Shown: positions 1 through 42,344 of the stretch, piece by piece | Position numbering within the stretch: position 1 is the first letter of the stretch | Layout: every line of letters starts with the position of its first letter | Origin: Gemmatimonadota bacterium | GTDB taxonomy: Bacteria > ARS69 | Direction of reading: 5' to 3' | Length of the DNA: 42,344 nucleotides | NCBI GenBank assembly: GCA_030747075.1 | Contig: JASLLL010000025.1 | Span: 1 to 42,344, forward strand | Made by a program: the position numbers and the translations under genes | The notes under the pieces: generated by a model | Seen by the model: only the letters and a program-made list of their open reading frames with translations | The model's database searches: none | Told to the model about the DNA's origin: nothing

Positions 1-1323
1 GGCTTCGTCTTCCGGTCGTGTTTCGTCATCCTCGGGCGGGTCTTCCGCTTCCCGCACCGAATCCTTCGGTTGCGGATCTTCCGGCGGCGGCGTGGCGGAA
101 GCCCGCAAAGCCAGTTTCACGAGATCCATCGCGCTCTCGCCGGGTGCCGCCTCTTCCGGAACCGGCGGAAGATCCGCAGTCACACTCTCCGGCGGCACAT
201 CCGATGCGCCCGCCGGTGCCCGGTTGCCTCGCTTGCCGCTTCCCTTGGCTCCCTTGCCCTTCTTGCCCTGCTTCGCCTTGCCTCCCCCCTTGCCCTTCCT
301 TCTCTGCCCGCCTGCCTTGATGCTCTCGTCTGCCTCTGCCGATTCCGGACCTGCCGCGTCTTCCGCCGCCACCGGCCGCTCGCGATCGTCTGCGAAACTC
401 CGCGCCACGCGCCCGCCCCCGCGCACCAGCACGCGCCGCTCTCCTTCGCCGAGCATCTCCAGATCAATGCGTTCGCCGGTAATCGTCGCGCTCCCGTCGA
501 GAATCGACGGATTGCCGCGCATCTTCACGCGATCCCCGCTCCGGAAGAAGGTGACCGTGTCCGCGTGTGCTTCCATCGTCTCCCGGTGGATGATGACATT
601 CCCGGTGGCCACCGCGGCCTCTTCCCGCGGGTCGTAAGTCATGCGGTCCGCAGAGACGCGCACCACCACTCCATCATCGTCTTCGAAGCGGGCGGACGGT
701 TGCCCCGTCGCCCGGGCCAGATCGTACGCGCGGTCGTATTCCAGGTGCTCCCCTGTGACCACAACTCCGCTCTCGTCATCCGTGAACTCCGCGTTCCCCG
801 CCGCATACAGAACTTCCGTGCGCTGGTCCCAGGTGATGGCATCGCCGCGAAGCGTGCCGGATGTGTCCTCGGCGGAGGCGTCGCCGATCAGTTCGAACCG
901 ATTCTCGTTGCGGTACCAGAACCCCTCCTCCGCGACGGCGGTCCCCTCTCTCCCGAACACCACCAATCGATCCGGGAAGCGCGCCAACCGACGGTCCCGG
1001 TCGTAATACACATAAGGAGCCCGCACGGAGACCGAGTCGTCCCGCATACGCACATGGCCGGAGAGCAGCGCACGCCGCCCGCCCTCCAGATAACGCGCTT
1101 CGTCCGAGGTTGCGTGGAGGTTCCCGTGGCGAATGACCACGCTGTCGACAAACGAGTGCACACGCGCCCCGTCGGCTGACACCACGGAATGCGATGCACG
1201 CGAAGTAATCGTCCAGGGATCTTCGGAGTCCGGAGGAACGGCAGCCAGTGCCAGAAGCGCGCCGAACAGAAGGGCGCTCAGCGCAAGGCGGGACGATGCC
1301 GGATGGGGCCTCCGAAGACCCAC
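1..1323 (-). CDS. OstA/LptA-like envelope protein, C-terminus cut by window edge
   Basis: No stop is reached before base 1, so 441 codons of a longer gene are visible. The GTG start at 1323 lies 3 bases after the stop of the upstream ATPase gene and has a GGAG ribosome site. Residues 1-30 form a signal peptide (hydrophobic run at about 13-29). Residues about 40-310 are repeated beta-strand units of the OstA/LptA/LptC type, with phrases such as DSVVIRHGNLHATSDEARYL, LEYDRAYDLARATGQP and MTYDPREEAAVATGNVIIHR. That family carries or assembles lipopolysaccharide across the periplasm. Residues 337-371 are a very basic Lys/Gly-rich linker, followed by an acidic Pro/Glu-rich stretch up to the edge. 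Family membership is well supported. The exact role (LptA bridge, LptD N-terminus or a relative) is open because the C-terminus is missing. Confidence 0.8.
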   Translation of the reverse strand, partial: MGLRRPHPASSRLALSALLFGALLALAAVPPDSEDPWTITSRASHSVVSADGARVHSFVDSVVIRHGNLHATSDEARYLEGGRRALLSGHVRMRDDSVSVRAPYVYYDRDRRLARFPDRLVVFGREGTAVAEEGFWYRNENRFELIGDASAEDTSGTLRGDAITWDQRTEVLYAAGNAEFTDDESGVVVTGEHLEYDRAYDLARATGQPSARFEDDDGVVVRVSADRMTYDPREEAAVATGNVIIHRETMEAHADTVTFFRSGDRVKMRGNPSILDGSATITGERIDLEMLGEGERRVLVRGGGRVARSFADDRERPVAAEDAAGPESAEADESIKAGGQRRKGKGGGKAKQGKKGKGAKGSGKRGNRAPAGASDVPPESVTADLPPVPEEAAPGESAMDLVKLALRASATPPPEDPQPKDSVREAEDPPEDDETRPEDEA

Positions 1324-1326
1324 GGG

Positions 1327-2430
1327 TCAGTTCTCCGCGCCGGCGGGGGAGTGAAGTGCTTCGCCCGAAGCGGAATCGAAGACATGCAGAGCCTCTCCGC
1401 GGAGAACAAAACCGCGCCGCTCCCCGGCACTCACTGCGCGATCCGGCGCAACCCGAGCAACGAGTTCCATCGAACCCGCACGGGCGTGAACCAGGATTTC
1501 GCTGCCGAGCGGCTCTACCACTTCCACATTCGCCTCCACCGATGCGTGCGCGGCACGCTCGGCTAGTTCCAGATCCTCGGGACGAATGCCGACCGTCAGG
1601 TTCTCCGGCAGATCCTCCAGCCCCGGAACCCCGGAAAGATCCACCGAAAACCCGGCACCCGAAAGCCGAGGCCCGCCGTCTGACCGCGAAACCCGGCCTT
1701 CCAGGAAGTTCATCGCCGGGCTCCCAATGAAGCCCGCCACAAACCGATTCGTCGGGCGGCGGTAGAGACTGAGCGGGTCCGCAATCTGCTGAATCACGCC
1801 ATCCTTCATCAGCGTGATCCTCGTCCCCATAGTCATGGCCTCCACCTGATCGTGCGTGACATACATCATGGTCGCGCCGAGTTGCTGGTGAAGGCGGGAG
1901 ATCTCCGTTCGCATCTGAACACGAAGTTTCGCGTCGAGGTTGGACAGGGGTTCGTCGAAGAGGAACACCTTGGGCTTGCGAACGATCGCCCGCCCGACGG
2001 CAACACGCTGCCGCTGCCCGCCGGAGAGCGCCTTCGGGCGGCGCTTCAGGAGTTCCGTAAGGCCGAGAATCTCAGCGGCTTCACGGACGCGGGAGTCGAT
2101 CTCCGAGCGATCGTACTTTCGCATCTTCAACCCGAACGCCATGTTGTCGTACACAGTCATGTGCGGGTACAGCGCGTAGTTCTGAAAAACCATGGCGATG
2201 TCCCGGTCTTTCGGTGCCACATCGTTCACGATGCGTCCGTCGATGGACACTTCTCCGCGCGTGATGTCCTCAAGCCCCGCGACCATGCGAAGCGTCGTGG
2301 ACTTGCCGCACCCTGAAGGCCCGACGATGACCATGAACTCGCCGTCTTCAATCGTGAACGAGGCTTCCTTCACCGCATCCACATCACCCGGGTAGGTCTT
2401 CCAGACATTGCGAAACTCGACCTTGGCCAT
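1327..2430 (-). CDS. ugpC: MalK/UgpC-type ABC transporter ATP-binding protein
   Basis: This 367-residue ATPase has Walker A GPSGCGKS (37-44), signature LSGGQ (135-139), Walker B VFLFDE (155-160) and the switch histidine in THDQ (193). The C-terminal third (about 235-360) is the TOBE/OB-like extension typical of MalK, UgpC and MsmK, the ATPases of carbohydrate importers. The length is normal for the family. It begins 3 bases after folC and is followed 3 bases later by the OstA-like gene, so it is part of the long minus-strand operon. No permease or solute-binding protein gene is present in the window. It may therefore be a shared ATPase serving importers encoded elsewhere, as MsmK does in some bacteria. 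The substrate cannot be read from the sequence. Confidence 0.9.
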   Translation of the reverse strand: MAKVEFRNVWKTYPGDVDAVKEASFTIEDGEFMVIVGPSGCGKSTTLRMVAGLEDITRGEVSIDGRIVNDVAPKDRDIAMVFQNYALYPHMTVYDNMAFGLKMRKYDRSEIDSRVREAAEILGLTELLKRRPKALSGGQRQRVAVGRAIVRKPKVFLFDEPLSNLDAKLRVQMRTEISRLHQQLGATMMYVTHDQVEAMTMGTRITLMKDGVIQQIADPLSLYRRPTNRFVAGFIGSPAMNFLEGRVSRSDGGPRLSGAGFSVDLSGVPGLEDLPENLTVGIRPEDLELAERAAHASVEANVEVVEPLGSEILVHARAGSMELVARVAPDRAVSAGERRGFVLRGEALHVFDSASGEALHSPAGAEN

Positions 2431-2433
2431 TCT

Positions 2434-3756
2434 CTATCCTTCCCACGCGCCCGCAGGCGCCGGTTCCTCTGCCGGCCCGGGGGTATCCACCGGATCCCCG
2501 AACGCCCGCATGGCGGCTCCGACCGTGAAGAGCGAACCCGCCACGACAACCCATGCTCCCGCCGGAAGACTCTCCCGCGCAAACGCCACGGCGTCCGCCA
2601 CGCTCTCCCGCCAGTCCACATTCATTCCTGCGGCGGCAAGCGCCGACGCGGTTTCCTCCGCCGGCCTCGCGCGGACCGGGTGCGGAGGGGTGGCGGTCAC
2701 GGCTCGCCGAAAGACGCCGGAGAGGCGCGTGGCCATCTCTGACAGATCCTTGTCGCCCAGCACGCCGAGCACAAGCACCGAACCTTCAGGAAGCCCAAGT
2801 TCCACCAGCGAATGGCTGAGCGCCGCAACCCCCGCCGCATTGTGCGCCACATCGTAGACCCGAACGGGGTTTCCCGCCACTTTCCGCAACCGCCCCGGCC
2901 ATTGCGTCCGCCCGAATCCGCCGAGGAGCAAGTCCAGCGCCTCCGGTCTGGAATCCACCAGGCGCGCGGCGAGGGCCGCCGTGGCCAGATTCCGCGACTG
3001 ATGGACGCCGGGGAGCGGGGTGAATACCTCCCGCTCCGGATCGCCCGGCAGGCGAATCCGCGCCGTAAGGCCATCCCAGTTGTTGGAGAGCACGCGAAGC
3101 TCCACCTCTTCGTCCACGCGCAGCACAGGCACTCCACGGCGCCGGGCAATCTCCTCGCACGCCTCGCGCGGTGCGGGCTGCATCTCTCCCAGCACGAGCG
3201 GCACCCCGGGGCGAAGGATGCCCGCCTTCTCCCGGGCGATCTCCGCCAGGCTCCCGCCAAGCGTCTTCGTGTGGTCCAGGTCGATCCCGGTCACCACCGT
3301 CACCGCCGGATGGCAGACACTGGTCGCATCCAGTCGCCCGCCAAGCCCAACCTCCAGCACGGCGATATCCACGCGGGATTGTCGGAAATGCTCGAACGCA
3401 AGGGCGGTGGTCACCTCAAAGAAGGACGCGTCTAACTCTCCGCCGGTGGAAGTCATCGCGTCCAGCGCGAGTGCGGCGTCCTCCTCCCGGATGGGATGCC
3501 CGTCCACGCGAATGCGCTCGGCGAAGTCGACAAGGTGAGGCGAAGTCAGAAGGCCCACGCGCCGACCGGTTGCCGAGAGCGCGGCCGCCACCATGGCGCA
3601 CACGGAGCCCTTGCCGTTCGTGCCCGCCACGTGAACGGCGGGAAACTCCCGCTCCGGGTGGTCCAAGCGGTCCAGAAGGCGGGTCACATTCGCAAGGCCC
3701 AGTTCCACGCTCTGGCCGCGCAACGCGGTCAGTCGCTCGAAAGCGCCACCGCTCAC
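2434..3756 (-). CDS. folC: Folylpolyglutamate synthase / dihydrofolate synthase
   Basis: FolC adds glutamate to dihydropteroate and to folates in the cytoplasm. The 440-residue protein has the Mur-ligase-type P-loop GTNGKGS (45-51), the FolC-type sequence TSPHLVDFAERIRVDG, and the central Mur-ligase region around EVGLGGRLDATSV and TGIDLDHTKTLG. The C-terminal domain has the ligand-binding Asp/His stretch VYDVAHN. The GTG start at 3756 overlaps the accD stop (GTGA), a common sign of translational coupling, and accD-folC adjacency is widespread in bacteria. The length is normal. Whether both the DHFS and FPGS activities are present cannot be decided from sequence alone. Confidence 0.95.
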   Translation of the reverse strand: MSGGAFERLTALRGQSVELGLANVTRLLDRLDHPEREFPAVHVAGTNGKGSVCAMVAAALSATGRRVGLLTSPHLVDFAERIRVDGHPIREEDAALALDAMTSTGGELDASFFEVTTALAFEHFRQSRVDIAVLEVGLGGRLDATSVCHPAVTVVTGIDLDHTKTLGGSLAEIAREKAGILRPGVPLVLGEMQPAPREACEEIARRRGVPVLRVDEEVELRVLSNNWDGLTARIRLPGDPEREVFTPLPGVHQSRNLATAALAARLVDSRPEALDLLLGGFGRTQWPGRLRKVAGNPVRVYDVAHNAAGVAALSHSLVELGLPEGSVLVLGVLGDKDLSEMATRLSGVFRRAVTATPPHPVRARPAEETASALAAAGMNVDWRESVADAVAFARESLPAGAWVVVAGSLFTVGAAMRAFGDPVDTPGPAEEPAPAGAWEG

Positions 3757-4649
3757 GACGCGCCGGACACCGTGACCGCCGGAGCCACCGGGGATTCGGG
3801 CTCCATCTTCGCGTCGCCGAAGAACGCCAGCAGCGTGGCCAGTTCGTCCCGCAGATCCCGCCGGTGTACGACCCGATCCACAAACCCGTGCTCCATCAGG
3901 AACTCCGACCGCTGGAATCCTTCGGGAAGTTCCTGGTTGATGGTCTCGCGAATCACACGCGGCCCGGCGAACCCGATGAGCGCTTTCGGTTCCGCGAGAA
4001 TCACATCGCCCAGCGACGCAAAGCTGGCCGTCACGCCGCCCGTGGTGGGGTGCGTGAGAATGGAAATGTGCAGCAGTTTCTCTTCCGCAAGACGCGCCAG
4101 CGCAGAGGAGGTCTTCGCCATCTGCATGAGCGAGAGAATGCCTTCCTGCATCCGGGCGCCACCCGAACTGGAGAGCGTGACCACAGCCCGGCGCTCCTCA
4201 ATGGCACGGATCACGGCTCGGTAGATGCGCTCCCCGACCACCGACCCCATGCTGCCCCCCATGAACGAAAAGTCCAGAAACGCGACCGACACGGGGATGC
4301 CCTTCACCAGCCCTCGTCCGGAGAGGATGGCTTCCTCCATCCCCGACTTCTTCTTCGCGGCCTGAACGCGGTCCGGGTAGGCTTTGGAGTCCCGGAAGCG
4401 GAGCGGATCCGTGGGAACCAACCCCGCGTCTTCCTCAACGAAACTCCCGGCATCCAGCAGGAGCGAAAGATACTGGCGGCTCCCGATCCGGAAGTGATTG
4501 TCACACTTCCCGCAGGTCCAGAGGCCCTTTTCCATCTCCGGACGATAGAGAACCTCTCCGCACGCATTGCACTTCAGCCAGACGCCGCCGGGCATGTCCT
4601 TCTTGCCGGAGGTCTTGATTCCCTTCTTCGCTCTTCGGAACCAGGGCAT
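3753..4649 (-). CDS. accD: Acetyl-CoA carboxylase carboxyltransferase subunit beta
   Basis: AccD forms, with AccA, the carboxyltransferase that makes malonyl-CoA for fatty acid synthesis. The 298-residue protein opens with the family's four-cysteine zinc ribbon (C27, C30, C46, C49). The crotonase-like carboxyltransferase core follows, with VKGIPVSVAFLDFSFMGGSM and the oxyanion-type glycines of SSSGGARMQEG. The HPTTGGVTASFA and GFAGPRVI segments are also family hallmarks. The ATG at 4649 shares its A with the stop of the nucleoside phosphorylase gene (TGATG). The length is standard. No accA is visible in the window. Confidence 0.97.
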   Translation of the reverse strand: MPWFRRAKKGIKTSGKKDMPGGVWLKCNACGEVLYRPEMEKGLWTCGKCDNHFRIGSRQYLSLLLDAGSFVEEDAGLVPTDPLRFRDSKAYPDRVQAAKKKSGMEEAILSGRGLVKGIPVSVAFLDFSFMGGSMGSVVGERIYRAVIRAIEERRAVVTLSSSGGARMQEGILSLMQMAKTSSALARLAEEKLLHISILTHPTTGGVTASFASLGDVILAEPKALIGFAGPRVIRETINQELPEGFQRSEFLMEHGFVDRVVHRRDLRDELATLLAFFGDAKMEPESPVAPAVTVSGAS

Positions 4650-5551
4650 CAGCGCCCCCCCGGGGTGTCGGCGGAGAACTGCTCCAGGCAGGCGGCCAGG
4701 AGTTGCGAGAATCGCTCCTTGCGGGACTGCATGACTTCGATGACTTCCTCGTGATTCACCTCGCGTCCGGGCACGACACCCGGCGCCATATTCGTCACAC
4801 AGGCGAAGGCCACCGCATCCATTCCGAGCGCGGTCGCTGAAATCAGCTCCGGCGCGGTCGACATGCTCACGACATCCGCGCCAAAGGTGCGCGCCATCCG
4901 AACCTCGGCCGGAGTCTCGTAGGACGGACCCTTCGATGAGAAAAGCACGCCCGTGCGAAGCGGTATCCCCACGCTCTCGGCGGCGCTCGACACCCGTTCC
5001 AGAAGACGCGGTGAGACGCGCGCCGGGCTGCCGAACGCGCCGGGCGATCCGCGAAGGGGGCTGTCCAGCATGAAGTTCACAAAGTCGTGAATCCGCACCA
5101 GATCACCCACGCGATAACCCGGATTCACGCCGCCTGCCGCGCAGGTCACCACGAGATCCCGAACGCCCAGCCCGTGCAGGACACCCACGGTCTCCCCGAT
5201 TCGTCGGAGACTGTGTCCTTCGTAGTGGTGGAGCCGGCCCTGCATCGCAAGGAAATCCCGACCGTTCGACCGTCCGCGCACGAGCCTCCCCGCGTGACCC
5301 GCCACCGTGCTTCGGCCGAAACCGGGGATCTCCTCGTACGGGCACTCCTCCAGTGTCTCCACCGTATCCACGAAGTGACCCCACCCGCTCCCCAGAATGA
5401 ACCCGACGCGCGCGCCGCCAAAGCCGCGATCCGCGAGAAACTCGACGGACTCGCGACTTCCGGGGAAGGGTGGAGTGGTCGTGGGGTTGAGCAATGGAAT
5501 CCGCCTCCTTCCGGCAGGTTCCGGGGACCATACCGCCCCCTCGGTCCTCAT
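4649..5551 (-). CDS. Purine nucleoside phosphorylase, trimeric (class I) type
   Basis: The enzyme cleaves purine nucleosides with phosphate, giving free base and ribose 1-phosphate for purine salvage. Family marks in the 300-residue protein include the phosphate loop GFILGSGWG, the HHYEGHS motif, TCAAGGVNPGYRVGDLV, SSKGPSYETPAE and the Asn-containing base-binding stretch VAFACVTNMAPG. These belong to the low-molecular-mass PNP group (PunA/mammalian PNP type). The ATG at 5551 overlaps the tsaB stop (ATGA). About 25 residues precede the conserved core, so a slightly later start is possible. The base preference (guanine/hypoxanthine or methylthioadenosine) is not certain, although the context does not suggest methionine salvage. 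Confidence 0.92.
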   Translation of the reverse strand: MRTEGAVWSPEPAGRRRIPLLNPTTTPPFPGSRESVEFLADRGFGGARVGFILGSGWGHFVDTVETLEECPYEEIPGFGRSTVAGHAGRLVRGRSNGRDFLAMQGRLHHYEGHSLRRIGETVGVLHGLGVRDLVVTCAAGGVNPGYRVGDLVRIHDFVNFMLDSPLRGSPGAFGSPARVSPRLLERVSSAAESVGIPLRTGVLFSSKGPSYETPAEVRMARTFGADVVSMSTAPELISATALGMDAVAFACVTNMAPGVVPGREVNHEEVIEVMQSRKERFSQLLAACLEQFSADTPGGR

Positions 5552-6282
5552 GGTACCTCTGTCGACCCGGATTCGGTTTCTTTCCGCTGTTCCCTGCGGA
5601 TCTCAGCGTCCGTCTTTCGCAGGTAAACTGGCTCTACGGACGCAGAATCCGCCATTTCTCCGGATTTCGCCTTCCGTATGGCTGCCCGAAGGACCGCGGC
5701 GGCACGCGTTCTCGCCAGTTCCGGAGGGGCGACCCAGCCGGATTCCGCACCGAAGAGAGGCCGGAGAAGCGGCGTGCCGTCCCCGCAGAGGATCCCGCCG
5801 GGCGTCGCGGCCGACGAGGTGGCCCCCAAGAGCGCAAGAAGTGCCACGGGCGAGACGGCCTCCGGCCCCCACGCAAGAACAGGCGCGTCTCCCGCATCCG
5901 CCGCGCGATAGAGCGCCGCATAGACTTCGCCCCGTCGCGCATCCACCGAGGGGAGAATCAGCGTTCCCGGCAAAGCCCCCTCGGACGCGGACTCCGCGAT
6001 CCCCTCCAGCGTTCCCACCGGGACGACCGGAATGCCGCGCGCCAGCGCCAGCCCCTGAGCCGCGGCAATCCCGATACGGATGCCGGTGAACGATCCCGGG
6101 CCGGTCGACACCGCCACAGCGTCCAGGTCGGCAGGCGACACGCCGGATTCCGCGAGAAGCGCAAAGAGCCCCGCCACCGCACCCTCGCCCCGGAGGTCCA
6201 CCTCCCGATCGCGGACCTTGCCTCCGGCTTTCAGCGCGACGCTTCCGGCAGGCGTGGTCGTCTCCAGCGCGGCAATGTTCAT
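5548..6282 (-). CDS. tsaB: tRNA t6A biosynthesis protein TsaB
   Basis: TsaB is the ASKHA-fold partner of TsaD in making N6-threonylcarbamoyladenosine at position 37 of ANN-decoding tRNAs. The 244-residue protein starts MNIAALETT, has the TsaB signature STGPGSFTGIRIG and the PSVDARRGEVYAALY segment, and ends in a less conserved tail. The start at 6282 was preferred over an upstream in-frame start because it overlaps the tsaE stop (ATGA) and matches the conserved N-terminus. Adjacency to tsaE supports the call. tsaD and tsaC are not in the window. Confidence 0.95.
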   Translation of the reverse strand: MNIAALETTTPAGSVALKAGGKVRDREVDLRGEGAVAGLFALLAESGVSPADLDAVAVSTGPGSFTGIRIGIAAAQGLALARGIPVVPVGTLEGIAESASEGALPGTLILPSVDARRGEVYAALYRAADAGDAPVLAWGPEAVSPVALLALLGATSSAATPGGILCGDGTPLLRPLFGAESGWVAPPELARTRAAAVLRAAIRKAKSGEMADSASVEPVYLRKTDAEIRREQRKETESGSTEVP

Positions 6283-6758
6283 AGCTCGCCTCCCTCCAGC
6301 GCCCGGATGTGCACTCCCGCCGGAAGCAGGATCCGGATCCGTCGCGATTCCCCGTCCGACTCCAAGCGTATCCGCACCGTATCGGGCGGCAGCGCGGGAA
6401 GCACGCGGTCCCCCCACTCCAGCAACACCAGCGTCTCTCCGTCGAGCAGTTCCGAGAACCCCAGCGCGTCCAGTTCCCCGGGCCCGTCAAGGCGAAAGCA
6501 GTCCATGTGCACGACCCGGCGGCCATCCGCCGCTTCATGGATGTTCTGGAGCGTGTAGGTGGGGCTCGTGACTTCCGTCTCCACACCGGCCCCCGCGCAG
6601 ATCCCCCGGGCAAGCACCGTCTTTCCTGAACCGAGCGCCCCCTCCAGCGAGAGTACCGCCCCATTCGGAAGCGTCCGGCCCAACGCCGCGCCGACGGCAT
6701 GCGTCTCCTCCGCCGACCCGGTTCGGATGGCCAGCGCGCGCGGAGCGGACTGGGTCAT
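6279..6758 (-). CDS. tsaE: tRNA t6A biosynthesis ATPase TsaE
   Basis: TsaE is the small P-loop ATPase that works with TsaB and TsaD in forming t6A on tRNA. From the ATG at 6758 it has 159 residues, typical for the family, with the P-loop GALGSGKT (40-47), TSPTYTLQNIHE and the conserved VHMDCFRLDGPGELDALGF and VLLEWGDRV segments. The chosen start overlaps the stop of the PorX-like gene (ATGA). A longer in-frame reading upstream would only add sequence lying inside that gene. It is directly followed by tsaB. Confidence 0.95.
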   Translation of the reverse strand: MTQSAPRALAIRTGSAEETHAVGAALGRTLPNGAVLSLEGALGSGKTVLARGICAGAGVETEVTSPTYTLQNIHEAADGRRVVHMDCFRLDGPGELDALGFSELLDGETLVLLEWGDRVLPALPPDTVRIRLESDGESRRIRILLPAGVHIRALEGGEL

Positions 6759-8323
6759 CGCGGGTTCATCACTGCGACGGGGAGAACCATCTCTTCCAGT
6801 GAGATCCCGCCATGCTGGAAGCTCCCGCGGAACTGGCGCTCGTACTCGTGGAACTTCGTCGGGTAGACGAAGTAGTAGTTCTCCCGCGCGATGATGTAGT
6901 GCGTCCCGAGACCCATCGACGGCAGTTGGTAGGCTTCCGGGTCCTTGATGTGGAGCGCGTGCTTGGTATCGCACCCGAGGTTGCTCCCGATCTTGAACCG
7001 CAGATTCGTCGTGGTGTCCCGGTTTCCCTGCACCATCGAAGCGTGCCTTCCGATAATGGAGCCATGATCCGTGGTCACGACCACGGTGGCATCCTGCCGG
7101 GACACGGCCTTCAGAATCTCAAAGAGCGCCGAGTGCTTGAACCAGGCCATTGCAAGCGATCGGAACGCGGCTTCGTCCGGTGCCACCTCCCGGAGCAGGT
7201 CGGAGTCCGACCTGCCATGCGAGAGAATGTCGATGAAGTTGAACACCATGGACACGAGCGGCAGCGAATACAACCCGGAGAGACCTTTTCGAAGGTTGTT
7301 GGCGTCCGCGCGCGTCACCACCTTCACATACTTCGACGGCACGCCCGGGGCCGCGCCCAGCCTCTTCAGTTGTGCGTCGAGCAACGCGTGTTCATGTCTG
7401 TTCAGGCTCGTCTCGTCATCACCGGGCATGGCCCAGAGTTCCGGGTGCTTCCTGGCAATCTGAAGCGGATGCAGCCCGGAGAAGATGGCGTTCCGCGAAA
7501 ACGGAGTGGCGGTCGGCAGAATGGAGAAGTAGTGATGCCGCCGGATGTCGAAGAACGGTTCCAGAAGCTGCTCCATGGCAACCCACTGATCCAGCCGAAG
7601 ACAGTCGAGAACGATGAAGTACACCTTGCGCTTCTTCCGGAGGAGCGGCGCCACGAACTTCCGAACGATATCCACCGAGAGCGTCGGCCGGTCCGACGGA
7701 TCCGCAGAGATCCACCCGGCATAGTGGGACGCCACAAACCGCGAGAACTCAACATTGGCTTCATGCTTGGCGTCTTCATGCGTCTGCAGAAGTCCGGCGT
7801 CCCGGAATGAGTCCAGCCGAAGATCCCAGTCCGCGAGCTTCCTGTGCGTTTCCAGCCAGACATCCGGAGACTTTTCGCCTTCTCGGAGATTCCGGAGCAG
7901 GGTGAACTCCTCCACATAGTCCCGCATCACGCCGGATTCGCGAATGCGCGCGCCATCCAGAAGGCGGCGGCAGGCGGTGAACACCTGAAGCGGATTGACG
8001 GGCTTGACGAGGTAGTTGTCGATCTCGCGCCGGATGGCCGCATCCGCAAGGTCTTCGTCCTCCGACTTGGTCACCATGATGACGGGAACGCTCGGGTCCA
8101 CGGCCTTGATTCCCTGAAGCGTCTCCAGGCCGTCGATGCCGGGCATCATCTCGTCCAGTATCACGAGATCGAAACGGCGACCCTCCTTCGCGACCAGATA
8201 GACCGCATCCTCGCCGTTGGAGACCCCCTCGACGGCAAACCCCCGATCCTCCAGCATCTTCACATGAGGACGCAGCAGGTCGATTTCGTCGTCGGCCCAG
8301 AGAATGGTCTTGCGCGGTTCCAG
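6755..8323 (-). CDS. porX: PorX-like response regulator with PglZ domain
   Basis: The N-terminus is a CheY-like receiver (KTILWADDEIDLLRP, phosphoacceptor Asp in LVILDEMMPG, conserved Lys in NYLVKPVNP). A linker and a large PglZ/alkaline-phosphatase-fold domain follow, with VLDCLRLDQW, LPTATPFSRNAIFSG and the metal-binding TTDHGSIIGRH. This is the architecture of PorX, which in Bacteroidota controls type IX secretion. The start is not obvious. The first permissible codon in frame is GTG at 8488, but that would place 133 bases inside the kinase gene. A CTG at 8323 has GAGG five bases upstream and gives 522 residues with the acceptor Asp at about 57, close to known PorX. I used 8323 as an inference. 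An ATGA overlap couples it to tsaE. Confidence 0.88.
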   Translation of the reverse strand: MEPRKTILWADDEIDLLRPHVKMLEDRGFAVEGVSNGEDAVYLVAKEGRRFDLVILDEMMPGIDGLETLQGIKAVDPSVPVIMVTKSEDEDLADAAIRREIDNYLVKPVNPLQVFTACRRLLDGARIRESGVMRDYVEEFTLLRNLREGEKSPDVWLETHRKLADWDLRLDSFRDAGLLQTHEDAKHEANVEFSRFVASHYAGWISADPSDRPTLSVDIVRKFVAPLLRKKRKVYFIVLDCLRLDQWVAMEQLLEPFFDIRRHHYFSILPTATPFSRNAIFSGLHPLQIARKHPELWAMPGDDETSLNRHEHALLDAQLKRLGAAPGVPSKYVKVVTRADANNLRKGLSGLYSLPLVSMVFNFIDILSHGRSDSDLLREVAPDEAAFRSLAMAWFKHSALFEILKAVSRQDATVVVTTDHGSIIGRHASMVQGNRDTTTNLRFKIGSNLGCDTKHALHIKDPEAYQLPSMGLGTHYIIARENYYFVYPTKFHEYERQFRGSFQHGGISLEEMVLPVAVMNPR

Positions 8324-8352
8324 AGTAACCTCATTCAGTCCGTGGGAGGGGG

Positions 8353-9609
8353 TCAGGCGGAATGCCCGCCCGCGGGCAGTTCCACCGAGAACACGGTACT
8401 GACGCCCCCCTTGCTGTGCAACAGGCGGAGTTTCCCGCCATGGTATTCCTCGACAATCCGTCGCGCCAGGGCCAGGCCGAGTCCCCACCCCTTTCGCCTT
8501 GTGGTAAACCCCGCATCGAACACGCGTCGCTGGATCGACTCGGGAACGCCCGGACCATTGTCCTCCACCAGAATCCGAACGCCCGCGGCGGTCCTTTCGG
8601 TCCGAACCGTCACGCGACCATCTCCCTCGCCCCGCGCCAGTGAGTCGAGCGAGTTCTTCACGAGGTTCTCCACGGTCCAGGAGAGCAGTTCCGGATCGGT
8701 CGCGACATTCCCGACCTCTCCAAGATCCTTCACAATCTCCATGCGGCGGCTTCGGGTGGGCACACGACGCCCGAGATAGTCCACCACCTGCGACACGATG
8801 GGGTCGACCTCGTGGGGCTCCAGCTTCGGAGACGACCCGATTCGCTCGAAGCGTTCCGCAATCTTCGTCAGGCGGGAAATGTCGCGGCGCATCTCCATCA
8901 GCGTGGAATCGTCAACGGGGCGCTCCTTCTCCGCCTCCAGAAGATCCACCCAGCCCATGAGCGACGAGATGGGCGTCCCGAGTTGGTGGGCCGTCTCTCT
9001 GGCCATGCCGACCCAGATGCTGCGCTTCTCGCTCCAGCGAATGGACCGCAACCCGAGGTAGGCGAAGATCAAGAGAAACGCCCCAATCCCGATCTGGATG
9101 ATCGGCATCAGACGAAGCTGCGCTACCAGCGGGGAGTTCCCGTAATGGATGTGCCCGGAAACCTGGCCGGTCTCGGAATGCACCATCGGGATGGGGGTAT
9201 GCTCCGTGTCCATTTTCCACGCCAGGCCGAGGAGGGTGGATACCGGCCCGCTGGGCGGATTGGACGGGTCTGTCGTTGCGAACACTCCAAAGGGCACGGC
9301 ATCCGAAGGCACCTCCGTGCCTTTCCACGCCCACGGCACGCCTCGACGATCCGTGACAACAATGGGGAAGTCCACCTGCTCCATCAGTTCGACGAAGATA
9401 CCGCGCACATCCCGATCTTCGGAGGCCGTGAGCGTCGCGGATGCGGCAAATCGGGCGAACACATCCGTGAAGAGAATCGTCTGCTGTTCAAGACGGCCCG
9501 CAATGCGGCTGGTAAAGAAGAGCGACCCAAGCGCAAGGGCCAACATTCCGAGGAAAGGAAGATTCCTCGTCAGCACCGCTGAAGCCGGAAGAAACCGTGG
9601 TCGTGTCAT
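8353..9609 (-). CDS. porY: PorY-like membrane sensor histidine kinase
   Basis: The ATG at 9609 is preceded by GGGAG and gives 418 residues. Two membrane segments (about 13-33 and 166-187) flank a sensor region of about 130 residues outside the membrane. The kinase core has the phosphoacceptor His208 in ARETAHQLGTP, the N box NLVKNSLDSL, the G1 box VEDNGPGVPE, the F box FDAGFTT and the G2 box KGWGLGLALA. It lies directly upstream of, and partly overlaps the start region of, the PorX-like gene. They are therefore likely a cognate pair, like PorY-PorX, although in some Bacteroidota those genes are unlinked. The ligand is unknown. An in-frame start 75 bases upstream was rejected because it runs into the HemC-like gene. 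Confidence 0.88.
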   Translation of the reverse strand: MTRPRFLPASAVLTRNLPFLGMLALALGSLFFTSRIAGRLEQQTILFTDVFARFAASATLTASEDRDVRGIFVELMEQVDFPIVVTDRRGVPWAWKGTEVPSDAVPFGVFATTDPSNPPSGPVSTLLGLAWKMDTEHTPIPMVHSETGQVSGHIHYGNSPLVAQLRLMPIIQIGIGAFLLIFAYLGLRSIRWSEKRSIWVGMARETAHQLGTPISSLMGWVDLLEAEKERPVDDSTLMEMRRDISRLTKIAERFERIGSSPKLEPHEVDPIVSQVVDYLGRRVPTRSRRMEIVKDLGEVGNVATDPELLSWTVENLVKNSLDSLARGEGDGRVTVRTERTAAGVRILVEDNGPGVPESIQRRVFDAGFTTRRKGWGLGLALARRIVEEYHGGKLRLLHSKGGVSTVFSVELPAGGHSA

Positions 9610-9628
9610 GGACTCCCGCTCCGGAGAA

Positions 9629-10507
9629 TCACCGGTAACTGGCGAGGTAGTCCCGGGCGCCTTCCCCGACGAAGAGTTTCGCAAGCCGGATGCCCAGTCC
9701 CTCTGCTTCGGTAAGCTCCCCTTCGAGTTCGTCGCGCATGACCGCCCCGGACACGGTGTCGGCCAGAAGCCCTCTCAACACAAGGCCGTCCTCTCCCTGT
9801 TCGCCATGAACCGCCACCGGGTCCGACATACGCACATCCAGTTCACGCAGGAAGGCCCGTTCCGCCAGAACGATGTTCCGTGTGGTCTCGTCATCCAGAA
9901 GGGCGGCCACCTCCCGGGTCTTCGCGTCTCCTTCGCGCACAAGAACGGCAAAGCTCCCCTGCCCCGCCGCGGGGAGAATGATCTCGGGTGTGAATACTTC
10001 CGCAACCATCCCTTCCCAGCGCAGCGTCTCGACATCCTCGGCGGCCACGACGAAGGCCGAGACCTCTCCGGCCTCCAGTTGCTGCATCAGTCGATCCACC
10101 GTTCCCTCCACCTGCCGGATCTCCAGATTCCCGAGAAACCTGCCCAACTGCACCGCCACGCGGGCGGACTCCACGCCCACCACTGTGGCATCCTGCAGAT
10201 CCTCCAGAAGGTCCCCGTCCCGGGAGACAAGAACATCGAACGGGTCCACCCGAGTCGTACACGCCGCAAGCTCCACACCATCCACCGGGCGGATGGGAAG
10301 TTCCCGCGCGCCTCGAATGTGCATGTCGATCATCCCGGCCGCGAGGGCGTCCTGAATGGGGTGGTCCTCCCCGTTCGCACCGGGGAAGTCGCTGAACTCA
10401 AACTGCACGCCGGCTTCTTCCGCAAGACGACCCAGGACAATCGCGGTCTGGGCACGGCAGAACTCCGTCCCCCGGCATCCGACACGAATCACTCGTTTCT
10501 CGCTCAA
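9629..10507 (-). CDS. HemC-like protein lacking key catalytic residues
   Basis: The 292-residue protein follows the fold order of porphobilinogen deaminase (hydroxymethylbilane synthase), with an N-terminal RVGCRGTEF-AQ motif, EIILPAAGQGSFAVLV and AERAFLREL. Residues required for catalysis are changed. The cofactor-binding cysteine of the usual GGCQVP is Met227 (DVRMSDP). The catalytic Asp of HSxKDVP is Glu69 (RGARELP). The GTSSLRR arginine pair is GVESARV. The GGKGLF loop is missing. The dipyrromethane cofactor should not attach, so the classical reaction is unlikely. The start is TTG at 10507 with GGAG upstream, and a GTG a few codons inside is an alternative. It ends 19 bases before the PorY-like gene. 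It could be a regulatory or substrate-binding derivative. The altered residues are visible, but the lost activity is inferred. Confidence 0.75.
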   Translation of the reverse strand: MSEKRVIRVGCRGTEFCRAQTAIVLGRLAEEAGVQFEFSDFPGANGEDHPIQDALAAGMIDMHIRGARELPIRPVDGVELAACTTRVDPFDVLVSRDGDLLEDLQDATVVGVESARVAVQLGRFLGNLEIRQVEGTVDRLMQQLEAGEVSAFVVAAEDVETLRWEGMVAEVFTPEIILPAAGQGSFAVLVREGDAKTREVAALLDDETTRNIVLAERAFLRELDVRMSDPVAVHGEQGEDGLVLRGLLADTVSGAVMRDELEGELTEAEGLGIRLAKLFVGEGARDYLASYR

Positions 10508-10557
10508 TCCAGTCTCCGATTGATGGTCACAGGCGGCGCCCGATCAGGCGGATGGAC

Positions 10558-10580
10558 CTCTGATTCGCAGGCTATCAGAG
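10558..10580. promoter_or_regulatory. Inverted repeat over predicted promoter
   Basis: CTCTGAT (10558-10564) and ATCAGAG (10574-10580) form a perfect 7-base inverted repeat with a 9-base centre. It covers the predicted -10 element of the promoter for the HemC-like/porYX operon. It could be an operator, or the stem of a terminator for the WecA-like gene that ends at 10595. No T-run follows on the minus strand. Confidence 0.35.
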
Positions 10581-10598
10581 CGTTTCGCAAGCGGTCAA
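10569..10598 (-). promoter_or_regulatory. Predicted sigma-70 promoter of the HemC-like/porYX operon
   Basis: On the minus strand TTGACC (10593-10598) and TAGCCT (10569-10574) are separated by 18 bases. The expected start of transcription is about 55 bases upstream of the TTG start codon. The -35 element overlaps the stop codon of the preceding gene. Confidence 0.4.
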
Positions 10599-11650
10599 GG
10601 CGTGGCCGGAGGGGCTTCCCCGGAGGCGCTCTCCGGAACGGGAGCCCGACGACACAAGAACAAGCCGAACCCGATGTAGGAGAACAGGACCGCCGCGGAG
10701 AGCGTCACCGTGGCCGGATCGAAGGCCAACGCGTCGAGAAGCACAGCCACGGCACAGGACAGGAGACACACGCCGTATATGGTCAGCGCAGTGGCGCGCG
10801 GCCCGGCGAGAATGCGGCACAGACGGTGGCTGGAGTGATCCCGGCCGCCCTGCGTCAGGCTTTGCCCCCGCGCGTATCGGGTCACGCTGACCAGCGTAAT
10901 GTCGAACACGGGATACGACAAAACCAGAACGGGTACAAGCAAGGCCGCCGGAGTTTCCGCGCCCCAGGCAATAATCCATCCGGAACACCCCAGCGCATAC
11001 CCGAGAAAGAGGCTCCCCCCGTCCCCGAGGAAAATCGACGCGGGACTGAAGTTGTAGCGCACAAACCCGATAGACGCCCCACAGAGGGCCGCCGCACCGA
11101 TCGCAATCCACGGCCTTCCCATCGACATGCCGAGAAAGACAAACGCAAGTGCCGCGACCGCGGTGATCCCGGGGGAGACACCATCCATGTTGTCGAGGAA
11201 GTTCATCGCGTTCGTGAGGCCGACAATCCAGATGAGGGACAGCACAATCCAGATCGGCGTGGCAAAGAAGGCGTCGCCCGGGCCTCCGCTGGCAAGGAAG
11301 ATCACTGCGGCGACCACCTGTCCCAGAAGCTTCGGAAACCAGGACAGATTCACCCGATCATCCACCACACCCATCGTGGATACGAGAAGCGCCCCCACGA
11401 CGAATCCCAGAAAGCGGCTCCCCGGCGGATCGCCCAGGAGCGCCCATCCGGCGAGTCCTCCCGCAAGGAACCCGGCGACGACCGCGACGCCTCCCAGGAG
11501 TGGGGTCGCACGCTCGTGAACACCACGGCCGGAGGGATATGCCAGAAAATCGGTCGCGATCGCCACGCGGCGAGCAACGGGCGTCGCGAGAAGAGCCCCG
11601 ACCAGCCCTCCGACCAGTGCGCCGAAAACCGGAATCACGCGCACCCCCAA
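10595..11650 (-). CDS. WecA/TagO-type undecaprenyl-phosphate sugar-1-phosphate transferase
   Basis: This polytopic inner-membrane enzyme transfers a sugar 1-phosphate, usually GlcNAc-1-P, to undecaprenyl phosphate and so starts surface glycan assembly. The 351-residue protein has about ten hydrophobic segments and the PNPT family motifs: VDDR (D97, D98), NAMNFLDNMDG (147-157), SIFLGDGGSLFLG and the cytoplasmic HSSHRL loop. It lies in a minus-strand run after an epimerase/dehydratase, which fits polysaccharide synthesis. The start codon is uncertain: TTG at 11650, or GTG at 11644 or 11638, the last with GGGGG upstream. The sugar specificity cannot be read from the motifs. Confidence 0.9.
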   Translation of the reverse strand: MGVRVIPVFGALVGGLVGALLATPVARRVAIATDFLAYPSGRGVHERATPLLGGVAVVAGFLAGGLAGWALLGDPPGSRFLGFVVGALLVSTMGVVDDRVNLSWFPKLLGQVVAAVIFLASGGPGDAFFATPIWIVLSLIWIVGLTNAMNFLDNMDGVSPGITAVAALAFVFLGMSMGRPWIAIGAAALCGASIGFVRYNFSPASIFLGDGGSLFLGYALGCSGWIIAWGAETPAALLVPVLVLSYPVFDITLVSVTRYARGQSLTQGGRDHSSHRLCRILAGPRATALTIYGVCLLSCAVAVLLDALAFDPATVTLSAAVLFSYIGFGLFLCRRAPVPESASGEAPPATP

Positions 11651-11701
11651 AGAGAGCGGGTCAGAAACCGAGCGAATACCGGACGGTGCCTCCCGGGGGT
11701 G

Positions 11702-12682
11702 TCAGAGGACCGCGACGGACTCTGCGCCCCGGAACGATTCAATGACTCCCAGCAGTATGTCGTCCAGCGATCTCGTCGGGCGGTACCCGATGTACTCGCC
11801 GATCTTCACCAGTGAGGGGACGCGCCGACGCATATCCTCGAATCCGGCGGAGAACGCCTGGTCGTAGGGAATCAGTTCGATGGGTGAGTCGCTGTCCGTG
11901 AGTTTCTTCACTCGTTCGGCAAGCTGCAAGATGGTCACTTCTTCGTCGTTCCCCAGATTGAAAATCTGGCCCCATGCGCGGTCGCAGTCGATCAGAGAGA
12001 CCACACCCTCCACAACATCGAAGACCGAACCGAAACAGCGGGACTGCTGTCCGTCACCGTGAACAGAGATGGGATCCCCGGCAAGGGCCGCACGAACAAA
12101 GCGCGGCACAACCATTCCATAACGCCCGCGCTGCCGGGGACCGCAGGTGTTGAAGCAACGCACGATCTGGACGGGAAGGTCTCGCTCGCGGTGGTAAGCC
12201 AGTGCGAGAATCTCATCGACCGCCTTGGCTGTAGAGTAACTCCAGCGCTGAACCGTGGTCGACCCGAGGACCCGGTCGGAGTCCTCCTTGAAGGGAACGA
12301 CGGCGGCCTTTCCGTAGATCTCCGAGGTCGAGAAGAGGATCACCCGGGTCTCGTGGCGGTCCGCCGATTCCAGGACATTCTCGGTGCCCCGGATGTTGAC
12401 CCGCATGGACTGCAACGGATGCTCGATGACATACTTCACGCCTACCGCCGCCGCCAGATGGACGACCAGGTCGGAGTCGCGAATCAGTTCATCGAGAACA
12501 TCTGCGCTCAGCACCGTGTCCACGACTGTACGGACGGCGCCGGTCTCTTCATGCTGAGACAGGTTCTCCAGGCGGCCGGTGGAGAGATCGTCCAGAACGA
12601 CCACCTGATCCCCACGGGCCACCAGAAGATCGACCAGGTGCGAGCCGATGAAGCCGGCTCCCCCGGTGACGAGTACGCGCAT
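11702..12682 (-). CDS. NAD-dependent nucleotide-sugar epimerase/dehydratase
   Basis: This is an extended short-chain dehydrogenase of 326 residues with the NAD-binding GGAGFIGS near the N-terminus, FSTSEIYG, the catalytic YSTAK and RCFNTCGPRQ. ATG at 12682 was chosen because it begins the Rossmann strand (MRVLVTGG) and has a GGGTGGGG stretch upstream. Starts farther upstream add only non-conserved sequence. It is most like UDP-glucose/UDP-glucuronate 4-epimerases or related sugar dehydratases. Substrate and product are not determined. It lies 51 bases from the WecA-like gene and 124 bases after the UDP-glucuronate decarboxylase gene. Confidence 0.88.
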   Translation of the reverse strand: MRVLVTGGAGFIGSHLVDLLVARGDQVVVLDDLSTGRLENLSQHEETGAVRTVVDTVLSADVLDELIRDSDLVVHLAAAVGVKYVIEHPLQSMRVNIRGTENVLESADRHETRVILFSTSEIYGKAAVVPFKEDSDRVLGSTTVQRWSYSTAKAVDEILALAYHRERDLPVQIVRCFNTCGPRQRGRYGMVVPRFVRAALAGDPISVHGDGQQSRCFGSVFDVVEGVVSLIDCDRAWGQIFNLGNDEEVTILQLAERVKKLTDSDSPIELIPYDQAFSAGFEDMRRRVPSLVKIGEYIGYRPTRSLDDILLGVIESFRGAESVAVL

Positions 12683-12806
12683 TCGGTCCCCACCCTTCAT
12701 AAAAAAGTTCAGAATAGAAACAACTACCACTCAGCCCTGTCTGACGCAAGCAGGACCACTCTCCCCCAACCGTCCAAGCCCGACAACCCCACGGAGGCGG
12801 GCCCTG

Positions 12807-13739
12807 TCAGTACCCCTCGTTCCGGAACCACTGGACGGTCTCCGCAAGCCCGTCCGACAGCTCAACCTGCGGCTCCCATCCGAGTTTCGCCTTCGCGGTG
12901 GAAATGTCCGGCTGCCGGATTTTGGGGTCGTCCTCGGGAAGGGGTCTGTTGGTGACCGAAACCCGGGACCCCGTCGCCTCCTTCACGGCCTCCGCAAAGC
13001 CGCGAATGGTCAGTTCATGGGGATTCCCCAGATTCACGGGGTCGTTGAGGTCCGAGAGAAGCAGGCGATAGATGCCCTCGATCAGGTCGGTCACAAAGCA
13101 GAACGATCTCGTCTGCTCCCCGTCCCCGAAGATCGTGAGTGACTCTCCGGCCAGCGCCTGGGTGATGAATGTCGGGACGACCCGGCCGTCCTTCGCACGC
13201 ATCCGCGGACCATAGGTGTTGAAGATCCGAACGATCTTCGTGTCCAGCCCGTGAGACCGATGGTAGGCCATGGTCATGGCCTCACCGAACCTCTTGGCTT
13301 CGTCGTAAACGCCCCGCGGCCCAATGGGGTTCACGTTCCCCCAGTAGTCTTCCTGCTGCGGGTGCACAAGCGGATCCCCGTACACCTCGGAGGAGGACGC
13401 GATCAGAACGCGGGCGCCCTTCTCCCGGGCAAGCCCCAGCACCTTGTGTGTCCCGAGCGCTCCCACCTTGAGCGTCTGGATGGGAAGCTCCAGATAGTCG
13501 ATGGGCGACGCGGGAGACGCAAAGTGCAGAAGCGCATCCAGGTGCCCCGAGAGAAAGATGTACTCCGTGACATCGTGGTGAATGAACTGGAACCGGTCAT
13601 TCCCGGCCAGATGCTCGATGTTGCGGATGTTGCCGGTGATGAGGTTATCCATACCGACCACTTCGTGGTCTTCGGCAAGGAGTCGATCGCACAGGTGCGA
13701 CCCCAAAAACCCGGCCGCGCCGGTCACGAGAATGCGCAT
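12807..13739 (-). CDS. UDP-glucuronate decarboxylase (UDP-xylose synthase)
   Basis: The enzyme converts UDP-glucuronate to UDP-xylose. The 310-residue protein begins [16 protein letters not shown] and has the UXS hallmark [17 protein letters not shown], the YDEAK catalytic Tyr-Lys pair, [10 protein letters not shown] and [15 protein letters not shown], which carries the Arg associated with decarboxylation. ATG at 13739 is preceded by GGGAGGG. The UDP-glucose dehydrogenase at 17271-18656 would provide its substrate. The length matches soluble bacterial UXS enzymes, with no N-terminal membrane anchor. Confidence 0.93.
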
Positions 13740-14011
13740 CCATCCCTCCCATGAGAACCGCACATCCCCGGTGGATGCGGCAGCCAGATAATCCGGCATG
13801 GTAGCCCGGCGCCCGGGCGGACGCTACCCCGCATTTCCACAGGAAAGAATGTGTCGCGATTCGTGAAGCGGGGACGCGAGAAAACACGGGCTTCCCCGGG
13901 CAAGCTGCGGTATGCAGGTTCAGGAGGTGGTCCCTTCCGGCCGATTACTCACCCTGGGGACTTGCGCCCCGGAAACGGGTTCACGGACTGGCCTACAAGG
14001 AGAAGTGCCGT

Positions 14012-15880
14012 ATGTCGCCCAAGACAGCCGCCGAAGAACACGCCCGGGAACTCGCGGAGTCATCCCGGCAATCCGAGTGGAGTCACCCCAGCTTCGGGGC
14101 GGAACTCTTCATGGGGAACTTCCGGCCGGATCTCGTCCTCGACTTCCCTCATCAGGATGCGGAAGACCGGGAGATCGGCGACCGGTTTCTGGAGAAGCTC
14201 GGAGAGTTCCTGAAAGACCAGGTGGACGCGGATGAGATCGACCGGAATCTGAAGGTTCCCGACGAAGTCATCCAGGGGCTCGTGGACCTTGGCGCGTTTT
14301 CCATGAAGATCCCCAAGGAGTACGGCGGTCTCGGAATGTCGCAGATCAACTACAACCGCGCGGTTGCTCTGGTTGCCAGCCACTGCGCCTCCACCGCAGT
14401 CTGGCTGTCCGCGCATCAGTCCATCGGAGTGCCGCAGCCGATCCTCCACTTCGGGACTGAAGAACAGAAGAACCACTTCCTCCCCCGGCTGGCAAAGGGG
14501 GCGATCTCCGGTTTCGCGCTGACGGAAGCAGGGGTCGGGAGCGACCCGGCGAACATGAACACAACCGCGGTCCTGAGCGAGGACGGCACCGAGTGGATCC
14601 TGAACGGCGAGAAACTCTGGTGCACGAATGGTCTCATCGCGGAACTGTTGATCGTGATGGCAAAGACTCCTTCGAAGATGGTGAAGGGGCGGGAGAGAAA
14701 ACAGATCTCGGCGTTCATTGTCGAGGGAAAGGCTCCCGGATTCGAAGTGACGCATCGCTGTGAGTTCCTCGGGATCCGGGCCATTGAGAACGGAATCATC
14801 CGGTTCAACAACCTGCGGATTCCGGTCGGAAATCTCCTGGGCGGAGAGGGACGCGGGCTGAAGATCGCACTCGCGACGCTGAACACCGGACGCCTCACGC
14901 TGCCCGCCGCCGGGGCGGGCGCCTCGCGACAGTGTCTGCGCATCACCCGCAAGTGGTCGGGCACCCGCATCCAGTGGGGCCTCCCCATCGGCAAGCATGA
15001 GGCGGTGGGGTCGCAACTGGCGTGGATCGCATCGCATACATACGCCATCGATGCGGTCTCCGGGTTCGCATCCGGGCTGGCGGTGCGCGGGGGCGCGGAC
15101 ATCCGGGTGGAAGCGGCGTGCGCGAAGCTCTTCTGCTCCGAAATCGGCGTCGCCATCGCGGAGAAGACCATGAAGATCCGCGCGGGCCGCGGTTACGAAA
15201 CCGAGAAGTCGCTCCGCGAGCGTGGCGAGATGTCCTTCCCGGTGGAGAGGATCTACCGCGATATGCGGATCAACACCATCGTGGAAGGCACATCAGAGAT
15301 CATGCGGCTCTTCATCGCACGCGAGGCACTCGATCCGCACCTGTCGAAAGCGGGCGCACTCATCGACCCGCGCAGCCCGATGTCCGAGAAGCTCCGTTCG
15401 CTCGCGGGAGCCGCCGCCTGGTATCCGGGGTGGTACCTCTCCCGCTGGCTGCCTTCGCTCGGCGGAGTGCCGCGCCACATCCCCCACGAACTCTGCGGTC
15501 ACATCCGGTTTGTGCGCCGTTCCGCGAAGCGACTGGCACGCGCCCTGTTCCACGCCATGGCCACGCACGCCGGCGGCCTGGAGCGGCGGCAGGTTCTGCT
15601 GGGGCTGTTCGTGGACATCGGCACGGAACTCTTTGCGATGAGCGCCACTGTGTCCCGCGCGGCCTCCAGGCAGCCGGGCGACCCCGACGACGGCTCCAAT
15701 GTGGAGCTGGCGGATCACTTCTGCCGGTGCGCAACAGCCCGAGTGCAGGAGTCCTTCCGCGCGGCGGCGTCGGATCGGATCGGGAGCGCGGGCCGGAGAA
15801 TCTCGAAGGGCGTGATGAACGGACGCTACGGGTGGCTGGAAGAGGGAATCGTCCCGGCGTGCCCCGACGACAACGACTAG
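14012..15880 (+). CDS. Acyl-CoA dehydrogenase with C-terminal extension
   Basis: This FAD enzyme performs the first oxidation of fatty acyl-CoA beta-oxidation or a related step. The 622-residue protein has the three-part ACAD fold: an alpha-helical N-domain, the beta-domain motif GFALTEAGVGSDPANM with EKLWCTNG, and the C-domain ending in the active-site stretch NTIVEGTSEIMRL, where Glu425 is the likely base. About 190 residues follow, longer than in medium-chain enzymes and reminiscent of very-long-chain-type dehydrogenases. ATG at 14012 has GGAGAAG upstream. It stands alone on the plus strand between polysaccharide genes, convergent with yhbY. The chain length it prefers is unknown. Confidence 0.92.
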   Translation: MSPKTAAEEHARELAESSRQSEWSHPSFGAELFMGNFRPDLVLDFPHQDAEDREIGDRFLEKLGEFLKDQVDADEIDRNLKVPDEVIQGLVDLGAFSMKIPKEYGGLGMSQINYNRAVALVASHCASTAVWLSAHQSIGVPQPILHFGTEEQKNHFLPRLAKGAISGFALTEAGVGSDPANMNTTAVLSEDGTEWILNGEKLWCTNGLIAELLIVMAKTPSKMVKGRERKQISAFIVEGKAPGFEVTHRCEFLGIRAIENGIIRFNNLRIPVGNLLGGEGRGLKIALATLNTGRLTLPAAGAGASRQCLRITRKWSGTRIQWGLPIGKHEAVGSQLAWIASHTYAIDAVSGFASGLAVRGGADIRVEAACAKLFCSEIGVAIAEKTMKIRAGRGYETEKSLRERGEMSFPVERIYRDMRINTIVEGTSEIMRLFIAREALDPHLSKAGALIDPRSPMSEKLRSLAGAAAWYPGWYLSRWLPSLGGVPRHIPHELCGHIRFVRRSAKRLARALFHAMATHAGGLERRQVLLGLFVDIGTELFAMSATVSRAASRQPGDPDDGSNVELADHFCRCATARVQESFRAAASDRIGSAGRRISKGVMNGRYGWLEEGIVPACPDDND

Positions 15881-15891
15881 GGGCGATCCCG

Positions 15892-15915
15892 GCCGCCACC
15901 CGGCGAAGTGGCGGC
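15892..15915 (+). terminator. Hairpin after acyl-CoA dehydrogenase gene
   Basis: GCCGCCAC (15892-15899) pairs with GTGGCGGC (15908-15915) around an 8-base loop, 12 bases after the stop codon. No T-run follows, so intrinsic termination is only possible. Confidence 0.35.
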
Positions 15916-15936
15916 AGCGTGTTGTGCGCGGCAAGA

Positions 15937-15966
15937 AGGGTGCGCCTTGCGGCTCTGCTGCACCCT
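15937..15966 (-). terminator. Hairpin at the 3' end of yhbY
   Basis: AGGGTGC (15937-15943) pairs with GCACCCT (15960-15966), overlapping the first base of the yhbY stop. On the minus strand the stem is followed by TTCTTGCC, a weak T-rich stretch. This suits a terminator between convergent genes. Confidence 0.35.
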
Positions 15967-16261
15967 ATTGCGGCAGTTCGATGACGGGCTTCTCCGCACG
16001 CGGCCGGTAGAGGAGCGCGGTCCGGCCGAGCACCTGCACAAGTTCCGCTTCGGCGGCTGCTGCAAGTTCGGCGGACACGATCTTCCGGTTCCCCTCCACG
16101 GATTCCAGAAGCCGGATCTTCACGAGTTCGTGCGCTTCCAGCGCGTCCTGGATCTGCGCAAGAACCCCCGGCGTGGCGCTCGCCTTCCCGACCAGTACCG
16201 CCGGCTTGAGCGACACCCCGAGCCCGCGAAGATACCGCCGGTCTTTTCCGCGAAGCTCCAT
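15965..16261 (-). CDS. yhbY: YhbY/CRM-domain RNA-binding protein
   Basis: This 98-residue single-domain protein matches the CRM (CRS1-YhbY) family, small proteins associated with pre-50S ribosomal particles. Visible marks are LRGLGVSLKPAVLVGK, the GxxxKPxxxVGK signature, and ALEAHELVKIRLLES. ATG at 16261 shares its A with the RmlB-type dehydratase stop (TGATG). A longer in-frame reading lies inside that gene. It is odd as the last gene of a sugar-nucleotide operon, and coupling suggests co-expression. The family call is firm, the physiological role less so. Confidence 0.92.
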   Translation of the reverse strand: MELRGKDRRYLRGLGVSLKPAVLVGKASATPGVLAQIQDALEAHELVKIRLLESVEGNRKIVSAELAAAAEAELVQVLGRTALLYRPRAEKPVIELPQ

Positions 16262-17271
16262 CAGTCGTTCAACGCGGCGTAGTGCTTCCGGTAGTACTCC
16301 CGGAACTCGCCGGACTTGATCTTGCGCCACCACCACTCGTTCTCCTGAAACCAGCGGATCGTCTCCACCATTCCCGTTTCAAAGGAGTGGCCAGGTTCCC
16401 ATGAATAAGCCTCACGGAGTTTCCGGGTGCTGAGCCAGTAGCGACGATCATGCCCCTGCCGGTCATCCACATGGCGAATGAGTGTCTCCGGTTTCCCCAG
16501 CGTCTTCAGAATGAGCGAAGTGATCTCCAGCACGGTGAGTCCGTTCTCGGCGGCAATGTTGAAGACTTGGCCATCCGCGCCTTCCGCATCCATCAGAAGG
16601 TCCAGAGCTGCGGCATGGTCTTGAACATGAATCCAATCACGGATGTTCTTCCCTGAACCATAAACGGGAAGAGGTTCGTCATCGATGGCGTTTGTCACGA
16701 AGAGCGGTATCAACTTCTCCGGGTACTGGTTGGGTCCGTAGTTGTTGCTGCACCGGGTAATCACGACCGGAAGTCCATAGGTGGCCCAGTACGAGAACGC
16801 CAACCGGTCACCGCCCGCCTTCGACGCGGCGTAGGGATTCCTCGGCATGAGCGCGGAGTCTTCCGTGGCGGCGGAGTCCATGCGCTCCCCGTAGACTTCG
16901 TCGGTGGAAACCTGGATGAAGCGCCGCACGCCGTGTTCCTTCGCCGCCTCCAGAAGAACATATGCTCCGTAGACATCCGTCTGCACGAAGTTCCCCGGGT
17001 CCCCGATGGAGCGGTCCACATGGGTCTCCGCGGCAAAGTTGAGCACGAAGTCACAGCCCTTCATGGCTTTCCGGACCGCCTCTGCATCGCAGATGTTCCC
17101 GCGGACAAACGAGAAGCGCGGGTCTTCCTCAACATCCTTCAGGTTGTCGAGATTCCCCGCATAGGTCAGCACATCCAGAACCACCACTTCCGCATCCGGG
17201 CGGGACTCCATGACATGGTGCACGAAGTTCGATCCGATGAAGCCTGCGCCGCCCGTCACGAGAATCCGCAT
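16261..17271 (-). CDS. rfbB: dTDP-glucose 4,6-dehydratase (RmlB/RfbB type)
   Basis: This extended short-chain dehydrogenase of 336 residues makes the 4-keto-6-deoxy sugar nucleotide used for rhamnose and other deoxysugars. It has GGAGFIGS (7-14), the AETHVDRSI loop, the STDEVYG motif with the T123-D124-E125 triad and the YAASK pair (Y147, K151), followed by RCSNNYGPNQYPEKLIP, all RmlB hallmarks. ATG at 17271 shares its A with the UDP-glucose dehydrogenase stop. rmlA, rmlC and rmlD are not in the window, so the final sugar and even the nucleotide (dTDP) are assumed from the family. Confidence 0.92.
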   Translation of the reverse strand: MRILVTGGAGFIGSNFVHHVMESRPDAEVVVLDVLTYAGNLDNLKDVEEDPRFSFVRGNICDAEAVRKAMKGCDFVLNFAAETHVDRSIGDPGNFVQTDVYGAYVLLEAAKEHGVRRFIQVSTDEVYGERMDSAATEDSALMPRNPYAASKAGGDRLAFSYWATYGLPVVITRCSNNYGPNQYPEKLIPLFVTNAIDDEPLPVYGSGKNIRDWIHVQDHAAALDLLMDAEGADGQVFNIAAENGLTVLEITSLILKTLGKPETLIRHVDDRQGHDRRYWLSTRKLREAYSWEPGHSFETGMVETIRWFQENEWWWRKIKSGEFREYYRKHYAALND

Positions 17272-18656
17272 CAGGATGCCCCCCCCGCGACCGGTTCCGC
17301 ATCCGAACCGCCGCCCAGTCGGAGCACATCCTGGAACTCCCACGAAGACGACGCCTCGTAGCTTCGACCGACACCTGCGTGGTTCATTCCCGCCTGGCGC
17401 ATTTCCCGGGGGTCGTAGATGTTGCGGCAGTCCACGAAGTTCGGGGAGCGCATGACCTCTTTGAGTTTCGGGAAGTCGAGAATGCGATACTCGTTCCATT
17501 CGGTCAGGAGAACGAGACAGTCACAGCCATCCGCCACTTCGTAGGCCCCGCTGCACCAGGTGATGCCGTCGATGCCGTCGAGGTCCTTCACGACCGGGTC
17601 GTGCGCGCGGACCGTTGCGCCGCGTGCGAAGAGTTCCGGAATGATGGTCCGCGAAGGGGCTTCGCGCGTGTCGTCCGTGTTCGGCTTGAAGGCAACCCCG
17701 AGAATCCCCACCGTCTTCCCGGTGAGATCTCCGGCGCAGATGGACACGACCTTGTCCACCATGCGGTGCATCTGCAGGCGATTCACTTCCAGCCCCGCCC
17801 TCAGAAGCCGGAACTCGTACCCGGAGGACTCGGCAATCTGCGCCAGCGCGATCGTGTCCTTCGGGAAGCACGAACCGCCGTACCCCGGACCCGCATGCAG
17901 GAACTTGGAGGAAATGCGCCCGTCGAGGCCCATCGCCTTCGCGACCACGGTGACATCCGCGCCGACCGCGTCGCAGAGGTTCGCGATTTCGTTGATGTAG
18001 GAAATCTTCGTCGCAAGGAATGCGTTGGAGGCGTACTTGATCATCTCCGCGTTGGCGACGGTCGTCCGGACGATGGGCGTGCCGAGGCGATAGAGCGGCC
18101 GGTAAATGCCTTCCATCACATCCATCGCCTGTTCCGATGTCGCGCCGATGACAACACGATCCGGTCGCATGAAATCGTGAATGGCTGACCCTTCGCGAAG
18201 AAACTCCGGGTTGGATACAACATCGAACTCCGCATCGGGCCGCTTCTCCCGAATGATCGACTCCACGATCTTTCCGGTGCCGGTGGGTACGGTGGATTTC
18301 GTGACCACCACGGTGTAGCCGTCCATGTGCTCCGCGATTCCCGCGGCTACTTCCCGCACATAACGAAGGTCTGCGCGTCCGTCCTCGCCGGGCGGTGTTC
18401 CCACGGCAATGAACACCACCTTCGCGCCGGGAACGGACTCCGCAAGGCCTCCGGTGAAGGAGAGGTGCCCGCGTTCCCGATTCATGGCAACCAGTTCGGC
18501 GAGGCCGGGTTCGTAAAAGGGAACATCCCCGTTTCTCAGCGTCTTGAGCTTGGCGCGGTCGTTGTCCACACAGATCACTCGGTTTCCAAAGTCCGCGAGA
18601 CAGGCGCCGGTCACAAGCCCCACATAGCCGGTGCCGACGACGGTGATATTGTCCAT
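17271..18656 (-). CDS. ugd: UDP-glucose 6-dehydrogenase
   Basis: The enzyme oxidises UDP-glucose twice to UDP-glucuronate with NAD. From ATG at 18656, preceded by GGAGG, there are 461 residues. The N-terminal Rossmann loop is GTGYVG (8-13). KSTVPTGT and SNPEFLREGSAIHDF bind substrate. The catalytic Cys263 lies in GYGGSCFPKD, and GVAFKPNTDDTREAPS marks the C-terminal domain. It is the first gene of a coupled ugd-rfbB-yhbY run. Its product is the substrate of the decarboxylase at 12807-13739. An extra 30-residue C-terminal tail follows the usual DCRNIYDP end. Confidence 0.95.
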   Translation of the reverse strand: MDNITVVGTGYVGLVTGACLADFGNRVICVDNDRAKLKTLRNGDVPFYEPGLAELVAMNRERGHLSFTGGLAESVPGAKVVFIAVGTPPGEDGRADLRYVREVAAGIAEHMDGYTVVVTKSTVPTGTGKIVESIIREKRPDAEFDVVSNPEFLREGSAIHDFMRPDRVVIGATSEQAMDVMEGIYRPLYRLGTPIVRTTVANAEMIKYASNAFLATKISYINEIANLCDAVGADVTVVAKAMGLDGRISSKFLHAGPGYGGSCFPKDTIALAQIAESSGYEFRLLRAGLEVNRLQMHRMVDKVVSICAGDLTGKTVGILGVAFKPNTDDTREAPSRTIIPELFARGATVRAHDPVVKDLDGIDGITWCSGAYEVADGCDCLVLLTEWNEYRILDFPKLKEVMRSPNFVDCRNIYDPREMRQAGMNHAGVGRSYEASSSWEFQDVLRLGGGSDAEPVAGGAS

Positions 18657-18748
18657 GGGGCCGCCCTCCGGGCGAAAAGACCGTGTATCCGATGGATGAC
18701 GAGATAGTCTACCCTGCCGCCCGTGTCGGCGCCATGCCGAAGGTTGTA

Positions 18749-18777
18749 TTGCGGCGGCCGGACCCACGACCTATCCT
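18749..18777 (+). promoter_or_regulatory. Predicted sigma-70 promoter for the small winged-helix gene
   Basis: TTGCGG (18749-18754) and TATCCT (18772-18777) are 17 bases apart, 21 bases upstream of the ATG at 18799. A GGGAGG ribosome site lies in between. Confidence 0.4.
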
Positions 18778-18798
18778 CGTCCGCCGGGAGGGTTCACG

Positions 18799-19239
18799 AT
18801 GGAGATCACGATCACCCGGGAGGTCGGCCACGCACAGGTTGCCGCCGTCCGCCTGCTCGTCTGGTTGAGGAAGCGCCCGCCCACGCTGGAGGAGGTGGCC
18901 GAAGCGCTCGAATCGAAGGTGGAGATCACCGGTCACCGCCTGCGCGCCCTGGAGGCCCGGGGCATCCTTCGCATGGTCGAGACCCCGTTCGAGACGCATG
19001 TACACCTGGCGGACCATCTCGCGCTGGAGGAACTCCCGGAGGAGGACACCGGCCCCGGGCTCGCCGACGAAGTGGAGGCGTTTCAGAAGCGGCAGGAGGA
19101 GAAGTCGGAGGAGTTCATGCGTATCTTCGAGGAAGACGAAGAGGGCGCGGAGCGAAAGGAGCGCCACTCTGAACTCGAAGAAGGCCTGCGCACCTTCAAG
19201 AAGAAGAAGGCTCCCAAGGCACCCTGGGAGAAAGACTGA
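18799..19239 (+). CDS. Small winged-helix-like protein with charged tail
   Basis: This 146-residue protein matches no named family that I recognise. Residues about 12-70 look like a winged helix-turn-helix: a helix (AAVRLLVWLRK), PTLEEVAEALESK, then a recognition-like helix GHRLRALEARGILR and a beta wing MVETPFETHVHL. Residues about 80-146 are highly charged, probably helical or coiled coil, ending in a Lys-rich patch. ATG at 18799 has GGGAGGG upstream. It precedes the phosphofructokinase gene by 67 bases. A DNA-binding or protein-binding role is plausible but unproven. Confidence 0.75.
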   Translation: MEITITREVGHAQVAAVRLLVWLRKRPPTLEEVAEALESKVEITGHRLRALEARGILRMVETPFETHVHLADHLALEELPEEDTGPGLADEVEAFQKRQEEKSEEFMRIFEEDEEGAERKERHSELEEGLRTFKKKKAPKAPWEKD

Positions 19240-19257
19240 CTTCGTTCCCCGTGGCGA

Positions 19258-19286
19258 TTGACCGAACTCACTCCCGCGTGCATCTT
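19258..19286 (+). promoter_or_regulatory. Possible promoter of the phosphofructokinase gene
   Basis: TTGACC (19258-19263) and CATCTT (19281-19286) are 17 bases apart. The -35 is good but the -10 is weak (3 of 6 consensus bases). Confidence 0.25.
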
Positions 19287-19306
19287 GGCCGCGGGAGGAG
19301 CTGCCG

Positions 19307-20485
19307 ATGACGAAGCAACACCCTCGGATCGGAGTACTGACGGGCGGCGGCGATGTCCCCGGACTGAACGCGGTCATCAAGTCGGTCGTCTATCGTGGAA
19401 GCGAGATGGGGCGGGAAGTCGTCGGATTCCGGCGCGGCTGGATGGGCCTGACCCACATGGACCCGTCGAAACCCGAGGACCCGGAGTTCTACCGTCCGTT
19501 GACCCGGGAGAACACGCGCCGGATCGACCGAAGCGGCGGAACGATTCTCCACACTTCCCGAACGAATCCCAAGAATGTGTCGGAGAAAATCGTACCGGAG
19601 CACATGACCGCCGAGAGCCTCGCGCGGCTGGGTTCCTACGACGGCGTTTACGACTTCACGCCCGTGGTCATGGAGAATCTGGACCGTCTGGGCGTGGGGT
19701 GCCTCGTGGCGATCGGCGGGGACGATACGCTCAGTTTCGCCGCGCATCTGCACCATGCGGGAATGCCCGTGATCGCCATTCCGAAGACCATGGACAACGA
19801 TGTGCGCGGGACGGAGTACTGCATCGGATTCTCCACCGCCATCACGAGGGCCAAGGAGCTCATCACGCGGCAGCGAACCACGCTGGGTTCCCACGAACGA
19901 ATCGGGATCTTCCGCATCTTCGGGAGAGACGCGGGCTTTACCGCTCTCTACACGGGGTATGTGACCTCCACGCGCTGTCTCATCCCGGAGCACCGCTTCG
20001 ATCTGGAAGAGGTGGTGGATCTTCTCGCCAGCGACAAGGCGGGCAACCCCAGCAACTACGCCCTGATTGTCATGAGCGAGGGCGCCTCGTGGAGCGGACA
20101 CAAGGTGGGAGAATACGGGGTGGCCGACGCCTACGGACACCGGAGGAAGGTGGATATCGGTCTCCTGTTCGGAGAAGAGATCACCCGCCGCACGGGAGTC
20201 CGCACGCTCCACAGCGACCTCACCTACGATCTCCGAAGCGGAGCGCCGGATGCCATCGACCAGATTGTGGCCACGACCTTCGCCAATATCGCCATGGATC
20301 TGGTGGCCGATGGCGTATCCGGGCGGATGATTGCCGTTCAAGGCGGCCGCTACGCACACACGGATATCCCGGACCCCGCACTGGGTCCACGAGTGGTGGA
20401 TGTGGACACGCTGTACAATGCGGAGCGCTGCCGCCCCCAGTACAATGAGAAACTCGGCGATCCCCTCTGGTTGAGCCACGCCTAA
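19307..20485 (+). CDS. 6-phosphofructokinase, PPi-dependent type
   Basis: The enzyme phosphorylates fructose 6-phosphate in glycolysis. The 392-residue protein has the PFK opening GVLTGGGDVPGLN, GGDDT (137-141) and IPKTMDNDV (158-166). ATP-dependent enzymes usually show GGDGS and PGTIDND. Asp and Lys at these two places are the recognised marks of pyrophosphate-dependent enzymes, whose reaction is reversible. GRDAGFTALYTG, VMSEGASW and GGRYAHTDIPD complete the fold. ATG at 19307 is preceded by GGGAGGAG. The phosphate donor is inferred from these residues and not proven. Confidence 0.9.
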   Translation: MTKQHPRIGVLTGGGDVPGLNAVIKSVVYRGSEMGREVVGFRRGWMGLTHMDPSKPEDPEFYRPLTRENTRRIDRSGGTILHTSRTNPKNVSEKIVPEHMTAESLARLGSYDGVYDFTPVVMENLDRLGVGCLVAIGGDDTLSFAAHLHHAGMPVIAIPKTMDNDVRGTEYCIGFSTAITRAKELITRQRTTLGSHERIGIFRIFGRDAGFTALYTGYVTSTRCLIPEHRFDLEEVVDLLASDKAGNPSNYALIVMSEGASWSGHKVGEYGVADAYGHRRKVDIGLLFGEEITRRTGVRTLHSDLTYDLRSGAPDAIDQIVATTFANIAMDLVADGVSGRMIAVQGGRYAHTDIPDPALGPRVVDVDTLYNAERCRPQYNEKLGDPLWLSHA

Positions 20486-20544
20486 GCCCACAATCTTTCG
20501 TTGCACTTCTGGTCTTCCCGGCAGCACAATCCCCGCATCCGGGT

Positions 20545-20567
20545 CGGACGGCTGCGTGATCCGTCCG
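20545..20567 (+). terminator. Hairpin between phosphofructokinase and lipoprotein genes
   Basis: CGGACGG (20545-20551) pairs with CCGTCCG (20561-20567) around a 9-base loop, 60 bases after the pfk stop. No T-run follows, so the function as a terminator is tentative. Confidence 0.25.
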
Positions 20568-20607
20568 GCGGGTGGTGTGGTGTGAGGGTGCGGACCGGAG
20601 GATTCCC

Positions 20608-21837
20608 ATGGACTGTCCACGCAGGCAGGGCACTTCCCTGGCCCGGCTGCCGGGCGCGGTCGATTCGGTTCTTGCCGCGACCCTGACCGCACTTCTCCTG
20701 ATCGCGGGTTGTACGCTGGAATCGGGGCGGGATGTCTCCGGGCCGCGCGTACTTCTTCCGCCCACTCCGCCGGAAGAGGCTCCCTTCCCCGAGGTCCTGA
20801 TCGGGCAGGCGGGCCGGTCGGTGATCCACGGGGCTACGGGTCTCTTCTCGCAACCGGCCACACTTGCCGTGGGCATTCCCGCAAGCGCCCCCTCCGACAT
20901 TCTCTCCGCGACCCTCTACTGGTGCGGACTCGCGGTATCCCCCACCGGGGACGCCACGCTGTCGATCAACGGCGTGGAACACACCGGCGAACTCTACGCC
21001 GCCGTTCCGCAGGGAACCTCGCCACCGAGAACCGCGCTCTTCTACCGAATGGACGCGTCCGCACTCGTCGCGCCGGGGATGAACTCCCTCACGCTCGACG
21101 GTTTCGATCTCGGCCCGCGGGGAAACCCGGATGGGGCCGCGCTCATAGTGACCATCCGCGACCTCGCTTCTCCCTACAACGGGCTTCTCGTGTACGAACC
21201 CGGCGAGTTCGTCTACTGGGCGGACCCCCACCACGATACCGGCGCGGTCCACGCCTTTCGGTTCCCGCCCGCCATGGCGGATCGATCGGCATCTCTCTTG
21301 CTCCTTGCGGGAGATTGCGAACCCACCCGCGCGGATGCCGTCCTCTGGGCGACCGGTCCGGCCACCAGTCCGCCTGAAGAGAATCTCCCCGGGGGATTCT
21401 CCCGCGTGAACTCGCTGACCGGTGCGGCCGGGAGCCAGTTCGATATCTTCCGGGTGGATGGCGTCGCGATACCGGCGGGTCACTCGCACTTCGCGTTTCA
21501 GGTGGTCAGCCCGCCCGAAGGAGACGGGGACAGCATCCTGCTTGCGGCAGCGGTCTTTTCCATCTCGGCGACGAACATCCCGCCTGTGCCTGATGCCGGA
21601 GGCCCGTACTCGGGGCTGGCGGGTTCCGCTGTCTCCTTCGACGGGGGCGGATCGTTCGATCCCGACGGTGAGATTCTTCGTTACTACTGGGACTTCGGAG
21701 ACGGCGCGCATGGAGACGGAGAGTCGACGACGCACACTTATGCCGCCGCGGGGACCTACACGACTACGCTCCAGGTTTGGGACAACCGACGCGCGCAGGC
21801 CTCCCGGGCAGCGCAGGTCTTCATCACCAGTCCGTGA
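20608..21837 (+). CDS. Lipoprotein with a PKD domain
   Basis: ATG at 20608 is preceded by GGAGG and gives 409 residues. A signal peptide ends in a lipobox, LLIAGC, with Cys35 as the probable lipidated residue, so the protein is likely anchored in the outer membrane or exported to the surface. The middle region (about 65-310) is beta-rich (ATLYWCG, LSINGVEHTGEL, GAALIVTIRD). It faintly resembles DUF3344-type surface domains, a hesitant comparison. Residues about 323-409 are a clear PKD domain: PPVPDAGGPYSG, GSFDPDGEILRYYWDFGDG, THTYAAAGTYTTTLQVWDN. PKD domains are beta-sandwich binding or spacer modules of secreted proteins. The ligand is unknown. Confidence 0.8.
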   Translation: MDCPRRQGTSLARLPGAVDSVLAATLTALLLIAGCTLESGRDVSGPRVLLPPTPPEEAPFPEVLIGQAGRSVIHGATGLFSQPATLAVGIPASAPSDILSATLYWCGLAVSPTGDATLSINGVEHTGELYAAVPQGTSPPRTALFYRMDASALVAPGMNSLTLDGFDLGPRGNPDGAALIVTIRDLASPYNGLLVYEPGEFVYWADPHHDTGAVHAFRFPPAMADRSASLLLLAGDCEPTRADAVLWATGPATSPPEENLPGGFSRVNSLTGAAGSQFDIFRVDGVAIPAGHSHFAFQVVSPPEGDGDSILLAAAVFSISATNIPPVPDAGGPYSGLAGSAVSFDGGGSFDPDGEILRYYWDFGDGAHGDGESTTHTYAAAGTYTTTLQVWDNRRAQASRAAQVFITSP

Positions 21838-21855
21838 TCCGATGCTGTCGGATCA
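21835..21855. terminator. Perfect hairpin containing both stop codons of convergent genes
   Basis: TGATCCGA (21835-21842) and TCGGATCA (21848-21855) form an 8-base perfect stem with a 5-base loop. The stop codon of the plus-strand lipoprotein gene starts the stem. The stop codon of the minus-strand transporter gene is its other end. It would fold in both transcripts. There is no T-run. Confidence 0.45.
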
Positions 21856-23133
21856 ACCCAGGTTCCATGCCCACGCCAGGAAGACCGCGCCTGCCAGCGT
21901 GGCCGCCAGCGTGAAGGGAAGCCCGATCTTCAGAAACTCCCAGGTGGACACCGGCGAACCCTCCTTGCGGAGAAGACCGACCGCCACGACATTGGCCGAC
22001 GCTCCAAACGGCGTGATATTCCCGCCGAGACTGGCACCGAGGAGCATCCCGAACACGAGGGGGGTGGCCGAGGAGATGCTCGCCGAGGCGGCCACCTCCT
22101 GCACGACCGGGATCATGGCGGTGATGTAGGGAATGTTGTCCACAAGCGCGGAGAACACGACCGACACCGAGACGAGCGACGCATAGATTCCCATCGGGTC
22201 GCTTCCGACGACGCGCAGGAAGAGTCCGGCGAAGTCCCGCACCAGTCCCGTCTCCACGAGCGCCTCCACCAGTATGAAGACGCCGATCAGGAAGACGGTG
22301 GTGTTCCAGTCAAAACCTCCCAGAACGCGACGGGCGGTGCCCCGGGACCGGACCTCCTCGCGAAGAAGCACCAGAAGCGCCGTACCCACGCAGAGTGTCC
22401 CGCCGAGCCACCGGAAGCCCGGGTCGAACTTCGGCGAGAGCGCCAGCAGCACAATGAGCACACCCATTGCCCACGAGGGGGTCCTCGTGCTCACCTGCGG
22501 CGGATCGATGTACTCGACAGGGTTCCGAAATCTGCGAAAGAGCAGCCACAGCACAGCCGTCCCCGCCACCGCCCCCGCCTGCACAGCCCAGAAGATGGAC
22601 AGATGCCCGTCCATCCAGAAGAAGTCGTTGAAGTCCATCTTCAAGAATGCGGCCAGGATCATGCTGGGCGGGTCCCCGATCAGTGTGCCCGCCCCCTGGA
22701 GGTTGGACGACACCGCAATCCCCACGAGAAACGGAACGGGAGACGCGCCCACGCGCCGGGCAATCTGAATCGCCACCGGCGCCACGATGAGGACGGTCGC
22801 GACATTCTCCACGAAGATCGAGACAAACCCGGCGAACACGCACACAAGCAGGATGGCCCGGCCGACATTCTTCGACCGGTCGATGAGAATGTCCGCAATC
22901 CGGAGCGGCATTCCGGACTCCGTAAACATCTCGGCCAGAAGCAGAACCCCGGCGAAGATCCCGATCACATTCCAGGAAACGGCCCGCGCGGCGACTGCGG
23001 GAGCGAGAACGCCGCTCGCGAGAATCACGAGAACCCCGGCGGAGAGGATCTCGGTACGCCGCCTCTTGAAGAGGATGAGCCCCGCGTACACAAGAACGAA
23101 GACGACAAGGGTGAGTGTGCGGTGGGTGTCCAT
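21853..23133 (-). CDS. ArsB/NhaD-type membrane transporter
   Basis: This 426-residue inner-membrane protein has about eleven hydrophobic segments. It belongs to the ion-transporter superfamily that includes ArsB, NhaD, CitT and the P protein. Two pseudo-repeats are visible, with VENVATVLIVAPVA and NLQGAGTLIGDPPSMI in the first and LVDNIPYITAMIPVV and LGASLGGNITPFGASANVVA in the second. Such proteins exchange Na+/H+ or export anions or dicarboxylates. The NLQGAGTLIGDP and GGNITPFGASAN pairs are closest to the NhaD/ArsB branch. The substrate cannot be assigned. It converges with the PKD lipoprotein gene, and its start at 23133 lies back to back with the GH57-like gene. Confidence 0.88.
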   Translation of the reverse strand: MDTHRTLTLVVFVLVYAGLILFKRRRTEILSAGVLVILASGVLAPAVAARAVSWNVIGIFAGVLLLAEMFTESGMPLRIADILIDRSKNVGRAILLVCVFAGFVSIFVENVATVLIVAPVAIQIARRVGASPVPFLVGIAVSSNLQGAGTLIGDPPSMILAAFLKMDFNDFFWMDGHLSIFWAVQAGAVAGTAVLWLLFRRFRNPVEYIDPPQVSTRTPSWAMGVLIVLLALSPKFDPGFRWLGGTLCVGTALLVLLREEVRSRGTARRVLGGFDWNTTVFLIGVFILVEALVETGLVRDFAGLFLRVVGSDPMGIYASLVSVSVVFSALVDNIPYITAMIPVVQEVAASASISSATPLVFGMLLGASLGGNITPFGASANVVAVGLLRKEGSPVSTWEFLKIGLPFTLAATLAGAVFLAWAWNLG

Positions 23134-23217
23134 GGTTCCTTCGCGCGGGGTAGACGGCCGTTGCGGATCAGAGCCGACAAGCTATCACGGACATCCGAAC
23201 TCGACCACCCCGGCCGG

Positions 23218-23247
23218 TTGAACACCCCGGGTGCCGTCAGGTACTCT
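23218..23247 (+). promoter_or_regulatory. Predicted promoter giving a leaderless transcript
   Basis: TTGAAC (23218-23223) and TACTCT (23242-23247) are 18 bases apart. The -10 element ends 7 bases before the ATG at 23255, so transcription would start at or next to the start codon. No ribosome-binding site is visible upstream. Confidence 0.4.
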
Positions 23248-23254
23248 CTACGCC

Positions 23255-26098
23255 ATGAAACGGAACGCGTTGGCCCGGCCTTTTCTTCTAGCAACTTCCG
23301 TGCTTCTTCTGGCCGCGGCCGGGAGCATGCCTCGCGCTGCGCCGGTTCATACGACATGGCTCTGGCATATGCATCAGCCGATCTACTGGCCGGAGCGAAG
23401 TGTGTGGAACGGGTCCGCCCACGAGTTCGCGCACGAGACCATCACGCTCGGGCACAGCCAGAACGATGTCTTCTCCATCTTTGACAAGGACGACCGCGTT
23501 CACGCCTATCAGGATTACCCGCGAACCGCCATCTCCTCCGTACTGGACCTTCCGGACGCGGGCGCACAGGTCTCCTTCGCGGGGTCACTGATCGGGAACA
23601 TCCGCAGCCTCGCGGCAGCCGGGTGGAACGGCGGACGCTACGCGTGGAACTGGAGCCAACCCTATCGAGATGCCCACGGCTGGACCACCAGCGGCGGGCG
23701 GTCGCGGTTGGATCTCGTTCTGGTGGCATACCATCACTCGATCAACCCGTTGGTTGATGAGGCCGTGTTCCGACGGATGATCCAGGCGCAGAAGGCCGTC
23801 TCCCCGGGTGCGTGGGGAGACCCCGCAGTCTCCGCGGGGTTCTTCCCGGCGGAGATGTGCTTCAGCGAACGCATGATCCCGGTGCTGGCGTCCGAGGGGA
23901 TCGCGTGGTCGATCGTGCCGGACATCCACATCGCGCGCGCCTGCGCGGACTATCCGTATGACGCCGGGCAGGACCAGTGCGACCCTCCGAACCTCGCCGA
24001 TCAGTGGAACCCGGCGCAGGGGTTCTACAACCCGCAGACCATCAGTCGCGGGGTGACCGTGAAGGTGCCGCCCTCCTACGGCCTGCGGCCCCACCGGGCG
24101 GAGTTCGTGGATCCGGAAACGGGCATCGTCTCGTCCATCGTGGTGGTGCCCGCGTCCAACGCGATGGGATGGAACGAAGGCTACGGACTCTACGGCACGG
24201 GCGAAGTCGATGCGGTCGCTCCCTACAATGACCCCGCGCACCCGACGCTGGTGCTCTTTGCGCACGACGGCGACAACGCCTGGGCGGGCGGGTACTCCTA
24301 CTACAACGAGAATGTGACGCAGTTCGCACACGCGGCCGCCGCTTCCGGCTACGAACCGACGACCGTGGCCGAGTATCTCGCGGATCATCCGGTGGCCGCG
24401 GACGATGTGGTGCATGTCGAAGACGGCGGCTGGGTGAACGCGGACGGGGACTTCGGGTCGCCGCAGTTCATCAACTGGAACTGGCCGCTGGTGGATGCCG
24501 CCGGGTTCTTCGACATCCCGAACGGGTGGGCCGAGGATGAGCGCAACTGGGCGGTCCTGACCGCCGCGGTGAATCGCGTGCTGACCGCAGAGGAGGTGAC
24601 GGGGCCGCCGGACATCGACCGCGTCGTGGATCCGACTCTCCCGGGGACAACGGATATCGACAAGGCGTGGCACTTCCTGCTGGCCGGACACGAGAGCGGC
24701 TACATGTACTACGGAACGGCGCTCGACATGGAGGTCAAGCCGACTCTGGCGGCCAACCGCGCCATGGAACACGCGGCGGCGGCCATGGCCGGAGGCGCCG
24801 ATCTCACCGGCCCGACCGTCTGGATCCCGCAGCGCCTCCCGTGGAACCCGGGCGGCAAGGGCGGCGGGGCTCTGTGGGGCTATCCCTCCGGCGAAGGCGC
24901 GGACATGACCTCCGGGTTCCATGTCTGGACTTTCGTGGATGACCTTTCCGGGGTCGCCGAGGTGTCGCTCCTTCTGCGGGAAGACCTCGACGGCGCCAAC
25001 TCTCCCGCGTCCACCGACAACGAAACCCATGCGGGTGGCCCCGAGGTTGGCGCGTGGCAGGCCTTTGCCATGACGCAGCGCGACTTCCCGGCCGGAAATG
25101 TTCACAACGACCCGGGGATCGACTTCTTCGTCATGCCGAACGCGATTGCGGACGAGTACTGGTTCCATGTCTCCGGATTCTCGGACGCGTTGCTCGACTA
25201 TCGCGTGGAGGCGGTGGACAGCCTGGGGAACCGATCGCGAAGCCCCATTCAGCATGTCTATGTCGGAACGGGCGGGACGGGTGGACACGGGTACACTCTG
25301 GATGGACAACCCGACCCGGGCATGACGCCGGCGGCCAGTTGCGCGGGGGTCGATCTCTACGCGGAATACGACGGTCGATACCTCTATCTGGCGGCGCCCG
25401 GCGTCTCGCAGACGACGGGGGTGGACCACTTCCTGATGGTCGCCCGGGAGGAAACCGCCGGCACCCGGTCCGCCCCGTGGGCGAAGGCGGGAACCGCGGC
25501 ACGGTGGGATCTCTACCTCGGGAATGAGAACGACAACGACTGGAGCGGGTGGTTCGACGCCAACGAAAACCTGACTTCCTCCGGCGTGTCGCACGCCGCC
25601 GGGTCGTACCTGGAGGGCGTGGTGGACACGGAAACGGCATGGGGCAGCGCGCCGACCTCCCTGCGCGTCTGTTTCGCGGCCTACGCCAGCGCGGACGGCG
25701 GGTCGCTCGACTCCCAGACACCCTGCGGCAATGGGGACGGTGACCTGCCCGCACCCGAATGGATCGTCGTTCAGCCGGGAGTGACCGCCGCGCTTCCAGG
25801 TGACCCGGCATCCGCCCCGGCGGGTGCGCTCACGCTTCGCGTGCTTTCCGGCACGCCCTCCCGCGGGTCGATCCGCGTCCAGGTGTCCTTTGCGGAATCC
25901 CCGGGCACGAATCGTCCCGACCTTTCGGCCGATCTGGTGGATGTCTCCGGGCGAATCGTGGAACCGTTGCATCGGGGACCGACCGCTCCTGACATCGTGC
26001 TGGAAGCCGGGAGCGGGCACCTTCCTTCCGGAGTGTACTTCGTGCGAGCGTTCGCTGGGGGCATGGCCGCGACGGCGAAAATCGTGCTGGTCCGCTAG
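23255..26098 (+). CDS. Secreted GH57-like glycoside hydrolase with T9SS-type sorting domain
   Basis: The 947-residue protein begins with a signal peptide (MKRNALARPF, then a hydrophobic core; cleavage near residue 28). The catalytic barrel opens with WLWHMHQPIYW, the GH57 first motif. FFPAEMCFSERM has a candidate catalytic Glu, FAHDGDNAWAGGYSYY resembles the region with the acid/base Asp, and WHFLLAGHESGYMYYG is the later conserved region. GH57 enzymes act on alpha-glucans such as starch or glycogen-like polymers. Residues about 560-700 contain Ig-like beta domains. The last 90 residues end in DLVDVSGRIVEPL and SGVYFVRAFAGG, the pattern of a type IX/FlgD-like C-terminal sorting domain. The start at 23255 was chosen because it begins the signal peptide. 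The substrate is inferred. Confidence 0.82.
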   Translation: MKRNALARPFLLATSVLLLAAAGSMPRAAPVHTTWLWHMHQPIYWPERSVWNGSAHEFAHETITLGHSQNDVFSIFDKDDRVHAYQDYPRTAISSVLDLPDAGAQVSFAGSLIGNIRSLAAAGWNGGRYAWNWSQPYRDAHGWTTSGGRSRLDLVLVAYHHSINPLVDEAVFRRMIQAQKAVSPGAWGDPAVSAGFFPAEMCFSERMIPVLASEGIAWSIVPDIHIARACADYPYDAGQDQCDPPNLADQWNPAQGFYNPQTISRGVTVKVPPSYGLRPHRAEFVDPETGIVSSIVVVPASNAMGWNEGYGLYGTGEVDAVAPYNDPAHPTLVLFAHDGDNAWAGGYSYYNENVTQFAHAAAASGYEPTTVAEYLADHPVAADDVVHVEDGGWVNADGDFGSPQFINWNWPLVDAAGFFDIPNGWAEDERNWAVLTAAVNRVLTAEEVTGPPDIDRVVDPTLPGTTDIDKAWHFLLAGHESGYMYYGTALDMEVKPTLAANRAMEHAAAAMAGGADLTGPTVWIPQRLPWNPGGKGGGALWGYPSGEGADMTSGFHVWTFVDDLSGVAEVSLLLREDLDGANSPASTDNETHAGGPEVGAWQAFAMTQRDFPAGNVHNDPGIDFFVMPNAIADEYWFHVSGFSDALLDYRVEAVDSLGNRSRSPIQHVYVGTGGTGGHGYTLDGQPDPGMTPAASCAGVDLYAEYDGRYLYLAAPGVSQTTGVDHFLMVAREETAGTRSAPWAKAGTAARWDLYLGNENDNDWSGWFDANENLTSSGVSHAAGSYLEGVVDTETAWGSAPTSLRVCFAAYASADGGSLDSQTPCGNGDGDLPAPEWIVVQPGVTAALPGDPASAPAGALTLRVLSGTPSRGSIRVQVSFAESPGTNRPDLSADLVDVSGRIVEPLHRGPTAPDIVLEAGSGHLPSGVYFVRAFAGGMAATAKIVLVR

Positions 26099-26120
26099 GC
26101 CCCGGCGGAGCGTTCCCGAC

Positions 26121-26149
26121 TTGTGACCGCCCCGGCACAAGGGTACGAT
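26121..26149 (+). promoter_or_regulatory. Predicted sigma-70 promoter of proC
   Basis: TTGTGA (26121-26126) and TACGAT (26144-26149) are 17 bases apart, 45 bases upstream of the proC ATG at 26195. Confidence 0.4.
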
Positions 26150-26194
26150 GCGGGGCGATTCTCCTGTCCAAGAGCCCTTTCTCTGGAGTCACCC

Positions 26195-27013
26195 ATGTCC
26201 AACCCCTCCGTGATTGCCATCCTCGGCGCCGGGAATATCGGCTGCGCGATCGCTCGCGGTCTGGTCGCCAGCGGGAGCTTCCCGGCCGCGGACATCCGTC
26301 TGACGAGGCGCAATGCGGATCGCCTTGCGGATTTCGCGGCGGCGGGATTCCCGACACTTTCTGACAATCTGGAAGCCATCCGAGGCGCGAATGTCGTGAT
26401 CGCGGCGGTCGAGCCGCAACAGTTGGACTCGCTCCTGGAGGAGATCGCTCCGGCGCTGGATCCCGCCCGACAGGTACTCGTCTCGGTCGTGTCCGATGCA
26501 TCCATCGCCCGGATCCGGGAAGCCACCCGGGGGGGCGTCCCCGTGGTCCGTGCCATGCCGAACACGGCGGTCGGCATCGGGGAGTCGATGACCTGTCTGT
26601 CCGCGAATGAGGATTCGGAGGATGCGCTGAAGATGGCACAATCGCTCTTCGACGCGGTGGGCACGACGCTTGTGATCGCGGAGAGCCGGATGGGCTCGGC
26701 GACTGCGCTGTGCGCGTGTGGAATCGCCTTCTTCCTGCGTGCGGTGCGTGCGGCTTCCCAGGGCGGGATCGAGATCGGATTCCATGCCGACGAAGCCCTG
26801 GCCATGGCCGCGCAGACGGCCCGGGGCGCTGCATCGCTTCTTCGGGATCGGGCGGGGCACCCGGAGAGTGAGATCGACCGCGTCACCACGCCACGCGGTT
26901 GCACGATCTCGGGGCTGAACGAGATGGAGCATCGCGGATTCAGTTCCGCCATGATTCGGGGAATCGTCACCTCTGCCGAGAAGGCCGGATCGCTGTACCC
27001 GGAGAGGGACTGA
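26195..27013 (+). CDS. proC: Pyrroline-5-carboxylate reductase
   Basis: ProC reduces pyrroline-5-carboxylate to proline with NAD(P)H, the last step of proline synthesis. The 272-residue protein has the N-terminal dinucleotide-binding AILGAGNIGCAIARGL, the substrate motif VRAMPNTAVGIGES, and the C-terminal signature TTPRGCTISGLNEMEHRGF. ATG at 26195 follows a GGAG site. A start at 26123 adds only unrelated residues. Its stop shares an A with the next start (TGATG), coupling it to a large membrane protein. The length is normal. Confidence 0.95.
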   Translation: MSNPSVIAILGAGNIGCAIARGLVASGSFPAADIRLTRRNADRLADFAAAGFPTLSDNLEAIRGANVVIAAVEPQQLDSLLEEIAPALDPARQVLVSVVSDASIARIREATRGGVPVVRAMPNTAVGIGESMTCLSANEDSEDALKMAQSLFDAVGTTLVIAESRMGSATALCACGIAFFLRAVRAASQGGIEIGFHADEALAMAAQTARGAASLLRDRAGHPESEIDRVTTPRGCTISGLNEMEHRGFSSAMIRGIVTSAEKAGSLYPERD

Positions 27014-29046
27014 TGACAAACACTCGCACCGCGTTTCTTCTCGTGCTTCTGCTGGGGGCGGCATCGGCCATCAGCCTTCACTCCGATGGCGCCATGAACG
27101 GGGCCGACGCCCTCGGCGTGGCGGCAGCCCGTGGACGATGCGTCACCACCTCCCCGCCCGCCGCACTCACCGCATGGACCACCGGATCGCTGGCCGCAGT
27201 CGGCCGCCTTGCGGCGCCGGACGCAGGGATCTTCCCGCTGGTGCATCTGGCGTCCGGGCTTCTTCTCGCGCTCGCCGCGGCACTGGCGGCTCGGCTTGCG
27301 GCGCGGTTCGTGCCCCACCCCACCGCAGCTCTGGCCGTCGGGATTGCCGTGGGCGGCGCGCTCCTCTTTGGTGGAGACACCGGACGCCTCGGGCTGCAGG
27401 CGGGCCCCACTTCACTTCTTCTGCTGCTGCTCACGGGTTCGGCGTCCGCGTTTCTGGCCGAGCGACCCCGCCCTGTACTCGGCGCCTTGCTCTTGGGGGC
27501 GGCCCTCGCGGAGTATCCGTGGGTCCTCGTGCTGCTGCCCGCATTCGGAGCCATGGCGATGGGCGGCACCCTCCGGCGACCGGTGGAGGAGGGCACTCGC
27601 CACCTCGCGGGCGCGGCGGGCGGGTTGATGGCGGGGTTCGCCTCTGTGTTCCTCCCGCTCGCGTTTGCGGCCGGTGAGCCGCTCGTGCTTTTCGGGAATG
27701 CGCACAGCCCCGCCGACGCGCTCGCCATCTGGTGGGGACGACCGGCGGCGGACTTCCGCTTTGCGGGGCCGGGGTCGTGGCCCGGCGGCCTCGTGGAGAT
27801 TCTCCGTGCTCTGTGGCGCGGGTTGGGTCCGCTGGGGATTGCGCTGGCAGTCCTCGGCAAGTGGAGCCTCTTTCGCGGCGAGACGCACCGCCTTCGCCCA
27901 TTTCTTCTCGCGGGCGGAATGTGCGCACTCGCCCTTCTCTTCGGCGATCCAGGGCACCCCGGCGTTCTTCGCGCCCTGACTGCATGGTCCGGCCTGTTCC
28001 TTCTCGCCCCGGCGGCGGCCACGCTGGTTCGTCGCTTCTCTGCGAACCCGGATTCCCGTCTCGCACACCATCTCCCCCCTGCCGTGGCCATCGCGATGTG
28101 CGGAACACTCCTGGCCACCCAGTTTCATCACCTGGATGGCCGCGTGGAGCCGGGGGTCGAGTGGGCGGAGGACTCGTTTCTCCATGTTCCGGAAGACGCA
28201 CTCCTGTTGACGACCAACCCGATCCACCTCGCACTGGCGGCAGACGGCCTCCGACCCGACCTCGATGTCATCCACGCGGATCGCCCCTCCACGCTCCGCG
28301 CAAACCGCAGCGGGCGTCCTGTCCATGCCCCCCCGATCCGAACCGGACGCGTGTTGAAGCCGTCATTCCTTCACGAGTTGATCGGGTTGAACGGGGGAGT
28401 CCGGCCCATTGCGATGGATCCGTCGCTCTATTTCCGCCCGAGTACCTGGACGGAAGTTCTCGGGAATCGCTGGGCGGCACTCCCCTGGGGTGTCGGCTTC
28501 ACGATCCATCCCGCGGCCGACCCGATTGACCCGGAATACCCGCAGAAGGCGTCCGCTCTTTGGGCAGCCCGATCGGCGGCTCCCGACAGACCCCGCCCCT
28601 CCTCGCTGCGAAGCGGCCTCAGCATCCGCGAGTATCACGCCAGGAGTGCGCTCCAGCACGGATCGATTTATCAGCAGCGAAACCTCCCGAGGTCCGCAGA
28701 GCAGTCCTACATGATGGCCATCAGCCTCGAGGCCTACCACCCGACTCTCTGCGCCTTCAAGCTCGCCGGCCTCTTTCACGAGGAGAGAATGCTGGAGTCT
28801 GCCCTGACCGTGCTCGAAGGCCGAATCCACGACGAGGAGCCGGAAGCGTGGAGGGCGCACAAGCTCCGCGCCAGCCTGCTCTTGAAACTCGACCGGCGCG
28901 AGGAAGGGGTGGCCGCCATGCGGCACGCCATGTCGACGCTGCCGCCGGACAACACGACGGAGAGGGCGGTGATGGAGAGGGTGGTGAAGGTGGCGCGGTC
29001 CGGCGGCGCCCTTCCGGGCCGCGGGGCAGAACCACTGGCCCGTTGA
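27013..29046 (+). CDS. Multi-spanning membrane protein with C-terminal TPR-like region
   Basis: ATG at 27013 overlaps the proC stop by one base and gives 677 residues. The first 375 or so residues hold about ten hydrophobic segments, beginning with a signal-anchor-like helix. Its layout recalls the DUF2723/GT-C-like membrane proteins: membrane half, then a soluble domain with LHVPEDALLLTTNPIHLALAA and LRPDLDVIHADRP. The acidic first-loop motif of that family is weak here (GADALGVAAARG). The C-terminal part (about 545-660) shows TPR-like helix pairs, for example HGSIYQQRNLPRSAEQSYMM. A glycosyltransferase or envelope role is possible. The family link is by resemblance only. Confidence 0.72.
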   Translation: MTNTRTAFLLVLLLGAASAISLHSDGAMNGADALGVAAARGRCVTTSPPAALTAWTTGSLAAVGRLAAPDAGIFPLVHLASGLLLALAAALAARLAARFVPHPTAALAVGIAVGGALLFGGDTGRLGLQAGPTSLLLLLLTGSASAFLAERPRPVLGALLLGAALAEYPWVLVLLPAFGAMAMGGTLRRPVEEGTRHLAGAAGGLMAGFASVFLPLAFAAGEPLVLFGNAHSPADALAIWWGRPAADFRFAGPGSWPGGLVEILRALWRGLGPLGIALAVLGKWSLFRGETHRLRPFLLAGGMCALALLFGDPGHPGVLRALTAWSGLFLLAPAAATLVRRFSANPDSRLAHHLPPAVAIAMCGTLLATQFHHLDGRVEPGVEWAEDSFLHVPEDALLLTTNPIHLALAADGLRPDLDVIHADRPSTLRANRSGRPVHAPPIRTGRVLKPSFLHELIGLNGGVRPIAMDPSLYFRPSTWTEVLGNRWAALPWGVGFTIHPAADPIDPEYPQKASALWAARSAAPDRPRPSSLRSGLSIREYHARSALQHGSIYQQRNLPRSAEQSYMMAISLEAYHPTLCAFKLAGLFHEERMLESALTVLEGRIHDEEPEAWRAHKLRASLLLKLDRREEGVAAMRHAMSTLPPDNTTERAVMERVVKVARSGGALPGRGAEPLAR

Positions 29047-29105
29047 CGGGGCATTGCGACAAAGGCGATCTGGCCAGTGGGTGATCAGGCATGGCCGTGC
29101 TGACG

Positions 29106-29144
29106 GGTGGTGACGGACAGGCCCGGTGGCCTCCCGTCACCACC
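29106..29144. terminator. Strong hairpin between convergent genes
   Basis: GGTGGTGACGG (29106-29116) pairs with CCGTCACCACC (29134-29144). Inside, AGGCC (29119-29123) pairs with GGCCT (29128-29132) around a CGGT loop, giving 16 base pairs in all. It lies between the 3' ends of the membrane protein and HARE-HTH genes and could end transcription from both sides, though no T-run follows. Confidence 0.5.
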
Positions 29145-29154
29145 ACGGCACCGC

Positions 29155-29559
29155 TTACTGGTAGCGGCTCTTCAGCCCATAGACACCTGGTTCGTGGCGC
29201 TTCAGACGCTTGTCCCGGAGGATGGTGATGGCCACGGTCGACAGGAAGTTACTGCTCTTCGTCCGGTAGCGGCCTTCCTCCTCCAGAGTCTGGGCAATAT
29301 CCTTGTAGTGCATGGGCTTCTTCTTTTCGCGAAGAAGATCCACGATGGCGTCCTTGACGGTAGTGTCGTTCAGGCGACGGGCATTCGGCCGTCTGGCTCC
29401 CGCCGGGATGGTCTTCCGCCGACGCTGACCCGCCGGTCGATGGAAATAAAGTCCCTCCTGGACTTCATCCACTTCCGCCTGAAGAACCGACAGTCGCCTC
29501 TTCAGTTCGTCTCGACGATCGCGGGCCTTCTGCTGCCTCGCTGAAACATCCTGTGCCAT
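29155..29559 (-). CDS. HARE-HTH-like winged-helix protein
   Basis: From ATG at 29559 there are 134 residues. An upstream in-frame start is not supported, while GGGAAAT just before this ATG and the AAGG beyond it could serve as a ribosome site. Residues about 8-36 form a charged coiled-coil helix (ARDRRDELKRRLSVLQAEVD). Residues about 65-130 form a winged helix of HARE-HTH type: VKDAIVDLLREKKKPMHYKD, IAQTLEEEGRY and a wing ending RHEPGVYGLKSR. HARE-HTH domains occur in chromatin proteins and in bacterial restriction and RNA polymerase delta-type proteins. The target is unknown. It stands alone with a long upstream region. Confidence 0.75.
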   Translation of the reverse strand: MAQDVSARQQKARDRRDELKRRLSVLQAEVDEVQEGLYFHRPAGQRRRKTIPAGARRPNARRLNDTTVKDAIVDLLREKKKPMHYKDIAQTLEEEGRYRTKSSNFLSTVAITILRDKRLKRHEPGVYGLKSRYQ

Positions 29560-30228
29560 ATTTCCCGACCTTTCTGGGGGGCTCAAAAGATGCATCCTGC
29601 AGATCCGGCACGACTCTATTCGGGAGTCGACTCATCTCGCAGGAAGGGATGGCGCCTGACAATGGAGCGCACAAGCCCGTTTTCACTAGCACACGGGTTG
29701 CACAATAAACCGGTTTTGTGAAAAGGGAAAGTGGAAAAGGCCAGAGGGTGACCAGAAGACACCCTGAGGTTTCCTCTTCCGGGGGGCCGGGAAACCGGGG
29801 GCGGGGTGCGGTGCCGGGGAGGACGAAAGACTCGAAATACCGGCAGTCCACAGCCCGAAACCCCCGAGTTTCCCCATCTCGAAGACTGGAGAGCCACTCC
29901 GGGCGATTCTCCCCCGGCAAGAGGCGTGGGCGGAAGCACCTTCCGGAGAGGAAGCCTCGGGCGCCCCCATTGCACCCTTGGCCTTTTGGAGGGAACCATC
30001 CTCCTGTGCTCGCCGCCCCGCCCTCACCGGGAGGTGCAAGGCCACCCCCGCCATTCGCAGGAAACGGGCCACCGGTGCGGGAAACGCCAGGCTGGGAGAT
30101 TCCTGCAAATCAGAGTAGATTCGCGCCGATCCTCGCGAGGGACGCGCGTCGCGGGGGGCATGGCCGTGCAGTGTGTGCGGAACCGAAGCACACGGCTGAT
30201 CTCCACCTGAACAACCGCGGGGGTTGCT
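29560..30228. other. Intergenic stretch with no convincing gene; inverted repeat inside
   Basis: This 669-base region between divergent genes is the longest without a credible gene. TTTTCAC (29680-29686) and GTGAAAA (29718-29724) form a 7-base inverted repeat with a 31-base centre, inside an AT-richer island at about 29675-29735 that may hold promoter or operator sites for the HARE-HTH gene. The rest (29740-30228) is GC-rich and contains several G- or C-run hairpins. Open frames across it have arginine/proline-rich compositions typical of chance. I see no tRNA, tmRNA, RNase P or SRP signature. Confidence 0.5.
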
Positions 30229-31200
30229 TTGACACCGGACGAGCCACGCGACCCCATCCCGGGGCCGGAGTTCTTCGAGAGGGTGATGTTCGGCGCACGC
30301 GGGCTTGCGTTTGTGGTCCTCGCGTTTCTGGTGCCGGTCGTCATCCGGGAGATGGTCGGTGTCCTTCTGCCGGGAGGCGGATTCGCGGGGCTCCTTCGCG
30401 GGGACCCGGGGCCGCCCATCGTGCCGGTGGCGGTGGTCGCCGGAAGCGTGGGGCTGTCGGCGGCGGTCGTCCTTGCCTACAACCGGCTGGAGAAGCGGGG
30501 CGAAGGCCGCGCCGCCCGGCAAGCGGGTCACCGTCCGTTTCTGCGCCTGAGTGCTCGTTGGTGTCGCGAATGGGTGATGGGGTTCGCGGGCGGTGGAGGC
30601 ACGGCACTGGTCGTCGTGGGGGCCTGCGCCGCCGCCGGAGGATTCCGCATCACGGGGTTCTCTGCGCCCGGCACAGGCGTTGGGGGCTTCCTCGCGGTAC
30701 TGGCCGCGCTGGCCTTGGAAGCAGCCCGCGAGGAGATGGCATTCCGCGGCCCCGGCCAGCGGGATCTTGCTCGCGCCGTGAACTTCCCCTTCGCGGCAGT
30801 CTGGCTTTCGGGATCGTTCGCGCTGATCCACCTCGCCGACCCCGGGTCGCCCGGCCGCATGGGGACCTTCGGCGTCTTCCTCGCGGCGATGGCATTGGCG
30901 GGGCTTGTCCACTCTCGGGGAGATCTCGCAATGGCCTGCGGTGCCCACGCCGGATGGAACGCATTCGTCGCGCAGGTCTGTTCCGTGCCGGTCAGCGGAA
31001 CGCCGGTCGCCGCGCGATTGCTTGCCGTCGAGGCCGGCCCCTCCCGGCTGTGGAACGGGGGAGACTTCGGGCCGGAGGGAAGCCTGCCGGGAATCCTCGT
31101 GTTCGGGGTGTTCGGCTGGTGGATCTGGAAGCAGGCGGGGCGAAGGGCGCGCCTCCCCGCTCCCCGCAATCAGGACGACACGCACGCGCCTCGTCCATGA
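30229..31200 (+). CDS. CPBP family intramembrane protease
   Basis: This 323-residue polytopic membrane protein has the CPBP (Abi/CAAX protease) motifs. The glutamate pair and arginine of EExxxR (E168, E169, R173) are in AREEMAFRGPG. A His lies in FALIHLADPG, and the last motif is HAGWN. Family members cleave prenylated or other membrane-bound peptides, or serve in bacteriocin immunity. Seven to eight hydrophobic segments are visible. The TTG at 30229 has a G-run upstream. ATG at 30286, after GAGAGGGTG, is an equally likely start that drops a 19-residue hydrophilic leader. The substrate is not known and the context gives no clue. Confidence 0.87.
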   Translation: MTPDEPRDPIPGPEFFERVMFGARGLAFVVLAFLVPVVIREMVGVLLPGGGFAGLLRGDPGPPIVPVAVVAGSVGLSAAVVLAYNRLEKRGEGRAARQAGHRPFLRLSARWCREWVMGFAGGGGTALVVVGACAAAGGFRITGFSAPGTGVGGFLAVLAALALEAAREEMAFRGPGQRDLARAVNFPFAAVWLSGSFALIHLADPGSPGRMGTFGVFLAAMALAGLVHSRGDLAMACGAHAGWNAFVAQVCSVPVSGTPVAARLLAVEAGPSRLWNGGDFGPEGSLPGILVFGVFGWWIWKQAGRRARLPAPRNQDDTHAPRP

Positions 31201-31257
31201 CCAGGGTCTGCGGGCCCCGAAAGCCCGACGGCGGAATACCCACGATCGCCCCGGAAC

Positions 31258-31845
31258 TCAGGCGGAAGACGCCCCCGTCACGGGGCGGCTCCCGGGCTTT
31301 TCAACGGGGATGTTCGCAGCGCAGGCGGGACATTCAGACGGATCCCAGGCTTTCACATCGAGCGACAGGAGCGCATGGAACGGAACGCCGAGCGCGGCGC
31401 GACCGGCGCTCCGGTCCACCAGCGCACCCACGGCCACGACCTCCGCACCCGAAGCGTGCAGCACGGCCATGGTCTCTCGCGTGGACTTCCCGGTGGTGAC
31501 CACATCTTCCACAATCGCGATCCGCTCCCCGGGCGACACCCCGAACCCGCGGCGCAGCGCCATCTTTCCATCCGCGCGTTCGGTGAAAATCCCGCGGGCG
31601 CCCATGACGCGCGCCACTTCCCATCCCAGGACCACACCACCCAACGCGGGACCGACAATCGTCTCCGGTTCGGATTCGCGAAGCCGGGACGCCAGCGATC
31701 TCGCGAGTTCATCCGCACGCTCGGGATACTGAAGCACCAGCGCGGACTGGAAGTAGGTGTCGGAGTGCAGGCCGCTGGACAGATGGAAGTGCCCCGTGCG
31801 AAGTGCGCCCGTCTCCTCGAACGCACGGAGGATGTCCGATTCCAT
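31258..31845 (-). CDS. pyrE: Orotate phosphoribosyltransferase
   Basis: PyrE joins orotate and PRPP to give orotidine 5'-monophosphate. The 195-residue protein has FHLSSGLHSDTYFQ near the N-terminus, VGPALGGVVLGWEVAR and the PRPP-binding IVEDVVTTGKSTRE. The C-terminal CPACAANIP motif is seen in a subset of bacterial PyrE proteins. ATG at 31845 shares its A with the pyrF stop (TGATG). Longer in-frame readings lie within pyrF. It is the last gene of the pyrimidine operon. Confidence 0.96.
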   Translation of the reverse strand: MESDILRAFEETGALRTGHFHLSSGLHSDTYFQSALVLQYPERADELARSLASRLRESEPETIVGPALGGVVLGWEVARVMGARGIFTERADGKMALRRGFGVSPGERIAIVEDVVTTGKSTRETMAVLHASGAEVVAVGALVDRSAGRAALGVPFHALLSLDVKAWDPSECPACAANIPVEKPGSRPVTGASSA

Positions 31846-32591
31846 CACGACGCCACCTCCTCGAAGAACGAGCGGATCGACCGGAGTGCCTCGCGCGGGT
31901 TCTCCGAACGCGTGACCCCCCGCCCCACGACCAGTACATCCGCGCCCGACGCCACCGCCTCGGCAGGCGTGACCGTGCGCGCCTGGTCGGCGGACCCGCT
32001 CCCGGGCATCGTGATCCCGGGGGTCACGACCCATGCGTCAGGCCCCCCCGCGCTTCGCAGGATGGACGCTTCGCGCGCCGACCCCACCAGCCCGTGGGCC
32101 CCGGCTTCGATCGCCAGTCGCGCAAGGCGGCCGACCGCACCCGCCACGGTCTCTTCGTCCGGAGAGGCGGAGGCTCGCCACGCCGCAAGATCCAGACTGG
32201 TGAGCACCGTGACCGCAAGCACGGATGTTCCGCGCCCTGCGGCATCCGCCGCCGTCGCGGCTTCCTCCACCATGGCGGCACCTCCGGATGCGTGAACCGT
32301 GAGATAGCGAACGCCTTCGGCCGCGGCGTGGGCGGCGGCACGGGCAACAACGCTGGGGATATCGTGCAGTTTCAGGTCGAGAAACACACCCACGCCGGAA
32401 TCCTGAAGAGCGCGCACCAGCGGCATCCCTTCCCGCACAAAGAGCGCCGGACCCAGCTTGACGAGTCCCGCGTCGTCTCCCAGTGCGTCGCGCATGGCCA
32501 GCGCTTCGGCTCCCGTGGCAACATCCAGCGCCACCGCGATGCGTTCCGCCGGCGCAAGGTGCGCGCCGGGCCCGGTCGTCCGGTCACTCAT
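31845..32591 (-). CDS. pyrF: Orotidine 5'-phosphate decarboxylase
   Basis: PyrF decarboxylates OMP to UMP. The 248-residue protein has the barrel start RIAVALDV, the catalytic Asp/Lys set in FLDLKLHDIP (DxKxxD motif), YLTVHASGG, VTPGITMPG and VVGRGVTRSENP. ATG at 32591 overlaps the pyrD stop (ATGA). The longer open frame continuing upstream to 33272 is a shadow of pyrD. The length is typical of the short bacterial PyrF. Confidence 0.96.
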   Translation of the reverse strand: MSDRTTGPGAHLAPAERIAVALDVATGAEALAMRDALGDDAGLVKLGPALFVREGMPLVRALQDSGVGVFLDLKLHDIPSVVARAAAHAAAEGVRYLTVHASGGAAMVEEAATAADAAGRGTSVLAVTVLTSLDLAAWRASASPDEETVAGAVGRLARLAIEAGAHGLVGSAREASILRSAGGPDAWVVTPGITMPGSGSADQARTVTPAEAVASGADVLVVGRGVTRSENPREALRSIRSFFEEVAS

Positions 32592-33577
32592 GTTCGTCCT
32601 CCGCTTCCCAGCAAGTCGCCACCTTCCAGCGCACCCGTCACTTCCCGGATGGATGCATGCCCGTGTCGCGTGCAGTATTCCGAAAGGCCCGCGATGATCC
32701 GTCCCATGGCGCCCGGATCGGTGAAGAGGGCCGTCCCCACCTGCACCGCCGATGCCCCCGCGAGCAGGAACTCCAGCGCGTCTTCCGCGGAAGCAATCCC
32801 GCCGATCCCGATCACGGGAATCCCGACCGCGCGATGCACGCGATGGACCATCGCCACCGCAACCGGCCGGATCGCGGGGCCGGACAGCCCGCCCGTTCCC
32901 ATCGCCAGTTTCGGGCGCTTCCGCTCTACATCGATCGCCATGCCGATCAGCGTGTTGATCAGCGACACGGCATCCGCCCCGCCCGCTTCCGCCCCTTCGG
33001 CCACCGCCGCCGGATCCGCATTCGGGGTGAGTTTCGCCACGAGAAACGCGCTCGTCTCCGCACGACACCGGCGGAGGATTCCTTCCACCGCGCCGGGGTC
33101 CGCGCCGAAGGTGCGCCCACCTTCTTTCACATTCGGGCAGGAGAGGTTGATCTCGATCGCGGGGACAGTACCCACGGCTTCCGCCTTCGCGCAAAGTTCC
33201 GCGTATTCCTCCGGCGTTCCCCCGGCCACCGAGAGCACAGCCGCGCACGGTTCCGCGGATGCGGCCACCCACTCGTGGCGAAGGAAGCGGTCGATTCCGG
33301 GATTCTCGAGACCGATCGAGTTCAGCATTCCCGAAGGCGTTTCAGCCACGCGCGGGTGCGGGTTGCCGCGACGGGGGTGAAGCGTCACGCTCTTCGTCAC
33401 GAACCCGCCAAGAAGCGCATTGTCGATCAGTCCGTGGTAGTCGCCACCCGAACCGAAGGCGCCGCTTGCTGCCAACACGGGGTTCCGCAAGCGCAGCGAT
33501 CCGAGCCGGATCTCCAGTGGCGAAAGCGCCTTCGGCCCGCCCGTCGCGGGCGTTGGTGCCGTATTCGTGTCACTCAT
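32588..33577 (-). CDS. pyrD: Dihydroorotate dehydrogenase, class 1B catalytic subunit
   Basis: The FMN enzyme oxidises dihydroorotate to orotate. With PyrK it uses NAD as acceptor. The 329-residue protein has PVLAASGAFGSGGDY, LENPGIDRF, EINLSCPNVKEGG (with the catalytic Cys of class 1 enzymes) and IGIGGIASAEDALEFLLAGA, a typical FMN phosphate site. ATG at 33577 overlaps the pyrK stop (ATGA). A 15-residue leader precedes the core. The class 1B assignment rests on the adjacent pyrK. Confidence 0.95.
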   Translation of the reverse strand: MSDTNTAPTPATGGPKALSPLEIRLGSLRLRNPVLAASGAFGSGGDYHGLIDNALLGGFVTKSVTLHPRRGNPHPRVAETPSGMLNSIGLENPGIDRFLRHEWVAASAEPCAAVLSVAGGTPEEYAELCAKAEAVGTVPAIEINLSCPNVKEGGRTFGADPGAVEGILRRCRAETSAFLVAKLTPNADPAAVAEGAEAGGADAVSLINTLIGMAIDVERKRPKLAMGTGGLSGPAIRPVAVAMVHRVHRAVGIPVIGIGGIASAEDALEFLLAGASAVQVGTALFTDPGAMGRIIAGLSEYCTRHGHASIREVTGALEGGDLLGSGGRT

Positions 33578-34371
33578 GCGCCCACCTTCTCCCATACGAT
33601 CTCCGCCGCGTCGAACACCGGCCCCTCCCGGCAAACGCGCCAGGGCAGCGCCTCCGGGTCCGGCCCACTGACCACCGCGCACGCACGGCACGCGCCCACA
33701 CCGCACGCCATGTGCGCCTCCATCGATACCTGAAGGTCAATCCCCTGCGGCACGCAGACAGCGGCACACGCGCGAAGCATGGGTGCGGGGCCGGCCGCAT
33801 ACACGACGACCCCTCCCGCGGAGGCACCGTCGGACCGCGCAGTTGCCAGCCGGTCGCGCAGAAGGTCGACCACGCTCCCCGCGAACCCCTCGGAACCGTC
33901 GTCGGTGGCGTGCAACCAGTCGAGACCCGCGACGGCGTCGCCAAGATCGGCGGCGAAGAGTTCCCCCACAGACCGGGCTCCGAAGAGCGCCTCCATGGGC
34001 GCGGCGCATCCCGAGGCGCGCAGCCCTTCCGCCAGAGCGAGAAGCGGCGCAATCCCCAGGCCGCCTCCGACAAGAAGCACGGATTCCGCATCGGTCGGGA
34101 GGGCGAACGGGCGACCCAGCGGACCGAGCGTGTCGAGTGCATCGCCGGGGCGTCGATCGCGCAGCCAGCGGGTTCCCTCACCGACCACGCGGTAGATGAG
34201 CGTGAGTTCGCGATCGCGGATCCGCGCAATACTGAACGGGCGGCGCAGCACACGCGCTCCGCTGCCCGTGGCCAGATGAACAAACTGGCCGGGAAGACAG
34301 TCCCGCGCGATGCCCGGGCTTTCGAACGACAGCGCGTACACATTCGCCGCCAGTTCGCTGGTGCGGGTCAC
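33574..34371 (-). CDS. pyrK: Dihydroorotate dehydrogenase electron-transfer subunit
   Basis: PyrK passes electrons from PyrD to NAD through FAD and a [2Fe-2S] cluster. The FAD motif RRPFSI, the nucleotide-binding GGGLGIAPLL and the cluster cysteines (C223, C228, C231, C247 in CGVGACRAC and WRVC) are all visible. I chose GTG at 34371 (AAGGA upstream, 265 residues, just after the preceding gene's stop). The ATG at 34434 would overlap that gene by 53 bases and add 21 non-conserved residues. It overlaps pyrD by ATGA. Confidence 0.93.
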   Translation of the reverse strand: MTRTSELAANVYALSFESPGIARDCLPGQFVHLATGSGARVLRRPFSIARIRDRELTLIYRVVGEGTRWLRDRRPGDALDTLGPLGRPFALPTDAESVLLVGGGLGIAPLLALAEGLRASGCAAPMEALFGARSVGELFAADLGDAVAGLDWLHATDDGSEGFAGSVVDLLRDRLATARSDGASAGGVVVYAAGPAPMLRACAAVCVPQGIDLQVSMEAHMACGVGACRACAVVSGPDPEALPWRVCREGPVFDAAEIVWEKVGA

Positions 34372-34381
34372 GAGTCCTTGC

Positions 34382-36229
34382 TCAGTCTGCGGTGGACGGA
34401 TCAACCGGCTGCCTCCTTCCGCCCAGACGCGCATCCGGATCAAACGACTGCGAACGGGCCTTTCCGGGTTCGGGTGGCGGGAGAGTGGCGTCTTCGCGGG
34501 GCAGCGTGGCCTTGAGCGAGTCCTTCGCTGCGCCTGTCCCGCCCGCCTTTGCCTTCGGGCCGAAGACATATCGAAGCACGGTGATCGGCGCTCCCCCTTC
34601 ATCCGGAGGAAGAAACCGCGTCCCGGTGGCCGCCTCCACCGAGGCCGCGTCGCAATCCTCTCCGCCGGAACGCACCACCTTCGTCTCCGCCGGGCTCCCG
34701 TCCTCATCGATCCACACGCGCACCCATACCACGGCTTCCGGGTCCCCCTCGGGGAACTGCGCCTCCCGTGGCTCCGCGCGCTCGACGACGATGTCCACCG
34801 GTGTCGACTCTTCTCCCTCCGGCCTGACGAAGGAAACGCGGGGAACATCCAGCACGCGAGCCCGCCAGATCGGGAATCCGAAACGACCCCGAGCCGCGTC
34901 CGCGACATCCGTGCCCGAGTAGTGGTTTGCCAGCAAGTACAACAGGACTTCCGCCGTGTCGGGTTGGTCCAGGCGGTACTCATGAATCCACGCGGTGGAG
35001 TAGAGAGCCTTGCCGCCCCACAGCGTGCCCGGCGCATCTTCCGCCAGCGCCGCGTATTCTGTCAGCGCGCGGTCTACATCTCCGATGCTCTCCAAGTACT
35101 CTTCCGCCAGAAGGAACCGGTTCCGCAACCGCTCCGGGTCCTCTTCCGCAAGCCCCCCGATGGTGTTCTGCAGATCCATCACGCGCTGAATCCTCGTCCG
35201 CCGCTCCGATGCTTCGCGCCAGGCGGGGTGGCCCGTCCCCTGCTCCTTCACCTTCTCGTACGCCTCCAGCGCGGCCTCCAGGTCCCCGGATTCGTCCACC
35301 ATCTCCGCCAGCGCCAGTTGCGCGGCGGCTGCGGCTTCGCGCCGAGCCATCTCCTCCAGAATGCCCTCGTAGATGGAGATCGCCTCGTCCTCCTCGCCCA
35401 GCGCGCGACACACTTCGGCTTTGCGAAGCAGTGCCTTCCCGCGCCTCTTTTCGTCGAAGGAGCCGTGCGCAATCTCGTCGAAGGCGGAGCGCGCGCGCTT
35501 CAGTTCTCCCATCGCGATGAGTGCGTCTCCCCTGCGCATTCCAGCCCGGAAGCGATCGCGCACAATCTGCGCGTCATCCCATACGCGCTTGAAGAAGCCG
35601 GCCGCATCGGTCGCACTGCTGTCTTCCATCGCCATCTCGCCGAGCGCAAGCCCCGCCTCCGCAAACCAGTCCGACTCCGCGTGGTGTTCCACGACTTCAA
35701 GGTATGCTCCGTGTGCGGCTTCGCGATCTCCCTGCTCGAACTGGACTCGGCCGAGAAAGTACGCGGCATCCCCGCGCAACCGGTCGCCATCCGACACTTC
35801 GACCAGCATCTTCTCCAGCGACGCCACAGCCTCCGCGTATTCGCGTGCCTCCAGGTGCGTCCGCCCGAGCATGAGCAGCGCTTCCGGCACCAGTTCCGAG
35901 TCTGGAAAAAAAACGAGGATCTCGCGGCACTTGCGGACCGCTGCCGAGTAGTCCGACTTCTCGAAGCTGACACGCGCCATCAGGAGAAGGGCGTCGTCCA
36001 CCCACTTGCTCTCAGGGTAGAACTTCACGACTCGCGCGGCGCGTTCAAAGGACTCTTCGTAGAGGTTGATCTCCTGCCGCCCGATCTCCTCGCGTTCCTC
36101 ATCCGCGTTGCGCTTGATCTCCTGTGCTTCGTCGAACTTCTTCCGCGCATTGTAGAGCGTGTTGTAGTACGCACACCCCGATCCCGCCACGACAGCGAGC
36201 ATCGCAGCCAGAGTGATGAATCGGCGCAC
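34382..36229 (-). CDS. TPR lipoprotein with C-terminal TonB-like domain
   Basis: GTG at 36229 gives a short signal peptide (MRRFITLAAMLAVVAGSGC), with Cys19 the probable lipidated residue, followed by YYNTLYNARKKFDEA. About 450 residues of TPR-like helix pairs follow, for example the repeats containing YAEAVASLEKMLV and EDEAISIYEGILE. Residues about 476-556 match the TonB C-terminal fold (VWVRVWIDEDGSPAETKVV, SVEAATGTRFLPPDEGGAP). A 59-residue Pro/Lys-rich tail ends the 615-residue protein. TonB domains normally touch outer-membrane partners, so a periplasmic scaffold is plausible. It lies inside the pyrimidine operon, 26 bases after pyrC, with no obvious metabolic link. The start lacks a clear ribosome site. 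The upstream reading to 36421 lies within pyrC. Confidence 0.82.
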   Translation of the reverse strand: MRRFITLAAMLAVVAGSGCAYYNTLYNARKKFDEAQEIKRNADEEREEIGRQEINLYEESFERAARVVKFYPESKWVDDALLLMARVSFEKSDYSAAVRKCREILVFFPDSELVPEALLMLGRTHLEAREYAEAVASLEKMLVEVSDGDRLRGDAAYFLGRVQFEQGDREAAHGAYLEVVEHHAESDWFAEAGLALGEMAMEDSSATDAAGFFKRVWDDAQIVRDRFRAGMRRGDALIAMGELKRARSAFDEIAHGSFDEKRRGKALLRKAEVCRALGEEDEAISIYEGILEEMARREAAAAAQLALAEMVDESGDLEAALEAYEKVKEQGTGHPAWREASERRTRIQRVMDLQNTIGGLAEEDPERLRNRFLLAEEYLESIGDVDRALTEYAALAEDAPGTLWGGKALYSTAWIHEYRLDQPDTAEVLLYLLANHYSGTDVADAARGRFGFPIWRARVLDVPRVSFVRPEGEESTPVDIVVERAEPREAQFPEGDPEAVVWVRVWIDEDGSPAETKVVRSGGEDCDAASVEAATGTRFLPPDEGGAPITVLRYVFGPKAKAGGTGAAKDSLKATLPREDATLPPPEPGKARSQSFDPDARLGGRRQPVDPSTAD

Positions 36230-36255
36230 AGCCGTGCGGTGCGAAAGTAGCGTTC

Positions 36256-37571
36256 TCAGACCGAGGTCTCCTCCTGCACCGTGATGCGCGAAAGGGCGTC
36301 CGGGTGCGCGTGGGTCGTCTCCCCTCCGAGAAGGGTGAGAACCGCGCGCCCCACAAGTGCGCGGTCGATGAAAGGCGTGTTTCGCGCCTTCGACCGGAGG
36401 TCCGCCTGCGACACCGTCCACTTCTCCTGGGGATCGATCAACACAATGTCGGCTACCGCCCCGACGGAGAGCGTCCCTGCGTCGATCCCCAAGATCTGCG
36501 ACGGAATGATCGACATCTTGGCAATCACCTCCGGAAGCGTCATGTGGCCACCGGCGACGAGTTCGGTCACCGCCAGACCCAGCGCAGTCTCCAGCCCGAT
36601 GATGCCGAACGGCGCGCGGTCGAACTCAACCAACTTCTCACGGTCCGCGTGCGGGGCGTGATCCGTCGCGATGGCATCGAGCGTCCCGTCCGCCAGTCCT
36701 TCGATGATGGCCGAGCGATCTTCCGGCGTTCGGAGAGGCGGACTCATCTTCGTGGACGCATCATACCCTTCGACCGCCTCATCGGTCAGCGTGAAGTGGT
36801 GCGGTGCCGCTTCCGCCGTGACGCGAACGCCACGCCGCTTCGCCTGGCGGAGAATCTCCACCGACCCGGCCGTCGAGACATGGCAGACATGCAACCGGCC
36901 GCCGGTCATCTCCGCAAGCCGGATGTCGCGCTCGGTCCCGATTTCCTCCGCGGCGGCGGGCATCCCGGGAATCCCGAGGAGCGTGCTCATCCGGCCTTCA
37001 TTCATATGGCCGCCCGCGGAAAGATCCCGGTCTTCCGAATGCGAGAGGATTGCGCGGGAAGTCAGACGCGAATACTCCAGCGCGCGGCGCATGACGCGCG
37101 AACTGCCGACCGGATCGCCGTCGTCGGAGAAGCCGACCGCGCCCGCACGCTCCAGAAGGACCATTTCCGTCAGGTCTTTGCCCGCACGGCCTCGCGTGAT
37201 TGCCGCAATCGGGTGGACACGGCACAACCCCACCTCTGCCGCACGCGAGAGCACGGCCGCAATGGAAGGTTCGTCGTCCAGCGCGGGATTCGTGTTCGGC
37301 ATGCACGCCACCGAAGTGAAACCGCCCGCCGCCGCGGCCGCGGAACCGCTCGCGATGTCCTCCTTGTACTCGTATCCCGGCTCCCGCAGATGCACATGCA
37401 TGTCCACAAGGCCGGGCGCGACCGTAAGGCCCACCGCATCGATCTCCCGGACTCCGTCGGCCGCGATCCCCGGTTCCACTGCCGCAATCCTGCCGTCCTC
37501 CAGGAGAACATCCGCCACCTCATCCCTTCCTGAGGAAGGGTCCACTACACGCCCGCCCCGAATGAGCGTTT

Positions 37572-37575
<4 letters not shown>
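36256..37575 (-). CDS. pyrC: Dihydroorotase, class I
   Basis: The enzyme cyclises carbamoyl aspartate to dihydroorotate in the cytoplasm. The 439-residue protein has the amidohydrolase metal motif DMHVHLREPG, ACMPNTNP, HICHVSTAGS-like HVCHVSTAGS and the DHAPH metal ligands. These fit class I dihydroorotase, and ATDHAPHADREK with GTLSVGAVADIVLID are typical. The TTG start at 37575 overlaps the pyrB stop (TTGA) and has GGGAGGTG upstream. It follows pyrB directly, as in many pyr operons. Confidence 0.95.
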
Positions 37576-39296
<1,721 letters not shown>

Positions 39297-39307
39297 TTCA
39301 ACCCTTC

Positions 39308-39325
39308 CCGGCCTCTCTGGACCGG
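39308..39325 (-). promoter_or_regulatory. PyrR-binding hairpin in the pyr leader
   Basis: The minus-strand RNA reads CCGGUCCAGAGAGGCCGG. The UCCNGNGAGG core matches the known PyrR target, and CCGG pairs with CCGG around it. It lies about 30 bases after the predicted transcription start and touches the ribosome site of the leader ORF, so bound PyrR could block translation. Confidence 0.7.
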
Positions 39326-39358
39326 ATTAAAGGCGGAATCCTGCCGAAGTCGGGAGCG

Positions 39359-39388
39359 ACAATAGGGGACGCGGGGGGGGTGAGTCAA
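39359..39388 (-). promoter_or_regulatory. Predicted sigma-70 promoter of the pyrimidine operon
   Basis: On the minus strand TTGACT (39383-39388) and TATTGT (39359-39364) are 18 bases apart, the best promoter-like pair in the window. It lies just upstream of the PyrR hairpin. Confidence 0.6.
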
Positions 39389-39501
39389 GGGGGTGCGGCG
39401 CCGGGGTGGAGCAAGCGGATCCGGTCGCGGTGCCGGGATCACGACGCGGAACCCGTCGAACCGGAAGGCGCCGGGCGCCCTCAGCAGGCGCCGATCACCC
39501 G

Positions 39502-41895
39502 TTACGCGATGTCCAGCCTCCTCATCCGATCGCGGAGTCCCTTTCGGGAGATGCCCAGTGAGCAAGCGGCCTTCGCCTTCACCCCATCGCACCGGGCGAT
39601 GGCGTTGACGATCTCTCGACGCTCCACTTCCTGCATCCGCTCCTGAAGCGATGCCGCCGGGCCACTCGGCCCGTCCCCGGGAACCGGCGCGTCTCCGCGA
39701 AGTTCCCGTGGCAGGTGCTTCGCGCAGATCTCGCCCTCCGACCTCGCGTAGAACGCGGCGCTCTCCAGCGTGTTCCGCAATTCCCGCACATTTCCCGGCC
39801 AGCGATGGGCGCGCAGGAGAGTCCGTGCCTCGGAAGAGAGGCGGATCGGGTCGACGCTCCATTCCCGGGCCACCGAGCCGAGGAAGTGATCCACAAGAAG
39901 ATCCACATCTCCCGGGCGTTCGCGCAACGGCGGCAACCGCAAGCGGAACCCGCTCAGCCGGTAGTAGAGGTCCGGCAGGAAGCGGCCCTCCTCGGCCAGA
40001 ACGCGAGTGTCGTTGTTCGCCGCGCAGAGAATGCGGGCCTTGATGGGGACGGGCTCAATCGACCCCACGGGGCGAACCTCGCGCTCCTCAATCACGCGCA
40101 GGAGTTTCGACTGAAACTCCAGGCCCGCCTTGGCGATCTCGTCGAGCAGCACGGTGCCGGTCTCCGTGGCAGGCAGGATCCCCGGATGGTCGGCATTCGC
40201 CCCGGTGAAAGACCCCCTCTTGTGGCCGAAGAGCTCGCTCTCCAGAAGGTGCTCGGGGATGGCTGCGCAGTTGACCGCGATGAACGGCAACCCGGCTCGC
40301 CACCCGCCCAGATGCAGAATACGGGCAAGGAGTTCCTTGCCCGTTCCCGTTTCTCCCTCGATGAGGACGGTGTAGTCCTCGTCTGCCAGCGCCTGCGCCA
40401 GAGCGGCCGCCTCCCGGACTGACGGATCTCCGGTCACCAGCGCGGGCGCGTCTCCGGTTCTCTTTCGCCGCCTTGGAGGGGGGTCCCCTCCGGGCGGTCC
40501 GGGCAGTCCGAACTCCTTCAGGAGGCGCTCGGTATCCTCCAGATCTCTCAGTGCGCCGACTTCCGCAAAGATGCGGCGTGCCTCGAAAAGGTGGCCCACG
40601 ATCCGGACGCGCGCCTCCTCGCCATCGTCGGCGGGCAGGACCTCCGTCGCGGCCAGGTGGGTCCGGCCCAGTTCGTAGGGGGTGCCGATCCGCCGGAACA
40701 CCTCGACCGCCTTGTCCAACTCCACGGACGCCTCGGCAGTTCGTCCCGACTTCGCGAGAATCCGCGCGAGGGTGCGCCGTGCGTTGCCACACTCCCGCCG
40801 GTCAAAGTGCTTCCCGGCAAGGTCCAGAGCGCGACGCGCAGAGGCTTCCGCATCCGCAAGATCGCCTCGCGTCATCTGCACCAGAGCAATCCTCCAGGCC
40901 AGTTCGTAGACAAGATCCCCGTCGAGCTGGAAACTGTCCGCAAGCTCCATGCCTGTCCGGTAGTGCTCGGCGGCCTTCTCCATGTCCCCCGCAAGCCGCG
41001 CCAGATCCCCCAGTTCCTCGTACGCAAGCACGATCCCCCGGGGGTGCGAGCAGTTCTCCGCAAGTTCCAGCGCCTCGGCCGCATGATTGAGAGCGGTGTC
41101 CCAGTCTCCCTTGCGAGTGTGTACGCGAGAGAAGGCAATGTGGACGGAAGAGATGTCCGTGGACGACTCAAGCCGCCGGTAGATGCCAAGTGCCTCTTTG
41201 AGGAGGTCGCCCGCCCGATCCCCGCGGCCCCGGTAAAGCTCCACCAAGCCAAACTGCCACGCCGCATGGGCCCCCAGTTTCTCCTCTCCGAGTGCGCGAT
41301 AGACCTTGAGCGATTCTTCCAGATGCTCTGCCGCCGTATCCAGATTCCCCGCCTGCCTGTGAAGGAGTCCCAGGGCTGAAATCCCCAACGCCTCTTCAGA
41401 CGGTGTGCCGCCACGCCTCGCAAACGCCACGGACTCCTGGTACAGCGATCGCGCTGCAGCGTGGTTCCCCAAGCGCCGCTCCGCATAACCCATCCACCGA
41501 AGAACTCGGCTCATCTCCGCGTGTTCAGTGGTGGGAGCCAGTTCCGAACGGGCCTGTTCACACTGACGAAGACACTCCTTGTAGTCTCCCAGGAAGAACT
41601 GTGTCCATCCGGACAGCGCGTGAATCCTGGCGGTCGCGGAAATGGACACTCCGTCCAGCTCCTCCAGAGCATCCTCCAGAACGGCATTGGCTCTCCTGTT
41701 ATCACCTTGTTGGTGCAGGCACCATGCGAGGTTCCACAAGAGTTCGGCGCGCCGCTCCCGGTCGTTTTCGTCGGCGGTCAGAAGAGCCGCGGAGAACTCT
41801 TCCTGAGCCTCGGCATACATATGCGCCGCCAGAAGTGCGTCTCCACGACAAGGGGTTCCCGTTTGTTTCATCTGCCGCTCTACCAGGCGATCCAT
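39502..41895 (-). CDS. Sigma-54-dependent activator with N-terminal TPR region
   Basis: ATG at 41895 (GGGAGGTGG upstream) gives 797 residues. The first 470 or so are TPR-like helix pairs (LWNLAWCLHQQGD, LLHRQAGNLDTAAEHLEESL and others) replacing a receiver or GAF domain. The AAA+ core has Walker A GETGTGKE (514-521), the sigma-54 contact loop GSFTGA (561-566, usually GAFTGA), Walker B VLLDE (582-586) and RWPGNVRELRN. A Fis-type helix-turn-helix ends the protein (ACSLGISRKGLRDRMRRL). It should activate RNA polymerase with sigma-54. The TPR region presumably senses a protein or peptide. It overlaps the small exported-protein gene by 16 bases. A longer reading upstream to 42147 runs through that gene. 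Confidence 0.9.
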   Translation of the reverse strand: MDRLVERQMKQTGTPCRGDALLAAHMYAEAQEEFSAALLTADENDRERRAELLWNLAWCLHQQGDNRRANAVLEDALEELDGVSISATARIHALSGWTQFFLGDYKECLRQCEQARSELAPTTEHAEMSRVLRWMGYAERRLGNHAAARSLYQESVAFARRGGTPSEEALGISALGLLHRQAGNLDTAAEHLEESLKVYRALGEEKLGAHAAWQFGLVELYRGRGDRAGDLLKEALGIYRRLESSTDISSVHIAFSRVHTRKGDWDTALNHAAEALELAENCSHPRGIVLAYEELGDLARLAGDMEKAAEHYRTGMELADSFQLDGDLVYELAWRIALVQMTRGDLADAEASARRALDLAGKHFDRRECGNARRTLARILAKSGRTAEASVELDKAVEVFRRIGTPYELGRTHLAATEVLPADDGEEARVRIVGHLFEARRIFAEVGALRDLEDTERLLKEFGLPGPPGGDPPPRRRKRTGDAPALVTGDPSVREAAALAQALADEDYTVLIEGETGTGKELLARILHLGGWRAGLPFIAVNCAAIPEHLLESELFGHKRGSFTGANADHPGILPATETGTVLLDEIAKAGLEFQSKLLRVIEEREVRPVGSIEPVPIKARILCAANNDTRVLAEEGRFLPDLYYRLSGFRLRLPPLRERPGDVDLLVDHFLGSVAREWSVDPIRLSSEARTLLRAHRWPGNVRELRNTLESAAFYARSEGEICAKHLPRELRGDAPVPGDGPSGPAASLQERMQEVERREIVNAIARCDGVKAKAACSLGISRKGLRDRMRRLDIA
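39509..39546. repeat. Direct repeat, left copy (activator 3' end)
   Basis: These 38 bases recur exactly at 42279-42316, 2,770 bases away. They encode most of the C-terminal recognition-helix region of the activator in both places. Confidence 0.9.
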
Positions 41896-42188
41896 GACCA
41901 CCTCCCGAGAAGCAGAATGCCGCGAAGAACGATGCCCCGACCCCAAGTCTCCCTGGACTCCCTGGACTCCTTTACCATCGGCGGGAGGGTTGCCCGACGA
42001 TCGGCGGCGGCGGATTCGGGGATGGAAACCTCTCCCTGACTCCAGTGCGCGATAGCCGGACTGTCTGGATCCCCGTCGATCACGATCTCTTCCGTGACTC
42101 TCATGATGCTCACATTGGCGAACGCGGGCGCCGCCACCATCGCCCAAAGGAGCAGGGCGCCAACCCCCGTCAGGGCTACTCGTCTCAT
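41880..42188 (-). CDS. Small exported protein of unknown function
   Basis: ATG at 42188 gives 102 residues. The start was chosen because it begins a clear signal peptide (MRRVALTGVGALLLWAMVAA, cleavage near APAFA-N). The mature part (about 77 residues) has an acidic segment (MRVTEEIVIDGDPDSP), an Arg/Glu/Ser-rich centre and a hydrophobic Trp-containing end (LLLGRWSWIAW). No family is recognised. It lies 83 bases after the stop of the right-edge activator and overlaps the start of the next activator gene by 16 bases, so it is probably co-expressed with them. It may be a chance frame, but the signal peptide and position favour a gene. Confidence 0.6.
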   Translation of the reverse strand: MRRVALTGVGALLLWAMVAAPAFANVSIMRVTEEIVIDGDPDSPAIAHWSQGEVSIPESAAADRRATLPPMVKESRESRETWGRGIVLRGILLLGRWSWIAW

Positions 42189-42271
42189 GTCACGCAACCT
42201 CGCCGTTAAGTTTGAGGTGGTGGATTCCGGGAAGATACGCGCTGTTGGAACAGTTCTTTCCGTAGATCCAC

Positions 42272-42344
42272 TCACGCAATGTCCAGCCTCCTCATCCGAT
42301 CGCGGAGTCCCTTTCGAGAGATGCCGAGCGAACGCGCAGCCTCC
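42272..42344 (-). CDS. Second sigma-54 activator, C-terminal end only
   Basis: Only the last 23 codons and the stop are inside the window. They read EAARSLGISRKGLRDRMRRL followed by DIA and a TGA stop. The last 17 residues are identical to the end of the activator at 39502-41895. This is the Fis-type DNA-binding helix-turn-helix. The rest of the gene lies beyond the right edge, so that it has the same TPR/AAA+ architecture is inferred. Confidence 0.85.
   Translation of the reverse strand, partial: EAARSLGISRKGLRDRMRRLDIA
42279..42316. repeat. Direct repeat, right copy (activator 3' end)
   Basis: Exact 38-base match to 39509-39546. Beyond it the two copies diverge at scattered positions. Confidence 0.9.

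Follow-up and report, generated by a model that had tools for sequence, protein, structure and literature searches.

Hydroxymethylbilane synthase (HMBS, porphobilinogen deaminase, HemC) is a textbook single-function enzyme, and we know of no described family of HMBS pseudoenzymes. The window analysed here, a stretch of 42,344 nucleotides from a Gemmatimonadota contig (JASLLL010000025.1), encodes a HemC-like protein beside porY and porX, and the first-pass annotation described this protein as having lost its catalytic residues. The locus raises the question of whether the protein is a working HMBS and, if not, which role it may have at this position.

The HemC-like protein and canonical HemC

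The HemC-like gene lies at 9629..10507 on the minus strand (292 aa, TTG start, stop codon included), in the frame and at the coordinates originally assigned to it. A purine-rich Shine-Dalgarno-like stretch was found 5' of the TTG in the window and likewise before the starts in relatives; the start codon was TTG in the window, G002, G003 and G004, and ATG in G001. The protein matched both HMBS domains above the cut-offs (PF01379, Porphobil_deam, 103.7 bits; PF03900, Porphobil_deamC, 34.8 bits), in agreement with the proposed relationship to porphobilinogen deaminase. Judged by these matches, which are far above chance, it is an HMBS homologue. A sequence search of solved structures with the window protein returned HMBS chains only (best 1pda, 3.9e-29), as did a wider-family profile (best 1pda, 229 bits). 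In the TIGR00212 hemC model the window protein scored 141.2 bits, below the equivalog cut-off of 164, and the three complete relatives scored 163.2, 151.3 and 140.9 bits. No signal peptide was visible in the sequence. The AlphaFold model for the window protein plus three relatives was poor (pLDDT 52.6, pTM 0.36). Foldseek with this model ranked HMBS first, followed by type II periplasmic binding and YhfZ-like proteins, and the list was used solely for the first rank of HMBS.

Residues were compared at E. coli HMBS positions with 30 canonical HemCs, taken from other genomes and the window's own. Rows without a letter at a column were excluded from the counts, and the G001 gene, which is interrupted by Ns, was counted over its first two thirds. 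All four losses named in the first-pass annotation were found in this alignment: the cofactor residue Cys242 is Met227 in the window protein, the catalytic Asp84 is Glu69, the arginine pair R131-R132 is broken (R116-V117), and the GGKGLF loop is absent, the whole 45-62 loop including F62 being deleted. Further changes were H80R, S81G, K83R, T127V, R149E, N151T, R155L, G173D and R176T. Among the pocket arginines, R11 and R131 are kept and R132, R149, R155 and R176 are replaced. In E. coli HMBS the cysteine carries the dipyrromethane cofactor, according to the available parts of two papers (PMC7242693, PMC8561815). It was present in 30/30 canonical HemCs, compared with 0/4 HemC-likes of the window clade and 0/41 of the second phylum described below. 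The four readable window-clade sequences had Met, Leu, Pro and Pro at this position, which is hence unconserved. Glu replaced Asp84 in all five window-clade HemC-likes; this change alone is no proof of inactivity, because the D82E mutant of Bacillus megaterium HMBS is reported as active in the part of PMC8561815 available to us. On the sequence evidence, the missing cysteine and arginines carry more weight against HMBS activity.

Twenty-five columns were invariant among the 30 canonical HemCs. The window protein keeps six of them (R11, Q19, D76, R131, G150 and Q198), and R11, R131, Q19 and Q198 were kept in 5/5 window-clade rows; none of the 25 was kept in at least 90% of the 41 second-phylum HemC-likes. 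The pocket arginines were unconserved in the second phylum, and the pocket residues differed between the two phyla. Two glutamates were near-invariant in the HemC-likes (window numbering): Glu160 in 45/46 vs 4/30 canonical HemCs, and Glu170 in 46/46 vs 10/30.

Two cysteines, C11 and C17, were also observed in a VGCRxxxFC motif (window 10457-10477) in all five window-clade rows. In the second phylum, C11 occurred in 4/41 rows and C17 in 0/41.

The first-pass annotation held that two things together, a heme-making genome devoid of any other, canonical hemC and a measured deaminase activity, would show the window protein to be the working enzyme, and it proposed a search for a second copy. A canonical hemC is present in the same genome on contig C32 (PF01379, 224 bits; hemC model, 257 bits, above the cut-off), clustered with hemD, hemB, hemE and a hemN-like gene that is cut and scores just at the cut-off. 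A canonical HemC copy was also found in G002 and G004, and none was found in G001 and G003, which are 67% and 82% complete. By these assignments, the window HemC-like is not the HMBS of its genome.

In a tree of 104 rows, a branch with an SH-aLRT support of 98 separated all 58 canonical HemCs from all HemC-likes. The tree was a quick, unrooted one with two long rows (can_L027 and deg_L237) and a few identical rows present twice. It fits one old origin of the HemC-like family, with the root unplaced and the branches long. Grouping of the window clade with the canonical HemCs of its phylum was rejected (p-AU 0.0039), and with it an origin by recent duplication of the hemC of that phylum.

Conserved position beside porY-porX

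Scanning the genome contigs with the single window protein returned no relatives, and scanning with alignment A1 returned three; the viral contigs contained no HemC-like. The three complete relatives were 55-59% identical to the window protein, and over six pairs the HemC-like gene gave dN of 0.26-0.36 vs dS of 0.86-1.45. Judged by these rates, the gene is under selection as a protein and is no decaying copy; with the intact frame and dN well below dS, we rejected pseudogene decay.

The HemC-like gene was present in 5/5 genomes of the window's phylum, between wecA and porY-porX. All genes named here are on the minus strand of the window. Immediately upstream lies a WecA/MraY-type transferase gene (10595..11650; PF00953, 107.8 bits), a conserved neighbour, preceded by two genes for NAD-dependent sugar epimerases/dehydratases (11702..12730 and 12807..13799; PF16363/PF01370). 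Downstream lies a gene for a PorY-like membrane histidine kinase (8353..9609), which matched HATPase_c with 73.7 bits, above the cut-off, and HisKA just below it; its start at 9609 is inferred from relatives, and the PorY name is taken from its position beside PorX. The kinase domain was confirmed, and the gene was beside porX in all five genomes. The next gene encodes a PorX response regulator with a PglZ/alkaline-phosphatase-like domain (6755..8308, start provisional; NF052313, 617.1 bits, cut-off 300). It is followed by tsaE, the conserved downstream neighbour of porX (6279..6974, start provisional; PF02367, 113.5 bits), and by a tsaB-type gene (5548..6417; PF00814), which from its size and position we take to be tsaB rather than tsaD. 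The order wecA, HemC-like, porY, porX, tsaE, tsaB was that of the phylum, with sugar epimerases before it where the contig reaches, so that the HemC-like/porY/porX order is indeed kept in relatives (wecA-HemC-like-porY-porX in 5/5 genomes). The type IX marker SprA was also found in all five. In G002 (L033 6246-8294), no stop codon separates wecA from the HemC-like gene and a single open frame runs through both, which may reflect a fusion or a fault of the assembly.

The gene had been described as the head of an operon that continues into porY. The wecA gene, which has the same orientation, stops 87 nt before it, but a promoter-like element, TTGACC-N16-GATAGC (10571..10598, minus strand), lies between the two genes, with the wecA stop codon overlapped by the first hexamer. 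TTGACC was located just 5' of the HemC-like gene, at the end of wecA, in 4/5 genomes of the phylum including the window, compared with about 2% per region in shuffled sequence. A -10-like element followed at similar spacing (GATA in 3/5 genomes, GCTA in G001). A stricter promoter scan, at its own stringency, returned no promoter at this element. The conservation of TTGACC is suggestive only of a promoter at this place, the four genomes being related.

PorX was found in 84 of the 372 genomes surveyed. The HemC-like gene was absent from all 79 PorX loci of this set outside the window's phylum, and we therefore rejected it as a universal partner of PorX. Six of the 79 loci keep wecA upstream of porY-porX, and the slot there is occupied by serS. 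In G368 and G240 (L133 1070-3673, L137 1035-3630), a hemL-like aminotransferase gene followed by serS was observed between wecA and porY, another possible tetrapyrrole gene at this position; on L133 it is assigned to Pfam class III. The names hemL, hemA and UXS are provisional or follow the best BLAST match, and serS, UGDH, DegT, WecA-type, hemB and hemE were confirmed by Pfam or NCBIfam on examples. SprA_N, the mark of the type IX system, was observed in two phyla (L105-L110); the literature, as far as its text was available, assigns this system to Bacteroidetes.

HemC-like genes in a second phylum

A weak copy in G029 led to a second phylum, represented by 80 genomes. PF01379 was matched in 70 of them. 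With the family profile, and among the matches listed (up to six candidates per genome), 68/80 genomes carried a HemC-like without the cysteine, 2/80 only a canonical HemC and 10/80 neither kind. Of the 68 HemC-likes, 67 scored at least 279 bits with this profile and one was partial. The genomes G458, G248, G308, G052, G064, G205 and G266 each gave at least two HemC matches. All 44 family rows of alignment A3 matched the NCBIfam hemC model at E <= 1e-5, and genomes with a HemC-like only may therefore be credited with the heme step. The family is thus a warning against annotation by homology, in that automatic calls may name HemC-likes hydroxymethylbilane synthase.

We read 41 loci from the 68 genomes with a copy, namely 40 chosen regions and L036 (L238 ends at the contig end); three of the 41 were cut by contig ends. 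In all 24 readable loci of f260, f262, f263, f264 and f265, the order HemC-like-serS-porY was found on one strand, with porX where the contig reaches. In the 14 loci of f26 and f261, the HemC-like gene followed DegT or WecA-type surface-sugar genes, and porYX was not adjacent; seven PorX loci of these two families had serS-porY-porX intact without a HemC-like. The upstream gene in most loci read was a WecA-type transferase, a DegT aminotransferase or a UDP-glucose dehydrogenase; in L209, a glutamine cyclotransferase-type gene and no sugar gene adjoined the HemC-like. The most constant neighbour of the HemC-like gene is the sugar block, not porYX. Among the ten genomes without a match, six had a PorX contig that ends too early, G429 lay outside the reading, and three were informative: in G404, G416 and G418, wecA abuts serS and porY-porX is retained, indicating that PorYX can do without the HemC-like protein. 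PorX was found in 75/80 and SprA in 67/80 genomes of this phylum. Because nearly all of them have both, co-occurrence of the HemC-like with PorX or SprA is undiscriminating.

HemB (PF00490) was found in 40/80 second-phylum genomes, and in 0/30 genomes of f260, f262, f263 and f264, its absence being judged by PF00490 alone in genomes of which several are incomplete. No canonical HemC was found in these 30 genomes either. The HemC-like was nevertheless retained in 21 of the 30 (4/4, 15/20, 1/5 and 1/1 for the four families, respectively), and G398, a single contig at 91% completeness, kept it with no HemB found. Porphobilinogen cannot be made by the known route in a cell that lacks HemB, so that the HemC-like protein is unlikely to use it there. 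Porphobilinogen and hydroxymethylbilane are unlikely general ligands, because these HemB-less and HemC-less lineages keep the gene.

Possible functions of the HemC-like family

As described above, the cysteine, four pocket arginines and the loop are lost and a canonical hemC lies elsewhere in the genome, which supports that part of the first-pass annotation that saw a pseudoenzyme-like HemC paralogue. Its other part, recruitment for tetrapyrrole sensing, found less support: lineages without HemB and canonical HemC keep the gene, and in 14/41 second-phylum loci porYX does not adjoin it. The HemC-likes are probably a conserved pseudoenzyme family of HMBS fold with a different role. The likeliest role, although we put it at somewhat under an even chance, is that of a ligand-binding or docking regulator or adaptor for PorYX or for the linked surface-glycan pathway. 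An old, separately conserved, soluble HMBS-fold family without the residue that holds the dipyrromethane cofactor would have retained its two-domain cleft, whose fold is akin to that of periplasmic binding proteins, for the binding of a ligand or for docking. The cytoplasmic protein could then serve as a regulatory input or adaptor for PorY-PorX, the system that controls type IX secretion; the surface-glycan pathway is the alternative target. Two observations speak against a strict PorYX role: the sugar genes adjoin the HemC-like gene more constantly than porYX does, and porY-porX persists without the gene.

The main rival is a new enzyme on the HMBS scaffold, most likely of the surface-glycan/UDP-sugar pathway encoded just upstream, which we consider rather unlikely. 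The WecA-type, DegT or UDP-glucose dehydrogenase gene upstream in most loci, also where porYX is elsewhere, and the single open frame of wecA and the HemC-like in G002 agree with such an enzyme, and the family-specific Glu160 and Glu170 could equally be an active site. However, no known catalytic motif was recognised in the protein, the pocket residues differ between the phyla, and the neighbour in L209 is not a sugar gene.

A tetrapyrrole sensor, with heme or a pyrrole as its ligand and PorY-PorX as the receiver of its signal, is distinctly less probable. The available text of PMC8050853 describes the Porphyromonas gingivalis PorX/PorY system as activated by hemin, with binding of hemin by PorY itself given as undetermined. 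A heme-type ligand is possible because of this response, and by analogy a heme-linked signal is possible in the window's phylum. The conserved R11, R131, Q19 and Q198 of the window clade and the heme pathway of the window's genome are also consistent with a sensor of this kind, but retention of the gene in 21/30 genomes of the families where no HemB and no canonical HemC was found argues against a self-made pyrrole as the general signal, as does the loss of the pocket arginines in the second phylum. Slightly less probable still is a combined reading in which the two-phylum family is a small-molecule sensor or adaptor of PorY-PorX and the protein of the window's phylum may still carry a pyrrole, attached at a new site; such a site is conceivable there because heme is made and C11 and C17 are invariant (5/5).

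It is very unlikely that the gene is a remnant, decaying or carried along by its neighbours, of an old hem cluster that once occupied this block. The hemL-like gene between wecA and serS in G368 and G240, two genomes of another family, and the missing HemC-like in G404, G416 and G418 would suit a relic, but the open frame, dN well below dS, the family-specific invariant residues and retention across two phyla oppose it. A divergent but working HMBS, for which the homology and the active D82E mutant of a true HMBS (PMC8561815, as far as available) could be cited, was rejected as scarcely credible, with Cys242 in 0/45 HemC-like rows vs 30/30 canonical ones, a separate canonical hemC in this genome, and the HemC-like kept where no HemB was found.

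The literature searched, which was judged mainly by title and covered few of the subscription papers, held neither a family of HMBS pseudoenzymes without the cysteine nor a HemC-like partner of PorX/PorY. The family is kept where no HemB or canonical HemC was found, and its role can thus be approached independently of heme synthesis. If the regulator or adaptor reading is right and the protein feeds PorY-PorX, what PorY-PorX senses becomes testable outside Bacteroidota.

Compared with HMBS itself (TIGR00212, PF01379 and PF03900), the window protein is homologous over both domains, but it lacks Cys242 and the 45-62 loop, has Glu for Asp84 and replacements at R132, R149, R155 and R176, and scores below the equivalog cut-off. 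In the structural comparison with the poor model, type II periplasmic binding and YhfZ-like proteins rank directly below HMBS, whereas no sequence match to them was found among solved structures and no signal peptide was visible. PorX is described in the available part of PMC11320123 as a zinc-dependent phosphodiesterase. The genes downstream of the HemC-like in the window, PorX (617 bits) and the PorY-like kinase, resemble the PorX/PorY system of P. gingivalis; porX and porY are far apart in that species, according to the accessible text of PMC8050853, whereas they are adjacent in the window.

Follow-up and report, generated by a model that had tools for sequence, protein, structure and literature searches.

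A small exported-protein gene and the TPR activator gene directly downstream of it form a conserved two-gene module, and we moderately favor the reading that the small protein serves its own regulator as a dedicated ligand, bound by the TPR domain. The pair was found more than 80 times in at least five bacterial phyla. From the sequences alone, we infer physical binding between the two proteins, the direction of control, and re-import or retention of the small protein. Our confidence in the ligand reading divides roughly half and half between pheromone-like re-import and export-coupled sensing.

The window, a stretch of 42,344 nt, was the entire contig C25 of a genome of 2.67 Mb in 61 contigs. 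The initial annotation had described a gene for a 102-residue signal-peptide protein that overlaps the second of two tandem sigma-54/TPR activators, and both the ORF and its overlap with this activator (A2) were recovered. The features of the locus are listed in Table 1. The 38-base exact repeat described at the outset was also present and lay inside a direct repeat of 69 nt with 88% identity. The C-termini of the two activators, at the end of the HTH, were indeed identical, and the identity extended over 19 residues (SLGISRKGLRDRMRRLDIA), not the 17 first given.

Table 1. Features at the right end of the window (positions in nt)
Feature	Position	Strand	Basis or remark
Small exported-protein gene, 102 aa	41880..42188	-	ORF, ATG at 42188
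A2 regulator, 797 aa, TPR - AAA+ sigma-54 activator - Fis HTH	39502..41895	-	ATG at 41895; Pfam, AF2, Foldseek, motif alignment
16-nt overlap of small-gene end and A2 start	41880..41895	-	
GDPDxP box, GGGGATCCAGACAGTCC	42058..42074	-	
A1, second activator upstream, C-terminal end cut by contig end	42272..42344	-	
Repeat copy within A2 HTH coding region	39504..39572		Partner copy 42274-42342

The last 23 codons of the upstream activator (A1) lay in the window, with the C-terminal 69 nt at 42275-42343 and the stop codon at 42272-42274; A1 could not be read further because contig C25 stops at the window's right edge. Another contig, C18, terminated inside the N-terminal part of an activator gene (G000:C18:48194-48985) in an orientation compatible with A1, and this fragment was 43% identical to A2 over residues 17-266. 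Judging from these matches, the C18 fragment is probably the N-terminal half of A1, with the middle absent from the assembly. A small signal-peptide ORF was sought in front of the C18 fragment and none was found, which counts against the ligand reading. The tandem activator arrangement at C25 is likely but not proven. It was not general at the other loci examined, where the unit is one small gene and one activator; the tandem duplication is incidental. An Rfam scan of the locus gave no match.

The Pfam analysis of A2 revealed about 12 TPRs, Sigma54_activat (PF00158, 1e-54), AAA_lid_14, and HTH_8. The TPR superhelix spanned about residues 14-461, the AAA+ domain about 488-736, and the HTH 755-793. 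The Walker A and B motifs read GETGTGKE and LLDE, and the loop read GSFTGA. The AF2 model had a mean pLDDT of 88, and Foldseek matched it to the AAA+ domains of FlrC, FleQ, and NtrC. In addition, the window genome contained rpoN (one PF04552 match, 2.6e-62), which, together with the Walker-bearing Sigma54_activat domain and the GSFTGA loop, placed A2 among the sigma-54 enhancer-binding proteins (EBPs). Across the regulators, the length was 734-1066 aa.

The small protein of the window began with a signal-peptide-like N-terminus, MRRVALTGVGALLLWAMVAAPAFA/NVSI, in which a heuristic placed the signal peptide at about residues 1-24. The box DGDPDSP followed shortly downstream, and then came a disordered linker and a hydrophobic/aromatic C-terminal tail, GIVLRGILLLGRWSWIAW. 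In the AF2 single-chain model (mean pLDDT 66), helices covered 2-19 and 76-101, and the confidence of the region between them was low. A simple heuristic based on hydropathy and the cleavage site served to call signal peptides; it was passed by 13/13 small proteins of the window's phylum and by nearly all elsewhere; most small proteins carried AxA-type cleavage sites. The 82 small proteins collected for length measured 70-124 aa (median 104). In the module, the box lay within about 40 residues of the signal peptide, and the tail comprised about 20 residues and was aromatic/basic. The fraction of W/F/Y/L/I/V/M was 0.45 in the C-terminal stretch vs 0.20 in the linker, with a mean net charge of +2.5. 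The helical amphipathicity of the tail was barely above that of shuffles (mean z 0.37), and amphipathicity is not claimed. In one family of the phylum of G198, a genome discussed below, the tail resembled MWRLRVVLQSLRSFYFRF across many genera. Scans against Pfam (seven small proteins) and NCBIfam (five small proteins) gave nothing above any family's cut-off.

As a direct query against 60 genomes, the 102-aa protein matched only itself. The search was therefore run via the regulator, because the small protein diverges too fast for direct search. The set from the window's phylum consisted of five genomes of one family with 13 full-length TPR activators, and a small signal-peptide ORF was located immediately upstream of all 13. 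These ORFs ended from 31 nt inside to 40 nt before the activator start, and overlaps of 1 or 4 nt occurred at 8 of the 12 loci other than that of the window. An activator profile was then searched against 386 genomes sampled across the domain. Full-length relatives were detected in G198, G329, G102, G138, and G300, each preceded by a small signal-peptide ORF; by phylum searches and kinship labels, these genomes represented four further phyla. The phylum searches covered 47 genomes for G198 (35 positive), 8 for G138 (4 positive), and 7 for G102, and yielded many more activators.

We profiled 70 non-redundant TPR activators from five phyla, and a script found a candidate small ORF for 68. On inspection, L225 proved to have a clear ORF with the box in place of its weak candidate, and L297 added one with the box; L010, which starts at a contig edge, was uninformative. 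Inspection of the region upstream of L226 found the small ORF absent, which counts against the ligand reading. In the final pairing, 69 of the 70 informative TPR activators had a small signal-peptide gene directly upstream. The same was true of 15/15 activators with a second architecture, TPR-GAF-AAA+-HTH (~1040 aa), from two phyla. As controls, 45 sigma-54 activators that lack the TPR region were processed by the same procedure, and four had a signal-peptide-like ORF, none with a box. Paralogous regulators within one genome were each paired with their own version of the small protein. The small gene is conserved to a degree far above that expected by chance. A search for other TPR/sigma-54 activators with adjacent small exported proteins had been proposed in the initial annotation, which regarded a small gene not kept beside homologous activators as grounds for rejection; such pairs were found, and the gene was retained, in at least five phyla.

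The box was the common element of otherwise dissimilar proteins. The 13 small proteins of the window's phylum were 12-26% identical to the window protein and barely alignable overall. All 13 carried the pattern [GSN][DE]Pxx[PL], located 9-18 residues past the predicted cleavage site; in 20,000 shuffles of the set, the pattern occurred in 0.15 proteins on average and never in more than 3 of the 13. Among all 84 distinct small proteins, the box was present in 79 (shuffles: mean 7.6, maximum 16) and plain GDPD in 44 (shuffle mean 0.3); by the pattern used, L176, L200, L213, L292, and L204 lacked a box, which counts against the ligand reading. Variants by subfamily included GDPDxP, GEPTDP, GDGDIP, GDTDPDDFP, GSPDETLNPP, and GDPTADDQPSPTPK. 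An unbiased search for GDPDxP codons in the 2.67-Mb genome returned 15 sites, of which two were in small signal-peptide ORFs. Both of these ORFs precede such activators, one being the window gene and the other lying before a TPR-GAF activator on contig C5. Asp-Pro autocleavage takes place in GDPH proteins; as an explanation for the box it was dropped, since many members carry Glu-Pro or GDGD instead.

The rough dN/dS estimates, for which dS was saturated, were 0.26-0.52 in 10 of the 12 alignable small-gene pairs; the remaining two gave 1.06 (a close pair with few changes) and 0.90. The small gene is under purifying selection. A ribosome-site-like motif preceded 64/84 small-gene starts compared with 25% of random starts, and GC3 exceeded GC2 in 79/84 small genes; the start codons of several genes were uncertain. 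The small gene looks translated: dN/dS, ribosome sites, and codon-position composition all resemble those of coding sequence, which bears on the initial proviso that the gene might not be translated.

To relate the parts of the small protein to those of the regulator, we compared their divergence. Similarity correlated with TPR identity for the linker (r 0.41) and the tail (r 0.37) but not for the signal peptide (0.03), with a permutation SD of about 0.05. After control for the AAA+/HTH distance, the correlation of the tail with the TPR domain was 0.35, whereas that of the tail with AAA+/HTH given TPR was -0.01. In sequence comparison, the linker and tail, unlike the signal peptide, co-diverge with the TPR domain; part of the tail-TPR correlation may stem from the shared descent of two genes inherited together. 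Strict GAFTGA was present in 54 of the 70 regulators; it was lost in one subgroup and replaced by GAFTDA in the GAF type, and the pairs with lost GAFTGA or with GAFTDA still kept the small gene. The co-divergence with the TPR domain and the pairing kept without GAFTGA suggested that the small protein is the partner of the TPR input and not of the sigma-54 output. The sigma-54 output proposed at the outset would thus apply to most members, while the constant of the pairs is the TPR input.

These data also bear on other explanations of the small gene. We regard as unlikely that it encodes an envelope or secreted effector, for example a membrane-active peptide, co-expressed with the regulator as its output. 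The signal peptide and hydrophobic/cationic tail would suit such a protein, and co-transcription alone could explain the linkage. However, the linkage to one regulator class was near-strictly 1:1, the window's genome held no orphan GDPDxP small exported ORF, each paralogous regulator had its own version, and the co-divergence was with the sensor domain, not the output domain. The effector explanation is further weakened in that no strong sigma-54 promoter was found before the pairs of the window's genome. A membrane-tethered, Psp-like anti-activator, whose uncleaved signal peptide would hold the regulator at the inner membrane until envelope stress, is quite improbable. Translational coupling fits a stoichiometric inhibitor, and the protein is hydrophobic at both the N-terminus and the tail, but most members have AxA-type cleavage sites, and an inserted N-terminus would leave the tail and box periplasmic, away from the cytoplasmic TPR domain.

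We assign a similarly low probability to a regulatory nascent chain like SecM, VemP, or ApdA, in which Sec would pull the signal peptide, stalling near the C-terminus would tune activator translation, and the released protein would have no job. The small genes agree with several of the published search criteria for arrest leaders (PMC10987492): they are short uORFs of unknown function with an N-terminal export signal and, within subfamilies, keep a C-terminal segment that is conserved behind a spacer of >30 residues. They also overlap the gene to be regulated or stand immediately before it, as the leader ORFs of the Sec/YidC arrest peptides SecM, VemP, MifM, and ApdA lie just upstream of the gene they putatively control. 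On the other hand, the GDPD-type box, the most conserved element, is some 40-75 residues away from the C-terminus and outside the ribosome tunnel, the subfamily-dependent tails lack RAPP-like and proline-rich arrest motifs, and the downstream gene encodes a transcription regulator instead of part of the Sec or YidC machinery. Overlaps of 1 or 4 bases leave scant room for a separately sequestered ribosome site, and a leader acting on the ribosome need not have a tail that tracks TPR divergence specifically. An arrest peptide of the described kinds was rejected on the apparent absence of an arrest motif and the distance of the box from the C-terminus. Finally, a chance ORF or annotation artefact beside an ordinary tandem duplication of sigma-54 activators could be imagined from the absence of such a small protein from Pfam and NCBIfam, but it has practically no probability left, being already refuted by 84 distinct sequences with a common box, purifying selection, and ribosome sites.

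Under the ligand reading, the first gene would give a Sec-exported small protein with a signal peptide, box, disordered linker, and hydrophobic tail. The second gene would give a regulator whose long TPR superhelix serves as input and whose AAA+/Fis-HTH part serves as output, via sigma-54 in most members. The tail and linker would dock in the TPR groove and thereby set the AAA+ ring on or off. In the re-import version, cleavage of the exported protein, perhaps at the box or downstream of it, would yield a tail peptide that returns through an oligopeptide permease. In the export-coupled version, unexported precursor would meet freshly made regulator, and export would relieve or block the regulator. 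The RRNPP-like anatomy favors the re-import version, whereas the conservation of the tail across genera favors the export-coupled one. Two further points count against the ligand reading: pheromones change fast, whereas the genera of one family have well-conserved tails, and a hydrophobic tail of 20 residues is long for oligopeptide import. The window genome encoded four OppA-like binding proteins, which permits but does not show import. By sequence, the solved structures closest to the TPR region were peptide-groove TPRs (designed TPRs, LGN/Pins, and kinesin light chain); the best 60 of 112 relatives included no RRNPP receptor. Neighbor genes common to pairs of different phyla were not found, and no convincing sigma-54 promoter match was detected before the pairs or in the surrounding 10-42 kb in the window's genome. 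Self-activation is therefore unsupported, and the targets are probably elsewhere. More tentatively, the pairs may constitute a peptide-signalling class in several phyla that are not among the known RRNPP hosts, in which sigma-54-type transcription is under the control of an exported precursor, with a GDPDxP processing/recognition box and a tail specific to its receptor, via a TPR-AAA+ protein, with several parallel copies per genome.

The likeness to RRNPP peptide sensing suggested in the initial annotation was a fair lead for the mechanism, but membership failed on the regulators, which have 734-1066 aa and an AAA+/Fis architecture; by analogy, the logic is RRNPP-like, yet the system is not an RRNPP member. 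As in the RRNPP(A) systems (Rap-Phr, PlcR-PapR, NprR-NprX, ComR-ComS, and AimR-AimP), a small exported-protein gene lies beside the gene of a cytoplasmic TPR regulator, the pairing is kept through duplications, and the C-terminal tail is variable. The five-criterion RRNPP signature includes a propeptide of 10-100 aa, a Sec-type export signal, a receptor of 250-500 aa, peptide-binding TPRs, and neighboring genes (PMC10075063). The present pair showed the Sec-type export signal (by the heuristic) and the direct gene neighborhood, whereas the receptor was too long. Both Pfam and the AF2 model revealed TPRs in the receptor, and the small proteins, at 70-124 aa, lie on both sides of the upper propeptide limit. 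In contrast to the HTH-TPR receptors of RRNPP, the regulators here carry AAA+ and a Fis-type HTH at the C-terminus, the small gene is upstream with a median product of 104 aa and a common GDPDxP box, and the hosts, so far as one can judge, do not belong to those known for RRNPP.

To our knowledge, intracellular sensing of a cell's own exported peptides has so far been seen in Firmicutes and their phages only. If the exported protein is the ligand, such sensing would reach several further phyla and have sigma-54-type transcription as its output, and a signal would be proposed for a regulator class without one, with an exact candidate peptide named for >80 receptors. The box would then predict the residues that meet common machinery, and the tail those that give specificity. 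The export-coupled version would also be new, with a transcription factor that responds to whether a dedicated substrate has been exported. A search of the open-access literature for TPR/sigma-54/exported-peptide systems found no description, and the pairing points to an undescribed way to feed exported-peptide information into gene control.

Compared with NtrC-type EBPs (FlrC, FleQ, NorR, and PspF), the regulators share the AAA+ domain with Walker motifs, GAFTGA in most members, the Fis HTH, and the presence of rpoN, and both Foldseek and NCBIfam matched the regulator to this class. They differ in having as input a superhelix of roughly 12 TPRs, with GAF added in the second group, instead of receiver, GAF, or PAS alone, in having a dedicated exported partner, and in the lack of GAFTGA in some members. 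No exported partner is known to be encoded with MalT. The TPR superhelix sensor is shared with MalT-/AfsR-type regulators (a PF17874 match, and AfsR among the PDB relatives), whereas the output here is of the AAA+ sigma-54 type, not of the LuxR or SARP type with a STAND ATPase.

The TPR-GAF-AAA+-HTH regulators at loci L067 and L279-L293 (~1040 aa) were each found to have an exported small protein of their own, carrying a motif of the GDPDxP or GDGDIP type. These regulators give the exported-protein module a second receptor architecture. In the two members checked from the window's phylum, the loop motif read GAFTDA. In a subgroup of TPR activators from the phylum of genome G198 (L214 and L217-L223), the GAFTGA loop had been lost entirely, although the activators still had their exported partner and most of the Walker-type motifs. 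The activators of this subgroup probably do not act through sigma-54.

The association of small ORF and activator may extend past the five phyla counted. A signal-peptide ORF without the canonical box was observed directly upstream of three activators of 947-1066 aa: L294 (genome G029), L295 and L296 (both G013).

Among the pairs, one subfamily carried a GEPTDP box (L060, L061, L062, L065 and L311, the last on G000:C11). In several genera, inspection by eye showed such pairs to be preceded by an FKBP-like gene or followed by a MATE-like transporter gene, and these neighbours hint at conserved context, the sole such sign.

The two candidate activator halves at contig ends look like parts of a single gene, with a gap of ~1.5 kb between them. 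After the window's activator, a pyrimidine biosynthesis-like cluster was recognized by eye only, with aspartate carbamoyltransferase, dihydroorotase, and PyrR- and PyrE-like products.

Coordinates of the regulators and neighbouring features
Feature	Position	Strand	Remark
TPR-GAF-AAA+-HTH regulator	L067:4471-7560	-	~1040 aa
Candidate activator half	G000:C18:48194-48985		contig end
Other candidate half	window 42272-42344		contig end
Pyrimidine biosynthesis-like cluster	window 29700-39200	-	by eye only
TPR lipoprotein-like ORF	window 34382-36421		amid pyrimidine-like genes; by eye only
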